Positions 1 through 64,000 of a DNA stretch of 64,000 bases are shown piece after piece. Source of the DNA: Myxococcaceae bacterium (GTDB taxonomy: Bacteria; Myxococcota; Myxococcia; Myxococcales; Myxococcaceae). The stretch spans positions 1 to 64,000 of the forward strand of contig JAEUJQ010000056.1 of the NCBI GenBank assembly GCA_016793095.1. The letters run 5' to 3'. The position numbers and the translations under genes were made by a program. The notes under the pieces are model-generated. The model was not told where the DNA came from. It was given only the letters and a program-made list of their open reading frames with translations, and searched no databases. Every line of letters starts with the position of its first letter. Position 1 is the stretch's first letter.

Positions 1-339
1 CGGCGCCCCGGTGTTGCCCATGCACGGCTGGTTGTCCTGACAGCCGCTGCCGCCCGACGTCCCGCCGCCCGTCGCGCCACCGCCCGTCGCGCCACCGCCT
101 GTGGAGCCGCCGCCCGACGTCCCTCCGCCCGTCGCACCACCGCCTGCGCCAGCAGCGCCGCCGCCCGTGCCCGCGCTACACGACGCGCGGCACATGCCGT
201 CAGGGCAACACTGCTGGCCCTCCCGGCACGCTTCACCGTCACCACACTTGAAGGCCGTCACCTTCGATGGGTCCACGCACACGCACGCGGGCAGCGCGAG
301 CAGGACGAGCAACAGACGAGACATCTGGGGAGCGGACAT
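1..339 (-). CDS. Cysteine- and glycine-rich lipoprotein, 3' end cut by window
   Basis: The first 113 codons of a secreted lipoprotein; the rest lies beyond base 1. The N-terminus has a short hydrophobic stretch ending in a lipobox (LALPAC, Cys at about residue 19), so it is probably lipid-anchored. A small cysteine-rich segment follows (CREGQQCCPDGMC), then a low-complexity Gly/Ala/Thr linker of GGGAT and GGGTS units, then cysteine-containing sequence again (CQDNQPC). The ATG at 339 is preferred over the in-frame ATG at 324 because GAGGAA lies about 9 bases upstream of it. Short Cys clusters joined by glycine linkers are common in myxobacterial surface lipoproteins. The function is unknown. 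Confidence 0.75.
   Translation of the reverse strand, partial: MSAPQMSRLLLVLLALPACVCVDPSKVTAFKCGDGEACREGQQCCPDGMCRASCSAGTGGGAAGAGGGATGGGTSGGGSTGGGATGGGATGGGTSGGSGCQDNQPCMGNTGAP
51..155. repeat. 15-bp tandem repeat with 60-bp higher-order unit, coding
   Basis: Two exact copies of a 15-base unit lie at 65-79 and 80-94. A larger imperfect unit recurs with a 60-base offset (51-85 and 111-145). On the minus strand it encodes the GGGAT/GGGTS linker of the truncated lipoprotein. All units are multiples of 3, so changes in copy number keep the frame. Confidence 0.8.
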
Positions 340-459
340 GAAGCAGCGTTCCTCGCCTTCGGCGCATGAGGCCTCGAGGAGTCTGGCACGAGATTCGGCT
401 GCCTCGCGCACCGCAATCAGCCGCAGGTGGGACAGGCGCGCGACTCAGAACACCTCGAC

Positions 460-1128
460 TCACCCCTCGAGGACCCTCCACAGGTACCAGCTCGCGACGG
501 TGCGGTATGGCGCCCACCGCACGGACTCGGCGAGCAAGGCCTTCGGCGCGATGAGGGCCGGCAGCTTCGCCAGGACCGAGTAGCCCTTGCGGACTCCGAG
601 GTCGTCGACGGGCATCACGTCGAGCCTGCCGAGGCGGAACATGAGCACCATCTCGACCGTCCAGCGGCCGATGCCGCGCACCGTCGTGAGCCGCTCGATG
701 ATCTCGTCGTCGCCCAGTCGATGAAGCTCGCGCGCCGCCGGCACGGTGCCGTCGAGCGTCTTCTTCGCGAGGTCCTTCACGGCCAGCGCCTTCGCGCGCG
801 ACAACCCGCAGGCCCGCAGCGCGGGCAGCCGCGTCGCGAGCACCTGCGCTGGCGTGGGAAAGCGCCCGGCGGCGAGCCGCTCCTTCACGCGCCCGAGGAT
901 GGTGGCCGCCGCCTTTCCCGAGAGCTGCTGGTGGGTGATCGAGGTCAGCAGCGCTTCGAACGGGCGGAAGTGCGTCGCTCGCTCGAGCCGACATGGCCCC
1001 GCATGGCGCACGATGCGGGCGAAGCGGCGGTCCGCCTTGACCAGCGCCCGCTCGGCGACCCGCAGGCGCTGCTCGAAGGTCTGAGCCGTCACCGCCACGA
1101 CTCTATGCGCATCCCTGACACCTGCCAC
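460..1128 (-). CDS. DNA-3-methyladenine glycosylase II, HhH-GPD family
   Basis: Base-excision repair glycosylase that removes alkylated purines. The AlkA/HhH-GPD core is visible: QQLSGKAA helix near residue 67, helix-hairpin-helix LTTVRGIGRWTVEM near 147-160, and the catalytic-aspartate region MPVDDLGVRKG near 172-182 (Asp175/176). At about 222 residues it is shorter than E. coli AlkA because it lacks the N-terminal beta domain, as many bacterial homologues do. GTG at 1128 gives the longest frame; GTG at 1092 (start VTAQTFEQ) is also plausible and would give 210 residues. It stands alone between the truncated lipoprotein and the divergent signalling operon. A family relative such as an OGG-like enzyme is less likely. 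Confidence 0.88.
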   Translation of the reverse strand: MAGVRDAHRVVAVTAQTFEQRLRVAERALVKADRRFARIVRHAGPCRLERATHFRPFEALLTSITHQQLSGKAAATILGRVKERLAAGRFPTPAQVLATRLPALRACGLSRAKALAVKDLAKKTLDGTVPAARELHRLGDDEIIERLTTVRGIGRWTVEMVLMFRLGRLDVMPVDDLGVRKGYSVLAKLPALIAPKALLAESVRWAPYRTVASWYLWRVLEG

Positions 1129-1185
1129 GACATCGAAGGCCGAAACTGACGCCCTCCCGAAGCCGCAGAGGTAAGGTGCCGGCGA

Positions 1186-1587
1186 ATGTCCGGTTCGGAG
1201 GCTCCCAGAGTTCCCGGGCGAATCCTCGTCATCGACGACGATCGCTCAGCGCGCATGTTGCTCGAGCGCGTGCTGACGCGCGCCGGCCACTCGGTGGTGC
1301 TGGTGGACACGGCAGAGGAGGGCCTCACCAGGCTGAAGGCCGAGCCGTTCGATCTGCTCGTCACCGACAAGAACCTGCCGGGCCTCGACGGGCTCGAGGT
1401 GCTCAAGCAGGCCCGAACGGTGCGGCCCTCGTTGCGCGCGCTGCTCATCACCGGGTTCCCCACCCCCGAGACCCAGACGGCTGCGCACGAGCTGGGGGTG
1501 CACGCCTACGTCACCAAGCCCTTCGGGGTGCACGACATCCTCGACACGTGCGAGGCCGCCATCCGCGCCTCGAGGGGAGCCGCGTGA
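1186..1587 (+). CDS. Stand-alone response regulator receiver 1
   Basis: A 133-residue protein that is only a CheY-like receiver. Acidic pocket residues lie in ILVIDDD (Asp17-19), the phospho-acceptor is Asp61 in TDKNLPG, the switch Thr is in LITGF, and the conserved Lys is in VTKPFG. There is no DNA-binding or enzymatic output domain. It is the first gene of a five-gene operon that ends in a histidine kinase at 5371, and its stop overlaps the GTG of the next receiver. It probably acts as a phosphorelay intermediate or through protein contacts. The function is inferred; the fold assignment is secure. Confidence 0.9.
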   Translation: MSGSEAPRVPGRILVIDDDRSARMLLERVLTRAGHSVVLVDTAEEGLTRLKAEPFDLLVTDKNLPGLDGLEVLKQARTVRPSLRALLITGFPTPETQTAAHELGVHAYVTKPFGVHDILDTCEAAIRASRGAA

Positions 1588-2033
1588 GGCCCCGCCGGTT
1601 GCTGGTGGTCGATGACGAGGCCGAGGTGTGTGCGCTCGTCGCGAAGGCCCTGACCCGGGCCGGCCACGAGGTGCTCACCGCGCAGTCAGGCGAAGCGGCG
1701 CTGGCGCTGCTCGACGTCGGCCCGGTGGACTGCCTCGTGGTGGACAAGATGTTGCCCGGCATGCACGGCGGCGAGGTGATGAGCGAGGCACGCCGGCGCT
1801 TCCCCAACCTGCCGGTGGTGCTCATCACCGGGCACCCTGAGCCGTTCTCCTTTGGCGACGAGCGGCCTGACGTCATCCTCGCGAAGCCCTTCAAGTCGCT
1901 CGCGGCCATCGAAGAAGCGGTGAGCCAGGCGCTCGCGTCCACCACCGATGACGGCTCGCCCGTCGAGACCCTCAAGGAGCGGCTGACCCAGGTCGTCGCC
2001 GAGATGACGCCGCTCAGGCGGAAGCGCGAGTGA
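1584..2033 (+). CDS. Stand-alone response regulator receiver 2
   Basis: A 149-residue receiver protein starting at the GTG that overlaps the previous stop (GTGA), with GAGGGG just upstream. The receiver is clear: acidic pair Asp10-Asp11, phospho-acceptor Asp54 in VDKMLPG, Thr in LITGHP and Lys in LAKPF. About 30 charged residues follow the receiver (to PLRRKRE) but no recognisable output domain. It shares the unusual D-K-x-L-P-G phosphorylation-site context with its neighbour, which suggests the two arose by duplication and may compete for one kinase. Its last base pair overlaps the GTG of the FecR-like gene, so translation is coupled. Confidence 0.88.
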   Translation: MRPRRLLVVDDEAEVCALVAKALTRAGHEVLTAQSGEAALALLDVGPVDCLVVDKMLPGMHGGEVMSEARRRFPNLPVVLITGHPEPFSFGDERPDVILAKPFKSLAAIEEAVSQALASTTDDGSPVETLKERLTQVVAEMTPLRRKRE

Positions 2034-3268
2034 CGTCGCACGCCCAGGCGGTGTCGCACGCCAACCCGCACCGGCTGCGCGACCTGCTCATCGCGCTCGC
2101 AGGGCTCGCGGTCGCCGTCGTCTCGTTGGGCGCGGCGCTCAGGCCGGCGCCGACGCGGGCCCGCTCATCGAACCCGGTGGTCGCCCATGTCGCGTTCGCC
2201 ACCGGGGCCCTGCAGCTCCGACCGGCCGAGACGCTCGGCTGGCAGACCGGCGCGCGGGGCGACGAGGTGCACGAGTCCGACGCCGTCTACGTGCCTCCGG
2301 GCAGCGAGGCGCGGGTGGAGTTCCTCGACGGCACGGTGCTCGAGCTCGATGAGCGGAGCCTCGTCGTCATCGAGCCCCAGCGCGGCACCGGGCGCGCCGT
2401 CACCCTGCGCCAGGGCGCCGTCGCTGGGCTCACCGGGCTGGCGCCCCTCACCCTCACGACGAGCGACGGCACCGCCACCCTGCCGCCGAGCACGGTCGCC
2501 CGCGTCGACGTCACGAAGGGCCAGCTGGACGTGGCGGTCGCGAAGGGCAAGGCCACGGTCGCAGCGAAGGGCCAGACGGCTGCCGTCGAAGCAGGTGGCC
2601 GCGCGCGGGTGATGGACGAGATGGTGCTGCTGCCCTCATGGCCCGTCACTCTGCGCGCGCCCGAAGCCCAGCACCGCCAGCTCTTCCGCGGTCGGCCGCC
2701 GGCCATCACCCTCGAGTGGCAGGGGACGCAGAAGGGCGCGCGGGTGCAGATCGCGAAGGACCGGTTGTTCGCCTTCGTCTCGCGTGACGTGGCGGTGGAG
2801 GGCGACCGCTTCGAGCTCGCGACGCCAGGGGCGGGGGTCACCTGGTGGCGGCTCGTCGACGCCCGCGGCGCTCCCGTCTCGGAGGCCCGGCGCTTCTCGC
2901 TGGTGGAAGACCTCGCGCCCGCGAATCGGCTGCCGCGGCCTGGCGAGGTGGTGCTCGCTCCGCCCGCGACCCGGGTGGAGTACGCGTGGACACCCCTGCC
3001 TGGCGTGAGCCGCTACCTGCTCGAGGTGAGCGCGTCGCAGGGCTTCGAGCCGGTGACGGTGAACGAGGTGGTGTCGGGCACGCAGGTGAAGCTCGAGTCG
3101 AGCCTGGCCGAGGGCAGCTGGTACTGGCGGGTGCGCGCCGCCGACGACGCGCTGGGCGAGGCGCTGCCGTCAGAGGCGACCCGGTTCCGCATCATCCACA
3201 AGGCGATCCCCGACGCCCCTGAGCTGCTCAACCCCGAGATCGAGGTGACGCCTTCCCGTGGGCCGTGA
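2030..3268 (+). CDS. FecR-domain envelope protein
   Basis: A 412-residue protein anchored by one N-terminal membrane helix (about residues 19-38, LLIALAGLAVAVV) with the rest presumably periplasmic. A FecR-like domain covers about 50-200 (GDEVHESDAVYVPPGSEARV, FLDGTVLELDERS). The C-terminal half has beta-sandwich segments resembling the repeats of the next gene (YLLEVSASQGF, WYWRVRAADD). The usual FecR partner, an ECF sigma factor, is absent; the operon partners are two receivers and a histidine kinase. Start GTG 2030 overlaps the preceding stop and the end overlaps the next start by 11 bases. A role in sensing or in scaffolding the envelope is inferred. Confidence 0.8.
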   Translation: MTSHAQAVSHANPHRLRDLLIALAGLAVAVVSLGAALRPAPTRARSSNPVVAHVAFATGALQLRPAETLGWQTGARGDEVHESDAVYVPPGSEARVEFLDGTVLELDERSLVVIEPQRGTGRAVTLRQGAVAGLTGLAPLTLTTSDGTATLPPSTVARVDVTKGQLDVAVAKGKATVAAKGQTAAVEAGGRARVMDEMVLLPSWPVTLRAPEAQHRQLFRGRPPAITLEWQGTQKGARVQIAKDRLFAFVSRDVAVEGDRFELATPGAGVTWWRLVDARGAPVSEARRFSLVEDLAPANRLPRPGEVVLAPPATRVEYAWTPLPGVSRYLLEVSASQGFEPVTVNEVVSGTQVKLESSLAEGSWYWRVRAADDALGEALPSEATRFRIIHKAIPDAPELLNPEIEVTPSRGP

Positions 3269-5369
3269 CGCACGCTGCCTGGTGGTGGGGCTCGTCCTCG
3301 CGTGGGCTCCGCTGGCCCTGGCGCAGTCGGCACGCCTCGTCCTGCGATGGAAGGACGTCGCGGGCGCGAAGGGCTATGAGCTGCAGATCGCGAAGGACCC
3401 GTCGTTCGTCGAGGTGGTGCTGCAGACGCGCGTGCCGACGCCGGCCTACAAGTGGGAACAGCTGCCCTCCGTCACGCACTGGTGGCGCGTACGCAGCTTC
3501 GACGCCGAGAGCCGCGCGAGCGAGTGGAGCCAGCCACGCACCGTCTCGCTGGAGTCCACCGTGCCGGTGCCGCGGTCCCCTGCGGACGACGCGCTGCTGC
3601 CGTGCGCGCAGGCCGTCGAGCTCGCCTTCGAGCCCTCGCCCCTCGTGAAGGAGTTCCTCGTCGAGGTGTCGCAGTCGAAGGACTTCGTGCCGGCCCGGCA
3701 GGTGAGCTCGCGCACGCCAAACGTGTCGCTCGGCGTCGTGTCGGCAGGTGTCTGGTACTGGCGGGCGAAGGCCATCGACATGCGCGATCGCACCGGCGAG
3801 TCCAGCCAGGCGCGGCGCTTCACCATTCGGCCGGCTGCTCCGAAGGCCAGGCCCGCGGCCGACGTCGTCCTCGGCGCGCCCAGCGTCACGCTCTCGTGGA
3901 GCGAGGTCGCCTGCGCCACCTCGTGGGTCCTCGAGGCCTCGTCGGACTCGAAGGACAAGGTGTCGCTCACCGCGCCCGGCCCCAGCCTCGTGTTCAAGCC
4001 CAACGCGGCTGGCGAGTACCGGTGGCGAGTGGCGGCGATCGACGAGCGCGGCACGCCCGGCGAGTGGAGCCAGGAGAGCGTCTTTCGCGTCAGGCTCGCG
4101 ACGCCGACTCCGCGCGGTGAGTCCTCGACGCCGCTCAAGCTCGACCTCGCCTGGAGCCCGGTGGTGGGCGCCTCGCAGTACCGGGTCGAGATCGCCGCCG
4201 AGCGCGACTTCAAGCAGCTCCTGACCTCTGGCGTGGTGACGGCGTCGCAGTTCCGCGCCACCGACGTGACGCCCGGCCAGGTGTTCTGGCGAGTTCAAGC
4301 GCGCGACGACAAGGGGCACAGCTCGGCCTTCACCGAGCCCCGCGCCGTGGACGTGGTGGCGCCCGAGCCGCTCGAGGCGGTGGTGCTGTCCGCCCCGGCC
4401 GCCGACGTGGTGGTGAAGCCGGGAGAGCCTGTCGAGCTCGTGTGGGGCGCGGTGGACAAGGCCGTCTTCTACGAGCTCGAGGTGGACGAGCGGGTGACGC
4501 AGGTCCCTTCCGCTCCGAAGACGCTCACCGAGCTCGCCGAAGGCGCCCACGTGGTGCGGGTCCGCGCGAAGGGTAACGCGAGCCGCGTGTCGCCGTGGAC
4601 CGAGCCACGGGAGATCTTCGTCGGCACGCCGCCGGTCTCGCGCGCGCTGGTGACGATCGAGCGCGCCGACGAGCTGCGCGTGGTGCTGAAGGACGGGAAG
4701 GGCCGCGTCGTGCGGGGCCTGTTGCCGAAGCTGGCGGTCGAGAAGGGCGCCGTGGGCCCGGTCGTCGAGAAGGACGGCGTCTACACCGCCGCGTGGACGC
4801 CTCCGGCCGACGGTGAAGACGTGCTGCGCATCGAGGAGCGTGACTTCGTCACCGAGCTCGAGCTGGCGCGCCCCTTGCCAGCCATGGTGTCCGTCGCCGC
4901 GCGCGCTGGAGGCCTCTTCAACTTCTCGTCGGTGGCGTCTCCGACGATCACGTTCGGCCTCACGTGGCGCCCGCCGGTGTTGAGCCGCCGCCTGGGCCTC
5001 GAGGCGCGCGCGGGCGTCTACGCGGCGTCTCGCAGCGTCGACTTCGGCGTCGAGCAGGTGCGCGCCCAGGCCTGGGTCTTTCCCTTCAGCGTGCTGGTCG
5101 GCTGGCACCAGCCCATCGGCGCGTACGTGCTCCACGGCGGCGTCGGCCCGGCGTTCCAGCTCGCCTTCCTCACGGTCGGCGGCGCGCGGGAGACGAGGGT
5201 GGTGGGCGACCTCGAGCTCGCGGTCGGGGTCGGGCGGAAGCTGGGGCCGGGCTTCCTCGAGGTCGAGGTCTCGGGGCTCTTCGGGGCGCTCGACGGCCAG
5301 CTCGCGAAGCTCGCGACCAGCGGCCTGGGGCTCAGGCTAGGGTACTCCTTCGAGCTGGGAGGGCGGTGA
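3258..5369 (+). CDS. Secreted fibronectin-like repeat protein with C-terminal barrel
   Basis: 703 residues starting at GTG 3258, inside the end of the FecR gene. A signal peptide (LVVGLVLAWAPLALAQ) is followed by about six repeats with the pattern ...Y-x-L-x-I/V-x3-x-D-x-x-F ... W-x-W-R-V-x-A/S-x-D..., for example YELQIAKDPSFVEV and YRVEIAAERDFKQL, which look like fibronectin-type III or Ig-like beta-sandwiches. The last 160 residues (from about MVSVAARAGGLF) read as alternating amphipathic strands and resemble an outer-membrane barrel. The gene sits between the FecR protein and the histidine kinase, so it may be an envelope component sensed or controlled by that system. No family name is certain. 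Confidence 0.75.
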   Translation: MGRDARCLVVGLVLAWAPLALAQSARLVLRWKDVAGAKGYELQIAKDPSFVEVVLQTRVPTPAYKWEQLPSVTHWWRVRSFDAESRASEWSQPRTVSLESTVPVPRSPADDALLPCAQAVELAFEPSPLVKEFLVEVSQSKDFVPARQVSSRTPNVSLGVVSAGVWYWRAKAIDMRDRTGESSQARRFTIRPAAPKARPAADVVLGAPSVTLSWSEVACATSWVLEASSDSKDKVSLTAPGPSLVFKPNAAGEYRWRVAAIDERGTPGEWSQESVFRVRLATPTPRGESSTPLKLDLAWSPVVGASQYRVEIAAERDFKQLLTSGVVTASQFRATDVTPGQVFWRVQARDDKGHSSAFTEPRAVDVVAPEPLEAVVLSAPAADVVVKPGEPVELVWGAVDKAVFYELEVDERVTQVPSAPKTLTELAEGAHVVRVRAKGNASRVSPWTEPREIFVGTPPVSRALVTIERADELRVVLKDGKGRVVRGLLPKLAVEKGAVGPVVEKDGVYTAAWTPPADGEDVLRIEERDFVTELELARPLPAMVSVAARAGGLFNFSSVASPTITFGLTWRPPVLSRRLGLEARAGVYAASRSVDFGVEQVRAQAWVFPFSVLVGWHQPIGAYVLHGGVGPAFQLAFLTVGGARETRVVGDLELAVGVGRKLGPGFLEVEVSGLFGALDGQLAKLATSGLGLRLGYSFELGGR

Positions 5370-5370
5370 G

Positions 5371-7143
5371 ATGACGCGGCTGTCGATTCGCGCGCAGGTG
5401 GTGTTGCTCGTCGGGCTCCTGCTGCTCGCGGCCATGGCCGTCTACCTCACGCTCGCGACCCGCATCGTCACCCGTGACAAGGAGGCCACCGTCTACGACG
5501 TCAACGCGCTCGTCGCCGGCGCGGTGGCGGACCAGGTCGAGACGACCGTCGACAGCTTCACCGACAAGCTGCGCTACTTCGGGCAGGAGTACGCCACCAC
5601 ACCCGGTGACGCCGAGCGGCGCGCGCGGTCGCTCTTCCAGGCCGACGACGAGGTGCTCTCGCTCGAGGTGGACGCCATCACCGAGGCCGGCGTGGAGCGG
5701 GCGTTCCTCTTCGTGGACTCCGAGCGCCTTGCCACCCTCAACATCGAGAAGGACGACATCCTGCTCGCCCGCAGGCAGACCCCGGTGCCCTTCGAGGTGG
5801 TGCGCCGCGCCGGGGTGCTGTTGCAGAACGCCAGCCTGCCGCCCGACCTCGCGCTGCTGCGGCTGTCCGTGGCGACGAGCGACGGGCGGGCCATCATCAC
5901 CGCCGAGCTGCGCCCCGAGCGGCTGCTGCGCACCGTCAACACCGGCAGCGTGACGCGCGTCTTCCTCGTCGATTCGCTCGGCCGGGTGCTGGCCCACCGC
6001 GACGCCGCCAGGGTGCTCGCCCACGAAGATCTCTCAGCCCTCGCACCGGTGAAGGCAGCGCTCGCAGGCAAGGCCGCGCGCGGCGCCGAGCAGTACGAGC
6101 AGGACGGCGAGCAGCGCCTCGCCAGCTACGCGCGGGTGGGCGCCGGTCTCGCAGCGGTGGTGGCCGAGGTGCCGGTGGCCGAGGTGTTCGGCGCCACGCG
6201 AGAGCTGTCGAGCCGTTCCCTGCTCTTCGCGTCGGGCGTGGTGGCGATCGCGCTGGTGCTGGCGGTCTTCCTCTCTCGTGCGCTCACGGCGCCGCTGCGC
6301 CGGCTCGGCGACACGATGGCCGTCATCTCGAAGGGCGAGTACGGCGTGACCGTGCCGGTCGAGGGCGCGCCAGAGATCCGCTCGGTGGGCACGGCGCTCA
6401 ACGAGATGAGCCGCGAGCTGATCCGCCGCAGCGACGATCTGCAGCGCGCGCACAACAACCTCGTGCAGTCCGAGAAGCTGTCGGCGGTGGGCGAGCTCGC
6501 GGCCTCGGTCGCGCACGAGGTGAAGAACCCGATGGTCGGCATCCTGGGGTTCGCCCAGCTCGGCAAAGAGTCCGACACCATGGACGAGGCGAAGGAGTAC
6601 TTCGGCCTCATCGAGTCCGACACGCAGCGCGCGAACAAGATCCTCCAGAACCTGCTCGAGTTCGCCCGCCCTCCCGAGATGGAGATGGAGCCGCTGGGCC
6701 TCAACGACGTGGTGCAGGGCGCGTTGCAGCTCTGCCGTCACCAGCTCCAGATGCAGGGCGTCAAGGTGGACACGTCGCTGGCCGAGGGCCTGGGCGGCAT
6801 CCAGGGCAACAACAACCAGCTGCGTCAGGTGCTCCTGAACCTGATGATGAACGCAGGCCAGGCGATGGCCGAGTCGGCGACGAAGCGGGTGACGGTCTCC
6901 ACCGCGCTCGACGGCGACTTCGTGAAGGTGCTGGTGCAGGACACCGGGCCGGGCATGAGCGCCGAGGTGATGCAGCACCTCTTCAAGCCCTTCTTCACCA
7001 CGAAACGACGCGGGCTCGGCACAGGGCTGGGCCTGTCGGTCTCGCGCAGCATCATCGAGGCGCATAAGGGAACGCTGACCGCCGAGTCCCAGGTGGGGCA
7101 GGGCGCCACCTTCATCGTGCGCCTGCCCGTGCGCACCAGCTGA
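5371..7143 (+). CDS. Membrane sensor histidine kinase
   Basis: 590 residues. TM1 about 10-30 (VVLLVGLLLLAAMAVYLTL), a periplasmic sensor of about 250 residues, TM2 about 286-306, a HAMP linker (residues about 307-360), a HisKA domain with phospho-acceptor His382 (ASVAHEVKNPMVG), and an HATPase domain with the N box (LLNLMMNAGQ), G1 (DTGPGMS, Asp524) and the G2 region (GLGTGLGLSVS). It lacks an attached receiver, so the two free receivers at 1186 and 1584 are the likely targets. Its ATG follows the preceding stop by one base. Its stop abuts the convergent NHL gene with no bases between, leaving no room for a terminator outside coding DNA. Confidence 0.93.
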   Translation: MTRLSIRAQVVLLVGLLLLAAMAVYLTLATRIVTRDKEATVYDVNALVAGAVADQVETTVDSFTDKLRYFGQEYATTPGDAERRARSLFQADDEVLSLEVDAITEAGVERAFLFVDSERLATLNIEKDDILLARRQTPVPFEVVRRAGVLLQNASLPPDLALLRLSVATSDGRAIITAELRPERLLRTVNTGSVTRVFLVDSLGRVLAHRDAARVLAHEDLSALAPVKAALAGKAARGAEQYEQDGEQRLASYARVGAGLAAVVAEVPVAEVFGATRELSSRSLLFASGVVAIALVLAVFLSRALTAPLRRLGDTMAVISKGEYGVTVPVEGAPEIRSVGTALNEMSRELIRRSDDLQRAHNNLVQSEKLSAVGELAASVAHEVKNPMVGILGFAQLGKESDTMDEAKEYFGLIESDTQRANKILQNLLEFARPPEMEMEPLGLNDVVQGALQLCRHQLQMQGVKVDTSLAEGLGGIQGNNNQLRQVLLNLMMNAGQAMAESATKRVTVSTALDGDFVKVLVQDTGPGMSAEVMQHLFKPFFTTKRRGLGTGLGLSVSRSIIEAHKGTLTAESQVGQGATFIVRLPVRTS

Positions 7144-9558
7144 TCAGGGCACCGCGCGCAGCACCGCCGGCTCGAACGGCGAGGTGAGGAGCAGCACGCC
7201 CTGACGCGCCGCGATGCCGAACGGCGCGTTCAGCCCTCCGGGAGCGGGCCCCAGCATCACCCGGCCCACGCCCGCCGTGCCGAGCGCCGTCGAGACGGTG
7301 CCGTTGCGGATCCGCCGCACCGTGTGGTTCCACTGCTCGGTGACGAACAGCGCGTCGTCAGAGACCTCCAGCCCGTTCGGCCCCGCGAAGGTGGCGGCCC
7401 CGTTCGGCCCATCGAAGGCTCCCTGCTCGCCGGTGCCCGCGAAGGTGCTCACGGCGCGCGCCGAGATGGTGATGGCGCGCACGAGGTTGTTGTCGGTGTC
7501 GGCCACGAAGAGGATGCCGGCGAGCGGTCCCGTCTTCGCGTAGGTGAGCGCCAGGGGGGTCGAGAACCGCGCCGCGGCGCCGATGCCGTCGTCCGAGCCC
7601 GACATCATCGGCGAGCCCGCCAGGGTGGTGACGTCACCTGTGGTGGTGATGTGCCTGATGGTGTTCGCGGCAGGGTCAGAGACGAACAGCTCGGTCTCGC
7701 CCCGGAGCGCGAGGCCGACAGGGGCGAAGAAGCGCGCGGTCAGCCTCGGGCCGTCGGTGTTGCCGAAGCCGCTCGGGACGCCGGCGAAGGTGGACACCAC
7801 CCGGGTGGACGGGTCGATGCGGCGAATGACGCCGTTGCCGGTGTCGGCGACGTAGACGACCCCCAGCGCGCTGATGGCGATGCCCACCGGCTGGTTGAAG
7901 CGCGCGGTCTGGGCGGGCCCGTTCGCGAACACGCAGTCGTTCTCGGCGCCGGCGACGGTGGTGACGTCACCGAGCGGAGAGATCAGCCGGATGGTGCACG
8001 CGACCGCGTCGGTCACCCACGCGCCGCCGTTCGGGTCGATGGCGACGCCGGCTGGTCGGGTGAAGCGAGCCTCGGCGCCCGAGCCATCGGCGTTCCCCGT
8101 GGTGGGGGGCGCGCCCGCCAGGGTCGTGACCACGCCGGTCCGGGTCACCCGGCGGAGCGTGCCGTTCCCGGTGTCGGCGACGACCAGCACGCCACCCGGC
8201 CCCATGGCGATGCCGGTGGGCTCCCCGAAGCGCGCGCTGGCGCCCGTCCCGTCGGCAGAGCCCGCTTGATCGGCGGCGCCGGCGAGCGTCGAGACGACCC
8301 CGGCCGCAGTCACCTGCCGGATCGCTCCGTGATCGAGCACGTAGAGGTTTCGCGTGTCGTTGTCGTAGGCGAGGCCGCGGAGGTCGGCGAAGCGAGCCCC
8401 GTTGCCGGTCCCGTTGCTGCTGCCGCTGACGCCGGCGAGCCCGGCGACGGTCGTCACGACCCCGAGGTCGCTGATCTTCCGGATCGTGAAGTTGCCCGAA
8501 TCGGCGACCCACACGTTGCCGAACGCATCGGCGGCGACGCCCGTGGGGCGGCTGAAGCGCGCCGCGGTCGTCAGGCCGTCGGTCGACCCGACGCTGCCCG
8601 CCTGACCCGCCCGCGTCCCCACGACCCCGCCACCGACGACGATGACGCGAATGGTGTGGTTCTCTGCGTCGGCGACGTAGAGCCGATCGGGCGGGGCCCA
8701 GGCCACGGCCACGGGCGCGTTGAAGCGCGCGGTGCCACCGGTTCCGTCGATGGCTCCAGGCGTCGGGTTGCCGGCGACCGTCGTCACCACGCCAGCCGGG
8801 CTGATGGCGCGGATGCAGTTGTTGGCCGTGTCGGCGACGTAGAGGGTGCCTCCGTTGTCGCGCGTGACGGCCGAGGGCTCGAAGAAGCGCGCCTCGCGGT
8901 TCAGCTTGTTCTCGTAGCCCGAATAGCCGGCGCGGCCCGCGACGGTGGTGACCACTCCCTCGGCCGTGACCTTGCGAATGGTGTGGTTCGCCGTGTCCGC
9001 GACGAAGACATCGCCGTTGGTGTCCACCGCGAGGCCGCCGGGCTCCTGGAAGCGGGCCTCGGCGCCGACGCCGTCCGCCGCGCCCGGGCCCCCGGGTCTG
9101 CCTGCGACGAGCTCGACGCGCCCCGTCGTGCTGAGCCGCAGCGTCGCCGGGTCGCTCAGTTGACTGCCGATCGGGTTCCTGACGCGCGCCTTGATCACGA
9201 CGCCGTCGGCCTTGAGCGGCACGAGCCAGACCCGCAGCGTCGTCGTGCCCGAGCCCGTGAGGATGCCGCCCGCCAGCCTGCCGGTGCCGGGGCCGTCCGA
9301 CAGCAGCACGTCGTCGGCGTACCACTCCCAGGAGAGCGGGTCGGCGCCGGTCGCCACCGACGAGAAGGATGCCTCGCGGCCGGCGACGACCGTGACGCTC
9401 GCGGGGTGCTGTTGAATGACCGGCACGCCGAAGCCCCCGTCGCCGCCGCCGCACCGGTTCTGGGCGAGGCACACCTGGTGGGCTCGCTCGAAGTCGAGGC
9501 ACGCGCTGAGGCCGACGGTGAGGCCGAAGAGCACGAGGACCGGACGGACGGTGCTCAT
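7144..9558 (-). CDS. NHL-repeat beta-propeller lipoprotein with Ig-like domain
   Basis: 804 residues, exported lipoprotein: signal peptide with lipobox (VGLSAC) at the N-terminus. An Ig-like domain follows at about 48-130 (IQQHPASVTVVAGREASFSS ... WYADDVLLS). The rest is about 12 NHL repeats with the consensus VAG-x-G-x-DG-x-G-x-ARF-x-P-x-G-(V/I)-A-x-D ... VADT-x-N-x-(I/T)-R. Twelve repeats would fit two six-bladed propellers. ATG 9558 has GGAGG 5 bases upstream and overlaps the stop of the TPR/PEGA gene. Being in an operon with a Ser/Thr kinase, it may be a surface binding protein made with that signalling unit; the ligand is unknown. NHL propellers in bacteria can bind sugars or act as lyases, but no catalytic residues were identified. 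Confidence 0.88.
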   Translation of the reverse strand: MSTVRPVLVLFGLTVGLSACLDFERAHQVCLAQNRCGGGDGGFGVPVIQQHPASVTVVAGREASFSSVATGADPLSWEWYADDVLLSDGPGTGRLAGGILTGSGTTTLRVWLVPLKADGVVIKARVRNPIGSQLSDPATLRLSTTGRVELVAGRPGGPGAADGVGAEARFQEPGGLAVDTNGDVFVADTANHTIRKVTAEGVVTTVAGRAGYSGYENKLNREARFFEPSAVTRDNGGTLYVADTANNCIRAISPAGVVTTVAGNPTPGAIDGTGGTARFNAPVAVAWAPPDRLYVADAENHTIRVIVVGGGVVGTRAGQAGSVGSTDGLTTAARFSRPTGVAADAFGNVWVADSGNFTIRKISDLGVVTTVAGLAGVSGSSNGTGNGARFADLRGLAYDNDTRNLYVLDHGAIRQVTAAGVVSTLAGAADQAGSADGTGASARFGEPTGIAMGPGGVLVVADTGNGTLRRVTRTGVVTTLAGAPPTTGNADGSGAEARFTRPAGVAIDPNGGAWVTDAVACTIRLISPLGDVTTVAGAENDCVFANGPAQTARFNQPVGIAISALGVVYVADTGNGVIRRIDPSTRVVSTFAGVPSGFGNTDGPRLTARFFAPVGLALRGETELFVSDPAANTIRHITTTGDVTTLAGSPMMSGSDDGIGAAARFSTPLALTYAKTGPLAGILFVADTDNNLVRAITISARAVSTFAGTGEQGAFDGPNGAATFAGPNGLEVSDDALFVTEQWNHTVRRIRNGTVSTALGTAGVGRVMLGPAPGGLNAPFGIAARQGVLLLTSPFEPAVLRAVP

Positions 9559-10967
9559 GGCAGCCTCCCCGACACGCCGACGAAGGCGCCGTGTGGAGTC
9601 ACCAGGGCGCTCACCGAGGGGGCGCCCTCTGGCGGCGCAGCGAGCAGCACCACGCCCGTGACGATCGCGGCCGCTCCGAGCCCGACGCCCACCCAGCCCA
9701 GCGTCTGCAGCAACGGGCCGTTCTGCACCGCGTCGCGCTCCTGGGCGGGCGTCAGCGTCGCGCGGCTGGTGAGCAGCGTGTACCGCACGTTCGCCTGCCA
9801 CAACGACACGCCGCCGCCTCCGGCGATCAGCGCGCCGGCCGTGAGCGGAACCCAGCCGATCTTGCTGCGCGGTCGCTCGGTTGACGCAGAGACGGTCGGC
9901 TCAGCTGAGAGCGGCGTCGTCACCGCTGCAGGAGCGGCCGGCGCCGGCGCGGTGGTACGGGACGGCGTCGGTCCAGCCGCCGCGATGCTCGACGCCGGCG
10001 AAGGCGCTGGAGCGGCAGGACGGGCACCGGCGTTCGTCGGGTCTGGCGAAGGCGCGGTGGGCGCGGGACGAGCCGTGGTGGTTGGCGCTGGCGCCGTCGG
10101 AGCGGCAGGACGGGCGCCGGCGCTCGTCGGGCCTGGCGAAGCCGCGGCGGAAGGCACAGGACCGGTCGCGGTGGTGGTTGGCGCCGGCGGCGGTGCACGG
10201 CGAGCACCCTGAGGCGTCCCAGCGGCAACATCGGCCGCCGTGACCGTCAGGGCTGGCTCCGTGGGCGCGCGAGCAGGCTGAGGCGTCGCCGGAGCGGCAG
10301 CACCAGGCATGGCGGGGGCCGGGCTCGCGGACGCGGCTGGCGAAGGAGCCGCAGGCGCCGTCGGAGTGGGACCGGGTGAGGCGGCCGACGCAGGCGGTGT
10401 GACGGGAGCGACCGCCACTGCCGCGGGGCGTTCGAGCAGCAGGTTCACCTCGACCCGTCGCCCCGGCTGCACCTCGAGGTTGGTCCTGGCGCCCCGGCCG
10501 TCTCGCGTGGTGGCCTCGATGACGTGAGCGCCGCCACCGAGCTCGAGCGTGAGCGGGGCGGGACCCACCGGCTTGCCATCGACGCGCACCGTCGCCTCGC
10601 CGTTGAGGACCGAGATGGACACGAGCGCAGGCAGCCCGGCGCGCGCCTTCTCGAGCAGCTCGACGGCCTGAGGGCTCGCAGTGGCCTCGTCCAGCTCGCT
10701 GCCGAGGTCCTTCTTCAGCGCCGACGAGAAGGCCGCGCTCGCTTTGTCTGCCTGGCCGAGCGCCAGCAGGCACTGGCCTCGCACGAGCAGGAGCTTCGCC
10801 GCGGCGTTCGCGTCCTTCGTCGCGGGGAGCGCCACGTCGACCACCTTGAGCGCACGCGCGAACTCGCCGTCCCCGAGCAGCTGTCGCGCCTGCTCGACGG
10901 CGGGCTGGCCGAAGGCGAAGGTGCTGCAGACGACGAGGAGCAGACCAGACAGTCGGATGAGCCTCAT
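9555..10967 (-). CDS. Secreted TPR/PEGA-domain protein with Pro/Ala linker
   Basis: 470 residues. A signal peptide (LIRLSGLLLVVCSTFAFG) is followed by a small TPR-like region (about 20-110, ARQLLGDGEFARALKVVD, KLLLVRGQCLLALGQADKA), a PEGA beta-domain (about 117-185, VRVDGKPVGPAPLTLELGGG) and a long Pro/Ala/Thr-rich linker. Near the C-terminus are two hydrophobic stretches (VPLTAGALIAGGGGVSLW and GWVGVGLGAAAIVTGVVLL), probably membrane helices. ATG 10967 overlaps the stop of the kinase gene, with GGAG 8 bases upstream. The layout is typical of myxobacterial proteins encoded next to PEGA-tailed Ser/Thr kinases. The role is unknown, but co-translation with the kinase suggests the same pathway. 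Confidence 0.82.
   Translation of the reverse strand: MRLIRLSGLLLVVCSTFAFGQPAVEQARQLLGDGEFARALKVVDVALPATKDANAAAKLLLVRGQCLLALGQADKASAAFSSALKKDLGSELDEATASPQAVELLEKARAGLPALVSISVLNGEATVRVDGKPVGPAPLTLELGGGAHVIEATTRDGRGARTNLEVQPGRRVEVNLLLERPAAVAVAPVTPPASAASPGPTPTAPAAPSPAASASPAPAMPGAAAPATPQPARAPTEPALTVTAADVAAGTPQGARRAPPPAPTTTATGPVPSAAASPGPTSAGARPAAPTAPAPTTTARPAPTAPSPDPTNAGARPAAPAPSPASSIAAAGPTPSRTTAPAPAAPAAVTTPLSAEPTVSASTERPRSKIGWVPLTAGALIAGGGGVSLWQANVRYTLLTSRATLTPAQERDAVQNGPLLQTLGWVGVGLGAAAIVTGVVLLAAPPEGAPSVSALVTPHGAFVGVSGRLP
10011..10144. repeat. 44-bp imperfect direct repeats, 90-bp period, coding
   Basis: Bases 10011-10054 and 10101-10144 are near-identical (both begin AGCGGCAGGACGGGC) with a 90-base offset, a multiple of three. 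They encode duplicated Pro/Ala/Thr/Arg-Pro segments of the low-complexity linker in the TPR/PEGA protein. This is most simply an in-frame tandem duplication of about 30 residues. Confidence 0.75.
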
Positions 10968-12544
10968 GGCGTCAGCTCCACGGTCAGCTTGGTGTCTTCT
11001 CCCGGCTTCACGGTCAGCTCCCGCTCGACGGTCGCGAAGCCGTCGCGGCGGAAGGCGAAGTGATGGGTCCCCGGCTCGAGCGTGACCGCGAGCGGCGCGG
11101 TGCCCTTCCGCACGCCGTTCACGTCCACGTACGCCCACGAGCCCACGCCGCCCACCTTCACCACCAGCCGCACCTGGGCCTCTCCGTGCGTGGCCTCCAC
11201 CGGAGTCGGCTCCGCCCGCGGGCGCTTGACCGGCGGGACCTTCTTCGGGCGGGCGCGAGCGTCCTCAGCGGTCGCGGTCACGGCGGGGTTCCCCACCTGG
11301 CCTCCCGTCGGCTCACCGGCGGGCAGGGTGCCCTGCACGACCGGGTCGCTCGGCTGCGTCGCGGAGTCCGTTGCGGCCGTGGGCGCGGGCGCTGCGGGAG
11401 CAGGAACCTCAGGGAGCGTCGGGAGGGGCATGGCCTGGTCGTCGGCCTTCGCCGCCTCGGGCGGCCGCTCCGGGTCGTCGCGGGGCGGGTTCACCGCGGC
11501 GGCCAGCACCGCTCCGCCTGAAGGCGCCTCCGAGCCCGGCGGGAGCACAGGCTCGCGTGGCGTCGCGCTCCACGGCCGTGTCACCGCGAGGACGCCGGCG
11601 AGGGCGAGCAGCGCGGCCCCGGCGACGAAGGGCCAGGCGCGCCGGCGTTGGACCGACGACAGCTCGTGGCCAGCGAGCGACGGCGCGGCGACGGGGACTC
11701 CGGTCAGCGGTGGCGTCGCCAGCTCGGCGCGCGCCGCGGGGTCGGTCTGCGCGCCCGCTTCGAGGGCACGGAAGAACTCGAGCGACGTGTCGAACCGCTC
11801 CGCAGGCACCTTGGCCAGGGCCCGCTTCAGCACCGGCGCGAGGCCCGCAGGCAGGTCTGCCTTGATCTGCGTGACGTCCGGCGGCTCGTGATCGATGTGG
11901 GCCTTCATCACCGAGAAGTCGCTGTCGCCGGCGAAGACGGGCGTGCCGGTGAGCATCTCGAAGACGACGGTGGCCAGCGCGTAGAGGTCGCTGTGTCGAT
12001 CGACCCGGCGCCCGAGGATCTGCTCTGGCGACATGTAGCGGGGCGTGCCGACGATCACGCCCGAGCGCGTCATCACGTTCTTCGTGTCGTGCGCCACGCC
12101 GAGGTCGAGCACCGTCACCCGGCCTTCGGGCGACAGGAAGATGTTCGCCGGCTTGATGTCGCGGTGCACCACCCCGTGGTCGTGCACGCACTGGAGGCCG
12201 TCGCAGATCTGCCGGGTGATGGAGAGCACCTCGGCCAGCGGCAGGCGACCGTGCGCCTTGAGGTGGTCCGCCAGCGAGCTGCCCGTGAGGTACTTCATCA
12301 CGATGAAGGGCGCGTTCCGCAGGCGGCCGACCGCGTACACGGGGATGAGGTTCGGATGATCGAGCCTGGCCATCATGCGCGCCTCACGCTCGAACCGGGT
12401 GACGAGCTCCTGGTTGTCGGCGAGGTGCTGCGTCATCATCTTGATGGCGACCAGGCGATCGAGCTCGACGTCCCGCGCGAGGTAGACCGAGCCCATGCCG
12501 CCCTGGCCCAGCTTGCGCTCGATGGCCCACTTGCCGTCGAGCAC
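10964..12544 (-). CDS. Ser/Thr protein kinase with PEGA tail; N-terminal zinc ribbon out of frame
   Basis: 526 residues from GTG 12544. The eukaryotic-type kinase domain is complete: G-loop GQGGMGSVY, Lys35 in VAIKMM, HRDIKPANI catalytic loop, DLGVA metal-binding motif, and activation-loop GTPRYMSPEQ. A membrane helix follows at about 305-322 (WPFVAGAALLALAGVLAV), then a Pro/Ala linker and a PEGA-like domain (SWAYVDVNGVRKGTAPLAVT), presumably periplasmic. The stop overlaps the TPR/PEGA gene. Homologues usually begin with a zinc ribbon fused to the kinase; here that ribbon is at 12668 in another frame, separated by a TGA just upstream of GTG 12544. GGAG about 10 bases before this GTG may allow re-initiation. 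See the separate fragment entry. Confidence 0.88.
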   Translation of the reverse strand: MLDGKWAIERKLGQGGMGSVYLARDVELDRLVAIKMMTQHLADNQELVTRFEREARMMARLDHPNLIPVYAVGRLRNAPFIVMKYLTGSSLADHLKAHGRLPLAEVLSITRQICDGLQCVHDHGVVHRDIKPANIFLSPEGRVTVLDLGVAHDTKNVMTRSGVIVGTPRYMSPEQILGRRVDRHSDLYALATVVFEMLTGTPVFAGDSDFSVMKAHIDHEPPDVTQIKADLPAGLAPVLKRALAKVPAERFDTSLEFFRALEAGAQTDPAARAELATPPLTGVPVAAPSLAGHELSSVQRRRAWPFVAGAALLALAGVLAVTRPWSATPREPVLPPGSEAPSGGAVLAAAVNPPRDDPERPPEAAKADDQAMPLPTLPEVPAPAAPAPTAATDSATQPSDPVVQGTLPAGEPTGGQVGNPAVTATAEDARARPKKVPPVKRPRAEPTPVEATHGEAQVRLVVKVGGVGSWAYVDVNGVRKGTAPLAVTLEPGTHHFAFRRDGFATVERELTVKPGEDTKLTVELTP

Positions 12545-12668
12545 CCCGAGCTGGCTCCGGGTCTGGCGGCCGCTCGAGCGTCACCTCGAGGCCGGGGATG
12601 TCGGCGCCGCACGCCATGCAGCGAATCGCAGACTCACTGACCTCGATCCCGCAGCGGGGACAGCGCAC
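12545..12668 (-). pseudogene. Zinc-ribbon leader of the kinase, separated by a frameshift
   Basis: GTG 12668 is preceded by GGAGG with a 7-base spacer, the best ribosome site in the area. It opens VRCPRCGIEVSES then AIRCMACGADIPGLEVTLER, a four-cysteine zinc ribbon (two C-x2-C knuckles) of the kind normally fused to myxobacterial Ser/Thr kinases. The frame then runs out of phase with the kinase: reading on gives Arg-rich nonsense, while the kinase frame (RQTRSQLGVLDGKW) opens only after a TGA. A one-base indel somewhere around 12560-12575 would join the two. It could be a real mutation, a sequencing error or a slippage site; the sequence alone does not decide. Confidence 0.6.
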
Positions 12669-12740
12669 GGGCAGACCTCCGTTCAGAAGGCCTGCATGAA
12701 GTGACCCACCGGCGATCGGCCTGATGTCGGCCGTCAGGGA

Positions 12741-13171
12741 GTGCCGCGGGCGCAAGTCATGCGCGCCGCTCGACGGGAGCGCGACTTCTGCTGCGCCGGC
12801 AGTCGTTTCAAGCCGATCCGAAAGGGGTTCGTCCTTCCCAGGCCCGACTGCGCGATCGACGCCGACATCGTGGCGGCGGGCGCCGGGACGCTGAACCTCG
12901 AGTTCGCCGGCTGACGGAGACGTGGGTGCTCGACACGCTGGTGGGGCTCGACAAGCACTTCACCGGCTCGAAGCGGTCGACCGCGCGGCTCCTCCAGTCG
13001 CTGGCCGACGCGATCGCCAGGCCCCGGAAACCGGTCACGCGCGGCCTCTCTCGACTCGGCTGAGTACAAGGAGCACGGCGGCGACTCCAACGACGGCATC
13101 GCGGTCTCCCGACCGATGCTCACCACCGGCGCGGTCCTCCGGGAGCAGCGGGCCGACGCTGAGACTGCGAG
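12741..13171 (+). pseudogene. Possible decayed plus-strand gene, fragments in three steps
   Basis: This 500-base gap between operons has no intact gene but holds protein-like plus-strand stretches in shifting frames. Fragment A: 12759-12914, MRAARRERDFCCAGSR through VLPRPDCAIDADIVAAG to LNLEFAG and a stop. Fragment B: 12911-13063, LTETWVLDTLVGLDKHFTG then RSTARLLQSLADAIARPRKP. Fragment C: from about 13050, AEYKEHGGDSNDGIAVSRP then MLTTGAVLREQRADAETASY. Their amino-acid make-up is more balanced than the Arg/Ala-rich shadows typical of this GC content, which suggests a frameshifted remnant. I do not recognise the family. It could also be non-coding sequence that reads well by chance. No convincing promoter or terminator was seen in it. 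Confidence 0.35.
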
Positions 13172-14254
13172 CTACTGCTCGAGTACCAGCTTCTTCGCCT
13201 CGATGACGATCTCGTCGGTGCCCTGGTGCACGGCCACCCACGACGCGGTGTTCTCGGAGCGCGCCCACATCGCCCCGCCCTCGCCGATGCCGAGCTCGAG
13301 GAAGCCCTTCGGCTTGCCCTTCTGCGAGTAGTCGAGGCGCAGCGCCACCGTCGGCGCCTTGCCCGCGGGCAGCTCTCCTTTGCCGAGCACCTCGGTGACG
13401 ATGAGGCGTCCCCAGACCTTGTCGTGCCAGTTCTTCACCAGCTCGTCCGGTTTGTCCGGCGTCGCCGCGCGGGCCACCTTCGCCGTGCTGGGGATCTCGG
13501 CGTTCGTCTGAAGGAAGACCGCCTCCTTCCCGTCCGCGTTGACGGTGAAGCGGTCGAACTCGCTCTGCTTGAAGACATGCAGGCGGCGATCGACGAGCAC
13601 CTGTGACTGGGGATCGAAGTCGGCGAACAGGGAGCCTGACAGCAGGTAGACGTCTCCGCTGCGCTCGTCCTGCAGGTAGGTGCCGAAGATGCCCGGGAGC
13701 GTCTTCGCGACGCGATAGACGCGGGCGGTGCTGGCGACGATCAGCTCGAGCCGTCGATCGGTGCCGGCGAGGCCCAGCTCTGCCAGCTTCTCGTCGCTCA
13801 AGCTCCCCAGCGCGCGCGTCGCCTCGAGGGGCATGAACTTCGCCAGCGCGTTCTCGGCCCGCTCGTTCGCGAGCACCTCGCGCGTCGGCGGTGGCGGAGG
13901 CTTCGCAGGGGTGACCGCGACCTCGATGACGCCAGCGTCCACCGCTCCGCCGTCGGGCAAGAGGCCGCCATCGAGGGCGACGAGGGTGGTGCCGGGGCCA
14001 GCGTCGGCCGGCCCGGGCTCCTTGCCGGGGATCCACCCCGAGGTCAGCCACAGCTGCCCCTCGACGCGCTTCAACGTGAGGAACCGCTGGCCGTCTTCGT
14101 ACTTCAGCGACTCGAGCGACTGCTTCGAGGCCTCGAGCACCTTGATGGTCGTGCTGGACGAGGCCGACTCTTTCGGGCGTTGCCACGTGGCGTACGCGGC
14201 GATCAACCCGAGGCCGGCGAGAGCGCCCGTCATCGCGACGTTGCTGGCCTTCAC
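13172..14254 (-). CDS. DUF4340-like envelope protein of the Gld-type ABC operon
   Basis: 360 residues. One N-terminal membrane helix (MTGALAGLGLIAAYATW) followed by a presumably periplasmic domain with a Pro-rich segment (TPAKPPPPPTREVL) near residue 115 and a beta-rich repeat region (FLTLKRVEGQLWLTSG; RRLELIVASTARVYRVAKT; DVYLLSGSLFADFD) that fits the DUF4340 family usually found beside GldG-like proteins. GTG 14254 was chosen because AGGAGG lies 7 bases upstream and it overlaps the stop of the GldG-like gene by 4 bases. It is the last gene of the ABC operon. Its biochemical role is unknown. Confidence 0.78.
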   Translation of the reverse strand: MKASNVAMTGALAGLGLIAAYATWQRPKESASSSTTIKVLEASKQSLESLKYEDGQRFLTLKRVEGQLWLTSGWIPGKEPGPADAGPGTTLVALDGGLLPDGGAVDAGVIEVAVTPAKPPPPPTREVLANERAENALAKFMPLEATRALGSLSDEKLAELGLAGTDRRLELIVASTARVYRVAKTLPGIFGTYLQDERSGDVYLLSGSLFADFDPQSQVLVDRRLHVFKQSEFDRFTVNADGKEAVFLQTNAEIPSTAKVARAATPDKPDELVKNWHDKVWGRLIVTEVLGKGELPAGKAPTVALRLDYSQKGKPKGFLELGIGEGGAMWARSENTASWVAVHQGTDEIVIEAKKLVLEQ

Positions 14255-16095
14255 GACTTCACCTCCTGCTGCTTGCGGGGCCGGCTCGTGCGTCGGCGCA
14301 CCACGAAGCCCAACCCCAGCACCAGCACCGGCGCGAGGAAGGTGGTGCCGTAGAACCACACGCTGTCCTCCTTGCGGGTGCGCGTCATCGGCACGTCGAG
14401 CTCGCTGTTGGTGCTGCCCTGCAGCTGCTCCTCACCGAGCAGCCACTTGAGGCCGTCCACCACGAGGTACTGGTTGCCCTGGAGCAGCGGCAGCACCTCG
14501 TCGGCGATGGCGTCGGAGTCGGCCAGCACCAGCGCGCGCAGCTCGTCCTCGACCTTGTTGGTGGAGGCGCGACGGCTGACGGCCGCGAGCACACCCGAGG
14601 CCTGGCGGACCTCGGCCGGCGGATCATGCTCGAAGTTGTTGTTGGTGTCGTTCCAGCTCGAGGGCTGGGTGCGCAGGGCGAGGTCGATGACGAGGTCGGC
14701 CGGGTGCGTCTGCAGCTCGTTGACGGGGCCGGCGCCCACGAGCAGCACCGGCTGTTGGGAGCGCGAGAGGTACGTCACCGACGGGTGTGACGAGAAGGTG
14801 CGCGTGCCGATGTTGCGGCGGTCCGACGGGCTGGCCTGCGCGCGCATGCGGGCGAAGCTCTTGTCGTCGGTCAGCACCTCGGCCTTGAACGAGAGGCCGA
14901 GCGGCTGGAGCAGCTCGTCGAAGGGAACCGCGGCCTCGGGATCGATGGCGATGAAGAGCTTCCCGCCGCGCTTGCCGTAGGCCTCGAGCGCCTGCGCCTC
15001 GGGGGGCGTGAAGGCGCGCGTGGGGCCGATGACGAAGACGGCCGCGGCGTCGCGGGGTACGTCCTGGCCCAGGCCCTCGGCGGCCGACAGCGTGCGCACC
15101 TCGAAGTTCTGGTCCTGCAGGGTGCGCCAGAGGATGTCGATGGTGGCGCGCTGCTCTCCGCCCACGGGATCCTGCGTGCGCTCACCGTGGCCCGACGTCA
15201 TGTAGACGGTGCGCTTCGACTTCGCGATCTGCAGCACGCGCTTCTGCACCTCGACGTCGAGGCCCCGGAGCTGGGTGCGCGACTTCTCGGCCTCGGTGCC
15301 GAGGAAGATGGTCTCTTTGCGGCCGCCCTTCTTGAGCACCACGCTGCCGTTGTTGCTGACGCCGAGGTCCTTCGACTTCACCGGCTCGAGGGCCTGGTCG
15401 AGCAGCTGCACCTTGAGCATCGAGGAGCCTTCCTTCAGCTCGTCGAAGTAGGCCTGCACGTAGGTGGACACGTCCGACGCGGGCGGGAAGAAGAGGAACA
15501 CCTCGAGCGGCTCGTCGAGGGAGTTGATGAGCCGCGCCGTCGCTTCACCGGGCCGGGCGGTGCGGAAGTACGAGAAGTCGCGCTTGAGGTCGCGCTCGGT
15601 GACGACGTACTGGAGGGCGAACGCGAAGATGAGGACGAAGCCCAGGCCCAGGCCGGCGTTGGTGGCTTCCTGAACGCGGCCGATCTCCATCACCGGCGCC
15701 TTCGCCATCGCCGCGTACGAGAGCTCGACCAGCAGCGTGGGGATCAGCGAGAGCACCAGCACGCAGGGCACCAGCACGGTGACGGCGCCGGCGAGCTTCG
15801 GCCAGTCGGTCTCCAGCGTCTGCCCGGCCACCTTCGCCCAGAGGTCCGACTGCCAGACGTAGAGGCCCACCGAGAGCAGCGCCAGGGCGTGCAGCCCCAG
15901 CAGCGACCGCTCGATCTGCCCCGAGTTGGCGACGTTGACGCGGGTGAAGCGCAGGCCGGTGGCGAGCGCCATGAGCAGCGCGCCGCCGGCGGTGAAGACG
16001 GTGCGCGCGTCTCCGTCGACGATGCGCTCGCCGATCCACACCGAGAGCAGCCCGGCGAGGAGGAGCAGGGAGAGGATCCAGCTCTTCTTCAGCAT
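14251..16095 (-). CDS. GldG-like ABC-associated membrane protein
   Basis: 614 residues. Several N-terminal membrane helices (SWILSLLLLAGLLSVWIG, LLGLHALALLSVGLYVW, VTVLVPCVLVLSLIPTLLV, GLGFVLIFAFALQYV) precede a large extracytoplasmic domain of the GldG/ABC-auxiliary type (TVYMTSGHGERTQDP, LGQDVPRDAAAVFVIGPTR, AYGKRGGKLFIAIDPEA), and one C-terminal helix (TTFLAPVLVLGLGFVV) is followed by a basic tail. In Bacteroidota GldG works with GldA and GldF in gliding and secretion; in Myxococcota the same gene set is conserved but its substrate is not established. ATG 16095 has GGAGGT 5 bases upstream. It follows the permease by 3 bases and overlaps the DUF4340-like gene. Confidence 0.85.
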   Translation of the reverse strand: MLKKSWILSLLLLAGLLSVWIGERIVDGDARTVFTAGGALLMALATGLRFTRVNVANSGQIERSLLGLHALALLSVGLYVWQSDLWAKVAGQTLETDWPKLAGAVTVLVPCVLVLSLIPTLLVELSYAAMAKAPVMEIGRVQEATNAGLGLGFVLIFAFALQYVVTERDLKRDFSYFRTARPGEATARLINSLDEPLEVFLFFPPASDVSTYVQAYFDELKEGSSMLKVQLLDQALEPVKSKDLGVSNNGSVVLKKGGRKETIFLGTEAEKSRTQLRGLDVEVQKRVLQIAKSKRTVYMTSGHGERTQDPVGGEQRATIDILWRTLQDQNFEVRTLSAAEGLGQDVPRDAAAVFVIGPTRAFTPPEAQALEAYGKRGGKLFIAIDPEAAVPFDELLQPLGLSFKAEVLTDDKSFARMRAQASPSDRRNIGTRTFSSHPSVTYLSRSQQPVLLVGAGPVNELQTHPADLVIDLALRTQPSSWNDTNNNFEHDPPAEVRQASGVLAAVSRRASTNKVEDELRALVLADSDAIADEVLPLLQGNQYLVVDGLKWLLGEEQLQGSTNSELDVPMTRTRKEDSVWFYGTTFLAPVLVLGLGFVVRRRTSRPRKQQEVKS

Positions 16096-16098
16096 GGC

Positions 16099-16821
16099 TT
16101 ACCTCCACCTCCGCGCTTCCAGCACGCGGGTAGCGGCGAAGAGCGCGACGAAGGTGACGAGGCCGAAGTACACCGAGTGCTTCAGGTGCACGAGCCCCTG
16201 GCGGAACGGCTCGAAGTGCCCGAACCACGCGAGCCCCGTGACGATGTCGGTGAAGGGACGATCGACGACCTTGGCGACGATCCAGCACATGGTGAGCGCG
16301 ACGCACATGACGCCCGAGCTGACCGCCGCGACGACCTGGCTCTTCGTGAGGGCGCTGCCGAAGAGCCCGACGGCGAGGCTCGACGCGCCGACGAGCAGCA
16401 GGCCCAGGTAGCCCGAGAGCACGTGGCCGAGGGAGATCTTGCCGTACACCGCGACGAGGATCGGCATGTACGCCGTGCCCGCGTAGAAGAGGCAGAGGAA
16501 GGCCAGCGCGGCGAAGAACTTGCCGAGCACGATCTCGCGGTCGTGGACGGGCGACGAGTAGAGGAGCTGCACGGTGCCGGTCTGGCGCTCCTCGGCGATG
16601 AGGCGCATCGAGAGGAAGACGGCGCCGGCCATGCCGATGCCCGACGTCCAGAAGAAGAAGTCGGCGAGCACCTCGGAGGACTTCTTGGCGGTGCCGGCGA
16701 CGGCGAAGGCGTTGAAGGCCAGCCCGTCGAGGAAGAGCAGCACGGCGATGATGACGTACCCGCCCATGGAGCGCAGGTAGGCGCCGAGCTCGCGGCGGGC
16801 GATGAGCAGCACGTTGTTCAT
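16099..16821 (-). CDS. ABC-2 type permease (GldF-like)
   Basis: 240 residues with about six membrane helices (YVIIAVLLFLDGLAFNAF, IGMAGAVFLSMRLI, FFAALAFLCLFYAGTAYM, YLGLLLVGASSLAVGLF, VAAVSSGVMCVALTMCWIV, SVYFGLVTFVALFAATRV) and the cytoplasmic signature LIAEERQTGTVQLLYSSPV seen in ABC-2 permeases that pair with a Gld-like ATPase. ATG 16821 overlaps the ATPase stop by one base (TGATG) and has AAAGGA 6 bases upstream; GTG 16824 is an alternative. It should form the membrane channel with the ATPase at 16821 and act with the GldG-like protein downstream. Confidence 0.88.
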   Translation of the reverse strand: MNNVLLIARRELGAYLRSMGGYVIIAVLLFLDGLAFNAFAVAGTAKKSSEVLADFFFWTSGIGMAGAVFLSMRLIAEERQTGTVQLLYSSPVHDREIVLGKFFAALAFLCLFYAGTAYMPILVAVYGKISLGHVLSGYLGLLLVGASSLAVGLFGSALTKSQVVAAVSSGVMCVALTMCWIVAKVVDRPFTDIVTGLAWFGHFEPFRQGLVHLKHSVYFGLVTFVALFAATRVLEARRWR

Positions 16822-17753
16822 CACGCGTCCTTTCCGTGGGTGAGCTTCAGGAAGATGTTCTCGAGCCGGTGGGCAGCGCGATCGACGCGCAGCACGCCGA
16901 TGTCAGCCTGGACGAGCGCCTTGACGAGCTGGGGTCGCAGGTCGCTCTTCGCGTCGATGCGCAGCGAGACGTTCTGGCCGTCGAGCTTGATGAGGGTGAT
17001 GTCGATGACGCCGTCGAGCTTCTTGAGCAGCTCGATGACGGGCGCGGCGGTGCCGATGCAGTCGATCTCGATGGGGCCGCCCGAGCCCAGCTTGTCCGAC
17101 AGCTCGGCCTCGGTGCCCTGGGCGATCAGCTCGCCGCCCTGGACGACGAGGTAGCGGTCGCAGATCTGGCTGATCTCTCCGAGGATGTGGCTGGAGACGA
17201 GCACGGTGTGCTCGCCCTTGAGGCCCTTGATGACCTCGCGCATCTCGACGATCTGCACGGGGTCGAGGCCGCCGGTGGGCTCGTCGAGGATGAGCAGCTT
17301 GGGCTTGTGCACGAGCGCCTGGGCGAGGCCGACGCGCTGCCGGTAGCCGTGCGAGAGCGTGCTGATGGCGTCGTCGTGTTTGTCGGTGATGGCGGTCTTC
17401 TTCTCCGCGTCAGCGACGAAGGAGGCGACGTTGGCGACCGCGACGCCGCGCAGCTTCGCGACGAAGGCGAGGTACTCGCCGACGGTCATCTCGTCGTAGA
17501 CCGGCGGCGTGTCGGGCAGGTAGCCGATGCGTTTGCGGATCTCGTGCGGGTCGCGGGTGACGTCGAAGCCATCGACGATGACGCGCCCAGAGGTGGGCAG
17601 CAGCACGCAGCCCAGCACCTTGAGGGTGGTCGTCTTGCCCGCGCCGTTGAGGCCGAGGAAGCCCACCACCTCGCCGGAGTTGATGGTGAAGGACACGCCT
17701 TTGATGGCGGCGTGTTCACCGTAGTACTTGCTCAAGCCGTCGACCTGGATCAT
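16821..17753 (-). CDS. ABC transporter ATP-binding protein (GldA-like)
   Basis: 310 residues. Walker A GLNGAGKTTT near residue 35, Q-loop region RIGYLPDTPPVYDEMTVGEY, signature LSHGYRQRVGLAQAL, Walker B LLILDEPTGGLDP, and switch His in VLVSSHIL. The C-terminal 80 residues form the accessory beta domain found in ABC-2 exporters. First gene of a four-gene minus-strand operon (ATPase, permease, GldG-like, DUF4340-like), each overlapping or nearly so. No strong ribosome site precedes ATG 17753. The substrate is unknown. Confidence 0.93.
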   Translation of the reverse strand: MIQVDGLSKYYGEHAAIKGVSFTINSGEVVGFLGLNGAGKTTTLKVLGCVLLPTSGRVIVDGFDVTRDPHEIRKRIGYLPDTPPVYDEMTVGEYLAFVAKLRGVAVANVASFVADAEKKTAITDKHDDAISTLSHGYRQRVGLAQALVHKPKLLILDEPTGGLDPVQIVEMREVIKGLKGEHTVLVSSHILGEISQICDRYLVVQGGELIAQGTEAELSDKLGSGGPIEIDCIGTAAPVIELLKKLDGVIDITLIKLDGQNVSLRIDAKSDLRPQLVKALVQADIGVLRVDRAAHRLENIFLKLTHGKDA

Positions 17754-17807
17754 CGGCGGGGGTGGTTAATACGCGATGATCAGGAGTCAAGCCGCGTCGG
17801 CGGGGAA

Positions 17808-18038
17808 TCAGCGGGCGCTCCAGAGGGTGCTCTCGGACAGCTCAGCCAGCTCGTCCTGCTTGCGGCCGCGTCGGGAGCGGTTCGCCTCGCCGCCGAGCCA
17901 GCCCGCGAGCCTCTCGAACTGGTGCTTGCTGCCGGTGAGCTCCCGGGAGCCGTCGTCCAGCTTCGTGGCGGACGCGTACACAGGCCCGGTGCAGGGGAAG
18001 TCGAGCTTCTCGAGGAGCGCGAGCTGGCGCGCCGACAC
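17808..18038 (-). CDS. Small hypothetical protein, possibly remnant of a longer gene
   Basis: 76 residues from GTG 18038, with a balanced composition (QLALLEKLDFPCTGPVYASA, KHQFERLAGWLGGEANR) that looks like real protein in this GC-rich DNA. No Shine-Dalgarno is visible and the frame is closed by a TGA about 45 bases upstream. In the next frame upstream a protein-like stretch (SELDLEQVLPRTSLRPGTTR ... HGEARLYP) reads up to 18053 and would join this frame after a single shift. It may therefore be the surviving end of a longer decayed gene. The family is not recognised. Confidence 0.4.
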   Translation of the reverse strand: MSARQLALLEKLDFPCTGPVYASATKLDDGSRELTGSKHQFERLAGWLGGEANRSRRGRKQDELAELSESTLWSAR

Positions 18039-18201
18039 GAAGGGTATAGACGGGCCTCGCCGTGCAGCGGAGCGCGGTGGCTGTCAGCCCTTGTCGTGCC
18101 CGGCCGCAACGAGGTGCGCGGCAGCACCTGCTCGAGGTCGAGCTCCGATGCCTGCGCGCCCGGGGACTCCAGCGGCTCGTCACCGTGTCGCAGTCCACGT
18201 C

Positions 18202-19062
18202 TCAGCGGTTCCCGGGAGCATCGGCTCTGAGCGCAACGAGGCGGACGGCGGCGAGGCGGGTGAGCGGGGCCGAGAGCGGTGTGGGAATGCGGAGCGTCGC
18301 CGTGGTGGTGACGAGGCGGAGCGACGGGGCGAGGGCACCCTCCACGGTCCACGCATCGGGGGCGACGGAGACCGCGAGCAGCTCGGCGCGCGGAACCTGG
18401 CCGGAGCAGGGCGGCGCCCACCCGGGCTCCTCGTTCCAGGCGACGGCGTCGCGAGAGAGGCGAAGCCTCCACCGGGAGCGCCGCGGCCACAGCATCGGCA
18501 GCAGCAGGGTGCGCCAGAGCGCGCGGCCTTCGCGAAAGAGGACGGCGGCGAGCAGCACGGGGAGCAGCGCCGCGGTGAAGAGGGCGACGACGCCGCGCAT
18601 CCACCGGGGCGGGCGGGGGCAGAGGTCGAAGGTGAAGACGTCGGCGTCGGGACTGGACGCATGCGCGGCGCCCTCGTCGAGCGGAGGCGGGTCGAGGGTG
18701 GTGGAGCCGAGGCGCTCGAGGTGGCGGGGCCCGGCGAAGACGTCGATGGTGAGCTCGCGGGCGTGCGCGCGAACGACGCAGGCGTGCAGCAGGTCGTCGT
18801 CGGAGGCTGAGGGGAGCGGGTGGAGCTCGAGGTCGGCGAGGGTGGACCCGGCGGCGTCGTGCGCGGTGAGGGTGACTCCGTGTGGACGGGAGTCGCCGGG
18901 CGCCGTGGAGCTGTCACCGCCGCCGGGCAACAGCTCGGAGGCGAGGTCGCCGAGGTGGGACCCGAGCGTCGCGCGCCGGAAGCGGGTGAGCCGGAGCCCG
19001 CGCGACCCTTCCGGGAGGCGGGCGAGGAAGTCCTCGAGCTGGGCCCGCTGCGCCTCTCGCAC
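18202..19062 (-). CDS. Hypothetical protein with one or two membrane helices
   Basis: 286 residues from GTG 19062. The N-terminal 150 residues are soluble and slightly acidic (QLEDFLARLPEGSRGLRLTR). A hydrophobic stretch at about 155-178 (MRGVVALFTAALLPVLLAAV) is followed by a short basic helix and a C-terminal beta-like region (RWRLRLSRDAVAWNEEPGW ... TLRIPTPLSAPLTRLAAVRL). The central hydrophobic segment suggests a membrane protein with domains on both sides. It lies 24 bases after the EamA gene on the same strand and is probably co-transcribed with it. I do not recognise the family. Confidence 0.65.
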   Translation of the reverse strand: MREAQRAQLEDFLARLPEGSRGLRLTRFRRATLGSHLGDLASELLPGGGDSSTAPGDSRPHGVTLTAHDAAGSTLADLELHPLPSASDDDLLHACVVRAHARELTIDVFAGPRHLERLGSTTLDPPPLDEGAAHASSPDADVFTFDLCPRPPRWMRGVVALFTAALLPVLLAAVLFREGRALWRTLLLPMLWPRRSRWRLRLSRDAVAWNEEPGWAPPCSGQVPRAELLAVSVAPDAWTVEGALAPSLRLVTTTATLRIPTPLSAPLTRLAAVRLVALRADAPGNR

Positions 19063-19086
19063 GCGCGCGAGCGTAGCCGGGTGCCG

Positions 19087-19974
19087 TCAGCCGGTGGACT
19101 CGTTCGTGGCTGGCGCGGGCCTGACGGCGGGGGCGCGCCAGAGGGAGCCGAGCTCGGAGACGAGGACGCCAGCGATGATGAGCGCGCCGCCGGAGAGCTC
19201 GGCGAGGCCGGGAGACTCGCGGCCAAGCGCGACCGACGCGGCGAGGGCGACGACGGGCTCGAGCGAGAAGATGACCGCGGCGCGGGCGGCGGTGGTGCGG
19301 GTCTGCGCCCAGGTCTGGATGGAGATGGCGAGCGCCGAGGCGATGAGGCCGGTGGCGGCGACGGCGGCCCAGTACGTGGGGGTGGGGTGGAAGCGGGGAG
19401 CGCCGAGGGGAATGCAGAGCGCCGAGAGGACGGCGACGGTCGTGAGCTGCACCGCGACCAGCGCGACCGAGGCGCCGTCCCGAGCGAGCTTCCCGGTGAG
19501 GGCGATGTGCAGGGCGTAGGAGGCGGCACAGGCGAGGGTGAGCAGGTCTCCGCGTGAGAGGCCTTCGTCGGGGCCGAAGCCGGTGAGGCGGGCGAGGCCA
19601 GCGATGGCGATGGCGGCTCCTGCGAGGGGGGCCCAGCTCATGGCCGTGCGGGACAGGCCCCAGGAGAGGAAGGGCACGCCGATGACCGCGAGGCCGGTGA
19701 TGAAGGCCGAGCGCGAGGGCGTGGTGTCGTCGAGGCCGAACGTCTGGAAGGCGTAGCCGGCGAAGAGCACGAGGCCGAGGCCGAGGCCGTTGGTGAGGGT
19801 GGTGCGGTCGAGCACCCGCCCGCGCGCCCAGGCGAGGCAGGCGACCGCGCCGAGCGCGAAGCGGAGGGTGAGGAAGGTGAACGGGTCAGACGCCGCGAGG
19901 GCGTCTTTCACCACGACGAACGTGAGGCCCCAGATGAGTGTGCACAGCGAGAGGACGAGCGTCGCTGAAGCCAC
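19087..19974 (-). CDS. EamA-family (DMT) metabolite exporter
   Basis: 295 residues with ten predicted membrane helices arranged as two EamA repeats: first half from LVLSLCTLIWGLTFVVVK, second from LLTLACAASYALHIALTG. Hallmarks include the LIWGLTFVVVK start, LRFALGAVACLAW in TM2, and SLEPVVALAASVALGRE near the end. DMT transporters export amino acids or small metabolites; the substrate cannot be read from sequence. GTG 19974 lies 12 bases after the stop of the six-cysteine peptide gene, so it may be the exporter of that operon, though EamA proteins are not known peptide exporters. Confidence 0.88.
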   Translation of the reverse strand: MASATLVLSLCTLIWGLTFVVVKDALAASDPFTFLTLRFALGAVACLAWARGRVLDRTTLTNGLGLGLVLFAGYAFQTFGLDDTTPSRSAFITGLAVIGVPFLSWGLSRTAMSWAPLAGAAIAIAGLARLTGFGPDEGLSRGDLLTLACAASYALHIALTGKLARDGASVALVAVQLTTVAVLSALCIPLGAPRFHPTPTYWAAVAATGLIASALAISIQTWAQTRTTAARAAVIFSLEPVVALAASVALGRESPGLAELSGGALIIAGVLVSELGSLWRAPAVRPAPATNESTG

Positions 19975-19986
19975 CAGCCAGCCGCG

Positions 19987-20163
19987 TCAGCAGATGTCGA
20001 AACAGGTCGCCTCATCCCCCACCGGCACGCAGGTGGGGTCGCGACAGGTCCCGTTGATGAGGGCGCAGTTCACCTGGTCCGTACACGCCAGGAGCACTGG
20101 AGGTGCCGACACGGACGGGTCGGTCGTCTTCATCGTCGGCGACCTGTAGGGACGCTTGGCCAT
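19987..20163 (-). CDS. 58-residue peptide with six cysteines, possible RiPP precursor
   Basis: A short gene below the usual ORF cutoff. ATG 20163 has GGAG 8 bases upstream inside the end of the giant gene and begins 4 bases after that gene's stop, so translation is probably coupled. The first 26 residues are basic and Pro/Ser/Thr-rich (MAKRPYRSPTMKTTD ... APPVLLA). The last 32 contain Cys27, 33, 40, 45, 54 and 58, spaced C-x5-C-x6-C-x4-C-x8-C-x3-C, with Cys as the final residue. This leader/core look, together with a PqqD-type protein in the same run of genes, suggests a modified or disulfide-rich peptide. No maturation enzyme is visible nearby. It could also be a small secreted or metal-binding protein. 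Confidence 0.7.
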   Translation of the reverse strand: MAKRPYRSPTMKTTDPSVSAPPVLLACTDQVNCALINGTCRDPTCVPVGDEATCFDIC

Positions 20164-20167
20164 GGGG

Positions 20168-23100
20168 CTATCTCCAAACATAGATGGTGTTGTTCCGCTC
20201 GTCAGCCAGGACGACGTCCGGCACGCCGTCGCCCGTGACGTCGGCAGCGGCGCATGACCGGCCGATCGAGTTGTTGGTGCTTCCCGATAGCGTGTTGCCG
20301 TCGATCCGGCTCTGCCAGAAGCGCGGCACCGAGGTCGAGATCGGGCTGTCGAACGGCGTGCCCGACTGCTGCCAGACGATCCACGCGGAGCTGTTCGTCG
20401 TCGCGTTGGTCCCAACGACCAGATCGGGCCGGGTGTCTCCGGTGTTCAGGTTTGCGACCCCGACCGCCGAGCCGAACGTGAGCGGACCGTCGATGGTGAA
20501 GCTCGCCGTCGCCGGCGCCCCCGTCGACGACAGATCGGCGTGCAGGTAGACGGCGCCACCGCCGGCCCGCGCGGGCCAGGTGACGACGAGATCCTGCGCG
20601 CTCCCGTTGAGGATGTTGATGCCTCCCACGACGAACGCGCTGAAGCCCGTCTGCACGTTGCCGTCCGTTCCGACACCCGGGGTCAGCGTCTGCAGTGCGC
20701 TCGTGTTCGGCGTGGCCGGCACGATGAGGTTCGAGGTGAAGAGCTGCATCCGATTGATGGTCGACGGGCCCAGCCCGATCGTGAAGTCGCTGCGACCGTC
20801 GCCGTCGAGATCGCCGACGCTCGCGATGCCGAACCGGTTGCGCCCGAAGTACCCGGTCGTCGTTGGCACCCCCGAGACGCCGCCTTCGACGACCCACGTC
20901 GCCGTCACGTTCGAGACCGGAATGTACGGCGCCATCGTCACCGGGTCCGTCGCGGTCCGGGCGGCCTGCCAGTCGGCGCGTGAACGGCCAGCGTAGATGA
21001 GGAGCCGGCCGTTGTTGCCGTTCGCGAAGGGCGCTGCGAGCGCGACCTCACCGAACCCGTCGCCGTTGAGGTCGGGGAGGATCTTGGTCGCGTTGCCGAT
21101 GCGGTACGAGTTGTCGAACCCACGGAACTCGATGAACGTGTTCACGTCGATCGTCGACGACGCAGACCCGAAGTAGAGGAACGCGCGACCCACCGGAACG
21201 GCGCTGTTCGGGAAGTTGGTCTGGCCGATGAGCAGGTCGGCCACCGGCGTCCCGGCGTCGGTGTCCACGTTGCCCTTCGCGGAGAAGTCCGAGCCGAAGC
21301 CAAAGCCACCGGCGTCGGGGTTGTTGATCACCGTGCACGCGGGGCTCACGCAGGTCGGCTGCGTCGTGAGACCGGGGCCACCGTAGTAGACGTACACAGC
21401 GCCGGTGATCAGGCTCGTGCTGGCTCCGACGACGAGGTCGGTGACCGCGTCGTTGTTGAGGCTCGACTCCGCCACCACCGCGTTGCCGAAGCTCGAGGCA
21501 GCCGGCCCATCGACCTTCAGCCGCGTCCAGGGGTTGTCCTTCACCACCGGGCCGGGGAACGAGGAGTAGTTGAAGACCTCGTCGCGCGCGCGCACGCCCA
21601 CGTAGTAGGTGTTCAGCGGCGGCAGCGTCAGCACCTCGGACATCTGAGTGCCGCTCGGTGCCCGCTCGGTCGCGTCGGCCGCCGATGCGCCGAAGTAGTC
21701 GTCGCTGGTCGCCATCGCGTTGTTGTTCGCGACGGAGCTCGTCGACCACTTGATGACGTAGCGCGCGACCGCGCCTGAGCTCGGCACACCCTGATCGTCG
21801 ACCGCGTCGTTTGCCCAGGCGACCGACGCCGTGGCGAAGCGCGCGTCGTGCACGCCGCCGTCGAGTGCTGACGGTGCCGACGGAGGAATGACGTCGACGG
21901 CCACCGGGCCCCGGTACACGTCCAGCGCGTTGCCGCCTTCGTCAGTCACCACCACCGCGAACTCACCGAGCGCGTTCTGCGCGAGGTTGACCGAAGACAG
22001 CGTGAAGGACTGCGGCGACATCGTGACGTTCTGAGCCGTGCCGGGGATCGGCGCGCCGCCGATGGTGAACGAGAGCGCGCCGTTGACCGCGCCAGTCACG
22101 CCGTTCACCGCGAAGTTGGCCTGGCCGCCGTTGGCGCCGTTGCCGTCGAGATCGGGGTAGTAGCCCGGCGTCGAGGTGCGGACGCGGAGGTTGTTCTGCG
22201 CCGCGACGAAGAAGACCGAGGCCGGAGGCGCAGAGGTGTCGGTGTTGATGCGGAGGCCCGCGTTCATCCCTCCGATGGTCGGCGCGACGAGATCGACGCT
22301 GAACGACGTCGGCATGGGGTTGTTCTGGATCGTCAACGACCACACCTCGCCGTCAGTCAGAGGCACGTTCGCAAACGAGACATCGCCGTTGGAGAGCGTG
22401 CCGGCGGGCGCGATGACGGGACCGCCAGGTGGCGCCGTTCGGGCCAGCGTGACGAGTTCGCCCAGGCGGCAGTTCGAGCTGTTCGCGTTGATGGTTGCCG
22501 TGCCCGAATTCATCCCCAAGCCCGGCACGTGGCTGCGGTTCAGCCAGGTCGTTGCCCCGCGCACGAAGGGGGGCTGACCGTTTGTCGCCGTCAGCGCGAT
22601 CTGGCAGCTGGTCGAAGAGACGTTCACGTTCGTGGCAGTCCGGCTGGTCGGGTTGCCTGCAGCGTCGGTGAGCGTGGCGGTGATCGTCTGCCCCATCCCG
22701 ATCGGGTAGGTCAGGACGGCGGTGTATCCACCCGCTTGCGTGAGGCTCCCCACGTCGCTGACCTGGGCACTCGAGCGGATGACGATGCTGTTGCCGTCGC
22801 CTCCCGTGACCATCGTGGCCGTGGTTGTCAGCTGCGTGGTGTTCGACATCGCGCCGCTGGCGGGTGCCGCGAGCGTGAAGGTCGGGGCGTCGAGATCTAT
22901 GCTCACGGTCCGGTTGACAGGTGTCGCCGAGTTGCCCGACGCGTCTCTGCAGGTCGCGGTCAGGCTCACCGCGCGGGTTCCCGAAACCGCGAAGCTCGCC
23001 TGCGCGACCGAGGAGGCGTTCGGTGTGACCTGCTGAGCTGCGGTCGACCCTTCAGCGATCCCTACCACCGCCACGTCCGCGCTGGTCTGCACCTGAGCCA

Positions 23101-25519
23101 CGAGCGAGCCAGCTGGGATGTCCATGAGGTTGAGTGTTCTGCCTGTCGTCGGAGCGGTGAAAGTGCAGCTCGGGACAGCGCGATCAACGCGAAGTTGCCT
23201 CGCCGCCGCCGCATTCGAGGTCGGGGTGTTCCGGTTGCCCACCGCGTCGGTAAGCTCGACGAATACGCTCAGATCCTGCTCAGCGGCGACGTTAGTGGTG
23301 AGGTCGACGTTGACCAGACCGGAAGGGTTGGCAAGCGCGGCCGAGTACGACGGCGAGCCGACCGTCATTCCGGTGAGGTTGCGAACGATCACCGAGTTCG
23401 CAGAACCGCATGTCGGGTCGACCGTGAAGCGCAAGCGCGGGTCTGCCGCTCCCAGCTCGGCGATGTTGAGTCGCCCGTCGCCCACGCCGCCGTCAGCGCC
23501 GACGTCCTGCGGCAGGGCCACGCCCGCAGCACTCACGCACGGCACCGTCACGTCGACAGTCAGAGGCAGGTGTGGCGACTCCGGCGGGGGGGAGCCGGCC
23601 CCGATCACCACGATCTTCATCTCGTAGCTTCCCTCTGGGAAGGTGAAGGCAGCGACGGGATTCGTGACGTTGGTGGCCAACACGAAGAAGCCGGCAGGGC
23701 CGGCGCATGGCGCCGCACCGACTCCGGCGGCCATTGCATCGTTTACGCAGACATCGACCCGGCCCATCGGCGGCAGAGGCGCCGTGAACGTCAGGGTCCG
23801 CTGAGCGCCGGGCGCGGTCGGATTCGAGTCATCAGCGGCCGTCAGAACGGCCGGGCCTGACACCGGCGCGACCGGGCTGGTGATCGTCGGCACGTTCGTG
23901 TTGACCTCCACGGCGCAACTGGTTGAGGTCACTGGCGTCGAGGCGCCAGGCAGGTTGTCGATCTCGGCTCTCAAGTCAAACATTGCCGTCGTCGTCCCGA
24001 CCGGCACCGAGAACCCGGGTGCAGTGCCTGCCACTTGAACGTTGTCCTTGTAGAGCCGCACAGGCTGGCTGGCGCAGTTTGAGCTGACCTGCAGGACGAC
24101 TGACAGCACGCCATTGACTCCAAGCCGGGACGCGAAGGCTGGGCAAGACGCCGGTTGTCCGCCGATGCTCAAGAACACGACCGAGCAGACGTTCGCCGGG
24201 AGCTGCACGTTGATGGTGTGCTCGCGCGTACCGCCGTCGGCGAGCGAGGTCGCCGACGAGCCACGGTTCCCCGCGGCATCGACGCACTCCGCACGGATGC
24301 TGTAGGCGCCGCTGTTCGGGAAGCTCACCATCACCGAGAACGTGCCGTTCATCACCGTGCCGGTCGGGCCGTCGGCGCCGTTGACGAAGAGCTGGCAGGC
24401 GCTGCCGTTGGGCGCACCGGTGACCGTCGTCGTGACCGTCGCGCTGGCGGTCGTGATGGTCGCCCCGTCGGCAGGAGCAGTGATGGTCACCGACGGCGGC
24501 TCGAAGTCCAGCGGGACCGTTCGCGTGCCATTGACCGCGGTGCAGAGATTTCCAACCGAGTCGAAGGCGCTCAGAACCACGTCGAGGTTCGAGGTTCCGG
24601 TTGCGGGCACGGTGAAATCAGCCGAGGCCATTCCCATCGAGAAGGTGATGGAGCGCGTCATGCCACCGGCTGCGAGTTCGGCCCGGCTGACCGAGCCAGA
24701 GTTCAGCTGCGCGGTCGCGCGGACCTGGTAACCCGCCGTCATCCGGTCGGCGTCGTCGAGCGGCCCACGAGGGGCAACCGAGGTGGTGTTCTCCACCGCA
24801 CACCCCGCCATGCGCTGAACCCGAATGCTCGGCGTACACGTCGGCGCGTTCGTCCCCCGCGTCACCGTCCCCGTCACCGAGAACGTGCCATCAGCCGTCG
24901 GCCCCGGCACCGTCACCGTCGCCGTCTCGTTCACGATCGGCGCGCTCGCCGGGCTCGACCCCGGCGCCGAGAACGTGGCCCCGCTCCCGTTCATCGTCGC
25001 CACCCGCACCTGCACCGCGGTCCCCGCCGGCAGCTCCGCCGCGTTCAGCGTTCCGTCCTGGTTCGCGTCCTGCGGGAACGTGCACGACGTGATCACCGGC
25101 GGCGGGGTCACCACGTTCCGCGCCGTCACGGTGATCGTCACCGGGTTGGCCGTCCCGGTGCAGTTCGCCTCCGCCACCGTCGCCCGCAGCGCGTTCTCGC
25201 CCGGCATCAACGTCACACCCGTGAACGTGGCGTTCGAGCCGTCCACCTGGCCGTCGCGCGAGCCGCCGAACTCCGTCTGCCCCGGCCCGCGGATCTCGAG
25301 CTTCGCGCTGCCGATCGTCACCGCCTCACCGCGCCGCGTGAGCGTCACCTGCATGTTCGACGTCGGATCCACCATCGCCCCATCCATGGGCACGGCGAAC
25401 GCCGCCGTCAGATCCGTGTTGTCGCAGCCGGGCGGGTTGGTGGGGCAGTTACAGCCCACCATCGCCATCCCCAGCGACGCCACCGCGATGCCCACCCGCA
25501 CCGAAGCCAACCGAGTCAT
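20168..25519 (-). CDS. Giant lipoprotein with Ig-like repeats and C-terminal FG-GAP propeller
   Basis: 1783 residues, the largest gene in the window. ATG 25519 (preceded by GGGAG at 8 bases) opens a signal peptide with lipobox MVGC (Cys23). The bulk is a chain of Ig-like/cadherin-like domains marked by recurring phrases such as PPSVTITAPADGATI, LDAPTFTLAAPASGA and TLTDAAGNPTSRT. A fibronectin-like domain near residue 1250 (AVARYVIKWSTSSV ... YYVGVRARDE) precedes about four FG-GAP/integrin-alpha-like repeats (LNGDGFGEVALAAPF, DLDGDGRSDFTIGLG, DVTGDGVPDVVLADE) with calcium-binding-like D-x-D-G-D motifs. It is therefore a surface adhesin or recognition protein by architecture. It lies between PqqD-like and six-cysteine peptide genes, and parts of it are less GC-biased than the flanks. 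Confidence 0.88.
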   Translation of the reverse strand: MTRLASVRVGIAVASLGMAMVGCNCPTNPPGCDNTDLTAAFAVPMDGAMVDPTSNMQVTLTRRGEAVTIGSAKLEIRGPGQTEFGGSRDGQVDGSNATFTGVTLMPGENALRATVAEANCTGTANPVTITVTARNVVTPPPVITSCTFPQDANQDGTLNAAELPAGTAVQVRVATMNGSGATFSAPGSSPASAPIVNETATVTVPGPTADGTFSVTGTVTRGTNAPTCTPSIRVQRMAGCAVENTTSVAPRGPLDDADRMTAGYQVRATAQLNSGSVSRAELAAGGMTRSITFSMGMASADFTVPATGTSNLDVVLSAFDSVGNLCTAVNGTRTVPLDFEPPSVTITAPADGATITTASATVTTTVTGAPNGSACQLFVNGADGPTGTVMNGTFSVMVSFPNSGAYSIRAECVDAAGNRGSSATSLADGGTREHTINVQLPANVCSVVFLSIGGQPASCPAFASRLGVNGVLSVVLQVSSNCASQPVRLYKDNVQVAGTAPGFSVPVGTTTAMFDLRAEIDNLPGASTPVTSTSCAVEVNTNVPTITSPVAPVSGPAVLTAADDSNPTAPGAQRTLTFTAPLPPMGRVDVCVNDAMAAGVGAAPCAGPAGFFVLATNVTNPVAAFTFPEGSYEMKIVVIGAGSPPPESPHLPLTVDVTVPCVSAAGVALPQDVGADGGVGDGRLNIAELGAADPRLRFTVDPTCGSANSVIVRNLTGMTVGSPSYSAALANPSGLVNVDLTTNVAAEQDLSVFVELTDAVGNRNTPTSNAAAARQLRVDRAVPSCTFTAPTTGRTLNLMDIPAGSLVAQVQTSADVAVVGIAEGSTAAQQVTPNASSVAQASFAVSGTRAVSLTATCRDASGNSATPVNRTVSIDLDAPTFTLAAPASGAMSNTTQLTTTATMVTGGDGNSIVIRSSAQVSDVGSLTQAGGYTAVLTYPIGMGQTITATLTDAAGNPTSRTATNVNVSSTSCQIALTATNGQPPFVRGATTWLNRSHVPGLGMNSGTATINANSSNCRLGELVTLARTAPPGGPVIAPAGTLSNGDVSFANVPLTDGEVWSLTIQNNPMPTSFSVDLVAPTIGGMNAGLRINTDTSAPPASVFFVAAQNNLRVRTSTPGYYPDLDGNGANGGQANFAVNGVTGAVNGALSFTIGGAPIPGTAQNVTMSPQSFTLSSVNLAQNALGEFAVVVTDEGGNALDVYRGPVAVDVIPPSAPSALDGGVHDARFATASVAWANDAVDDQGVPSSGAVARYVIKWSTSSVANNNAMATSDDYFGASAADATERAPSGTQMSEVLTLPPLNTYYVGVRARDEVFNYSSFPGPVVKDNPWTRLKVDGPAASSFGNAVVAESSLNNDAVTDLVVGASTSLITGAVYVYYGGPGLTTQPTCVSPACTVINNPDAGGFGFGSDFSAKGNVDTDAGTPVADLLIGQTNFPNSAVPVGRAFLYFGSASSTIDVNTFIEFRGFDNSYRIGNATKILPDLNGDGFGEVALAAPFANGNNGRLLIYAGRSRADWQAARTATDPVTMAPYIPVSNVTATWVVEGGVSGVPTTTGYFGRNRFGIASVGDLDGDGRSDFTIGLGPSTINRMQLFTSNLIVPATPNTSALQTLTPGVGTDGNVQTGFSAFVVGGINILNGSAQDLVVTWPARAGGGAVYLHADLSSTGAPATASFTIDGPLTFGSAVGVANLNTGDTRPDLVVGTNATTNSSAWIVWQQSGTPFDSPISTSVPRFWQSRIDGNTLSGSTNNSIGRSCAAADVTGDGVPDVVLADERNNTIYVWR

Positions 25520-25558
25520 ACGCACGTCTCCCTTGGTGCCCACCGGCTGCTGGCCAAT

Positions 25559-25861
25559 TCAGTCCAGCGTCAGCACCTGTTTCCCTAACAGCATCTCGAC
25601 GAACTGCGTGGTGTCCTGCTCTGCAACCTCGCGGGACACCTCGAACTCTTCCACCAGCGCCTCCACGATGGCGCCCAGCGTACGCTGCCCATCCACCAGC
25701 TCGATGATGCGCTCACCGACCTCCGACACCGAGCCGTCGTTCGCCTCGAAGGTGTGCAACCGATCGTCCGGAGTCGCCGCCATGTACCGCCCACCCACGC
25801 GCTGCACCGCCGTCTCCGGGTTCACTCGGACGACCGTCTGCAGGGTGAGGCCAGGCATCAC
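25559..25861 (-). CDS. PqqD-family protein (RiPP recognition element)
   Basis: 100 residues with the PqqD fold: an N-terminal beta-wing (VVRVNPETAVQRVGGRYMA) and the helical signature ERIIELVDGQRTLGAIVEAL followed by FVEMLLGKQVLTLD. Stand-alone PqqD proteins bind the leader of a ribosomal peptide and present it to a modifying enzyme, usually a radical SAM protein. None is encoded here, so the partner may be elsewhere or the protein may have another role. GTG 25861 has GGGAG 8 bases upstream; ATG 25858 is an alternative. It heads the run leading into the giant lipoprotein gene 39 bases downstream. Confidence 0.82.
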   Translation of the reverse strand: MMPGLTLQTVVRVNPETAVQRVGGRYMAATPDDRLHTFEANDGSVSEVGERIIELVDGQRTLGAIVEALVEEFEVSREVAEQDTTQFVEMLLGKQVLTLD

Positions 25862-25999
25862 GAAAGAGACTCCCTACCTACTGAATCCGTGGGCTTCCTG
25901 GTTCGGCCGGCCAGTCGAAGACGCCCCACCACGCTCTTTCGACACGCCCCGGTGTAGCCCCAAGAGGGACCCCACACAAGAGCGGCCGGCGCGTGGTTT

Positions 26000-26959
26000 C
26001 TACCCCACTGCAAGGGCCGCGAAGAGCCCCGTCAAGTAGGCCAGCGAGACGCCGAACAGCTTGCGGGCCCACACATCGCCGGCCTTCTTCCGCCACCCCT
26101 CGAAGGCGACGAAGAAGAAGCCCAAGCCCAGCACCGCGGCCACCGCGACGTAGAGCCACCCGGCCACGCCCACCGCGACGGGCACCAGCGACACCGGCAC
26201 CAGCGCCGCCGTGTACAGCACCGCGTGCAGCCTGGCCACGTCGTCACCCTTCTCGAGGGGCAGCGAGGTGAGCCCCGCCGCGCGGTACTCCGCCTTGCGG
26301 AAGAGCGCGATCGCGATGAAGTGCGGCAGCTGCCAGAAGAAGAGGATCGCGAAGAGCACGACGCCGGGCAGCTCCACCGCGCCCGTCGCCGCCGTCCAGC
26401 CCATCAGCGGAGGCAGGGCTCCCGGCACCGCGCCCACCACCATCGCCCAGTGCGTGCGCGACTTCATCGGCGTGTAGACGAGCACGTACGTCAGCAGCGC
26501 CAGCAGCCCGAGCGCGCCCGTCAGCACGTTCACGCATGCGAACAGCACCGGCAGCGCCGCCAGGGCCAGCACCGCCGCGAAAGCGAGGGCGACGATGGGC
26601 TCCAGCCGCGCCTGGGGCAGCGGTCGCACCGCCGTCCGCGCCATGTGCCGGTCAGACTCCCGCTCGAGGTAGCAGTTGAACGCGTTCGCCGCGCCCACCG
26701 TCCCCGCCGTGCCCAGCATCGCCAGCGCCCACTGCCACCACGCCAACGGCACCTTTGACAGCCACATGCCGCCTGCCGTGGTGAAGAGCACCAGGCCCGA
26801 CAGCCGCGGCTTCGTCAGCGAGAGCAGATCGCGCAGCACCGCGCCGACCGAACGCTCCAGAGGAGCCACCAGCTGCTGCGACGACGCTGACACGGCCTCG
26901 GACTCCGGGAAAGCCTGCGGGGAACTGCGCGGCCTATAGCGACCGACCGCGCCAGACAC
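26000..26959 (-). CDS. ctaB: Protoheme IX farnesyltransferase (heme o synthase)
   Basis: Integral membrane UbiA-family prenyltransferase that adds farnesyl to heme b for cytochrome oxidase. About nine membrane helices; first Asp-rich motif NAFNCYLERESDRHMART, conserved YTPMKSRTHW loop, and the second-motif region ARLHAVLYTA. The length from GTG 26959 is 319 residues; an internal GTG at 26893 (VSASSQQLV) has GGAG 9 bases upstream and would give about 297, closer to the family norm. It lies 19 bases after the TPR gene on the same strand. No other cytochrome oxidase genes are in view. Confidence 0.92.
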   Translation of the reverse strand: MSGAVGRYRPRSSPQAFPESEAVSASSQQLVAPLERSVGAVLRDLLSLTKPRLSGLVLFTTAGGMWLSKVPLAWWQWALAMLGTAGTVGAANAFNCYLERESDRHMARTAVRPLPQARLEPIVALAFAAVLALAALPVLFACVNVLTGALGLLALLTYVLVYTPMKSRTHWAMVVGAVPGALPPLMGWTAATGAVELPGVVLFAILFFWQLPHFIAIALFRKAEYRAAGLTSLPLEKGDDVARLHAVLYTAALVPVSLVPVAVGVAGWLYVAVAAVLGLGFFFVAFEGWRKKAGDVWARKLFGVSLAYLTGLFAALAVG

Positions 26960-26978
26960 AAGCCACCCGCCTGAGGGT

Positions 26979-29444
26979 TCAGCCCGGGTTCGTCAGGCGC
27001 TTCATGTCCGCGTTGCACTCCGCCGACTGCTCGCCGCGCGGGTCGAGCTTCAGGTACTCACCCGCCACCGCCTTGATCTTGTCCTTGTCGGCCGGCTGGT
27101 TGTCCTTCGCGAGGAACCGGGCGTAGTGGCAGTAGGCGACGGCGAGCTCCTTGTCGGCGTTGAGCGCCTTCTCGTAGGCGATGCGCGCCTTGTCCTTCGT
27201 GCCCGCCTGCTCGTACGTGTACCCGAGGTCGTCGTAGGCGATGGCCGCCATCGACGGGTCGGCGTAGTAGTCGGCTGCGGCGCGATCGAAGAGCTCGGCG
27301 GCGCGCTTGAGGTCCTTCTTCTCGTCCCGGTAGATGCGCCCGAGCAGGTAGCGGGACTCGCCGCTCTTCGTCTTCTGGTCCTCGGTGGCCTTCTCCAGCG
27401 TGGCGCGCGCGTCGTCGATCTTCTTGAGCCGGTACTGCGCCGCGCCCAGCATCGAGAGCAGCTTCGGGCTGTTGGGCACGAGGGTGAGGGCCTTCTTGAG
27501 CGCGTCCTCGGCCTGCGCCTCGCCGCCCTTCTTCTTGAGGTACACCTTCGCCAGCTCGACGTGGTAGTTCGCCACCGTCGCGTTCGCCTCGATGGCCTTC
27601 TTCACCTCGGCGGCCGCCTCGTCGAACTTCGAGGTGGCGGCGGGGTCGTCGCCAGGCATCGAAGCCGCCTCCCAGAACAGGCGCTTCGCGCGAATGATGA
27701 AGAGGTCGGGGTTCGTCTTGTCCTTGTCCGTCGCCTCGCGCTCCTGGGCGACGATCTCCTTGTTCGCCTTCGCCGCGTCTGGCGCGACCCCGGTCCCTTC
27801 CTCGAGCTCCTTCTTGAACTTCTCGTCGGTGTAGAGGGGAATGTCGCGGCTCACGCGAGACACGAGCAGCGCCTTCACCATGTGCGCCTGCGCGAGCTGG
27901 CGCGGCGACGGGGGCGGCTCCATCTCGAGCAGCTGCTTCAGGTACTTCGCGGCGGTGATGTAGCCCTTCGCCGGCTCAGGCTGATCGAGCACGAGCAGCG
28001 CGGTGCCGAGCAGCGCCTCGGGGTGCGCGTTCTTGGTGTAGCGGAGCGCGCTGTTGAAGTGCCCCAGGGCCGAACCGTCGTTGCCGCGCCGCCGCTGCAG
28101 GTTCCCCAGCGACACGAAGACGCGCGGATCGTCGGGAGCTGCCGCCTGCGCCTTCTCGAGGCTCTCACGCGCGCGCTCGAGATCACCCTGGTTCATCTGC
28201 AGCGAGCCCAGCGTGACGTACAGCAACGGCGACTTGCGGTTCTCGGCCTCGGCGGCCTTCACCCGGTCCTCCAGCAGCCGCAGGCCCTCGCTGCCCTTGC
28301 CCGAGTAGTAGGCCAGCAGCGACTCCGCGGCGTACTGGTACGAGAGGTTCTTGGCGTCGCTCGACGCCTTGCCCTCGCGCAGGTTCTCTTCCGCCCGGTT
28401 CTTGATGGTGTCGTCGTGCTCGTGCTCGCCCCAGCGCACCGTGTACGCGAACGCGAGGATGCGGTGCGCGAGCGCCGAGTTCGGATCGAGATCGAGCGCC
28501 TGCTCGGCCAGCTTGCACGCCTCCTTGTAGGCGTGGAACGTGTCCGTCTTGAGCAGGTCCTGCGCGGTGGTGATGAGGCTGTTCACCTCGCGGTTGCGCT
28601 TGGCGATGTACTGGCCGACGCCGTAGTACGCGCCCGTGCCCACCGGCACCGCGAAGATGAGCATGAAGAAGAGCGCCTTCGCGAGCCCGTGGCTCGACTC
28701 CTTCCGCTTGCGCCGGGGCGGAACAGCCGAGAGCTCCGAGATCTCACTCTGCTCCGAGATCGACTCTTCGGGCTCGAAGCTGGGCCGGCGCGCTGCCGGG
28801 CGTGAACCGGTCGTGCGTTTGGCAGGCGTGGGCGCGGTGCGGCGCTGCTGCGTCTGCGCGCGGGGCTGGTTGGCCTCGACCGGAATGGGGTTCGGCTGGG
28901 TGACGTTCGCCTCGACGACGACGTTCGACACGCCGTTCGCCGGCGTCATCGGCACCGGTGGAGCAGCCTGCAGGACCGGGGGCGGCGGAGGCGGCGGAGG
29001 CGGTGGCGCCGCTGGCTTCGGGGGCTCGACGCCCATCTCCTTCATCGCCGCCAGCGTCTCGCCGTCGGCCCCGTCAGCCTCGAACGCCTTCGCGATGGTG
29101 GCCTTCGCCGACTCGCGCTCGCCGCCCTTCCACTGGAGCTGCGCGGTGAGTCGCAGCGCCAGCTTGTCGCTCGGGACGACCTGCAGCGCCCCCTGCAGCT
29201 CCTCGAGGGCCTTCTTGTCCTTGCCCTGGTCGGCGTACACGCGGGCCAGCAGCACGCGGGGGTCGGCGAGCGTGGGGTGCGCCTTCACGCCCTTCTTGCA
29301 GACGACCATCGCCTCCATGTACCGGCCCATCGCGAGGTACGCCTCGGCGAGGGGCTTGTAGGCCTGGGACGCGGGATCTGTGGCGAACGCGGCTTCCAGC
29401 TTCGCGAGCTCGGCCGGGCTCAACGTCTTCGTCGTGGGAGGCAT
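26979..29444 (-). CDS. Bitopic TPR protein with polyproline linker
   Basis: 821 residues from ATG 29444. N-terminal TPR units (about 7-125: AYKPLAEAYLAMGRYMEAMV, DPRVLLARVYADQGKDKKAL) are followed by a run of ten prolines, a disordered Thr/Pro/Arg region with an acidic Ser-rich patch (EESISEQSEISELS), one membrane helix (LAKALFFMLIFAVPVGTGAYY), and then about 500 residues of further TPRs (LGSLQMNQGDLERARESLEK, YLLGRIYRDEKKDLKRAAEL). It therefore has TPR scaffolds on both sides of the membrane. TTG 29474 and GTG 29468 in the same frame are less likely starts. The partners are unknown. Confidence 0.85.
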   Translation of the reverse strand: MPPTTKTLSPAELAKLEAAFATDPASQAYKPLAEAYLAMGRYMEAMVVCKKGVKAHPTLADPRVLLARVYADQGKDKKALEELQGALQVVPSDKLALRLTAQLQWKGGERESAKATIAKAFEADGADGETLAAMKEMGVEPPKPAAPPPPPPPPPPVLQAAPPVPMTPANGVSNVVVEANVTQPNPIPVEANQPRAQTQQRRTAPTPAKRTTGSRPAARRPSFEPEESISEQSEISELSAVPPRRKRKESSHGLAKALFFMLIFAVPVGTGAYYGVGQYIAKRNREVNSLITTAQDLLKTDTFHAYKEACKLAEQALDLDPNSALAHRILAFAYTVRWGEHEHDDTIKNRAEENLREGKASSDAKNLSYQYAAESLLAYYSGKGSEGLRLLEDRVKAAEAENRKSPLLYVTLGSLQMNQGDLERARESLEKAQAAAPDDPRVFVSLGNLQRRRGNDGSALGHFNSALRYTKNAHPEALLGTALLVLDQPEPAKGYITAAKYLKQLLEMEPPPSPRQLAQAHMVKALLVSRVSRDIPLYTDEKFKKELEEGTGVAPDAAKANKEIVAQEREATDKDKTNPDLFIIRAKRLFWEAASMPGDDPAATSKFDEAAAEVKKAIEANATVANYHVELAKVYLKKKGGEAQAEDALKKALTLVPNSPKLLSMLGAAQYRLKKIDDARATLEKATEDQKTKSGESRYLLGRIYRDEKKDLKRAAELFDRAAADYYADPSMAAIAYDDLGYTYEQAGTKDKARIAYEKALNADKELAVAYCHYARFLAKDNQPADKDKIKAVAGEYLKLDPRGEQSAECNADMKRLTNPG

Positions 29445-29558
29445 CTGGAGAGCGTGAATTTCTGGCACCCGCAATGCAGTGAGTCAAATGTCAAAGTCGA
29501 ATGGTGAGCGGCGGTTCTGCTCGCACGGCACCGATGGATCAGCGACGGAACCCTGCGC

Positions 29559-29587
29559 TTGACAGCCTGGCATGCGTCACATAGTCA
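29559..29587 (+). promoter_or_regulatory. Sigma-70 type promoter of tRNA-Ala
   Basis: A perfect -35 TTGACA (29559-29564), a 17-base spacer and a -10-like TAGTCA (29582-29587) lie about 37 bases upstream of the tRNA. The 17-base spacing and the exact -35 box in otherwise GC-rich DNA make this a likely housekeeping promoter; the -10 matches TATAAT at four of six positions at best. Confidence 0.7.
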
Positions 29588-29623
29588 GCCCCGCGCCGCG
29601 GCCCCGTCAGTGAAGCATCATCT

Positions 29624-29696
<73 letters not shown>

Positions 29697-29717
29697 CAAA
29701 GCCGCGGTCGAAGAAAA

Positions 29718-29757
29718 ACCCCGCCGGTCCGAGAAAGGCCGCGCGGGGTCTTCTTTT
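29718..29757. terminator. Bidirectional intrinsic terminator after tRNA-Ala
   Basis: An inverted repeat (ACCCCGC-CGG ... CCG-C-GCGGGGT, one bulged base, 11-base loop) is followed on the plus strand by TCTTCTTTT and preceded by GAAGAAAAA, which gives a T-rich tail on the minus strand. It sits between the convergent tRNA and the zinc-ribbon gene and can serve both. Confidence 0.8.
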
Positions 29758-29765
29758 CCCTCGAC

Positions 29766-30200
29766 TCAGCCTGGCGTGGCGGGACCGGCGAGGGCCGCAT
29801 CCACCGGCGCTCCCTCGGGTCCCTCGACGGCAGGCTCGGGCGTCTCTGGCGTCGCGAGCTCCTGCTCCGCCTCGGCCTGGACGGCCGGCGTCTCGACGGT
29901 GGGCGTCTCGGTGTCCTGGCCCTTCGGCTTCTTCGTGCCTGCGCCGGAGCGGCAGGTGCGGCACCAGGGCTGGTTGCGGATCGCGCCGTCCGCCATCTTC
30001 CGCAGACCGAACATGCCGAGCGGCTTCATCGAGCGGCACTTGAGGCACATCATCGTGATGAGCACCTCGTTGCCGTCGGCGTCGTACACCGCCGACTTGC
30101 GGCGCTTGCGCGGCTCCTTCGGCGCGTTCGGGTCCTTCGCCTTCCGCCCGGCCTCCTTCGGCTCGGCCGGCGTCAGCATCGGAGTCACTTTGTAGAGCAC
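29766..30200 (-). CDS. Zinc-ribbon-like hypothetical protein
   Basis: 144 residues. The centre has two CxxC knuckles, CLKCRSMKPLGMFGL ... NQPWCRTCRS, consistent with a treble-clef or zinc-ribbon fold that could bind nucleic acid. The N-terminal 40 residues are Lys/Arg-rich (KDPNAPKEPRKRRKS) and the C-terminal 50 are acidic Ala/Pro/Glu-rich and probably disordered. GTG 30200 has AGGAGG 5 bases upstream. It converges on tRNA-Ala and shares its terminator. The function is unknown; a DNA- or RNA-associated role is inferred from charge and zinc motif. Confidence 0.72.
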   Translation of the reverse strand: MLYKVTPMLTPAEPKEAGRKAKDPNAPKEPRKRRKSAVYDADGNEVLITMMCLKCRSMKPLGMFGLRKMADGAIRNQPWCRTCRSGAGTKKPKGQDTETPTVETPAVQAEAEQELATPETPEPAVEGPEGAPVDAALAGPATPG

Positions 30201-30263
30201 CGCACCCTCCTCACTTCACCTGCAGTCGGAATCAGGGATGATCTCGAAACGACGGCGTCTTCG

Positions 30264-32069
30264 TCAAGGGTTGGCGTGGCTCTCGGTGCCACGGCAGGGC
30301 TTCGCGCTGGGCACGATGGTGACCCGACCTGGCGACGGGGCGACGAAGGACTCCTGGTTCTTCACCCAGAAGTCCACCAGCTCGTCCCGCACGTTGTTGC
30401 CGCGCGTCTCACCGAGATCGACCTGCCGCGGGTCGATGGTCGCCAACACCGGGCCGAGGCCGTCTCCTCCGCGCGCGAGGAAGTCGGGCATCACCACGCG
30501 GTAGCGCACGTTGGGATCGACTCCGTAGCCGCCGGGCAGGTGCACCGACTTCAGGCGCTCGGGGCCAGGGCACTGATCGAGCGCCACCTCGAGGCCTGAG
30601 ACCTGGAAGACGCCCTTCTTGGCCGCGAAAGCCGCGCGCACGAGGCTCACCAGCTGGTCGCCGGTGATGTCCAGCGTGGCGACGGCGTTGTCGAAGGGCA
30701 TCACCTCGTAGACGGCGCCGTACTTCAGCGGGCCTTCGGCGAGGTCGGCACGCAGCCCGCCGGGGTTGAGCAGGGCGACGTCGGCGCGGCACATGGTGCG
30801 CAGCGAGTCGGCGAGGAAGCTGCCGAGCGGGCTCTCGCGCTCGTAGTTCCGGCCGAGCGTCTTCGGCACGGTGAGGCCCAGCGACTTGCCCTGCAGCTCC
30901 GCGACGCGCGCCTCGCCCGGCCACAGCACGGCGGCGATCGCCTCGTCGGCGGCGATCTTCTTGCCCATCCACGTCGCCGCCACCGGCTTCACCTCTTCTG
31001 CGCGAGCGCGCAGCTTGCGCGGGTCACAGGTGCCGGTCGCCTCGTCCACCGTCTCGCAGATCTCGATGCCGCTGCGAATGCGCGTGCGCTCGCGCACCAG
31101 CTTCCGCGTCGAGGGATCGACGAAGAGATCGACGACGCCGAAGGCGCGCCCGAGGGCGAAGCTCTCGATGATGGCCGTGCCGTTCACGTAGTGGCCGATC
31201 TGCGCGTGCGTGTGGCCGGCGACGACCGCGTCGAGGGTGCCGTAGGGCAGGCCCTTCATCATCTCGAAGACCTCGCCGGTCTCGGTGTCGCAGGAGTGCA
31301 GGTCCGACGGATCCGTCGTCTCGGTGCAGCGGCCGCCGGCGTGCACCACGGCGATGACGAGGTCGGCGCCCTGCTCGCGCAGCCGCTTCGCGCTGGTGAG
31401 CGCCTCGGGCCCCAGCGACGCGAAGCGCAGGGTGGCGACGTTGATGGGCAGCGTGGTGGTGGGCGTCTGCGGCGTCGTCAAGCCGAGCACGCCGATCTTG
31501 ATGCCCTTGCGCTCGATGATGACGGTGCCGTCGCCGGGCAGCCATGAGGGGCGCAGGCGCGAGTTCGACTCGTAGATGTTGGTGGAGAGCAGCGGGAACT
31601 TCGCCTGGGCGATGCGCGCCTTGAGGGCCCCGAACGAGTCCATGTTCGGGTCGGTCGCGTGCGTCTGTGGCCCGACGGGCCCGTAGTCGAACTCGTGGTT
31701 GCCGATCGCGGCCGCGTCGTAGCCGAGCGCGTTGAACGCCTCGATGACCGTCGAGCCCTCGGTGAGGTTCGACATCAGGGTGCCCTGGAACAGATCGCCC
31801 CCGTCCACGAGCAGCACGCCGCCGGGGTTGTCCTCGCGCAGCACCTTCAGATAGCCCGCGAACGGCGCCGAGCCACCGAAGCGGATCGTGCCCTTCGGGA
31901 AGCGCTCCTCCTGGGTCATCACCCAGCCGTGGACGTCGTTGGTGCCCACCAGCGTGAGGCGGACGACCCCATCGGCGTCGGGGCGCAGCCCCTCCTGGGT
32001 CGTTCGGCACGACAACACCGAGGAGGCGATGAAGACGAAGAGGGCTCTGGCGAACGGAGTCATGGTCAT
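30264..32069 (-). CDS. 5'-nucleotidase / metallophosphatase lipoprotein (UshA-like)
   Basis: About 601 residues. A signal peptide with lipobox VLSC suggests lipid anchoring. The N-terminal metallophosphoesterase domain has all main motifs: GTNDVHGW, VDGGDLFQG, GNHEFDYG and AGHTHAQIG. The C-terminal 5'-nucleotidase domain is marked by LLNPGGLRADLAEG, YEVMPFDNAVATLDITG and YRVVMPDFLARGGDG. Such enzymes hydrolyse external nucleotides to nucleosides and phosphate. ATG 32069 precedes ATG 32063 in frame; the ribosome site is weak. It follows the phytase-like gene by 17 bases, so the two may be one phosphate-scavenging unit. Confidence 0.9.
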   Translation of the reverse strand: MTMTPFARALFVFIASSVLSCRTTQEGLRPDADGVVRLTLVGTNDVHGWVMTQEERFPKGTIRFGGSAPFAGYLKVLREDNPGGVLLVDGGDLFQGTLMSNLTEGSTVIEAFNALGYDAAAIGNHEFDYGPVGPQTHATDPNMDSFGALKARIAQAKFPLLSTNIYESNSRLRPSWLPGDGTVIIERKGIKIGVLGLTTPQTPTTTLPINVATLRFASLGPEALTSAKRLREQGADLVIAVVHAGGRCTETTDPSDLHSCDTETGEVFEMMKGLPYGTLDAVVAGHTHAQIGHYVNGTAIIESFALGRAFGVVDLFVDPSTRKLVRERTRIRSGIEICETVDEATGTCDPRKLRARAEEVKPVAATWMGKKIAADEAIAAVLWPGEARVAELQGKSLGLTVPKTLGRNYERESPLGSFLADSLRTMCRADVALLNPGGLRADLAEGPLKYGAVYEVMPFDNAVATLDITGDQLVSLVRAAFAAKKGVFQVSGLEVALDQCPGPERLKSVHLPGGYGVDPNVRYRVVMPDFLARGGDGLGPVLATIDPRQVDLGETRGNNVRDELVDFWVKNQESFVAPSPGRVTIVPSAKPCRGTESHANP

Positions 32070-32086
32070 CAGATCACGTACGGTCT

Positions 32087-34315
32087 CTATGGCCTGCGTC
32101 GGCGGAAGCCGGCGAGCCAGATCAGGAAGGCGAGGGAAGGAATCAAAGCAGCAGTCGGGGCCCCATTGCAGCAACCAGGAGGTGGAGGCTCACCGCCGCC
32201 GCCCGCGCCGCCACCGCCGTTGCGGCCGCCGATGGGAATGATGGTGCCGCCGGCGCTCCCACCGGCCCTGCCGCCGCCAGCTCCCCCGGCACCGCCGGCG
32301 ACGAGCTCGATGGGGAGCGGCGGGGTCGCGGCAGAGGCGATGGTGTTCCACGGCACCAGCAGCACGGAGCCTGCGTCAGCGCCCTGCGTCGCGATGGCCA
32401 GCACGCCCGTCGGCCAGACCGCGCCGCCGTCGGGCAGCAGCCCCGCGCGGGTCGGCGTGACGTCGACCGCCACGGCGTCAGTCACCCGCCCACCATCGCC
32501 GGGCCCGACCTCGAACGAGAAGCGCTCGACGAGCGGGCTCGGGCCGTGCAGCTCGAAGACGTGGAGGCGGTCACCGGCGGTATTCACCGTGAGCAGCAGG
32601 GCGCCACCGTCGCGCTGGGGGTAGAAGGCGAGGCCCCTCGCGCCGCCGTCGACGAGCTGCCGCGGCGCCGTGGACCCCGACACGTCGAGCTCGAACACCC
32701 CGCCCGAGGTCGCCGCGACGAGCCGCTGCGCGGTCGCGCCAAGGCTGGCGACGGCGGCTGGCGCGAGGACGTCGGGCAGCGTGCGCACGAGCACGCCGCC
32801 GTCCTGCGCGCCGAGGACGAACTGCCGCACCGAGGCGTCCTCCGCCGCGAAGAGTCGAACGCCTGCGTCTGCGAAGTCCGCGAGCGCGAGCGGGCCGGTC
32901 GCGGGCACCGAGATGGTGCCGACCAGCACGAGTCCGCCATCGGCGCCGCTCGTCCACAGCGTCAACGCGCCACCGTCGGCCCGCACGTGCGCGACGGCGG
33001 CCAGCCCGCCCGTCGCCCAGCTCACCGGCCCCAGCACGTCCACCGCCCGCGCCGCGCCTGCGTCGGCGGGCAGCGAGTCGAGCGTGCGCAGCTCGACGTT
33101 CGAGAGCCGGGTCACGCCGTCGAAGACCGCCAGCAGGGAGTCGCGGCCCGGCCAGAACGACAGATCGACCGCCGCCGCCCCGAGCTGGGGACGGGCGAGC
33201 GAGAACGGGAGCGGCGCTGGGGGCGGTGGCGTCACCGGCACCTCGACGAGGTCCGGCAGGTCGATGGGCAGCGGCGGCGTCGTCGCGCGCGCCAGGGAAG
33301 CCCAGGGCACCAGCTTGTAGTTGGCCCCCGCGGTCGCGAGGCGATCGCACACCACCAGCACCCCGGCGTCGTAGCTCGCCCCCGCGTCCGTCACGCCGAA
33401 CGCGGCTGGCGACACGTCGATGAGCTCGGCGCCCACCACCTTGCGGCCACCGTCCACCGCGGTGATGGTGAAGTCCGCGAGGTGCAGCGCCTGGCCGGGC
33501 CGGGCCTGGTAGACGCGGAAGAGCTCGAGCCCCGGCACCGAGGTGATGAGCAGCGCGCCGCCGTCACGCTGCGGGTACACGGCGAGCCCTCCGGCGATCT
33601 GAGCCGGCGCGCCCGCGTCGATGACGTTGACGATGGTCGGTGGCGACTCGAGGGGCGCGACCTCGACGACGCCGCCGATGCCCACCGAGACGTAGACGCG
33701 CCGGAGGCTGCTCGACGACGCGACGGCGCGGGCCGGGAAGGGCAGGGTGATGGACGGCTCGGCCACGGCGCCAACCGCTCCTCCGTCCTCTCGCAGCCGG
33801 AACCTGAGCAGGGCCGTGCCGCCCGAGTTGAGGAAGAGAAAGGCCCCCGCGTCGCCGAAGTCCGAGAGCGCCACCGGCCCGGGAGTGACGACGGCGACGC
33901 CGCCGATGCCGGGGAAGCCTCCGTCAGGGTGGGTCGTGTGAAAGAGCACCTGGCCCGCGGTGGTCGCGCTCATGGCGACGAGCCCACCCGCCGTGGACGA
34001 CGGCAGGGCCAGCAGCGGCGGTCGCGCGTCCACGCCTCCCATCGCGCCGAACGCGGTCGTCACCGCCACGCCCCCGTCCACGAGGAAGCCGTAGAAGCCG
34101 TTGTTCACCGCGTCGCCGCCGAAGACGAGATCGCGCCACTGGCCCCACGGATCACGGAGCAGCGCGGTGTCGCCGGCCTGGTTCCCCGGGACCGGCAGCG
34201 TCTCGCTCGTGAAGGCCACCCGAACGGGCTGCGAGCGCGCGACCAGAGGAGAGAGCACGACCAGAGCGGCGGTCACCGCGCCCGCGACTCGAGGAGTGGC
34301 TCGAAGCGTCTTCAC
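32087..34315 (-). CDS. Duplicated phytase-like beta-propeller with C-terminal sorting tail
   Basis: 742 residues from GTG 34315. A signal peptide (VAGAVTAALVVLSPLVARSQ) is followed by two homologous halves, each with the phytase-like phrase YPQRDGGALLITS or FYPQRDGGALLLT and AVDGGRKVVGAELIDVSP or VTDAVAVDVTPTRAG. This matches beta-propeller (alkaline) phytases, doubled. The end carries Gly-rich spacer, Pro run, GCC, a hydrophobic helix (LIPSLAFLIWLAGF) and RRRR, resembling the MYXO-CTERM surface-sorting signal. A calcium-dependent phytate or phosphate-ester hydrolase on the cell surface is inferred; catalytic calcium ligands were not traced residue by residue. Confidence 0.72.
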   Translation of the reverse strand: MKTLRATPRVAGAVTAALVVLSPLVARSQPVRVAFTSETLPVPGNQAGDTALLRDPWGQWRDLVFGGDAVNNGFYGFLVDGGVAVTTAFGAMGGVDARPPLLALPSSTAGGLVAMSATTAGQVLFHTTHPDGGFPGIGGVAVVTPGPVALSDFGDAGAFLFLNSGGTALLRFRLREDGGAVGAVAEPSITLPFPARAVASSSSLRRVYVSVGIGGVVEVAPLESPPTIVNVIDAGAPAQIAGGLAVYPQRDGGALLITSVPGLELFRVYQARPGQALHLADFTITAVDGGRKVVGAELIDVSPAAFGVTDAGASYDAGVLVVCDRLATAGANYKLVPWASLARATTPPLPIDLPDLVEVPVTPPPPAPLPFSLARPQLGAAAVDLSFWPGRDSLLAVFDGVTRLSNVELRTLDSLPADAGAARAVDVLGPVSWATGGLAAVAHVRADGGALTLWTSGADGGLVLVGTISVPATGPLALADFADAGVRLFAAEDASVRQFVLGAQDGGVLVRTLPDVLAPAAVASLGATAQRLVAATSGGVFELDVSGSTAPRQLVDGGARGLAFYPQRDGGALLLTVNTAGDRLHVFELHGPSPLVERFSFEVGPGDGGRVTDAVAVDVTPTRAGLLPDGGAVWPTGVLAIATQGADAGSVLLVPWNTIASAATPPLPIELVAGGAGGAGGGRAGGSAGGTIIPIGGRNGGGGAGGGGEPPPPGCCNGAPTAALIPSLAFLIWLAGFRRRRP

Positions 34316-34324
34316 GGTCGTCGC

Positions 34325-35215
34325 TTACCCCGGTCCCGGGCACAGCCGCATGGTGCACGTCAGCCCGCTGTAGCAGGTGCGGTTGTCACAGTCGGAGTCG
34401 CCGCAGTCGGCCACCCCGTCGCCGTCGTTGTCGATGCCGTCGTCGCAGACCGTCTCGGGGCGGAAGCAGCCCCGCACGTAGCCACCGTCCACCGGGCCGC
34501 CGTCGAGACCGGCGTCGGGGGCTCCGCCATCCACCAGCCCGCCGTCAGACAGCCCGGCGTCCGCCACGCCCCCGTCGTCGCCCGCGTCGGGAAGGAAGGG
34601 CGCGAAGCCGCAGCGACTGGCCGGGGCCACGCGGGTGTCGCAGTCGACGCCGAAGCAGACCTCGTCGTCGCAGTCGGCGCGCCCGTTCGAGTCATTGTCC
34701 ACGCCGTCGTCGCAGCGCGACTCGACGCAGGTGGATTGACGGCACACGGTGCCGCCCGCGCAGGCCCGCCCGCACAGGCCGCAGTGAGCGGAGTCGGTGG
34801 TGAGATCGAACGTCTCGTCCGTCCGGCCGTTGCAGTCGTCGTCGAGCCCGTTGCAGCGCTCGGCTGAGGGCATGGCGGTGGCGTTGCAGACCTCGGCGCC
34901 GAGGGTGCAGCCGCGCGTGCCGGCCGCGCAGACGCCCGGCTGGGTGGTGGTGCAGGCGGCGCCCATGCCGGGGAACGTCTCGTCAACCCGGCCGTCGCAG
35001 TTGTCGTCGAGGCCGTTGCAGAGCTCCTCGTCTTTGCAGAGCCCGTTGACGAAGCAGCGGCCTCCTCCCGCGAACTGCGAGCGGCACTCGTAGCCCGCGC
35101 CGCAGTCGGCTGGCGTGGTGCACGAGAAGGTGCCCTTGTTCGGGTCCACGCTCTGACAGCCGAGGCCAGCGGCGAAGCCGAGCCCCAGCGCGACGAGCAG
35201 CCAACGCGCGCTCAT
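34325..35215 (-). CDS. MopE-type cysteine-rich lipoprotein
   Basis: 296 residues. The signal peptide ends in a lipobox (AAGLGC). The mature part holds repeated metal-binding-like motifs of the MopE type: ELCNGLDDNCDGRVDE and RCNGLDDDCNGRTDE, then CDDGVDNDSNGRADCDD and CDDGIDNDGDGVADCGD, each with paired Asp/Asn and Cys. A Gly/Asp/Ala linker (DAGDDGGVADAG...) separates them. In myxobacteria such proteins are abundant surface lipoproteins; copper or calcium binding is suggested by the family but not shown here. ATG 35215 overlaps the stop of the PEGA gene. Confidence 0.85.
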   Translation of the reverse strand: MSARWLLVALGLGFAAGLGCQSVDPNKGTFSCTTPADCGAGYECRSQFAGGGRCFVNGLCKDEELCNGLDDNCDGRVDETFPGMGAACTTTQPGVCAAGTRGCTLGAEVCNATAMPSAERCNGLDDDCNGRTDETFDLTTDSAHCGLCGRACAGGTVCRQSTCVESRCDDGVDNDSNGRADCDDEVCFGVDCDTRVAPASRCGFAPFLPDAGDDGGVADAGLSDGGLVDGGAPDAGLDGGPVDGGYVRGCFRPETVCDDGIDNDGDGVADCGDSDCDNRTCYSGLTCTMRLCPGPG

Positions 35216-36261
35216 GGCTGCTTGCCTCCCGCGGGCGCCGGCGTCGCAGGTGCGTCGTCGGTGAGCACGTCGATGATGAGGAAGATGGCGGTCGCGAGCG
35301 CGGCCACGCCCATCGTCACGAAGGACACGTTCGCGATGAGCGCGTTGCGGTTCTGCTCGAGCGCCTGCGCGCGGGTGCCCTGGTAGACGCCCGTCGGCTC
35401 GTCGAGACTGCGGAGCAGCGCGGACGACTGGCTGCGCGCGATGGCGCCGAAGATCGCGGCGCTGACGCCGGCGGCCACCGTCACCCCTCCGGAGATCCAC
35501 GTCGGCGGCGAGAGCGAGAGGCCGTGCCTCTGCTCGGCCTCAGCGGCCTTCTTCGCGGTGAGCTTCGGCATCAGGTCTTCGTCCGCCGTCTGCCCCGGGA
35601 TGAGCAGCAGCTTCACGAGCTCGGTCGTCTTCTGGTTCGCCTCGACGGCGACCAGCCGCGTCACGGGCAGGTACTTGTTCTTCTCGACCTTCACCTCGTA
35701 CTTGCCGGGCTTGAGGGTGAGCGTCGCTGGAGGCGTGCCGACGAAGTCTCCGTTGACCGAGAGCTGCGCGTTGGCGACGTTGGTCTCGACGACGAGGGTG
35801 CCGCGCGCCTCGCGCTCCCCGCGGAGCAGCGGCGGGATCGCCTGGGCGACGTCCTTCTGGAAGCGCCGCGCCGCGATGAGGATCGCGCGATCGACGTCGC
35901 AGACGACGACCCCGCCCTTGACGTCGTGGTGCCAGAGCCTCAGCAGGTAGTTGCGCTCGTCGCGCAGGAGGGAGCCGGTCACAATGCGGGTGACCGGCGT
36001 GCCCGAGAGCGCCTGCGCCACGCACGCCGCGCTGTCCCGGCACTTCTTGAGGGCGTTGTAGCGCTCGGCCGGCAGGAGGCCGCGCAGCTGATCAGGGGAC
36101 AGGGGCTTGAGCTGCTGGGCTTCGGCCTCGGCGAGCAGCTCGCGCGTCACCTGGGCGCCCAGGCCCATCATCACGTCCGGCGCGTCGACGTCGGCGATGG
36201 CCCAGGTCTCACCCGCCGAGACGGTCAGGAGCGTCAGCAGGGCTGGCACGGCGGTGATCAC
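35212..36261 (-). CDS. PEGA-domain envelope protein
   Basis: 349 residues from GTG 36261 with a signal peptide (ITAVPALLTLLTVSAGETWA). The N-terminal 150 residues resemble a DUF-type domain that reports on a protein family member by name lookup (RYNALKKCRDSAACVAQAL ... RIVTGSLLRDERNYLLRLW). A PEGA domain follows (VETNVANAQLSVNGDFVGT ... GKYEVKVEKNKYLPVTR), then two C-terminal membrane helices (WISGGVTVAAGVSAAIFGA, FVTMGVAALATAIFLIID). Upstream in-frame GTG/ATG starts would extend into the divergent rRNA-modification gene. First gene of the run PEGA, MopE, phytase-like, 5'-nucleotidase. The role is unknown. Confidence 0.78.
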   Translation of the reverse strand: MITAVPALLTLLTVSAGETWAIADVDAPDVMMGLGAQVTRELLAEAEAQQLKPLSPDQLRGLLPAERYNALKKCRDSAACVAQALSGTPVTRIVTGSLLRDERNYLLRLWHHDVKGGVVVCDVDRAILIAARRFQKDVAQAIPPLLRGEREARGTLVVETNVANAQLSVNGDFVGTPPATLTLKPGKYEVKVEKNKYLPVTRLVAVEANQKTTELVKLLLIPGQTADEDLMPKLTAKKAAEAEQRHGLSLSPPTWISGGVTVAAGVSAAIFGAIARSQSSALLRSLDEPTGVYQGTRAQALEQNRNALIANVSFVTMGVAALATAIFLIIDVLTDDAPATPAPAGGKQP

Positions 36262-36263
36262 CC

Positions 36264-37271
36264 GTGGAACATAGCGTTCCGATGGCGTCAGTCGAGCAGG
36301 ACGAAGAGGCCCGCGCACTTCCGGAAGGCGATGAGATCGTCCTCATCCCCTACACGGTGGAGCCGAACTACGCCGGCTGGCGGCTCGATCGCTACCTCTG
36401 CGAGAAGATCCGCCGGGCCTCTCGCGAGCGCGTGAAGGAGATCATCGAGAACGATCTCGTCTGCGACCGCCCGCTCAAGGCGTCGAGCCCCGTCTGGCCC
36501 GGCCTCTCCTTCAAGCTGCGGCGGCGGGTGAGGGCCGAGCCGACGGTGCCGGGCATCGAGCACCTGCGTGAGGTGTACACGGACGCCTGGCTGGTCGTGG
36601 TGGACAAGCCGGCCGGGCTGCCCATGCACCCGACCGCGCGGTACCACGTGGGCACGCTGGTGACGCAGCTCGAGCAGCGCTACGGCAAGGACGGCGCGTC
36701 GCCGGCGCACCGGCTCGATCGTGAGACCTCGGGGCTCGTCGTGTGTGGCCGCACGCTCGAGGCGACGCAGCGGCTGGGGCGGCTCTTTCACGATGGGCTG
36801 GTGGACAAGGAGTACCTCGCGCTCGTCGAAGGCCACCCTCCCGATGACGCCTTCGACGTCGACGCGCCCATCGCCGAGGGCACCGAGCTCATCCGCATCG
36901 CGGTGCGCGTCGATCGCGAGCAGGGCCGGCCCGCGCAGACGCACTTCCGGGTGGTGGCGCGCTTCGAGCGCCGGGGCGCCCCGTTCGCGCTGCTCCGCGC
37001 GTTCCCCCGCACCGGCCGCCAGCACCAGATCCGCATTCACGCCAGCCTCGCCGGCTTTCCGCTCGTCGGAGACAAGATGTACGGGCCGGACCCGGGCTAC
37101 TTCGACCGCTTCACGAAGCGCGAGCTCGAGCCCGAGGCCTGGGAGCGCCTGCGCCTGCCCCGCCACGCCCTGCACGCCGCGCGCCTCAGCTTCCGGCACC
37201 CGGGCACGAGGGACACGGTGTCGTTCGACGCGCCGCTCGCGGACGATCTGATCGCCTTCATGCAGTCGTGA
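36264..37271 (+). CDS. RluA-family pseudouridine synthase
   Basis: 335 residues. An N-terminal S4-like RNA-binding domain (RLDRYLCEKIRRASRERVKE) is followed by the RluA catalytic domain with the signature HRLDRETSGLVV (catalytic Asp in HRLDRET) and conserved GRQHQIRIH. It isomerises uridines in rRNA or tRNA; which site is not deducible. GTG 36264 gives the longest form; ATG 36282 (start MASVEQDEE) is equally plausible and would leave the 36266-36280 palindrome non-coding. Neither start has a strong ribosome site. It is divergent from the PEGA operon with almost no intergenic space. Confidence 0.9.
   Translation: MEHSVPMASVEQDEEARALPEGDEIVLIPYTVEPNYAGWRLDRYLCEKIRRASRERVKEIIENDLVCDRPLKASSPVWPGLSFKLRRRVRAEPTVPGIEHLREVYTDAWLVVVDKPAGLPMHPTARYHVGTLVTQLEQRYGKDGASPAHRLDRETSGLVVCGRTLEATQRLGRLFHDGLVDKEYLALVEGHPPDDAFDVDAPIAEGTELIRIAVRVDREQGRPAQTHFRVVARFERRGAPFALLRAFPRTGRQHQIRIHASLAGFPLVGDKMYGPDPGYFDRFTKRELEPEAWERLRLPRHALHAARLSFRHPGTRDTVSFDAPLADDLIAFMQS
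36266..36280. promoter_or_regulatory. Inverted repeat between divergent genes
   Basis: GGAAC-ATAGC-GTTCC, a 5+5 base palindrome with a 5-base centre, lies in the tiny space between the PEGA gene (start 36261) and the RluA-family gene (start 36264 or 36282). Both promoters must be close by, so it could be an operator. It would be coding if GTG 36264 is the true start. Confidence 0.35.
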
Positions 37272-37422
37272 GGCCCGCGCAGCGGTCGGCCGTCGTGACG
37301 CACCCGCCTCAGCTTCCGCGTCGATTGGAGCGAGTGAATGCGGCGGTGGAGGAGGTCGGCCTGACCCTTGATGCCGACCCGTTCCTGTTGCGCGGCGGCG
37401 TCGAGCCCCGCAGAGAAGGCCT

Positions 37423-38496
37423 GTGCGGCGATTCTCGGCCTGTCTCCTCGTGCTGACGGCTCTCACCGCCTCGGCCTCGCCGGACGGCGGCGTCTTCCTC
37501 GCTGATCAGCCTGGCCTGACCGTTCCGGCAGCCGCGCCACCCCTGACGCCGGGGTTCGCGGTCCTGACGGTGCCGCTGAGCCTGCTCGCGCCGGGCTCGG
37601 GGCAGCTGCTGCGAGGAGAGACGAAGGCCGGCGGCGCCATGCTGGGCGTGAGCGCGGGCCTGCTCGCGGCCACCTTCGGCGGCGCCTTCTTCATGGCGGG
37701 CACGGGCGCGAGCGACGTCTCGACGGCCGTGGGGCCGCCGCTCGCCATCCTCGGGCTCGGGGGCGCGCTCGCGCTCGGCGTAGCGGACGCGGTGGGCACG
37801 TACTCCACCAACACCCTCGCGCTCCCGGACGAGACGGCGTGGGACGCGTGGAACGCCACCTGGCGGGGCGGCGTGACGGGCCTCGTCGCGCCCCGCGCCG
37901 GGCAGGAAGGCGGCGGCGCGGTGTCGGCCTTCGGCGCCTGGCGCACCGGCCGCACGCTCCTCACCGCCGAGGCGGCGAACGTCGTCGGCACGCTCGACGG
38001 CTGGGCGCAGGGCGGCGGCGGACTCGAGGTGTTGCGCTACGCGCCGACCGTCGAGCGCGCCGGCCTGTGGCTCGAGACGTCGGTGCGGCACGAGTGGGCC
38101 AGTCGCCACGGCTTCGACGCCACCCGCTGGCGCACGCAGCTCGTCTCGGTGCTGCCGATGGGCCTGCTCGCGCCGCGCTTCGGCCGGGTGACGTCGGTGC
38201 TACGCCTGGGCGTCGATCCGACCTGGGTGCGCTATCGCGAGCGGGGCGCGGGCGGCTTCGAGCTGCCCCTCAGCGGCGGCTTCGAGGTGCGCACCGGCCT
38301 CACCGACTGGCTCCGCGGCCACGTCGGCTACGAGCACGCCCGCGACGGCCTCGTCGGCGGCACCTCCATCGGCTTCATCGGGCTGTTCCACGCCGGCGTC
38401 GAGCTCGCGCTGCCGGGCAGCCTCGTGCTCGACGTACGTGTCGTCTCGGGCACGCCGGTCGCCCTCTTCGCGTCACTCGAGTGGAGGGCCCGATGA
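37423..38496 (+). CDS. Secreted membrane/envelope protein of unknown function
   Basis: 357 residues. A signal peptide (SACLLVLTALTASAS) is followed by two hydrophobic stretches (AGGAMLGVSAGLLAATFGGAF and LAILGLGGALALGVADAV), then about 200 residues of amphipathic beta-strands (LLTAEAANVVGTLDGWAQGG, VRTGLTDWLRGHVGYEHARD) ending in LFASLEWRAR, which suggests an outer-membrane barrel. GTG 37423 has AGAAGG just upstream. Its stop overlaps the ATG of the metallophosphoesterase gene, so the two are coupled. Bases 37272-37422 before it hold no convincing gene. Confidence 0.7.
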   Translation: MRRFSACLLVLTALTASASPDGGVFLADQPGLTVPAAAPPLTPGFAVLTVPLSLLAPGSGQLLRGETKAGGAMLGVSAGLLAATFGGAFFMAGTGASDVSTAVGPPLAILGLGGALALGVADAVGTYSTNTLALPDETAWDAWNATWRGGVTGLVAPRAGQEGGGAVSAFGAWRTGRTLLTAEAANVVGTLDGWAQGGGGLEVLRYAPTVERAGLWLETSVRHEWASRHGFDATRWRTQLVSVLPMGLLAPRFGRVTSVLRLGVDPTWVRYRERGAGGFELPLSGGFEVRTGLTDWLRGHVGYEHARDGLVGGTSIGFIGLFHAGVELALPGSLVLDVRVVSGTPVALFASLEWRAR

Positions 38497-39566
38497 AGGC
38501 GTGGCTCTGGCTCGTGGTGGCGGCGAGCGCCTGCAGCCCCGTGACGGACCCCGAGCCGCGCGCCCAGCTCGACCTCGTGCTGGGGACGACGAGCCGCGCG
38601 GGCCTCACCTGGCGCTCCGGGCTGCTCGCCGAGGTGGCCACGCACGACGGGCTGCCGGTGTTCCGCGCCGCGTGCCCGGGGTTCGATGTCTCGGTGGAGC
38701 GCGCCGCCGACGGCCCGCGGCAGACGCGCCTGCAGGTGCGCAACCTCGCGCCCGGCACGCGGCTTCTGGGCCCGCCCGGCGTGGTGGCGAACGAGCTCGG
38801 CGACGCGCTCGAAGGCCAGCACCTCGCCCGCCAGTGGGCCGTGACGTTCCCCGACGGCATCGACCAGGTCGAGCTCAGCGCGCGGCCGCCGTTCGCCGGC
38901 GACCTCGCGTTCCTGGCCTTCGGTGACATTCAGCGGGGCATCTCGCGCTTCGGCGACGTCGTCGCGGTGCTGAACGCGCAGCCCGACGCGGCCTTCGTCG
39001 TGGTGATGGGCGACCTCACCAACGTCTCCACCGACGCCGAGTTCGACGCCATCGAGCGCGCCTTCGAGGGCATTCGCCTGCCGATGCTGCTCACGCCAGG
39101 CAACCACGACGCGTACCGCGGCTTCGCCTTCCAGCAGCGCTTCGGGCGCGCGAACTACAGCTGCGTGCTGGGCGACACGCGCTTCACCAGCGTCGACTCG
39201 AGCAACGCGGGCCTCTCGGAGACCGGCTGGCGGCTGTACGACGAGGCCCTCGAGGCGGGCCGGGCGCAGGCGCACGTCGTCTTCAGCCACATCCCCGCCA
39301 CCGAGAGCTTCGGGCCGCGCTCGGGGCAGTGGAACTCCCGCACCGAGGCGCGGCGCTTCGTGGCGAGCACCTCGGCGGCGGGCGTCGACCTGCTGCTCTT
39401 CGGCCACCTGCACACGCTCGACGTCTACGAGCTCGCGGGCGTGCCCACCTTCATCTCTGGCGGCGCCGGCGCCCTCGAGGAGCGGCTCGACGGCATCGAC
39501 CGGCACGTGCTCGAGGTGACGCTCACCGGCGGGGTGCCGGCGGTGAAGGTGGTGCGGGTGGACTGA
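38493..39566 (+). CDS. Metallophosphoesterase lipoprotein
   Basis: 357 residues. Signal peptide with lipobox (VVAASAC). The calcineurin-like phosphoesterase motifs are complete: AFGDIQRG, VMGDLTN, TPGNHDAY, VFSHIPA and FGHLHTLDVY, so a two-metal hydrolase. It shows no nucleotidase C-domain, unlike the 5'-nucleotidase at 30264. About 130 residues before the catalytic domain form a beta-rich module of the purple-acid-phosphatase N-domain type (VEVSARPP-like strands). ATG 38493 overlaps the preceding stop. The substrate is unknown; the cell-surface location is inferred from the lipobox. Confidence 0.87.
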   Translation: MKAWLWLVVAASACSPVTDPEPRAQLDLVLGTTSRAGLTWRSGLLAEVATHDGLPVFRAACPGFDVSVERAADGPRQTRLQVRNLAPGTRLLGPPGVVANELGDALEGQHLARQWAVTFPDGIDQVELSARPPFAGDLAFLAFGDIQRGISRFGDVVAVLNAQPDAAFVVVMGDLTNVSTDAEFDAIERAFEGIRLPMLLTPGNHDAYRGFAFQQRFGRANYSCVLGDTRFTSVDSSNAGLSETGWRLYDEALEAGRAQAHVVFSHIPATESFGPRSGQWNSRTEARRFVASTSAAGVDLLLFGHLHTLDVYELAGVPTFISGGAGALEERLDGIDRHVLEVTLTGGVPAVKVVRVD

Positions 39567-39639
39567 GAAGGCGCGAATCCGGGCAGGCGTGACGGCGAGT
39601 GTACCGCGCGTGCTGTGCGCTCCACGCGGGCGCTGTCCC

Positions 39640-39963
39640 TCAGGCGCGTGGCAGCGGCGGTAGCTTCGCGACGGCGGCCTTGATGCCCGCGAGCAGCTTG
39701 AAGATGTGCTCGAGCGCCGCCCCGCTGGGGACTGCCTGAAAGTGCCGCCAGCGCCGCTGCTCGAACCAGAGGCACGCGCGGAGCTCCGACAGGTCCGTCG
39801 GCACCGTCTTCGCCTCGGCATGATGGGCGCCCAGCTCAGCCAGCTTCGGGCCCAGCTTGCCGGCCTGAGGGTACGTGAGGGCGAACTGCTCGATGTCCGA
39901 CCAGCGGGAGCCCGGGCCGGGGATGACGGCGAGCGTGAGCTCCTCGTTGGTCAGCTGCGGCAC
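39640..39963 (-). CDS. Hypothetical small protein
   Basis: 107 residues from GTG 39963 (VPQLTNEELTLAVIPGPG). The composition is balanced and helical (SDIEQFALTYPQAGKLGPKL, ALEHIFKLLAGIKAAVAKLP), with a central ELRACLWFEQRRWRHFQ segment that reads like a conserved core. No Shine-Dalgarno was seen. It is divergent from the old-yellow-enzyme gene, 33 bases apart. I do not recognise the family. The coding call rests on composition and on the opposite strand being poorer. Confidence 0.55.
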   Translation of the reverse strand: MPQLTNEELTLAVIPGPGSRWSDIEQFALTYPQAGKLGPKLAELGAHHAEAKTVPTDLSELRACLWFEQRRWRHFQAVPSGAALEHIFKLLAGIKAAVAKLPPLPRA

Positions 39964-39996
39964 GCGGCGGGTGTACCACGTGCTAGGTGCGCCTCC

Positions 39997-41187
39997 ATGG
40001 CCGCTCGCCTCTCCGACCCCGTTCGCCTCGGGCCCGTCACCTTGAAGAACCGCACCATCCGCGCCGCCGCGTTCGAGGGCATGGCGCCGGGGCACGAGGT
40101 GTCCGACGAGCTGCTCGCCTACCACCGCGCCGTGGCCGAGGGCGGCGTCGGCATGACGACGGTGGCCTACGCGGCGGTCGAGCAGTCGGGCCTCGCGTTC
40201 GCGCATCAGCTCTGGCTGCGCAAGGAGGCGGTGCCGGGGTTGCGCAAGCTCACCGACGCGGTGCACGCGGCTGGCGCGAAGGCCTGCATTCAGCTCGGCC
40301 ACTGCGGGAACATGGCGAAGCCGGGCATCGCCGGGGGCCGCGCCCTCGCGCCCTCGGCGAAGTTCAACCTCTATGGCCCGGTGATGCCGCGGGCGATGAC
40401 GATGGACGACATCAGCCGCGTGACGAGGAGCTTCGGCGAGGCGGTGCGCGTGGCGAAGGACGCAGGCTTCGACGCGGTCGAGGTGCACGCGGGCCACGGG
40501 TACCTCATCAGCCAGTTCCTCTCTCCGCACACCAACCGTCGCACCGACGAGTACGGCGGGCCGCTCGAGCGCCGCATGCGCTTCATGCGCGAGGTGATGC
40601 GCGAGGTCCGCCAGGCGGCGGCCGGCGCCATCGCCGTCGTGGTGAAGACGAACCTGCGCGACGGCTTCGAGGGCGGCAACCAGCTCGAGGAAGGCGTCGC
40701 CATCGCGAAGGCGCTCGAGGAGGAGGGGGCCGACGCGCTGGTGCTCACCGGCGGTTTCGTCAGCCGCGCGCCGATGTTCATCATGCGCGGGCCCATGCCG
40801 ATGAAGGAGATGAGCCGGCGCATGACCCCGTGGTGGATGCGCACCTTCGTCGGCGCGTTCGGCGAGTGGCTGGTGCCCGAGGTGAAGTACGCCGATCACT
40901 ACTTCCTCGATGACGCGCGCGAGGTGCGCAAGGCGGTCAAGCTGCCCCTCGTCTACGTGGGCGGCGTGACGTCGCTCGCCTCGGCGAAGACGGTGCTCGG
41001 CGAGGGCTTCGAGGCGATCGCGCTCGCGCGGGCGCTCATCCGCGAGCCGGGCTTCGTGAACCGCGTGCTCGCCGAGGAGGCGAAGGACGTGGGGACGCCG
41101 GGGCTGTGCGACCACTGCAACGTCTGCGCGGCGCGCATCTACACCACGTCGATGGCGTGCCATCACTGGCCGGGCGTGACGGCGTGA
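39997..41187 (+). CDS. NADH:flavin oxidoreductase, old yellow enzyme family
   Basis: 396 residues. FMN-binding TIM barrel with PVRLGPVTLKNRTIRAA at the start, active-site region VEVHAGHGYLISQFLSP and TNRRTDEYGGPLERR, and C-terminal flavin/phosphate loop YVGGVTSLASAK ... GFEAIALARALIREP. The C-terminus has clustered cysteines (GLCDHCNVCAARIYTTSMAC), as in FeS-containing family members related to 2,4-dienoyl-CoA reductase, but without the NAD(P)-binding half that such enzymes carry. It reduces activated alkenes in family members; the substrate here is unknown. It is followed directly by an SDR gene. Confidence 0.88.
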   Translation: MAARLSDPVRLGPVTLKNRTIRAAAFEGMAPGHEVSDELLAYHRAVAEGGVGMTTVAYAAVEQSGLAFAHQLWLRKEAVPGLRKLTDAVHAAGAKACIQLGHCGNMAKPGIAGGRALAPSAKFNLYGPVMPRAMTMDDISRVTRSFGEAVRVAKDAGFDAVEVHAGHGYLISQFLSPHTNRRTDEYGGPLERRMRFMREVMREVRQAAAGAIAVVVKTNLRDGFEGGNQLEEGVAIAKALEEEGADALVLTGGFVSRAPMFIMRGPMPMKEMSRRMTPWWMRTFVGAFGEWLVPEVKYADHYFLDDAREVRKAVKLPLVYVGGVTSLASAKTVLGEGFEAIALARALIREPGFVNRVLAEEAKDVGTPGLCDHCNVCAARIYTTSMACHHWPGVTA

Positions 41188-41210
41188 GCCTGGTGCGCGC
41201 CGACGCGTCG

Positions 41211-41987
41211 ATGAAGACGGCGCTGGTGACGGGCGCCTGCTCGGGCATCGGGCTCGCGTTCGCCGAGCAGCTCGCGGCGCTCGGCTACGAGCTCGTGCTG
41301 GTGAGCAATCGGAAGGCCGAGCTCGAGCAGGTCGCCGCCCGCCTCGCCGCCACCGTGAAGACCCACGCCATCGTGATGGACCTCGCCCGCACGGCGGCTG
41401 CCCAGGAGCTCGTCGCCGCCGTGGACCAGCTCGGCCTCGAGATCGACATCCTGGTGAACAACGCCGGCGTCTTCTTCTTCGGAGAGGTGTCGGACGCCGA
41501 GCCCGCGAAGATCGCCGCGATGCTCGAGCTTCACGTGGTGACGCCGTCGCTGCTGGGGCGGCACCTTGGCCGGCGCATGCGCGACCGTCGCCGCGGCCAC
41601 CTGCTCTTCGTCTCGAGCATCTCGGCGTGGAACGACTTCCCCGGCATCGCGCTGTACGGCGCGAGCAAGAAGTACCTCAAGAGCTTCGCGCTGGCCTTGC
41701 GCAGCGAGCTGCGTCCGTGGGGCGTGAACGTCACCATCGTCGCCCCTGGCGCGACCGCGACCGGCCTCTACGATCCGAAGGTCGTGGACGTCGGCAAGGC
41801 GACGCGGCTCCGCATCATGACGGGCCCCGGGCCGGTCGCGCGGGCAGCCCTGCAGGCCATGTTCGCGGGCCGGGCGCTGGTGGTGCCAGGGCTGGCCTCG
41901 AAGCTCTTCGCCTGGGGCATGGCGCTGGCGCCGAGGTGGCTCATCCACCTCGTGCGGCTCCGGGTGCCGTGGCTCCGCCGGCCCTGA
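41211..41987 (+). CDS. Short-chain dehydrogenase/reductase
   Basis: 258 residues from ATG 41211; GTG 41184, overlapping the previous stop, would add nine residues (VSLVRADAS) and is an alternative. The SDR fold is clear: TGACSGIGLAFA nucleotide loop, NNAGVFFFG, catalytic Ser in LLFVSSISAWND, and Tyr-x3-Lys in LYGASKKYLKS. The PGATATGL motif follows. The C-terminus has a hydrophobic stretch (KLFAWGMALAPRWLIHLVRL) that may contact the membrane. It is probably co-transcribed with the old-yellow-enzyme gene, giving two redox enzymes in a row, but the substrate is unknown. Confidence 0.9.
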   Translation: MKTALVTGACSGIGLAFAEQLAALGYELVLVSNRKAELEQVAARLAATVKTHAIVMDLARTAAAQELVAAVDQLGLEIDILVNNAGVFFFGEVSDAEPAKIAAMLELHVVTPSLLGRHLGRRMRDRRRGHLLFVSSISAWNDFPGIALYGASKKYLKSFALALRSELRPWGVNVTIVAPGATATGLYDPKVVDVGKATRLRIMTGPGPVARAALQAMFAGRALVVPGLASKLFAWGMALAPRWLIHLVRLRVPWLRRP

Positions 41988-42021
41988 CCGGCCTCGTGAG
42001 CGATCAGCGCTGCGGGAGAAG

Positions 42022-43368
<1,347 letters not shown>

Positions 43369-43445
43369 GACGGGGCTTCAACCAGACTTCGCCGGTCGGC
43401 TCAATCAGTGTAAGGGGAGGTAGCTAGGGGTCGTTCTCAAAGGTC

Positions 43446-43455
43446 GGAAAATTCC
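43446..43455. promoter_or_regulatory. Perfect palindrome upstream of the sigma gene
   Basis: GGAAAATTCC is a perfect 10-base palindrome, unusually AT-rich for this DNA, 20 bases upstream of the sigma GTG and about 78 bases from purF. GGAAA resembles ECF -35 boxes, but no matching -10 was found before the start. It may be an operator or part of a self-controlled promoter. Confidence 0.35.
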
Positions 43456-43475
43456 ACCGAGAAAGGTTGCACACG

Positions 43476-43991
43476 GTGCCGCCGAGCGGGGTCCAGCCAG
43501 AAGGACGGGTCACTGACCTGTACCGGAAATATGGGCCGGCGATCTACTCGCGGTGCCGTCGTCTCCTGAAGGACGACGCCCTCGCAGAAGACGCCACGCA
43601 GGAGGTCTTCGTGCGCGTCATGAGACACATCGAGGCAGCACCCGACGACAGCGCGGCGCTCGCGTGGATCTATCGGATCTCCACCAACTTCTGCCTGAAC
43701 CAGATCCGCGATCGAAGCCGTCAGGCCGAGCCCACCGCTCCCGAGGAGCTGCCGGAGGCCGAAGGCGAGGCGCTCGAGCCGCAGATGCTCGACCGCGAGC
43801 TGGCGATGAAGCTGGTCGAGCGGACGCCCGAGAAGCTCCGCGAGACGGTCGTGCTCTACTACATCGACGGGCTCGAGCAGGAGCAGGTCGCCAGGACGCT
43901 GGGCATCTCGCGCCGCACCGTCATCAACCGGCTCCAGGAGTTCCAGGAGCGCAGCCGCAAGTTCCTCGCCCGCGAAGGGGGTGTCGCATGA
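43476..43991 (+). CDS. ECF-type RNA polymerase sigma factor
   Basis: 171 residues. Region 2 (YGPAIYSRCRRLLKDDALAE, EVFVRVMRHIEA, AWIYRISTNFCLNQIRD) and region 4 (LRETVVLYYIDGLEQEQV, LGISRRTVINRLQEFQER) with the helix-turn-helix of sigma-70 family are complete, and region 3 is absent, as in ECF sigma factors. GTG 43476 was chosen because GAAAGG lies 9 bases upstream; TTG 43467 is too close to it. The stop overlaps the ATG of the anti-sigma gene. Release from the anti-sigma factor is expected to activate genes including perhaps this operon. Confidence 0.9.
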   Translation: MPPSGVQPEGRVTDLYRKYGPAIYSRCRRLLKDDALAEDATQEVFVRVMRHIEAAPDDSAALAWIYRISTNFCLNQIRDRSRQAEPTAPEELPEAEGEALEPQMLDRELAMKLVERTPEKLRETVVLYYIDGLEQEQVARTLGISRRTVINRLQEFQERSRKFLAREGGVA

Positions 43992-44758
43992 CCGTCACGA
44001 ACGCCCGCGGGCATCTCTCCAGCGAGACCATCGACCTGCTGCTGCTCTCGGCGCTGTCGGCCGACGAGACGAACCAGGCCAAGTCCCACATCGACGGCTG
44101 CGGCCTCTGCAAGCAGCGCTGGCTCGAGCTCAACGAGGACAGCCAGAAGTTCAAGCAGTACGTCTTCGCGCGCACGCTGCCGCAGGTCGAGGCGCGGGTG
44201 AAGGCGTCGCAGCAGGGCTTCTTCGAGCGCTTCAAGCTGCAGTTCGTGGTGCCGGCGCTGGGCCTCGCGACCGCCGCCGCCCTCGTGCTCACCTTCTCGG
44301 CCGGCCCCGGCACGCAGACCGAAGACGACGTGTACATCGGCGTGAAGGGCCATGAGTCCACCTTCGAGGTGTTCGCCCAGCGAGAGCAGGGCGGCTCGTT
44401 CACGGTGAAGGGTGACACGAAGCTCAAGCCGAAGGACCGGATCCGCTTCGTCGTCTCGCCAGGCCAGGCGAAGTACGTGCTGGTGGCCTCGGTGGACGGC
44501 AAGGGCGCCTTCAGCGTCTACCACCCGTTCGGCTCCTCCGAGTCCGAGCCGATCGCCGGGCAGGTTCCCCGCCGCCTCGAGCTGGGCAGCACCGTCGAGC
44601 TCGACGACACCCTGGGCACCGAGCGACTGCTGGTGGTGCTGTCCGACGCGCCGGTGAAGGCCGAGGCCGTGAAGGCCGCCGTCGCCGCCAACCCTGGCGC
44701 CCCGAAGGTCGAGGGTGCGAAGGTGCTGACCCGGGAGTTCGTGAAGGTCGCTCCGTGA
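43988..44758 (+). CDS. Zinc anti-sigma factor with C-terminal DUF4384-like domain
   Basis: 256 residues. The N-terminus has the ZAS motif H-x3-C-x2-C (His34, Cys38, Cys41 in SHIDGCGLC) that binds ECF sigma factors. One membrane helix follows (about 79-98, FVVPALGLATAAALVLTFSA). The extracytoplasmic part carries a beta domain with KPKDRIRFVVSPGQAKYVLV and VDGKGAFSVYHPFG, matching DUF4384, a domain often found with caspase-like proteins. Its ATG overlaps the sigma stop and its end overlaps the caspase gene (GTGA). Release of sigma by proteolysis or binding of the caspase partner is inferred, not shown. Confidence 0.85.
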   Translation: MTVTNARGHLSSETIDLLLLSALSADETNQAKSHIDGCGLCKQRWLELNEDSQKFKQYVFARTLPQVEARVKASQQGFFERFKLQFVVPALGLATAAALVLTFSAGPGTQTEDDVYIGVKGHESTFEVFAQREQGGSFTVKGDTKLKPKDRIRFVVSPGQAKYVLVASVDGKGAFSVYHPFGSSESEPIAGQVPRRLELGSTVELDDTLGTERLLVVLSDAPVKAEAVKAAVAANPGAPKVEGAKVLTREFVKVAP

Positions 44759-46395
44759 ACACGCTCTGGAAGACAGGGCGGGCCCTGGCGCTCGCCGTCG
44801 CGCTGCTGGCGGCCCCGGCGTTCGCCGAGACGAAGCGCGTCGCCATCATCGTCGGCAACAACGCGGGTGGCCCGTCGATGCCGCCCTTGCGCTTCGCCGA
44901 GTCCGACGCCGGAAAGATGGCGCGGGTGCTCGTCGAGCTCGGTGACGTGGCGGCGGACGACATCCTGCTGCTGCAGGGGCGCAAGGCCGCTGACGTCGAG
45001 CGGGCCATCGCCGATGCGCGCGACCGCATCTCGATGTTCAAGCGCTCGCCCGACGTGCGCACCGTGCTGCTGTTCTTCTTCTCGGGGCACTCCGACGGAG
45101 AGGCCATGGAGCTCGGCAACGAGAAGCTCGCGTACCCACGGCTCAAGGCCCTGCTGGCGGGCTCGGGCGCCGACGTGCGCCTGTCCATCGTCGATGCCTG
45201 CAAGTCCGGCGGCGGCCTCCGGGAGAAGGGCGGCAAGCAGGCCGAGGCCTTCACCATCAAGCTCGCCGACACGCTGCAGCAGACGGGCGAGGCGTTCATC
45301 ACCTCGAGCGCGGCTGACGAGGCGGCGCTGGAGTCGAACGAGGTGATGGGCAGCTACTTCACCCACAACCTCATCTCGGGCCTGCGCGGCGCCGCCGACA
45401 CGTCGGGCGACCGCCTGGTGACGCTCGCCGAGGCCTACAAGTACGCGTACGACCGCACCGTCAGCGCGACGGCTGCGTTGACGGCCGGCGCCCAGCACCC
45501 CTCCTACGACTTCAAGCTGTCCGGCCAGGGCGAGCTGGTGCTGGCGTCGCTGCTCAAGCCGTCGTCGGTGCTGGTGCTGCCCGAAGGCGCCGATCGCTCG
45601 CTCGTCACCGACGTGCTGCGCGATCAGGTCGTCGTCGAAGCGCCCGGCAACGCCGCGAGGGAGTTCGCCCTCGCGCCAGGAGAGTACGCGCTGCGGCTCT
45701 TCAAGCAGGGTCAGGGCTTCGCAGGGCGGGTGAAGCTGGCCGACGGCACGAAGCGCACCATCGCCTGGGCCGAGCTGACGCCCGTGACGTCGTCCGTGAT
45801 GGTGGCGGCGAAGGGCGGCATCGAGGTGTCGCAGCAGATGGACGCGAAGGAAGACACGGCGCCCATCGGCTTGTCGGTCGCGCTGGGGCTCACCGGCCGC
45901 GTCACGGAGTGGGCGCCCAACGACGCCAGCGGCCTCAAGTACCAGCTGCGCGTCGGGCTCGACCCGCTCAGCACCACCTTCGGCAGCTTCAACCTCTTCG
46001 GGCGCCCGCGGCTGGGTCGTGTGCGCGTGGCGGGCGAGCTCACCCTGCACCTGCTGGGAGAGGCCACCATGGAGGCCTTCCGCCGCAACGAGTACGGCCT
46101 GCAGTTGCGCGTCGGCTACCGGTTGGCGTTCGAGTGGTGGCGGCTGCACCTCGGCGTCGGCCTCGAGGGTGGCGGCGGCATGCTGATGACGTCGGACACG
46201 GTGCTCCGCCCGACCGGCGTCCTCGTGGCAGCGCCCCGCGTCACGCTGCGCGCGCGCATCGCGGGTCCGGTGTGGCTGCTGGTCGAGGGTGACTTCCCCA
46301 TCGTCGCGGCGCCGTTCTCGGCTGACGGGCAGAACGTCTACCTGCGTCCCTACGCCTTCGCTGCGGCGTCGGCCGGGTTCCTCATCGCGTTCTGA
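44755..46395 (+). CDS. Secreted caspase-like protease fused to an outer-membrane barrel
   Basis: 546 residues from GTG 44755. A signal peptide (ALALAVALLAAPAFAE) precedes a caspase/peptidase C14 domain: RVAIIVGNNAGG start, catalytic His112 in LFFFSGHSDG, and catalytic Cys149 in LSIVDACKSGG. A linker with a PEGA-like strand region (about 260-340) leads to about 180 C-terminal residues of alternating amphipathic strands ending in phenylalanine (FLIAF), as in outer-membrane barrels. The protease would therefore face the periplasm, tethered to the outer membrane. It is the third gene of a coupled sigma/anti-sigma/protease operon, so cleavage of the anti-sigma or a client is a natural idea, but only inferred. 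Confidence 0.87.
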   Translation: MNTLWKTGRALALAVALLAAPAFAETKRVAIIVGNNAGGPSMPPLRFAESDAGKMARVLVELGDVAADDILLLQGRKAADVERAIADARDRISMFKRSPDVRTVLLFFFSGHSDGEAMELGNEKLAYPRLKALLAGSGADVRLSIVDACKSGGGLREKGGKQAEAFTIKLADTLQQTGEAFITSSAADEAALESNEVMGSYFTHNLISGLRGAADTSGDRLVTLAEAYKYAYDRTVSATAALTAGAQHPSYDFKLSGQGELVLASLLKPSSVLVLPEGADRSLVTDVLRDQVVVEAPGNAAREFALAPGEYALRLFKQGQGFAGRVKLADGTKRTIAWAELTPVTSSVMVAAKGGIEVSQQMDAKEDTAPIGLSVALGLTGRVTEWAPNDASGLKYQLRVGLDPLSTTFGSFNLFGRPRLGRVRVAGELTLHLLGEATMEAFRRNEYGLQLRVGYRLAFEWWRLHLGVGLEGGGGMLMTSDTVLRPTGVLVAAPRVTLRARIAGPVWLLVEGDFPIVAAPFSADGQNVYLRPYAFAAASAGFLIAF

Positions 46396-46403
46396 GGCGT
46401 CGG

Positions 46404-46874
46404 TTGAGCCCGGCGAAGCGCAGAGGTCCCCGCCTGGACGCTCGCGAGGCCCGGCTCCAGGCGGCGCTCACGGCGTTGCGCGAGGCCCTGGGCGACGTGG
46501 GGTCGGCGTGGATGAGCAGACTCCAGGCCCGCCACCGCCCGGGCGTATCGAGCCTGGCCATGCGGCTCGAGCCGGTCTGGGAGCCGCTCACCGTCGAGAC
46601 CGTGACCACGGCCCTCGCGAAGCGCGACATCGTCCCTCGGGCGGCCCGGCCGCACCCGACGTTCGCGATCCGGGCACAGCACGTCCCCTCCGCCGTCAAG
46701 CTCGACCTCGAGCTCGCCGAGACCCTCTCCCCCGACCTGAAGCGACAGCTCGATGAGACGCTGGGCGCGGGCTGGGCGTCTCGCCGTCCTGCTCCAGCTC
46801 GGCTTCGCCGTGCGCCGAAGCGTGAACGGCGCTCGCCTCAGAAGCGGATGCCGAACACGCCGCGCAGGGCCTGA
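46404..46874 (+). CDS. Hypothetical basic protein, overlaps convergent gene end
   Basis: 156 residues from TTG 46404 with GAGG 6 bases upstream, starting 8 bases after the caspase gene. A helical N-terminal part (EARLQAALTALREALGDVGS) and central conserved-looking stretch (RPHPTFAIRAQHVPSAVKLD) are followed by a very basic tail (APARLRRAPKRERRSPQKR). The last 37 bases overlap the end of the convergent TIGR04551-like gene. The tail could bind nucleic acid or the ribosome. The gene may belong to the sigma operon. The TTG start and lack of recognised family keep confidence moderate. Confidence 0.5.
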   Translation: MSPAKRRGPRLDAREARLQAALTALREALGDVGSAWMSRLQARHRPGVSSLAMRLEPVWEPLTVETVTTALAKRDIVPRAARPHPTFAIRAQHVPSAVKLDLELAETLSPDLKRQLDETLGAGWASRRPAPARLRRAPKRERRSPQKRMPNTPRRA

Positions 46875-48700
46875 GCGTTCACGAGCGTAGCGGGCGACCC
46901 GGCCTGCTCGCGGTTGAAGCCACCGAGCGGGAAGAGAATGCCGTACTGCGCCTGCGCGTAGAACCCGTCTTCCGTCTCGTAGCGGGCGCCGGCGTTCACC
47001 TCGATGCCGAGGTTCGGGTCGAGCGGTTGGGTGGTGTTGCCGCCCGACGGGGTCGACTCGGCGTAGATGGCGCGCGAGTAGATGCCGGCGGCGAACACGT
47101 TCAGGCCCTGGGTGATGCGGTACTGCACGCGGGGCTTCACGTAGAGGCTGTCGGTCACCCCGCCGAGGATCTCGCGGTAGAGGATCATGTCGACGCGGTA
47201 GTCGCGGTTGAAGCGGAAGTTGCGAATGGTGTTGTCCGAACAGGGCCCGGCGGACGAGCAGCGGTACTGGGGACCGTCGATGTCGCCCGCGAGCCCCGAG
47301 CTGCGGCGCCGGGGCGCGTTCCCGAAGCCGGGCGCCTTGTCGCCCGACGCGAAGCCGATCTCTCCGCCGATCTCGAGGTCGCCGTTGAGCAGCTTGTACT
47401 CACCCTGCAGCACCGCGGCGAACTGCCACACGTCGAGCCGCTGGTTCTCGCCCGGCTGCATGCCGTTCGCGCCCGAGAGCGCGCGGTTGCCGATGGACCC
47501 GAGGATCGCCGCGAACTCGCCCTCGATGCGGAAGTTCTTCCGCTCGAGCTTCGCCCACACGTCGGGGATGAAGAGGTTCGCCTCGCGGCGCACGAACGAC
47601 GCCGGCACGTCTGCTCCCGCTACGTTGCGCCCATCGCTCCCGAACGGCTGCGAGAGCGTGTCCACCGAGTCGGTGCGCTGGTTGCGGTAGCTGAAGTGCA
47701 GCCCGTAGTTGAAGACGAACTGCCCCGAGTCCAGCTTCGCGCGCGCCTCGGTGTCGGTGTCGCGCCGCGCGACCGCGACGATGTAGTTGATGCCATCGTC
47801 GTAGTTCGACAGGTTGAACGGCTGGCCACCCTCGGGCAGGCGAAGCGAGGTGGTGCCCACGATGTTCAGATCGAGCATCGGCGTCACGTAGAAGCCCGCG
47901 AGGGGCTCTGCGGTGAAGCTCACGCGATCGACGGTGTCGCCCCAGTCGTTGTCGATGCCGTTGCCGTCGTGGTGCAGCATGCCCAGGCCCCAGTGGCTGC
48001 CCATGCGCCCGAAGCGAAGGATGCCGACCGGCGTCGACACCTCACCCCACACGCGCTTCATCATCAGCGAGTCGTTGAGCGAGTTGACGCCCGCCCGCGG
48101 AGCCACCTGCGTCTGGCTGAAGATCGAGAAGTCGTTGCGGTCGCTCCAGTACCCGAAGCCCGCGTTGCGCGAGAACGAGTAGTCGGGCGTGGAGCCCCAG
48201 ACGAGGTTGTCGAACGCGTCGATCTGCGTGCGAATGCGGACCTCTTCCGAGATGTTGATGGTGGGCTCGAAGCGGAAGCGCATGTTGACGCCGACGTTCG
48301 TGCGGTCGCCGTTCGAGGTCGGGTTGCGGGGCCACAACGAGTAGCCCGCCGCGTCGTTGCCGGACCCGAGGTCGAAGCGCCAGAAGAGATCTGGCCGCAT
48401 GCGCAGATAGCCGTCGAAGGTGACGAGCTCGAGCTTGCGCTTCTCGTCCACCCAGTCTTCCTGCCAGCCCTGGGCGACCGACTGGGTGGCGAGCTGGGCG
48501 CGCATCTCTTTGCGCAGGTCGTCGACCTCGCGGCGCGCGGCCTCGAGCTTCTGCTCGAAGTCCCGCTTGAGGGCGTCGGTGTCCGGCGAGCCGGTGGACG
48601 CGGCCGCCGTCGAGACGGGCGCCAGGCCGCCGTCGGCCTGGGCGAAGGCGGTCGAGGTGAACAACACGAACAGCGTCGGGACACACGCGCGCAGCATCAC
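46838..48700 (-). CDS. Outer-membrane protein, TIGR04551-like
   Basis: 620 residues. A signal peptide (VPTLFVLFTSTAFAQA) is followed by a coiled coil at about 40-72 (DALKRDFEQKLEAARREVDD) and then a large beta-rich region with many aromatic strands (RPDLFWRFDLGSGND, FGRMGSHWGLGMLHHDGNGI, VFNYGLHFSYRNQR) ending in FGIRF with terminal Phe, typical of outer-membrane barrels. The overall layout matches the myxobacterial TIGR04551 family as I know it. GTG 48700 and ATG 48697 are both possible starts. Its end overlaps the convergent hypothetical gene. The role is unknown; a coiled coil before a porin-like barrel suggests periplasmic anchoring. Confidence 0.8.
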   Translation of the reverse strand: MMLRACVPTLFVLFTSTAFAQADGGLAPVSTAAASTGSPDTDALKRDFEQKLEAARREVDDLRKEMRAQLATQSVAQGWQEDWVDEKRKLELVTFDGYLRMRPDLFWRFDLGSGNDAAGYSLWPRNPTSNGDRTNVGVNMRFRFEPTINISEEVRIRTQIDAFDNLVWGSTPDYSFSRNAGFGYWSDRNDFSIFSQTQVAPRAGVNSLNDSLMMKRVWGEVSTPVGILRFGRMGSHWGLGMLHHDGNGIDNDWGDTVDRVSFTAEPLAGFYVTPMLDLNIVGTTSLRLPEGGQPFNLSNYDDGINYIVAVARRDTDTEARAKLDSGQFVFNYGLHFSYRNQRTDSVDTLSQPFGSDGRNVAGADVPASFVRREANLFIPDVWAKLERKNFRIEGEFAAILGSIGNRALSGANGMQPGENQRLDVWQFAAVLQGEYKLLNGDLEIGGEIGFASGDKAPGFGNAPRRRSSGLAGDIDGPQYRCSSAGPCSDNTIRNFRFNRDYRVDMILYREILGGVTDSLYVKPRVQYRITQGLNVFAAGIYSRAIYAESTPSGGNTTQPLDPNLGIEVNAGARYETEDGFYAQAQYGILFPLGGFNREQAGSPATLVNAQALRGVFGIRF

Positions 48701-48782
48701 GCCGAACCTCGTAAGCCGCCCCTCATGGGGTGGTCAAAGGAAAACCCCGGACCACACGAGACACTGGCGGGGCGATTGCCTG

Positions 48783-49199
48783 CTATTCGCGCGTCGGCCG
48801 GCCCTGCCGCAGCTCGGTCAACACGCCGTGCGCGCCCTTCGGGTGCACGAAGGCGATCTTCGCCCCGCCGGCGCCGATCTTCGGCGTCTCGTCGATGAGC
48901 TGCGCACCCTGCGCCTTGAGCGAGCGCAGCGCCTGCTCGATGTCCGAGACCTCGACGCAGACGTGGTGCAGCCCCTCGCCGCGCTTGTCGAGGTACTTCG
49001 CGACGCTCGAGGCCGGATCCGTCGGGCAGATGAGCTCGATCCGGCCCATGCCGTGGCCGAAGATGGCGGTCTTCACCCTCTGGTCCGCCACCACCTCGAG
49101 CTCCGGGGGAGGGAAGCCCAGCACCTCGACGTAGAACTTCACCGCCGCGTCGAGGTCCTTCACGGCGATGGCGACGTGGTCGAGGCCCTTGGTGCTCAT
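48783..49199 (-). CDS. mce: Methylmalonyl-CoA epimerase
   Basis: 138 residues of the glyoxalase/VOC family. The metal ligands and signature are present: GLDHVAIAVKDL at the N-terminus (metal His), VADQRVKTAIFGHG, RGEGLHHVCVEV (His) and VFVHPKGAHGVLTEL (Glu). It interconverts methylmalonyl-CoA epimers in propionate or odd-chain metabolism. ATG 49199 overlaps the mutM stop by 4 bases, an unusual pairing with no metabolic logic. The cobalamin adenosyltransferase that supports the next pathway enzyme is at 56546. Confidence 0.92.
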   Translation of the reverse strand: MSTKGLDHVAIAVKDLDAAVKFYVEVLGFPPPELEVVADQRVKTAIFGHGMGRIELICPTDPASSVAKYLDKRGEGLHHVCVEVSDIEQALRSLKAQGAQLIDETPKIGAGGAKIAFVHPKGAHGVLTELRQGRPTRE

Positions 49200-50110
49200 G
49201 TGCGCTTCCTGCCACGGGCGGGCGCGGATTTCGAACGGGATCCGCCCGCTGGCTTCGCCGCGCGCCCCTTCGCCTTCGCCGGCCGCTTCCCGGGCTTGCC
49301 GGGCTTCGGCTGACACGACGGGCAGAAGAAGGTGGTGCGGCCACCCTGGTCCACGCTGGCGATGGGCGCGTGGCAGACGGGGCAGGGCTCGCCGTCGCGG
49401 CCGTAGACGAGGAAGGGGTTCTTCGCGCCGGGCTCCTCGACGTACTCGATCTCCTCGCCGGCCTCGGCCTCGAGCGCGAACGAGATGCCGTCGTGAATGG
49501 CCTTCGCCAGCCGCGCCCACTCGTCCTTCGTGAGCGAGCCGGGCGCGCGGGCCGGGTGCAGGTTCGCGCGGAAGAGCGCCTCGGCTGCGTGGATGTTGCC
49601 GAGCCCCGCGACGCGCTCCTGGTCCATCAAGGCCACCTTGAGCTCCTGCCTGGACGCAGCGAGCGCGGCCTCGAGCTGCGCGGCCGTGAGGCCATCGACG
49701 AGCGGGTCGATGCCCAGCTTCGCCACCGCCTGGTTGCGCGACAGCTCGGCGGCGGGCACCGGCTGGATGAGGCCGAACAGGCGCGGGTCCTGGAAGTGAA
49801 TGACCTCGCCCGAGTCGAGGACGAAGCGCGCGCGGCTCCACCTCGCCTCGGCGCCCGCCGGGCGCTTGAGGAACTTGCCCGTCATGCCGAGGTGGGCGAT
49901 GGCGCCGCGGCCGTCGGAGAAGGTCAGCAGCAGGAACTTACCGCGTCGCTCGATGCGCTCGACCCGACCCACCAGCGCCTCGACGTCCTTCACGTTCGAG
50001 CCGCGGAACGTGCGCACCTTCGGGTCAGCCTCGGTGCGGACGATGGAGCGACCGTCCACCCACTTCGTCAGCGCGCGTCGGGCGAACTCGACCTCGGGGA
50101 GCTCAGGCAT
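49196..50110 (-). CDS. mutM: Formamidopyrimidine-DNA glycosylase
   Basis: 304 residues. The catalytic N-terminus PELPEVE follows the initiator Met (Pro2, Glu3), and the DNA-binding motifs are present: RRGKFLLLTF, HLGMTGKF, MDQERVAGLGNIHAAEAL. The C-terminal zinc finger has four Cys (CPVCHAPIASVDQGG, FFCPSC). After the finger, where family members normally end, this protein adds about 40 Lys/Pro/Arg-rich residues (PKPGKPGKRPAKAKGRAAKP ...), a basic tail that probably increases DNA binding. It removes oxidised purines. ATGA overlap with the downstream epimerase gene. Confidence 0.95.
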   Translation of the reverse strand: MPELPEVEFARRALTKWVDGRSIVRTEADPKVRTFRGSNVKDVEALVGRVERIERRGKFLLLTFSDGRGAIAHLGMTGKFLKRPAGAEARWSRARFVLDSGEVIHFQDPRLFGLIQPVPAAELSRNQAVAKLGIDPLVDGLTAAQLEAALAASRQELKVALMDQERVAGLGNIHAAEALFRANLHPARAPGSLTKDEWARLAKAIHDGISFALEAEAGEEIEYVEEPGAKNPFLVYGRDGEPCPVCHAPIASVDQGGRTTFFCPSCQPKPGKPGKRPAKAKGRAAKPAGGSRSKSAPARGRKRT

Positions 50111-50165
50111 GCAGGGTGATGTAGCGGCAGGCCCCGACGGAGGCGAGCGTGGAGTGAGCTCGGCT

Positions 50166-50612
50166 TCAGCGTGGAGTCGAGCGGGCCGGCCGGGGAACGC
50201 GCAGGTGCGCCGCGAGCGCGTCGAGCACCGCGCCCTGACTCGCGCGCAGGTCCGCCTCCGAGAGGTAGAGCGCTGCGCCCGCGCGGGCAGGTCGCTCGGC
50301 GAAGCCCAGGAGCTCGACGCCGGGCAGATCGACCCGAACGCCTTGTCGCGCGGAGGCCAGCGTCGACAGGCCCGTCACCACCAGGGGCTTCGTCGGCCAC
50401 CGGGCCCTGAGCGCGGCGTGCACTTCACCGGGGCTCGCCCTCACGGTGGAGGTGGGCGCGAGGCTGACGACCGCTCCGACGAACTCGAGTCCCGGGAGCC
50501 CTCGCAGCTCGTCGAGGGAGCTGAGACGCACCGGCTCGAGCCCGAGCGCGATGGCGGTCTCGCTCATCAGCTTGACGATGAAGTCATGGGGACGGGCGAG
50601 CAGCAGCTTCAT
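50166..50612 (-). CDS. Hypothetical alpha/beta protein
   Basis: 148 residues from ATG 50612 (MKLLLARPHDFIVKLMSETA). It alternates beta strands and helices (FVGAVVSLAPTSTV, KPLVVTGLSTLASARQGVRV, VELLGFAERP) and could adopt a receiver-like or Rossmann-like fold, but the acidic receiver residues are missing. It may be a degenerate receiver or an unrelated conserved protein. Isolated between mutM and the YiiX-like gene, same strand. No strong ribosome site was identified. Confidence 0.6.
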   Translation of the reverse strand: MKLLLARPHDFIVKLMSETAIALGLEPVRLSSLDELRGLPGLEFVGAVVSLAPTSTVRASPGEVHAALRARWPTKPLVVTGLSTLASARQGVRVDLPGVELLGFAERPARAGAALYLSEADLRASQGAVLDALAAHLRVPRPARSTPR

Positions 50613-50659
50613 CGCCTCGAGCCTATGGAGGCGCCGACGCCCGCGCGCAACCGAATCGT

Positions 50660-51271
50660 TCACTCGAAGTCGGAGTGGACGGTGACGAAGTGCGGGTCGG
50701 AGGCGAGGCTGGCCGGCGTCACCAGCGTCTGCTCGAGCTCGATGCCCAGCTTCGGGCCCAGGGCGAGATCGGCCTTCGACAGGTGCAGGGCCTTCACCTG
50801 CTGCTGCGCGCCGACGCTCACGCCCGCGCCGCGCTCGAACGCCTTCGTCACCAGCTCGCTGCAGTAGAGCCGCTCGTCGTCCCAGCGGTAGCGCGCGTCG
50901 TAGGGCTTGCCGAGCTGCTCCTTCGCCGCCCCGACGACGTGCCCCAACGCAGCCTCGTCGAGCTCCCTCGCCCGCAGCACCGTCACCCGGCCGCCCACCC
51001 CGCGGGCCCGCCACGTCTTCCACGGTGTGCGCGAGACGGGCTGCACCGCCTCGATGACGAAGACGCCGTCGTTCGCCACCTCGACGAGCCCGACGTGGGA
51101 GTACGGGCTGTCGCTGACGCGGCGGATGAGGGCGGAGCGGCTGGAGGTCGAGGTCTGCAACACGACGTCTCCCGTCTTCACGGGGACTTCGCGAACCGCC
51201 GGGCTGGCCTGCGGCTTCCCGGACACGAAGACGAGGACCGCCAGACACACCAGTCGGAACAAAACGCCCAT
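50660..51271 (-). CDS. YiiX-like papain-fold (permuted NlpC/P60) hydrolase
   Basis: 203 residues. A signal peptide (GVLFRLVCLAVLVFVSG) directs export. The permuted NlpC/P60 (YiiX/YebB, C92-like) signature is visible: catalytic His59 in SDSPYSHVGLVEV and Cys137 in DERLYCSELV. Members act as cysteine hydrolases on cell-wall peptides or lipids. ATG 51271 was chosen over upstream in-frame starts because it begins the signal peptide directly. It is divergent from the cysteine-rich protein gene, 41 bases apart. Confidence 0.82.
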   Translation of the reverse strand: MGVLFRLVCLAVLVFVSGKPQASPAVREVPVKTGDVVLQTSTSSRSALIRRVSDSPYSHVGLVEVANDGVFVIEAVQPVSRTPWKTWRARGVGGRVTVLRARELDEAALGHVVGAAKEQLGKPYDARYRWDDERLYCSELVTKAFERGAGVSVGAQQQVKALHLSKADLALGPKLGIELEQTLVTPASLASDPHFVTVHSDFE

Positions 51272-51312
51272 GCCTCGCGTCGAGAGCAACGTTCGTTCCA
51301 ACTCCCTGTAAA

Positions 51313-52074
51313 GTGACCTCCGTGCGACACCTTCTCCTCTTCGCTGCCCTGCTCCCCCTCGTCGCGGTGGGACAGGTGAATGAGTGTTCCGAGCAGTTCC
51401 TGGAGTGCCGCGAGGACTGCTCGCTCGAGCACAGCTCCATTCGCGCCGACGCCCCGAAGAAGCTGAACAAGTGCATCAAGAAGTGCCAGAAGAAGCTCAC
51501 CACCTGTGAGGAGCGCGAGCTCGAGACGAAGAGCAACTCGCTCGAGGCCGGCGCCCTCGACAAGTCACCGGTGAGCAGCGACGTGGACGAGCAGGGCATG
51601 CCGACCCGTACGGCCGTCAAGAAGGCGAAGACGAGCGACGACGAGGTGCGCCGGTCCTCACCCGGAGACGATCTGCGGGACGACCGGCCAGCGCCCGCGC
51701 CCGCGCCTGTCGAGGAGAAGAAGCCCTCGAAGAAGGCGAAGCCCGAGGAGGCCGAAGAGCGCCGCCCGCCCCGTGAAGAGGTGCGCGAGTCCGAGATTCC
51801 GAAGTCGTCGCGCACCGAGCTCAAGGTGGCCGAGCCCACGAAGAAGGACGAGCCGAAGAAGCCCGAGCCCGAGCCCACCAGGAGGGCCGAGCCCGACGCC
51901 ATCGTGATGACGCCGAAGGCCGAGGCGAAGAAGCCCGCCGAAGACGAGCTGCGCGACGACCGACCCCGCGCGTCCGAGCCGCCCACGAAGAAGGCCGAGA
52001 AGAAGAAGGACGACCTGCCGCCCCCGCCGCCGAAGCCGAAGGAAGAAGACCACGACGACCTGCGGAACTTCTGA
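51313..52074 (+). CDS. Secreted Lys/Glu-rich protein with N-terminal cysteines
   Basis: 253 residues. A signal peptide (HLLLFAALLPLVAVGQ) precedes a short cysteine-rich helical region (CSEQFLECREDCSLEH ... CIKKCQKKLTTC, six Cys in about 45 residues). The remaining 190 residues are low-complexity Lys/Glu/Pro/Asp, twice containing DDLRDDRP/EDELRDDRPR-type motifs, probably disordered. GTG 51313 and GTG 51322 are both possible starts. It overlaps the next gene by one base (TGATG), so the two are coupled. The function is unknown; the pattern suggests a crosslinked head with an extended charged tail. Confidence 0.72.
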   Translation: MTSVRHLLLFAALLPLVAVGQVNECSEQFLECREDCSLEHSSIRADAPKKLNKCIKKCQKKLTTCEERELETKSNSLEAGALDKSPVSSDVDEQGMPTRTAVKKAKTSDDEVRRSSPGDDLRDDRPAPAPAPVEEKKPSKKAKPEEAEERRPPREEVRESEIPKSSRTELKVAEPTKKDEPKKPEPEPTRRAEPDAIVMTPKAEAKKPAEDELRDDRPRASEPPTKKAEKKKDDLPPPPPKPKEEDHDDLRNF

Positions 52075-52262
52075 TGGCCGGGCGTCCGCGCCAGCGAGGG
52101 CGCTTCTCGAAGAGCGACGGGCTGCCGTTCGACGTCATCGGCGCGACGCTCGGGCTCTTCTTCGCGGGCCTGTGCCTCGGCGTGCCTGCGCTCTGGTTCC
52201 TGCCGCAGCTGAAGCCGCTCGAGGTCCGTGGCCAGGTGGTGCAGGAGCGAGGGTATGACTGA
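52074..52262 (+). CDS. Small single-span membrane protein
   Basis: 62 residues. A basic N-terminus (AGRPRQRGRFSKSDG) is followed by one membrane helix (FDVIGATLGLFFAGLCLGVPALWFL) and a short tail. ATG 52074 overlaps the preceding stop by one base, so translation is coupled to the Lys/Glu-rich protein. It ends 8 bases before the convergent EamA gene. No family recognised; an accessory to its neighbour is the natural guess. Confidence 0.62.
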   Translation: MAGRPRQRGRFSKSDGLPFDVIGATLGLFFAGLCLGVPALWFLPQLKPLEVRGQVVQERGYD

Positions 52263-52270
52263 GGGCGCGC

Positions 52271-53164
52271 TCAGCTCCGTTGCGCGAGCCGCACGCCGAG
52301 CAGCACGAACGCGCCGCCCACCAGGGTCTCCCACCCGAGCTGCTCGTCGAGCAGCCCCCACGCGGCGAGCGCCGTGGCGATGGGCTGCAGGTTCGCGAAC
52401 ACGGCGACGCGCGAGGCCTCGGTGCGCGAGAGCGCGTAGTTCCACAGCGCGTACGAGCCCATGCTCGTGAGCACCACGAGGTAGAACAGGCACCACCAGA
52501 CGATCGCCGGCGCCGCGAGGAACTCCTCGAGCTTCACCACGAAGGGCGCGGCCGGCAGGCACCACAGCGCTCCGGCGATGAGGCTCCAGCCAGCCGTGCG
52601 CAGGCCGCCGAACTCCCGGGCCATGTCGCGCGACTCTGCCGTCCAGAAGACCCACGCCACCACCGCCCCGAGGATGAAGAGGTCTCCCACCATCGGCCCC
52701 AGCGCCGCGGCGAGCCCTCGGCCGAGGAGCAGCACCAGCACGCCCGCGAAGGCCACCGCGATGCCCACGAGGCGCGACGGGTTGGGGCGCTCCTTCTTCC
52801 GCGCGACCCCGAGCAGGTACACCCCCACCGGCGTCAGCCCGTACAGGAGCCCGGCGTGCGTCGCCTTCGATTGCGAGAGGCCGTACACGAAGAAGCCCTG
52901 GTTCACCGGCCCCGCGAGCAGGCCGAAGCCAAGCCACCAACGCCAGGTGCTGCGCGGCGGCAGCCGTGGCCCGCCGAGCGCCGCCAACAGCCCGAGGTAG
53001 CCCGCTGCCGAGAGGAGGATGCGCAGCGTCACGAGGGAGATCGCGTCGACGTCTTGCGTGGCGCGCCGGGCAGCGAGGTGCGTGCCCGCTGAGATGGCGG
53101 TCTGGCCCAGCAGCGCGAGCAGCACCGGCAGCGGCAACGGCCGGCGCGAAACGACCTCAGTCAC
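52271..53164 (-). CDS. EamA-family (DMT) transporter, second copy
   Basis: 297 residues with ten predicted helices in two EamA repeats (LPVLLALLGQTAISAGTHLA start; GDLFILGAVVAWVFWTAESR for the second half). It is a distinct subfamily from the EamA at 19087, with less than obvious similarity outside the fold. The substrate is unknown. It is convergent with the small membrane protein and 25 bases after maeB on the same strand, so it may be co-transcribed with maeB. Confidence 0.87.
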   Translation of the reverse strand: MTEVVSRRPLPLPVLLALLGQTAISAGTHLAARRATQDVDAISLVTLRILLSAAGYLGLLAALGGPRLPPRSTWRWWLGFGLLAGPVNQGFFVYGLSQSKATHAGLLYGLTPVGVYLLGVARKKERPNPSRLVGIAVAFAGVLVLLLGRGLAAALGPMVGDLFILGAVVAWVFWTAESRDMAREFGGLRTAGWSLIAGALWCLPAAPFVVKLEEFLAAPAIVWWCLFYLVVLTSMGSYALWNYALSRTEASRVAVFANLQPIATALAAWGLLDEQLGWETLVGGAFVLLGVRLAQRS

Positions 53165-53189
53165 GTGACGCCTCGTGCACGCCGTCGGG

Positions 53190-55484
<2,295 letters not shown>

Positions 55485-55542
55485 GGCCGCTCACCGTGCC
55501 TGACCCACGCGCGCTGGCCATGGAAAAAGGTGAATGGGTGGG

Positions 55543-56544
55543 TCAAGCGAGCTGACTGAGCGCCCAGCGCGCGGCGTCCCGAACGCGCTCGTCTTCGTCG
55601 CCGGCGAGGCGCTCCAGCACGCCACGGGCCCCGGGGCGCTTCAGGGCGCCGAGCGCGTAGGCGGCGTTGCGGCGCAGCCCGTGGTAGCCCGCGCGCACGA
55701 GGGCGGTGCCCGGCGCCCACGAGTCGTACTGCGCCTTCGTCATGGCGGCGAGCTCGAGCACCGTCACGCTCGCGACGTCGCGTGGTGTGAAGCGGGCCGA
55801 GGCGCGCAGCGGGGTGGCGTTGAGCGGGCACACGTCCTGGCAGACGTCGCAGCCGAACACGTGGCCGGCCATCGCGTGCCGGAGCGGCTCGGGGGCGACG
55901 CCGTCGTTCTCGATCGTCTGGTACGAGAGGCAGGCGCGCGCGTCGACGACGCGGTCGCTGACGAACGCCCCCGTCGGGCAGGACGTGAGACACAGGGTGC
56001 AGCGCCCGCACGCGTCGGGCGTCGGCCCCGAGGCGTACGCGTCGACCTCGGCGTCGAGGATCATCGTCGCGAGCACCACCCAGGAGCCGAAGGCGGGCGT
56101 GATGAAGCAGGCGTTCTTGCCGACGTAGCCGAGCCCGGCGCGCGCGGCCCAGACCTTCTCCATCACCGGGTTCGCGTCCACCGAGCCGTAGTCGTTCACT
56201 CCCGGGAACGCCTGCCTGAGCGCGCGCCGCAGGCCGCGCAGCCGGTCCCGCATCGTGGCGTGGTAGTCGCGGCCCCGCGCGTACCGGGCGATCGGCGCCT
56301 CGTCGTCGGTGTGCCAGTAGTTCGCGGCGAGCGCGATCACCGTGCGTGCGCCGGGCAGCAGCTTCGAGACGTCGAGGCGCTCGGCGACGCGCTCAGCCAT
56401 CCAGTCGAGGTCGGCGTGATGGCCCTGCGCCAGCCAGTCTTCGAGCAGCGTCGGCTCGATGGGCTCGGCGCGCGCGAAGCCGACGAGGTCGAACCCGGCG
56501 GTCGTCGCGAGCTCTCTCAGGCGCTCGCTGGGCAGGCGCGACAC
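55543..56544 (-). CDS. queG: Epoxyqueuosine reductase
   Basis: 333 residues; last step of queuosine biosynthesis on tRNA. The cobalamin-binding region (YARGRDYHATMRDRLRGLR) and two 4Fe-4S motifs (CGRCTLCLTSCPTGAF; CDVCQDVCPLNATP) are complete, and the C-terminal HEAT-like part (YHGLRRNAAYALGALKRPGA) is present, all as in functional QueG. GTG 56544 starts one base after the stop of the adenosyltransferase gene, a pairing of two cobalamin-dependent functions. The QueG reaction itself uses cobalamin, so the context is consistent. Confidence 0.94.
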   Translation of the reverse strand: MSRLPSERLRELATTAGFDLVGFARAEPIEPTLLEDWLAQGHHADLDWMAERVAERLDVSKLLPGARTVIALAANYWHTDDEAPIARYARGRDYHATMRDRLRGLRRALRQAFPGVNDYGSVDANPVMEKVWAARAGLGYVGKNACFITPAFGSWVVLATMILDAEVDAYASGPTPDACGRCTLCLTSCPTGAFVSDRVVDARACLSYQTIENDGVAPEPLRHAMAGHVFGCDVCQDVCPLNATPLRASARFTPRDVASVTVLELAAMTKAQYDSWAPGTALVRAGYHGLRRNAAYALGALKRPGARGVLERLAGDEDERVRDAARWALSQLA

Positions 56545-56545
56545 G

Positions 56546-57100
56546 TCAGGCCTTCTTCGGCGCCACCCACGGCACGTCGGCGCGGCCAGCGCGGAAGTTG
56601 ATCACGCGAGCCATCACGAAGAGCAGGTCGGACAGGCGGTTCAGGTACACGACGATGTCCTGCTCGACGTCGCCGGCGCGCATGAGGGGCACGATTCGGC
56701 GCTCGGCCCGCCGGCAGACACACCGCGCGTGGTGCAGGGCGGCCGCCGCCTTCGTCCCTCCCGGCACGATGAACGAGGTCAGCGCAGGCAGCTCCTTGTC
56801 GAACTCGTCCATCACCCGCTCCATCGCGGCGATCCACTCGAGGTCGAGCTGCGGAATGTGGGCCGCCGCCTTGCTGCCCGCTGGCGTCGCGAGGATGGAG
56901 CCGATCGTGAAGAGCTGGCTCTGCAGCGCCTGCGCGAGCTCGTCGAGCTGCCCAAGGCCCTCAGCGCGCGCGACGCCGAGCACCGAGTTCAGCTCGTCCA
57001 CCTGTCCGTACGACTCGACGCGGTCGCTCTCCTTGCCGACGCGCCCGCCGCCGAAGAGAGAGGTGTCTCCGCCGTCACCGGTCTTCGTGTAGATCTTCAT
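56546..57100 (-). CDS. ATP:cob(I)alamin adenosyltransferase, PduO type
   Basis: 184 residues. PduO-type signature: KIYTKTGDGGDTSLFGG at the N-terminus, SYGQVDELNSVLGVAR, and RCVCRRAERRIV ... YLNRLSDLLFVMAR near the end. It adenosylates cob(I)alamin to the coenzyme used by methylmalonyl-CoA mutase. ATG 57100 is preferred over an upstream in-frame codon because it gives the standard MKIYTKTGD start. With the epimerase at 48783 it points to a B12-dependent propionyl-CoA pathway; the mutase is not in view. Confidence 0.93.
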   Translation of the reverse strand: MKIYTKTGDGGDTSLFGGGRVGKESDRVESYGQVDELNSVLGVARAEGLGQLDELAQALQSQLFTIGSILATPAGSKAAAHIPQLDLEWIAAMERVMDEFDKELPALTSFIVPGGTKAAAALHHARCVCRRAERRIVPLMRAGDVEQDIVVYLNRLSDLLFVMARVINFRAGRADVPWVAPKKA

Positions 57101-57145
57101 GGCCTGCTCGTAACCCCCGCGCGGCGGCTCGTCCACGCCGTGTGC

Positions 57146-57496
57146 TCAATCGGGGATCCAGGTCGTCACCGAGCTCACCCCACCGTCGAGGTGGTGCACG
57201 TGCAGGAACCAGCTGCCGACGGGCGGGCCGTTGCGCCTCACCAGCCCGAGCGTCGCGACCCCCGCGTCGTCGGGGCCCTGGTCTGCCTCGGGGGCGCGCT
57301 CGAAGCCCAGGGCCGCGGCGCTCGTCATCACCGCCTCGACGCGCGTTCCCGCGGGCGTGTGCTCGAAGCGCTTGAACTCGATGAGGTCTCTCGAGGTCCG
57401 AACGCCGCACCAGCCGCACGTCACCACCGCCAGCGTCACCACGGCGCCGCACCCGAGGAACGCCCTGGACGGGCCCTTGCCGACGCGCGCGGTCAC
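57146..57496 (-). CDS. Hypothetical membrane-anchored protein
   Basis: 116 residues from GTG 57496. A hydrophobic N-terminal helix (AFLGCGAVVTLAVVTCGWCG) is followed by a beta-like domain (RTSRDLIEFKRFEHTPAG, GSWFLHVHHLDGGVSSVTTW). The GTG overlaps the folA stop by 4 bases. The Cys in the helix might be a lipobox (TLAVVTC), but the signal is not clean. Unknown function, in the folate/queuosine gene run. Confidence 0.6.
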   Translation of the reverse strand: MTARVGKGPSRAFLGCGAVVTLAVVTCGWCGVRTSRDLIEFKRFEHTPAGTRVEAVMTSAAALGFERAPEADQGPDDAGVATLGLVRRNGPPVGSWFLHVHHLDGGVSSVTTWIPD

Positions 57497-57972
57497 GGTC
57501 GCTCCAGCTCGAGGAACAGCACCTCGGGCGTCTGGCCCTGCTCGCGCTTCACCTCGCGCCACTCCGATGGCTCCCACGGCGGAAAGAACGTGTCGGCCTC
57601 GACGTCGCGGTCGATCTGCGTGAGGAAGAGGCGCGTCGCGAGCGGCAGCGCCTCGGCGTACAGCCTGGCGCCACCGATGATCATCGGCAGCGGGTCGGAC
57701 GTGCGCGCGAGGGCGAGGGCGGCGTCGAGCGACGGCGCGACCTCAGCGCCCGGCGCCTCCCGGAGCGTGCGGCTGACGACGATGTTCCGTCGCTCCACCA
57801 GCGGCTTGCCCAGGGACTCCCACGTCGCGCGGCCCATGATGACCGCGTGGTGCAGGGTCACCGCCTTGAAGTGCCTCAAGTCTTCGGGGATGCGCCACGG
57901 CAGCGCGTTGTTCTTCCCGATGGCGCCGCGCCTCGCGACCGCGACCACCAGCCCGAGCGGTTGACGTGTCAT
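57493..57972 (-). CDS. folA: Dihydrofolate reductase
   Basis: 159 residues, standard for bacterial DHFR. The fold is clear: LGLVVAVARRGAIGKNNALPW, PEDLRHFKAVTLHHAVIMGR, NIVVSRTLREAPGAEV and PMIIGGARLYAEALP (GG of the cofactor loop). It regenerates tetrahydrofolate used by ThyA. It follows thyA with a one-base gap and overlaps the next small gene, the common thyA-folA order. Confidence 0.95.
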   Translation of the reverse strand: MTRQPLGLVVAVARRGAIGKNNALPWRIPEDLRHFKAVTLHHAVIMGRATWESLGKPLVERRNIVVSRTLREAPGAEVAPSLDAALALARTSDPLPMIIGGARLYAEALPLATRLFLTQIDRDVEADTFFPPWEPSEWREVKREQGQTPEVLFLELERP

Positions 57973-57973
57973 C

Positions 57974-58822
57974 TCAGACCGCCACCGGCGCCTTGATGGC
58001 GGGGTGCGGGTCGTAGCCTTCGAGCGTGAAGTCCTCGTACTGGAACTCGAACAGGTTCTTGCGCTCGGGGTTCACCTTCATGCGGGGCAGCGCGCGGGGC
58101 TCGCGCGACAGTTGCTCGCGCGCCTGCTCGACGTGGTTGTTGTACAGGTGAACGTCTCCGAAGCTGTGCACGAAGTCGCCGGGCTTCAGCCCGCTCGCCC
58201 GCGCCACCATCATCGTGAGCAGCGCGTAGCTCGCGATGTTGAACGGCACCCCGAGGAAGACGTCGCCCGACCGCTGGTAGAGGTGACAGGACAGCTCGTC
58301 GTCTTGAACGTGGAACTGGAAGAGCGTGTGACAGGGCGGCAGCGCCACCTGATCGGCCTCGCGCGGGTTCCAGCCCGTGACGAGCAGGCGCCGGCTCATC
58401 GGGTTCTCGCGGAGATCGCGCACCACCCGGGCGAGCTGATCGAAGCCGTCGCGTTCGTAGGTGCCGTCGGCGCGTTTCGTCGCCCCGAAGTTGCGCCACT
58501 GGTGCCCGTAGACCGGCCCGAGGTCGCCCTCGTTCCGGCCAAAACGCGCGGTCTGCTCGGCCGTCGCCCACTCGTCCCAGATGGAGACGCCCACGGCCTT
58601 GAGCGGCTGCACCGTCGTCTCGCCGCGCACGAACCAGAGCAGCTCGTGGATGATCGACTTGAGGTGCACCTTCTTCGTCGTCAGCAGCGGGAAGCTCGAG
58701 CGCAGGTCGAAGCGCAGCTGACCTCCGAAGAGCGCGCGCGTGCCGGTGCCGGTGCGATCGGCGCGCGGCTTTCCCTGCTCCAGGACGGCCTTCAACAGGT
58801 CGAGATACGCGCGTTCTGACAT
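57974..58822 (-). CDS. thyA: Thymidylate synthase
   Basis: 282 residues. dUMP methylation with CH2-folate. Motifs: [17 protein letters not shown] start of the core, [11 protein letters not shown], active-site Cys in [30 protein letters not shown] and [14 protein letters not shown] 58822 has GGAGG 6 bases upstream and is preferred over earlier in-frame codons. Length is slightly above the E. coli enzyme. First gene of the thyA-folA run. Confidence 0.95.
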
Positions 58823-58858
58823 CGGCTGCCTCCGTGGCGGCGAATCGAGCCACAAATG

Positions 58859-59923
58859 TCACGCCAGGTCGATCGTGTAGGCGCGCTCGTCGATCACGAA
58901 GGCGTCGCCTGGTTTCAGTGGGACCACCCACGGGCTCTGCAGCGCGGCGCTCCGTGAGCGGGTCCGCGTCCCCAGCGTGAACGAGGGGCGGGCGATGGTG
59001 AGCTCGGGCGTCGCGTGCCGGAGGCGCACGAAGCACAGGGGGCTGCCCTCGCCGACCTGCATGAAGCCGCGGTCGGGCACCGGGTCCACCCGAGAGCTCG
59101 TCTTCAACACGAGCGGTGCTGGCCGGGGAGTCTCGAGGACGCAGCCGCGGGAGACGAGCGCGCTCCACCGCCCCTGCCGCCACGTGCGCTCGAGCGCGTC
59201 TCCGACCGCGGGCTTGAGCCCATGCACCCGCAGCGTCGCGAGCCACGGGAGGCGCCGGGCGAGCAGGACGTCGAGCGCCGCGGTGATGGAGTCCTTCGTC
59301 GGCGCCTCGTCGCTCCAGGCGAGCAGGTCCACCTGCTGGACGAGGTGCGTCACGACGTGGGCGCTGACGCGATCGAGCCCCCGCAGGCTGCGCACGGCGG
59401 CTGACACGGCGACGCCGCGCGCCAGCGTCAGATCCAGGCGCGCGTCCTGCTCGAGCAGGGGCAGCTCGCCCATCCACTCGTCCTCGGTCCACTGGCCGGC
59501 GAGTCCGCGGAGTCGCGCGCCGAGCGGGTGCTGGCGCTCGAGCAGCGCGTCGCCGAGCACGTCGAGGCCCGTGACGCCGGGCGCCACCTCGCCGAGCTGT
59601 CCGTCGAGCGCCGCCGGCCACGCGAGCGACGGGGTCTGCGCGGAGACGACCCGGAAGAGCACGAACAGGGGGCCCATCTGCACCCGGAAGACCGTGGGGC
59701 TCAGGGACTCGAGCCGTGCCTGCTGGCCCCCGATGAAGCGCGGCGTGGCGCGCTCGAGCACGAGCTGCCAGCCCGCCCCGTCGGGGACGCCGGGGACCCG
59801 GACGGTGCCGGTCGGAGACAGCTCGAAGCCGTCGTCGAGAGGGAACCGCGCATACCGCTGTAGAGCGCCGCGCGCCGTCCGCGTCCCTTCCGGGAAGTCG
59901 AGCAGCTCGACGACCGACGTCAT
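58859..59923 (-). CDS. Possible bpX-type component of a ternary system
   Basis: 354 residues. It reads as a mixed alpha/beta protein (GWQLVLERATPRFIGGQQAR, VTHLVQQVDLLAWSDEAPTK) with an FHA-like C-terminal stretch (RPSFTLGTRTRSRSAALQSP). ATG 59923 overlaps the stop of the bpX6-like gene. I suspect, without certainty, that it is one of the bpX domains described in MoxR-vWA-beta-propeller ternary systems, mainly because of its fixed position beside the bpX6-like protein. No catalytic motif was identified. Confidence 0.55.
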   Translation of the reverse strand: MTSVVELLDFPEGTRTARGALQRYARFPLDDGFELSPTGTVRVPGVPDGAGWQLVLERATPRFIGGQQARLESLSPTVFRVQMGPLFVLFRVVSAQTPSLAWPAALDGQLGEVAPGVTGLDVLGDALLERQHPLGARLRGLAGQWTEDEWMGELPLLEQDARLDLTLARGVAVSAAVRSLRGLDRVSAHVVTHLVQQVDLLAWSDEAPTKDSITAALDVLLARRLPWLATLRVHGLKPAVGDALERTWRQGRWSALVSRGCVLETPRPAPLVLKTSSRVDPVPDRGFMQVGEGSPLCFVRLRHATPELTIARPSFTLGTRTRSRSAALQSPWVVPLKPGDAFVIDERAYTIDLA

Positions 59924-62535
59924 GGCTGCACCGTCACGTCCCGCACCACCCGCCGCGCCGAGCAGTCGTAGACGACGACGTGCCCGTTGTCGCACGCGAT
60001 GACGAGGTGGTTCTTCTGGAGCCGGGTGTGCGCACGGGTTGCCTGCCCAAAACCGAGGCTCGCCTCCAGGGGCCGCACCAGCACGTCCACCTGGTCGGGG
60101 GCCTCGCTGCGCCACTGCACGGGGACGGCGAGGGTGGCCGCGTGGCACGACGGCGTTCCAGCGAGGCGGCCGGGCAGCGGCTGCGAGACGAGCGGCTGGT
60201 TCGCGGACCGTCCCGGAGTCCAGGCGCGAAGCTCACGTCCCGCCCCGCGGCCCAGGAGCACGAAGCCTCCGTCGGCATCGACCGCCATGGCCTCGATGGC
60301 GTCGGGCTGGTGCAGGTCGCCGAGCAGCTCGTCGTCGAAGGCCGGGAGCCGCCACGTTCGTCGCGCGATGACGAGCCCGCTGGTGAGGGCGCTCACCCGG
60401 CCCGCGCTCGCCGCGATGGCCTTCACCGCGATCGCCGAGCCACCCGTCGAGAGCTCCCACAGGGGCGCCGGCCTGGCGCCGAGCACATCGAGCCCGAGCA
60501 CCCGGTGGCCTGAGGCGATGAACCAGACGCCGCCGTTGAACTCGCCGCTGGCGCAGCTCAGCTGCACGTCGGCCCACCGCTCGGCTTGCCGCGGCGCGAG
60601 CGTGACGCGGGAGACGACGGTCACGTCTTCCCGGGGCGCGAGCGCCAGCACGACCGGCCCCTCGTCGCTCGCCACCAGCGCGCGCGCAGGCACCTCGGCG
60701 CGCCACGTCACCCGGCCGTCATGGCTCACCAGCGCGACGCCGCTCTCGCCCAGCGCCACCAGCAGCGCGCCCGACGGGAGCAGCACCGCGTCGAAGGGCG
60801 TCAGCGCCGTCGCGTCGCGTTCGAAGCGCTGCGCCGCGCCCTCGAGCCTGCGCACGCCAGGCGCGTAGGAGGGCACGTCGGCCCGAAGCGGCCCCTCGTC
60901 GAAGGCCAGCAGCCGACCCATGACCCCCGGACGTGCCACGCCCCAGGCGGCCTCGTCGCGGACGAGCGCGCGAATGGCGGCGCGGATCAGCGGCCGGCGG
61001 AGCTCGAGGCTCGGCACGTCGTTCGAGCCCACGAGGGCCTCTGCCAACGACGCGCGCTCCGCGGCCAGGGCGTCCGAGGCGTCCGAGAGGAGCGCGTGGG
61101 CCTGCTCCACGCAGGCGCCGGCCGTGACCGGTTCGAGCTCGAGGCGGCGCACGAGGAGCGCTGGCCGCTGCGGCCCACCGGCCTCGATGCCGAGGTCGAC
61201 CCACTTGAGCATGAGGGGCCGGGCCTCCTTCATCGGCGCGACCGCCTGCACCGCGCCGCCGAAGTCACCCGACGAGGCGAGCCACTCGCCCCACTGCAGC
61301 CGCAGCACCCTCGCTTCGGCGAGGTGGCCCTGCTCGAGCCGGGCGACCGCTGCCGCGAAGACCCGGTGCCGACGCGCGAAGGCGGTGGCGCGGGGCAGCT
61401 GCTTCGCCAGGACCCACAACCGGACGATCAGCTCCGGCGCGAGCTTCCTCCCCTCGGCGAGGCGCGCCGCCTTCTCGAACTGCCCGTGTCGCTCGAAGAG
61501 GTCCACCGCCTCCTGAGGCGCGTCGAGGAGGTCGGCGAGAACGAAGGCAGCCTCGTCGATGCGCCCTGCCGCCTCGAGCTTCTCCGCCGCGGCGCGGTAG
61601 CGGGCCTTCAGCGCCTCGTAGACGTCGGCTCGCATCACCGACGCTGGCGCGCCGTCGTCGCCCCGGCCACCGAAGTTGATCTCGATGCCAGGGCGCGGCG
61701 CGAGCGGCCTCCGCGACTGCGGCGCCCCAGGCTCGGCCTGCTTCCGGCTCAACGGTACCGCGTGCTTCAGCGCGTCGTCGAGGGCCTCCCGCTCGAACAT
61801 GCGCAGGAGCCGATCGACGTAGGTCCGGTTCAGCTCGTCCAGCCAGCGCCCCACCGGCGTGCGATCGAGCTGGCGGTTCGCCCATGCCTCGAGGCGGGCG
61901 AGCCGGCCGGGCTGCGCAGGCGGCTGAGCCTCGGCAGCAGGCGGGGCCCGTCGCGCGCGCCACCACCGCAGCACGCCGGCGAACGCCCGACGCCAGAGCG
62001 GCTGCCCAGCGGGCGTGCCGGGGGGCTGCAGCGCCTCGGCCAGCGCGCGAGAGGCCTCGGGCGGGAGGGTCTGCGGATCCGGCCGGAGCTCGAGCGGACG
62101 AACCGCGACGAAGCTCGGCGCCGGCGCAGGAGGAGGTGCGGGCCGCGGCACCTCGACGACGAGCGCCTCGGGCACCTCGAGCCACGCCGAGGGGTCGAGC
62201 TCGTGCGCGGGCTCAGCCACGACGACGAGCTGCCCGCCGCGCGCGACCACCACGCTCCCCCGCGGGGGATGGAGCGCCTCGAGCGCGCGGGGGCTCGCGG
62301 GAGCGCCGACCAGCACGCCCTGCCAGTCGATCAACGCCTCGCCACGCATCGCCTCGCAGTCGAGCTCCAGCGCCGCCGGCAGCCGCACCACCAGGCCTTC
62401 GCGACACAGGCTCACGCGGGCGCCGGGACGCCACCAGGCCAGCACCTGCTCGCGGCCCCTGGCGGTGTCTGGCAACAGGACGCCCGAGACGAGGCGGCGC
62501 CCTTCGAAGACCAGCCGCCGGCGCGCGACGCTCAT
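59920..62535 (-). CDS. bpX6-like beta-propeller protein, MoxR-vWA ternary system
   Basis: 871 residues. The N-terminal about 100 residues (RRRLVFEGRRLVSGVLLPD, DWQGVLVGAPASPRALEAL) match my recollection of the bpX6 domain. A Pro-rich linker, a helical segment (about 250-360) and then a WD/beta-propeller-like C-terminal half follow (VALVSHDGRVTWRAEVPARA, SGHRVLGLDVLGARPAPLW, IACDNGHVVVYDCSARRVVR). Family knowledge: such proteins belong to MoxR-vWA-beta-propeller ternary systems proposed to act in conflict or signalling. The MoxR ATPase and vWA partners are not within the window; they could lie past base 64000. ATGA overlaps link it to both neighbours. Confidence 0.6.
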   Translation of the reverse strand: MSVARRRLVFEGRRLVSGVLLPDTARGREQVLAWWRPGARVSLCREGLVVRLPAALELDCEAMRGEALIDWQGVLVGAPASPRALEALHPPRGSVVVARGGQLVVVAEPAHELDPSAWLEVPEALVVEVPRPAPPPAPAPSFVAVRPLELRPDPQTLPPEASRALAEALQPPGTPAGQPLWRRAFAGVLRWWRARRAPPAAEAQPPAQPGRLARLEAWANRQLDRTPVGRWLDELNRTYVDRLLRMFEREALDDALKHAVPLSRKQAEPGAPQSRRPLAPRPGIEINFGGRGDDGAPASVMRADVYEALKARYRAAAEKLEAAGRIDEAAFVLADLLDAPQEAVDLFERHGQFEKAARLAEGRKLAPELIVRLWVLAKQLPRATAFARRHRVFAAAVARLEQGHLAEARVLRLQWGEWLASSGDFGGAVQAVAPMKEARPLMLKWVDLGIEAGGPQRPALLVRRLELEPVTAGACVEQAHALLSDASDALAAERASLAEALVGSNDVPSLELRRPLIRAAIRALVRDEAAWGVARPGVMGRLLAFDEGPLRADVPSYAPGVRRLEGAAQRFERDATALTPFDAVLLPSGALLVALGESGVALVSHDGRVTWRAEVPARALVASDEGPVVLALAPREDVTVVSRVTLAPRQAERWADVQLSCASGEFNGGVWFIASGHRVLGLDVLGARPAPLWELSTGGSAIAVKAIAASAGRVSALTSGLVIARRTWRLPAFDDELLGDLHQPDAIEAMAVDADGGFVLLGRGAGRELRAWTPGRSANQPLVSQPLPGRLAGTPSCHAATLAVPVQWRSEAPDQVDVLVRPLEASLGFGQATRAHTRLQKNHLVIACDNGHVVVYDCSARRVVRDVTVQP

Positions 62536-64000
62536 CGGCGGTACTCCGTGAAGTGCATCAACCGCCGGCCGTTTCCGTCCGGCAGCCCGATGAGGAGCTT
62601 CTTCGTGTTGGCCGCGTCGAAGACCCCGATGCCGCCGTTCGCGTCGAGCCAGGCGACGCGTGGAAACTCGAAGTCGGGCGTGACCTCGATGATGGGGCTG
62701 TCGCTCTCGACGATCTGCTGCAGCCCCTGCGCGCTCACGTGCTGCAGACGCTTCCTGTCCGCGGTCAGCACCAGGAGCCCTGCGACCCACTCCGCTGGCC
62801 CGGTGACGCCCACCACCGTTGTTCCGGTCGGCACGTCGAGGCCGATGCTCGGCCGCGTGGCGTCGATCAGCGTCCACCGAGGGCTCGTCGCCAGCTCGCC
62901 GAGCCCGAGCAGCGGCAGCGGGTACCGCATGCCACCCGCGAAGTGGGCGCGCGTCGTCCCCAGCCCCTCGAGCAGGGTGGTGGTCTCGGTGCCGTTGGAG
63001 AAGGTCGTCCGCACCGCGCGGCGCAGCTCCTCGTCGATGGTGAGCAGCAGCATCCGCTCGCTCCGCTGGGTGTGCGCGAGCACGCGGTAGGGCGACTGCC
63101 TGACGAGCCCGTCCATGAGCATGTACGCGCGCTCGTTCACCACGAGCACGAGCCGCCGCTTCCCGGCGAACGTGAGGGTGGCGAGGTCGCTGAGCGCGTC
63201 GTCGGGCAGGGGCGCCGTGCTCAGCGCCTCGGGGACCTCGAAGGTGGCCGGGTCGCCCTTTCGTTCGCCGCGCTTGGTGAGCGGCCACGCGACGAAGCGC
63301 AGCACCCGGCCGCTCGAGTCGAAGCGGGCGGTGACCGCGACGAGCCCCTTGTGCCAGCCGGCGGCGATGACGCGCTCGAGCGGCGGGGGCTGGAAGACGA
63401 TGCGCTTCGAGGTGCCGGAGGTGCCGTAGGGCAACACCAGGGAGATGAGCTCGCCGTCGGCGCCGCGGGTGAAGAGCCGGTTGCCGCTCGCGCTGAAGAC
63501 GAGGCCGCGCGTGGGGCTCGACGTCACCGGCTTCGGCTTCGGCCGCTCGACGGTGAACGGCGCGCGCAGCAGCGAGGTGCACACCGCCGCTGAGGGAAGC
63601 TCGAGCCGCACCGTCTGACGGACGCGCCCGGCGCGACGCACGGTCGCCTCGAGTCGCCGCGCCCCCGGCGTCATCACCTCGTCGAGCTCGACCTGCTGGA
63701 CCCGCGAGGACGTCGCGGACGTGACGAGCCCGGGGCTGCCCACCACCCAGACGTCGTCCGCCTCGTCGCCGATGGAGACGAGCCACCCATCGAGATCCGC
63801 CGAGCTCGCCGGTCGGGTCGTCCGGGAGCGCAGCAACGTCTCGGCCTCGGTCTTGCTGAAGCCCTCCCTCAGGTTCACCGGGGGCGTCTGGAGCACGCCC
63901 CAGCGCAGCCTCGCGTGCGCCGCCTCGCACCGGGACGCGAAGACGATGAAGGCCGCCAGGTGCGCGATGCGGGGCGCCCCGAGCTGAGCGGGGCCCGAGT
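62532..64000 (-). CDS. Beta-propeller protein of the same cluster, start beyond window
   Basis: The frame stays open to base 64000, so the start may be outside. GTG 63896 (VLQTPPVNLREG) is the first start in view and would give 454 residues, but the residues before it (IAHLAAFIVFASRCEAAHA) look like a signal peptide with a cut after AHA, arguing that the true start lies just past the edge. The body is a beta-propeller-like series of strands (GWLVSIGDEADDVWVVGS, RGLVFSASGNRLFTRGADG, RRLVLVVNERAYMLMDGLVR, VAWLDANGGIGVFDAANTKK). It ends by overlapping the bpX6-like gene. Function inferred from neighbours only. Confidence 0.6.
   Translation of the reverse strand, partial: SGPAQLGAPRIAHLAAFIVFASRCEAAHARLRWGVLQTPPVNLREGFSKTEAETLLRSRTTRPASSADLDGWLVSIGDEADDVWVVGSPGLVTSATSSRVQQVELDEVMTPGARRLEATVRRAGRVRQTVRLELPSAAVCTSLLRAPFTVERPKPKPVTSSPTRGLVFSASGNRLFTRGADGELISLVLPYGTSGTSKRIVFQPPPLERVIAAGWHKGLVAVTARFDSSGRVLRFVAWPLTKRGERKGDPATFEVPEALSTAPLPDDALSDLATLTFAGKRRLVLVVNERAYMLMDGLVRQSPYRVLAHTQRSERMLLLTIDEELRRAVRTTFSNGTETTTLLEGLGTTRAHFAGGMRYPLPLLGLGELATSPRWTLIDATRPSIGLDVPTGTTVVGVTGPAEWVAGLLVLTADRKRLQHVSAQGLQQIVESDSPIIEVTPDFEFPRVAWLDANGGIGVFDAANTKKLLIGLPDGNGRRLMHFTEYRR

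Follow-up and report, generated by a model that had tools for sequence, protein, structure and literature searches.

A PqqD-type protein, a giant integrin-like lipoprotein and a YxxP-leader peptide as the possible core of an LPP-like RiPP system in myxobacteria

The window (the whole stretch of DNA analysed, 64,000 nucleotides) corresponds to contig C82 in the 8.8-Mb genome of a myxobacterium (G000); the near relatives of this genome are MAGs that carry the names Archangium, Myxococcus or Myxococcales. The genes for a PqqD-family protein, a giant FG-GAP lipoprotein and a peptide of 58 residues form one operon-like run within it, all on the minus strand. The features are as follows.

25559–25858, minus strand: PqqD-family protein, predicted discrete RiPP recognition element (RRE), 99 residues from the ATG at 25858 (Pfam PqqD, AlphaFold)
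20168–25519, minus strand: giant lipoprotein of 1783 residues, with lipobox Cys23, Ig-like repeats and a C-terminal FG-GAP propeller (Pfam)
20171–21700, minus strand: integrin-alpha-like FG-GAP β-propeller, the C-terminal 510 residues of the giant protein (AlphaFold and structural matches)
19987–20163, minus strand: Cys-rich precursor peptide with a YxxP leader, 58 residues, MAKRPYRSPTMKTTDPSVSAPPVLLACTDQVNCALINGTCRDPTCVPVGDEATCFDIC (position and frame conserved in 33 of 33 loci)
20137–20148, minus strand: Y-R-S-P leader motif (YxxP), expected contact of the RRE (alignment; role of the motif from PMC13381572)
19990–20085, minus strand: Cys-rich C-terminal part with six Cys, likely core (the leader/core border is putative)
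20172–20175, minus strand: GGAG ribosome-binding site of the peptide, overlapping the final codons of the giant

The PqqD gene has an alternative start, a GTG at 25861. The best start of the giant gene is the ATG at 25519, 39 nt past the pqqD stop; the lipobox of the protein is MVGC, and its Pfam FG-GAP match has an E value of 1e-11. The ATG of the peptide lies 4 nt beyond the stop codon of the giant gene. The initial annotation had described three genes on the same strand with coupled starts, the ribosome site of the peptide being inside the giant gene, and the coordinates and the GGAG sequence agree with this.

The family was surveyed over approximately 15–18 kb around each PqqD gene, for the order PqqD, giant, short peptide. 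A PqqD gene is present in 36 of the 59 genomes of the family. In every family locus with a complete giant gene (33/33), a small ORF with a [Y/W]xxP motif starts between −16 and +66 nt from the stop of the giant gene. The same rule is satisfied by only 6 of the 296 other genes of those loci, none of which resembles these peptides. For nearly all alignable pairs of peptides dN is lower than dS (for example 0.010/0.252 and 0.120/1.067), and the peptide frame is under purifying selection. The peptide ORF is therefore not a chance one, because all 33 homologous loci place a [Y/W]xxP peptide there and its frame is conserved. Homologous loci keep the PqqD gene, the giant gene and the peptide frame, which is the point on which the initial annotation had staked its reading.

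The arrangement extends beyond the family. Of 195 genomes of the phylum, 103 have a match to the PqqD profile, in part through a second PqqD type, and the trio is found in other families at loci L101, L103, L106–L109, L111, L113–L115 and L118–L120. (L104, L105, L110, L112, L116 and L117 were left out; their sequence stops inside the giant gene or shortly past it, or has no clear giant.) The giants of these outside loci have roughly 1480–3024 residues and are often encoded downstream of or near etfBA, while those of the family loci mostly have 1760–2340. It could be supposed that the three genes are co-transcribed and yet functionally unrelated, and the giant is indeed far larger than the usual proteins of RiPP clusters. 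However, the order is kept in 33 of 33 family loci and in at least 12 loci from other families in the phylum, and the genes are absent jointly and diverge jointly, as described below. The linkage data strongly disfavour chance neighbours, which we consider a very improbable explanation.

The conserved feature of the peptide is a leader motif, K-x-x-Y-x-x-P-x-[V/L/M], which takes the form KRPYRSPTM in the window. The initial annotation did not mention this motif, and relied on the six cysteines. Their spacing in the window peptide, C-x5-C-x6-C-x4-C-x8-C-x3-C, was given correctly, but they do not define the peptide: the number is 2, 4, 6 or 8 depending on the lineage, and the spacing varies too. 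The six cysteines are a lineage trait, and the Cys pattern was dropped as a signature for this reason. In 32 of the 33 family loci the C-terminal part has an even Cys count, a parity that is not kept outside the family, where L108, L115 and L118 have 1 or 3. The C-terminal parts fall into types, among them VLLAC[T/S]-x-C-..-CC-..-C, seen in the window's genus, and RSEKILVPDLFxPSC..C, seen in several further genera. None of the Ser or Thr residues of the core is strictly invariant. The peptide has no family match in Pfam, NCBIfam or PHROG, and it is without a signal sequence.

These properties bear on another view of the peptide, as a disulfide-rich product that is secreted without modification, or as a lipopeptide (VLLAC being similar to a lipobox), with the PqqD protein as its regulator or chaperone. 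Lipobox-like motifs of the LLAC, LLGC or LTGC type do occur in the window's genus and in some relatives, the Cys counts are even, and hybrids of RiPP and lipoprotein exist (PMC12636315). Against this, the hydrophobic segment is no longer than about five residues, and the lipobox-like motif is missing in most lineages, which have LFxPS, LTITC or LFDC. The strict YxxP motif and the linkage to the HprK-like and S26-like genes discussed below would also be left unexplained, and we regard this view as distinctly unlikely.

Stand-alone PqqD proteins serve as RiPP recognition elements. The protein in the window matches Pfam PqqD with an E value of 7.4e-13, and its nearest solved relatives by sequence are TbiB1 with a lasso leader (E 2.9e-7) and then LppB (E 0.0015). 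The AlphaFold model (pLDDT 87.7) was compared with known structures using VIA-align, where it best matches the leader-bound lasso RREs TbiB1 and TfuB1 (5v1u/6jx3), with Z 12.3 at 1.7 Å. The winged-helix fold with a leader-binding cleft is present in the model, on the combined evidence of Pfam, AlphaFold and the structural match. D82 and F86 align with D70 and F74 of LppB, and are nearly invariant among these PqqD proteins; the position of LppB N33 is Ser in most of them. LppB belongs to the pathway of the linear polyphosphorylated peptides (LPPs), which are RiPPs of Bacillota (Popov et al. 2026, PMC13381572); in LppB, D70 forms a bond to the leader Tyr, and N33 holds the leader proline in place. 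The model supports the initial proposal that the PqqD protein is a RiPP recognition element, its closest solved relatives and best structural matches being leader-bound lasso RREs. The peptide likewise remains its likely substrate, as the YxxP leader and the strict linkage suggest. A second PqqD protein of the same genome (contig C8) was rejected as the partner; it belongs to an ATP-grasp/decarboxylase cluster.

The resemblance to lasso RREs raises the question of whether this could be a lasso pathway, with the PqqD protein as B1 and a B2 protease and cyclase encoded elsewhere. The YxxP leader and the closest RRE relatives would fit. The only candidate for B2 in the window's genome, however, is a Transglut_core3 match with E 0.006, which is below the Pfam cut-off, and no Asn-synthetase-like cyclase was noticed in any locus. 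The peptides, with 0 to 8 Cys, have no lasso core pattern (a conserved Thr at −2 or a ring acid). A lasso product is thus a most doubtful proposition.

The initial annotation also remarked that no maturase is in view. The window itself indeed has none, but in relatives one can recognise proteins that are probably involved. In many loci from other genera of the family, including those of the Corallococcus type (for example L056), the peptide gene is directly followed by an HprK-like P-loop gene and then by an S26-like gene, the product of the latter often being fused to GNAT. Homologues of both occur in the window's genome away from the trio: an HprK-like protein of 250 residues on contig C47, and a small, soluble S26-like protein of 140 residues (S26/archaeal-type) on contig C66, the latter identified at 45% identity over 140 residues and without synteny. 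They are candidates for the modifying enzymes that the initial annotation expected to be encoded elsewhere, and in the window's own genus the kinase and peptidase genes are unlinked to the trio. The HprK-like proteins match TIGR04352 far below its cut-off. The S26 set keeps the Ser in GxS[L/M]xP, a His, and an Asp or Glu, and resembles NiSOD-maturation and archaeal signal peptidases. In L080 and L088, both from the window's genus, the HprK-like gene adjoins an MBL exonuclease gene and panD, and in genome G018 (L082) these same two genes sit between the trio and HprK. This suggests that a rearrangement split HprK from the trio. Among the 59 genomes, PqqD co-occurs with S26 (p 2e-5), and either PqqD type co-occurs with S26 (p 4e-10) and with HprK (p 6e-8), although these figures are confounded because HprK and S26 also serve another cassette of the family (type II), and kinship among the sequences makes Fisher tests, like permutation tests, overstate independence.

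Radical SAM enzymes, also suggested at the outset as possible co-occurring maturases, appear in other families but not in the Myxococcaceae loci, near which none was found. A radical SAM gene lies downstream of the peptide in L107, L111, L113, L114 and L119. The peptides of these five loci are Cys-free and carry a YG[G/A/P][F/Y] motif close to the C-terminus. The core of L108 is similar (YQGF), and no radical SAM gene is visible there. Cys takes the place of the S26 Ser in L107, L108 and L113. Radical SAM genes of another type accompany peptides with two Cys in L042 and L106. This shift of the core type with the enzyme set argues well for the peptide being the substrate. It might be argued that in the window, too, the peptide is bound by PqqD and modified by a radical SAM/SPASM enzyme acting in trans, giving thioether or C–C crosslinks (sacti- or ranthipeptide, cyclophane-like), while HprK and S26 serve other substrates. 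The cassettes just listed, the four SPASM-domain proteins of the window's genome and the suitability of Cys-rich cores for thioether chemistry all lend something to this. But no radical SAM gene lies near any Myxococcaceae locus, none of the four SPASM proteins could be tied to the trio, and Cys-rich cores go with the HprK/S26 loci, whereas Cys-free cores accompany the YGx[F/Y] type of cassette radical SAM gene. We therefore think trans radical SAM chemistry unlikely.

It is worth adding that a second cassette (type II) is found beside miaA in Myxococcus and other genera (L087, L093, L094, L096). Its order is S26, PqqD, a lipoprotein of 183 residues, a PQQ-type propeller protein of about 1036 residues, a YxxP peptide, and then HprK. 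The type II peptide has an almost fixed C-terminal part, YxPPAILWEQPFVALAQxSxC... L097 contains a looser version of this cassette. That a YxxP peptide accompanies a propeller protein in both cassettes supports a functional connection between the two. One form that such a link could take is a small cofactor made from the peptide for the propeller protein, as PQQ is made from PqqA for quinoproteins: peptide, RRE, protease and sometimes radical SAM genes adjoin a β-propeller gene, and the propeller of the type II cassette is PQQ-like. A peptide-derived cofactor needs fixed donor residues, however, and the C-terminal part has none that the different lineages conserve. We also know of no FG-GAP propeller that is a redox enzyme, and give a cofactor very little credence.

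No exporter is conserved in the cassette. An ABC transporter in the window (14251–17753) was rejected as exporter, being beside the trio only in the window's genus, as was an EamA transporter that is often near the peptide (25 loci) but is of the drug/metabolite type.

AlphaFold predicts the C-terminal 510 residues of the giant lipoprotein with pLDDT 78.2 and pTM 0.82, and the best structural matches of this propeller are integrin alpha headpieces (Z 33.3 over 360 residues, 3.1 Å). The giant diverges faster than its neighbour genes: it is only approximately 38–45% identical to those of most members of its own genus, compared with 75–99% for PqqD and 77–92% for the nearby ABC genes. After allowing for PqqD, the identities of giant and core are still correlated (partial r 0.47, reached in 0 of 999 permutations, a test that kinship again makes look more independent than it is). 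With the full-length giant as a query, none was found in any of the seven PqqD-lacking genomes tested. The initial suggestion that the giant is the partner of the peptide is consistent with these patterns, the two being lost together and diverging together. A segment-by-segment test gave no region of the giant that stands out as the partner of the peptide, and specific coupling to the C-terminal propeller was dropped, no part being singled out.

In L044 and L045, from sister species, PqqD is 99% and the flanks are 90–98% identical, and there is no nucleotide similarity in the giant gene from about residue 270 on, nor in the whole peptide gene. From the sequences, this looks like exchange of a linked giant–peptide allele, with the caveat that both genomes are MAGs. 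As a tentative and rather improbable idea, we suggest that the giant and the RRE-matured peptide could be a polymorphic recognition pair, namely an adhesin or receptor with its own tailored ligand, swapped between strains as a linked allele. If so, Myxococcota would have a self-recognition or adhesion system with a RiPP ligand.

On the basis of these observations, we propose that the trio is the core of an LPP-like RiPP system, with RRE-guided maturation and a product that acts with the giant; we would put the probability of this at roughly two in three. Several of the observations above speak against it: the kinase and peptidase genes that are unlinked in the window's genus, the Ser at the position of LppB N33, the lack of a conserved exporter and of a signal sequence in the peptide, a core with no invariant Ser or Thr and no visible border to the leader, the odd Cys counts outside the family, and the use of HprK and S26 by the type II cassette as well. 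The ORFs, their linkage, purifying selection, the RRE fold, the leader motif, the HprK and S26 homologues and their co-occurrence, joint loss and joint divergence were all computed. In the proposed pathway, the discrete RRE would bind the YxxP leader of the 58-residue peptide and present it to enzymes encoded in trans in the window's genome. The HprK-like kinase (G000:C47) would be expected to phosphorylate Ser or Thr in the C-terminal part, and the S26-like protein (G000:C66) to remove the leader. The even number of Cys in Myxococcaceae peptides suggests that the product there may end as a disulfide-paired peptide. It would then be exported, and most likely act with the giant integrin-like lipoprotein as its ligand, its cap or a displayed part.

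If this is true, a whole phylum of social and predatory bacteria has a RiPP system that is anchored in the chromosome and linked to an integrin-like giant at the cell surface, and LPP-like phosphopeptide chemistry extends beyond Bacillota with a testable partner. Because the same surface protein is always linked, function could be probed by deleting genes. The natural swap between two kinds of core on a single scaffold, Cys-paired at the HprK/S26 loci and YGx[F/Y] at the radical SAM loci, would allow RRE-guided chemistries to be compared.

The system shares features with several known ones. We found no description of the set of PqqD, giant, peptide and enzymes in myxobacteria in the open-licence literature. 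Like the integrin-alpha and VCBS FG-GAP propeller proteins, the giant has a C-terminal part of 510 residues that is predicted to fold as an integrin alpha headpiece; unlike integrin alpha, it is a bacterial lipoprotein with Ig-like repeats, and to our knowledge no RiPP link exists for integrin-alpha or VCBS FG-GAP proteins. The SynChlorMet (NCBIfam TIGR04248–04251) and PQQ/mycofactocin-type radical SAM systems are similar in combining HprK-like, PqqD and radical SAM genes, as in L042, L106, L107, L111 and L113, but the scores are far below the family cut-offs, Myxococcaceae loci have no radical SAM gene, and we know of no giant lipoprotein in such cassettes. The lasso B1 systems (TbiB1, TfuB1/FusB1, paeninodin) share the RRE fold and the leader motif, and differ in that B2 is only sub-threshold in the window's genome, with no cyclase nearby and no lasso core.

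The closest comparison is with the LPPs, for which we follow PMC13381572. There, the kinase adds several phosphates to core Ser3, the S26-like LppS (Ser-His-Asp) cuts the leader with the help of the RRE, and the functions of LPP and paeninodin are given as unknown. Both systems have a discrete PqqD-type RRE and a YxxPx[V/L] precursor with a variable C-terminus, although the YRSPTM of the window has M where the LPP motif has V or L. An HprK-like kinase and a putative S26 leader peptidase of the Ser-His-Asp type are shared as well, by sequence and by position in relatives, and through unlinked homologues in the window's genome. The longer LPP motif YxxPxVLxHQxIxFETxxS resembles the YxxPxVxSExILVPDLFxxS of one myxobacterial group. 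Relative to the LPPs as described there, the differences are the host phylum, Myxococcota; the giant FG-GAP lipoprotein, which is always between the RRE and precursor genes; the often Cys-rich cores; the GNAT fused to S26 in many loci and the radical SAM genes in some lineages; and kinase and peptidase genes that are unlinked to the trio in the window's genus. LPPs are patchy, while the myxobacterial locus is mostly found in the same chromosomal setting, with ctaB or etfBA upstream. The gene lists of the myxobacterial loci contain no NTP transferase or MsbA-like exporter of the LPP type. Because these two were not seen, and the giant is not in the LPP description so far as it is accessible, we have not filed the trio as an LPP system. 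By analogy, it probably works like the LPP pathway, and the set as a whole suggests a tailored peptide of a kind not yet described, whose partner is a surface protein that changes fast.

In the loci of two sister MAGs (L044 and L045), the flanks are 90–98% identical, whereas the giant lipoprotein from residue ~270 onwards, through to the end of the peptide, is wholly different. The pattern looks as if a linked giant-peptide allele had been exchanged.

At the ancestral place in Myxococcus (L086), PqqD, giant, peptide and HprK have all been lost, while the S26-GNAT gene is retained (L086:8682-9995). In Myxococcus and other genera, a second cassette adjoins miaA, found also in L093, L094 and L096 and in a looser form in L097:

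L087:3668-9035, S26, PqqD, lipoprotein, PQQ-propeller protein, YxxP peptide and HprK-like kinase

Its PQQ-propeller protein has ~1036 residues, and the C-terminal part of its YxxP peptide is almost invariant, AILWEQPFVALAQ.

The catalytic serine of the S26-like protein is replaced by cysteine in three loci (positions relative to the PqqD match):

L107, +6860
L108, +5066
L113, +9027

Radical SAM genes are present in L107 and L113, and in L108 the S26-like protein is fused to the HprK-like domain.

The other PqqD-domain protein of the window's genome (164 residues) belongs to a PqqD cluster of its own on contig C8 (L100:6890-9799), in which an ATP-grasp protein and then a PLP decarboxylase come after it.

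The trio itself is adjoined by an operon conserved in the window's genus:

window 14251-17753, minus strand, operon for an ABC transporter, with an ATPase, a permease and an ABC_transp_aux protein

This set of proteins resembles GldA/F/G.

Follow-up and report, generated by a model that had tools for sequence, protein, structure and literature searches.

An ECF sigma factor operon of Myxococcota encoding an anti-sigma factor with a candidate caspase cleavage site and a caspase fused to a predicted outer-membrane barrel

Organization and recurrence of the operon

The window analysed in this study is a stretch of 64,000 nucleotides from a Myxococcaceae bacterium (assembly GCA_016793095.1, contig JAEUJQ010000056.1, positions 1-64,000 of the forward strand), and the operon lies in its piece from 43,446 to 46,395. 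Three genes for an ECF sigma factor, an anti-sigma factor with a zinc motif, and a secreted caspase (H112/C149) occupy positions 43476-46395 of the forward strand, and each gene overlaps its neighbour by 4 bases. The coordinates, reading frames, and overlaps are those claimed in an earlier sequence-only reading of this DNA. The features are collected in Table 1.

Table 1 Features of the sigma factor, anti-sigma factor, and caspase operon (positions in the window).
Feature	Position	Strand	Basis
ECF sigma gene, GTG start, 171 aa	43476..43991	+	Pfam Sigma70_r2 5e-17, r4_2 6.9e-8
Anti-sigma gene, 256 aa: cytoplasmic ZAS domain, one membrane helix, linker, periplasmic DUF4384-like domain	43988..44758	+	Sequence and AlphaFold
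ZAS motif H34-IDG-C38-GL-C41 (HIDGCGLC; HxxxCxxC)	44087..44110	+	Sequence
Predicted membrane helix of anti-sigma, about residues 86-104	44243..44299	+	Strong hydrophobicity near residues 85-103; helix 93-103 in AlphaFold model
K120-G121 of anti-sigma, candidate caspase cut site in unstructured linker	44345..44350	+	Conservation and AlphaFold
Periplasmic beta domain of anti-sigma, DUF4384-like, residues 125-253	44360..44746	+	AlphaFold pLDDT >90
Caspase-barrel gene, GTG start, 546 aa	44755..46395	+	PF00656; AlphaFold
Sec signal peptide of caspase, residues 1-24, AFA↓ET	44755..44826	+	Sequence; N-terminus hydrophobic in every relative
Caspase (C14) domain, residues 27-253	44833..45513	+	Pfam; VIA-align Z 21.8 to Arabidopsis metacaspase 4
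Catalytic His112, in FSGHSDG	45088..45090	+	Invariant
D147-A-C149: catalytic Cys149 (in DACKSG) and Asp two before	45193..45201	+	Invariant in 57
K158-G159 of caspase, candidate self-processing site in disordered loop after catalytic Cys	45226..45231	+	Invariant; loop pLDDT <50
Ig-like beta domain between caspase and barrel	45565..45786	+	Strands in AlphaFold model
Predicted 8-stranded outer-membrane barrel, terminal Phe	45868..46392	+	AlphaFold and Foldseek

The sigma protein consists of regions 2 and 4 only, as is the case for ECF sigma factors, and its GTG start is supported by the strongly conserved sequence immediately preceding it in six operons of the same genus. The 5' region upstream of 43476 was conserved, and within it no clear -35/-10 pair stood out against the constraint imposed by the coding sequence and ribosome site. 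The anti-sigma factor carries HxxxCxxC in an N-terminus that is helical in the AlphaFold model, and its gene adjoins the sigma gene; binding of zinc and of the sigma factor is predicted from these features. The ZAS motif was present in most operons and absent from those of the long-caspase type.

For the periplasmic domain, strict membership in the Pfam family DUF4384 (PF14326) was rejected because the score was 17.4 bits against a gathering cut-off of 27. However, an anti-sigma paralogue in the same genome scored 30.4 bits, above the cut-off, so that the term DUF4384-like is apt. A search for known folds with the whole anti-sigma model returned weak Ig-like matches only (best E 1.2e-3) for this domain. 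The Pfam matches of the sigma factor, the HIDGCGLC motif, and the score of the paralogue bear out the claim that the first two genes encode a sigma factor and a ZAS anti-sigma factor with a DUF4384-like domain.

Among 209 anti-sigma factors sampled from Myxococcota, 185 were directly followed at the 3' side by a caspase gene. The order of sigma factor, anti-sigma factor, and caspase was kept across the phylum in dozens of genomes, as the sequence-only reading had expected of relatives, and about six such operons were found within the source genome. Since the order of the three genes and the architecture are both found repeatedly across the phylum, a chance gene neighbourhood was ruled out.

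The caspase and its C-terminal barrel

The third gene product matched Peptidase_C14 (PF00656) with 48 bits against a curated cut-off of 21.4. Its catalytic His and Cys were invariant in 57 aligned relatives and in 93/93 caspases of the first survey. A search by regular expression had hinted at dead paralogues, whereas the profile alignment found the full dyad in all operon caspases. Together with the signal peptide, these results confirm the secreted caspase-like protease with His112 and Cys149 that had been proposed, and its assignment can now be refined: judged from sequence, the enzyme is a metacaspase/orthocaspase-type caspase (C14B, basic P1). C14B enzymes cleave after basic residues. The S1-type Asp, located two residues before the Cys, was retained in 181 of the 185 operon caspases, and MALT1 Asp462 is a precedent for an S1 Asp suiting basic residues. 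The position of D147 fits a pocket for a basic P1 residue, and cleavage after Arg/Lys is predicted solely from this acidic side chain. The caspases of the relatives also share Lys/Arg-Gly in the disordered loop after the catalytic Cys, the same motif as that in the anti-sigma linker described below, and this motif is likely to be a self-processing site. When the PDB was searched by sequence with the full-length caspase-barrel protein, no significant match was obtained.

The conserved part of the family extends to about residue 345. In the AlphaFold model of the caspase-barrel protein (57-row alignment, mean pLDDT 87, pTM 0.62), eight strands were observed over mature residues 348-521, corresponding to the last ~175 residues, and Foldseek matched this part with OmpA, NspA (TMt 0.74), Ail, OmpX, OmpW, and PagL. 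The eight antiparallel strands close in the model and the C-terminal residue is aromatic, which is consistent with a predicted small barrel of the OmpA/OmpX/NspA type and agrees with the barrel ending in Phe that had been claimed for the last ~180 residues. Insertion of this barrel into the outer membrane is likewise predicted.

A Lys-Gly pair in the anti-sigma linker and the proposed mechanism

K120 and G121 were the only invariant columns among 74 anti-sigma factors, which ranged down to 16% identity to that of the window. In the AlphaFold model, the linker (residues 104-124) had no secondary structure and low confidence, and the pair was located just outside the inner membrane at a fixed place right before the first beta strand. 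Lys/Arg followed by Gly/Ser occupied the linker site in 202 of 207 caspase-linked pairs; when the strict column was counted, KG was found in 167 and RG in 10 of 185 caspase-linked anti-sigma factors. Four anti-sigma factors had Met in place of the basic residue, and the linker sites of L236 and L242 were KS and RG, respectively, after realignment. On the basis of this conservation, the K120-G121 bond looks like a candidate cut site of the caspase.

The pair might instead be a structural element of the periplasmic domain that is unrelated to the caspase, which would then be co-transcribed for another reason. Its fixed place before the first strand would agree with such a role, as would the retention of KG in 19 of 24 anti-sigma factors without a directly downstream caspase, a finding that also counts against cleavage. 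However, the linker around the pair appears unstructured, most of the exceptions have another basic residue in place of the usual one, and at locus L136, where the caspase and the linker motif are both gone, the rest of the anti-sigma factor still aligns with that of L081, suggesting that the fold does not need the motif. We regard the structural role as the least probable of the explanations considered here.

We propose, with somewhat more confidence than doubt, that this operon encodes an ECF system that senses the envelope and is controlled by proteolysis, with the caspase serving as the site-1 protease: it would cut the anti-sigma factor and free the sigma factor. The predicted exported caspase, fused to its predicted outer-membrane barrel, would respond to a signal, and its caspase domain would mature by a cut at K158↓G159. 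The signal may be a ligand that binds the barrel, or it may be a failure of the barrel to assemble into the outer membrane, in which case the caspase would be free to reach the inner membrane. Cleavage of the anti-sigma factor at the candidate periplasmic site K120↓G121 would leave a stub of ~15 residues outside the inner membrane, which an M50/RseP-type site-2 protease would then cut within the membrane to free the sigma factor; the latter may drive its own operon too. Indeed, the anti-sigma factor is a single-pass membrane protein and M50 protease homologues are present in the genome, as regulated intramembrane proteolysis would require. The loss of the linker motif in the caspase-less L136 also supports the site-1 reading, as do the catalytic dyad retained throughout, the S1-type Asp retained almost throughout, the motif shared by caspase loop and linker, the tendency of its Lys/Arg identity to match between the two, and the gene order kept across the phylum. 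The earlier claim that a periplasmic protease controls the sigma factor has thus gained specific support from the candidate cut site, and is partly supported overall.

Several observations count against the site-1 reading. An enzyme anchored in the outer membrane has to reach a bond near the inner membrane. The four Met sites are exceptions, as are the four caspases that lack both the S1 Asp and the loop motif. Furthermore, the tendency of Lys/Arg identity to agree between caspase loop and anti-sigma linker within an operon was not significant when co-evolution was tested on the tree; the number of independent supported pairs was four at most, and some of the caspase loop residues had been set by eye beforehand. 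With so few independent changes, we consider this matching no more than suggestive.

The same conservation is compatible with any segment that touches the active site. The anti-sigma factor may bind the caspase by means of K120-G121 and stay uncut, keeping the protease inactive or sensing it by binding alone. DUF4384 domains are fused to some caspase homologues (PMC6426788), so that the domain may simply bind caspases. However, the dyad is complete in every operon caspase, the residue after the bond is Gly/Ser as expected of a cut site, and a standing complex seems less likely given the two-membrane geometry. We hold such docking to be quite improbable.

The caspase could also be an effector and not an activator, if the sigma factor and anti-sigma factor sense stress alone and switch on a caspase-barrel protein that cuts envelope or prey proteins or aids developmental lysis. 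Its gene is the last of the operon and would lie within the regulon if the sigma factor is autoregulated, caspases without linked sigma genes were also found, and the authors of a 2012 study proposed a link with autolysis for Myxococcus xanthus (PMC3501461). This explanation, which we consider unlikely, does not account for why the unstructured linker has an invariant basic-Gly pair that mirrors the loop of the caspase itself, nor for why L136 has lost the motif.

Extending the site-1 reading to the phylum is a tentative step, which we would place slightly on the side of doubt. The family would use an outer-membrane-anchored caspase as a dedicated site-1 protease that recognizes one motif, K↓G or R↓G, both for cutting the linker and for its own activation. 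Through the different C-terminal modules of the caspases (8-strand barrel, surface-repeat domain, and TPR regions), every paralogous sigma factor would receive a separate signal from the outer membrane. If so, transcription would respond directly to a surface ligand or to a barrel that fails to assemble. To our knowledge, the role of bacterial caspases is largely open, and those of myxobacteria have been discussed mostly as possible death proteases. If the reading is true, most myxobacterial caspases would have a different function, namely to control transcription from the outer membrane. Because a single bond is named, this role is testable by one point mutant.

Comparison with known systems

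Operons of sigma-70 factors and metacaspases were reported in 2012 for Myxococcus xanthus DK1622, Anaeromyxobacter, Haliangium, and Sorangium, and four of the five M. xanthus metacaspases were placed in such operons (Asplund-Samuelsson et al. 2012, PMC3501461). The phylum and the partners are the same as those of the operon in the window, which very probably belongs to this set. The layout, which the sequence-only reading had thought non-standard, is consequently not new, because it had already been noted in M. xanthus and relatives. Neither an anti-sigma factor nor a barrel is mentioned in the operon section of that account, which also names no cut site and no mechanism of signalling. On our best reading, what is new here is the mechanism, in which the caspase would cut the anti-sigma factor at K120↓G121.

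A caspase-like protease is also at work in Craspase (Cas7-11/Csx29 with Csx30 and CASP-sigma), where it cleaves the inhibitor to which an ECF sigma factor is bound (PMC10028731); by analogy, this precedent for a caspase-like enzyme able to free an ECF sigma factor lends support to the site-1 reading. Craspase differs in being cytoplasmic, with an RNA-activated TPR-CHAT protease and a CRISPR effector and with no membrane, barrel, or ZAS anti-sigma factor. Assignment of the operon to this type III-E CRISPR system, which needs Cas7-11/gRAMP and TPR-CHAT in the locus, was rejected, since the operon encodes a sigma factor, an anti-sigma factor, and a C14 caspase that carries a signal peptide and a barrel; the caspase of the window had no TPR-CHAT match. 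ECF54 sigma factors resemble the present case in having caspase-related (CHAT) or subtilase neighbours and a proposed proteolytic control, whereas their regulation, as described, involves no anti-sigma factor (PMC8999054) and a ZAS anti-sigma factor is present here. In type II metacaspases, maturation takes place at a basic residue that is conserved (PMC4357240). The closest solved fold was that of Arabidopsis metacaspase 4 (Z 21.8, rmsd 2.7, 208 residues), a eukaryotic C14B enzyme that differs in having no barrel fusion and a self-processing site in another loop.

In the sigma E system of Escherichia coli (RseA/DegS/RseP), a single-pass anti-sigma factor undergoes a periplasmic cut followed by an M50 cut, and outer-membrane proteins are sensed. 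The operon in the window resembles it in the ECF sigma factor held by a single-pass anti-sigma factor, the proposed near-membrane cut followed by an M50 cut, and the proposed sensing of an outer-membrane protein. It differs in the DUF4384-like periplasmic domain and in the proposed protease, since DegS is an HtrA-type serine protease of the inner membrane, whereas the caspase would be carried on an outer-membrane barrel. If the reading is true, this would be a transmembrane signalling route whose outer-membrane sensor itself carries the sigma-releasing protease.

The operon and its recurrence among relatives

The ECF sigma factor, ZAS anti-sigma factor, and caspase-barrel genes lie where the sequence-only reading had placed them, with four bases common to each adjacent pair. 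The description of the periplasmic part of the anti-sigma factor as DUF4384-like also held: it scored 17.4 bits against a Pfam threshold of 27, and a paralogue in the same genome exceeded that threshold with 30.4 bits. The caspase gene product scored 48 bits against a Pfam cut-off of 21.4. The segment around the sigma start, AGAAAGGTTGCACACGGTG, was almost identical across six operons of the same genus and may contain the ribosome site and promoter elements. An open frame of 156 aa without a Pfam match, a candidate gene, was observed directly 3' of the caspase gene.

Table. Positions in the window of the operon genes and of adjoining features
Feature	Position	Strand	Remarks
Segment around the sigma start	43369-43500		
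ECF sigma gene	43476-43991	+	regions 2 and 4 present
Anti-sigma gene	43988-44758	+	ZAS motif HIDGCGLC, one membrane helix
Caspase gene	44755-46395	+	signal peptide, H112, C149
Open frame (candidate gene)	46404-46874	+	

Caspase relatives were present in 54 of the 60 nearest genomes. When three protein profiles were run on the surveyed loci, the order sigma factor, anti-sigma factor, and caspase recurred repeatedly, in agreement with its expected conservation in relatives. Four-base overlaps were observed at the sigma/anti-sigma junction in 64 and at the anti-sigma/caspase junction in 55 of 75 complete operons, counts that are biased toward four bases because the start codons were chosen by a script, which took the start nearest to a four-base overlap at the former junction. 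The anti-sigma profile matched in 159 of 195 Myxococcota genomes. In a sample extending to other classes, the caspase was directly downstream of 185 of 209 anti-sigma genes, which is not an unbiased rate because many loci were obtained through a caspase match. The window's own genome contained seven C14 matches above the cut-off and approximately six operons of this order, on contigs C82, C40, C69 (one), C29, C46, and C8. At three loci (L067; L103, 1471-5804; L113), order or orientation varied, and a caspase with a TPR-like C-terminus adjoined the sigma/anti-sigma pair without being directly downstream. At another (L064, G012:C1 near 10885700), both the sigma gene and the caspase gene were intact, but the anti-sigma frame between them was broken once some 73 positions of the profile had been matched, indicating a frameshift or a degraded gene.

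Candidate cut site in the anti-sigma linker

Among 74 aligned anti-sigma factors, the most distant of which shared 16% identity with the first, the only invariant columns were K120 and G121, which are located in the linker between the membrane helix and the beta domain. In the anti-sigma model, linker residues 104-124 had no secondary structure, and pLDDT was below 50 for residues 105-115. In the strict alignment column, 167 of the 185 caspase-linked anti-sigma factors had KG, 10 had RG, 2 had KS, four had MG in place of KG, and two others proved to be KS and RG upon realignment. Of 207 pairs, 202 had a basic residue and then Gly or Ser at the site, against approximately 20% with the same letters shuffled; since this count accepted sites displaced by as many as four residues, the strict-column count is the more reliable of the two. 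The distance between the membrane helix and the site ranged from 6 to 29 residues, with a median of 13, and the only other strong preference in the linker was R at -2 (59%).

Locus L136 (G045:C1:3717680-3718417, in a single-contig genome) retained the sigma and anti-sigma genes, and no caspase was found within 4 kb. Compared with its nearest relative (L081), its linker had lost the YVGAKG-bearing segment, while the remaining protein aligned throughout. Counting against a simple rule, KG was kept in 19 other anti-sigma factors without a directly downstream caspase. For some of these, a caspase encoded elsewhere may be the partner, because caspases occur 1.5-5 kb off (L124 and L121) or at an unlinked place in the genome (L115 with L068; L118 with L074).

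Structure, active site, and loop of the caspases

The AlphaFold model of the window's caspase-barrel protein, built on 57 relatives, contained a confidently predicted caspase domain together with an Ig-like domain and, at mature residues 348-521, eight strands. With Foldseek, the caspase part matched legumain and metacaspases, and the C-terminal part matched OmpA, NspA (TMt 0.74), Ail, OmpX, OmpW, and PagL. VIA-align superposed the caspase part on Arabidopsis metacaspase 4 over 208 residues (Z 21.8, rmsd 2.7). The fusion of the caspase to a predicted outer-membrane barrel, previously claimed from sequence, is thus supported as a model by the strands and the barrel matches. The C-terminal part differed by operon type, being a short barrel in the window, LA_2272 surface repeats above the NCBIfam cut-off in the long caspases, and weak TPR matches in other types; therefore, the sensor modules appear to differ from type to type while the core of caspase and Ig-like domain stays constant, with the window's protein as the one structure modelled. 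The anti-sigma factors paired with long caspases (700-830 aa; L062, L072, L078, L082, and others) were without HxxxCxxC.

His and Cys were retained in all caspases scored, and Asp two residues before Cys in nearly all. Asp462 of MALT1 is located two residues before the MALT1 Cys. This acidic residue, on the catalytic-Cys loop, forms part of the wall of the S1 pocket, and cleavage by C14B enzymes is after Arg or Lys (PMC4357240; PMC6426788). By analogy, the Asp of the operon caspases fits the predicted basic cut site.

The caspases carry Lys-Gly nine residues past Cys (K158-G159 in the window's protein, opening the least confident loop of its modelled caspase domain); thus, one motif is common to loop and linker. 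A conserved basic residue is where several type II metacaspases are cut during maturation, but it lies in a different loop (PMC4357240). In one deep clade, loop and linker were both mostly Arg-Gly. Linker/loop pairs in the tree set were K/K 75, R/R 22, K/R 5, and R/K 3, and Lys/Arg changes on the tree went in the same direction or showed no difference, hardly ever opposite, a matching that cannot reach significance because the tree holds at most four independent supported pairs. Four caspases (L059, from contig C29 of the own genome, L228, L233, and L239) found in the same operon setting had A-x-C for D-x-C and CHSGxGKS for the Lys-Gly loop, and so have neither the S1 Asp nor the KG of the loop; the substrate preference of this subtype may differ, though the partner anti-sigma factor keeps KG. 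Two caspases without linked sigma genes (L055, own genome, C69:67616; the second caspase of L102), of another type (SGHGG, DACYSG), keep Lys-Gly in the loop after Cys, which extends the loop motif beyond the sigma-linked family.

Proposed mechanism and known systems

The best-supported reading is that the caspase is the site-1 protease of the anti-sigma factor. It would cut at K120|G121 and leave a short periplasmic stub, which would be the kind of substrate needed by a site-2 protease, as the RseA/DegS/RseP system illustrates (PMC8103513). M50 homologues are present in the genome. The trigger may be a ligand that acts on the variable module, whether barrel or surface module. Alternatively, if the barrel failed to assemble, the caspase could stay loose in the periplasm and gain access to the inner membrane, which would also help explain how an enzyme of the outer membrane could bridge the distance to a bond near the inner membrane. 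The proposal that the caspase cuts the anti-sigma factor gives a specific, easily tested prediction; no description of it was found in the literature searched.

The layout had been considered non-standard. A sigma/metacaspase operon had, however, been published for M. xanthus and several further genera in 2012, where a connection with autolysis was tentatively suggested; the parts of that account consulted contain no mention of an anti-sigma factor, a barrel, or a cut site (PMC3501461). That a caspase-like protease frees an ECF sigma factor is plausible, because Craspase does so by cutting the inhibitor of the sigma factor (PMC10028731). On this reading, the operon would be one of the proteolytically controlled ECF systems.
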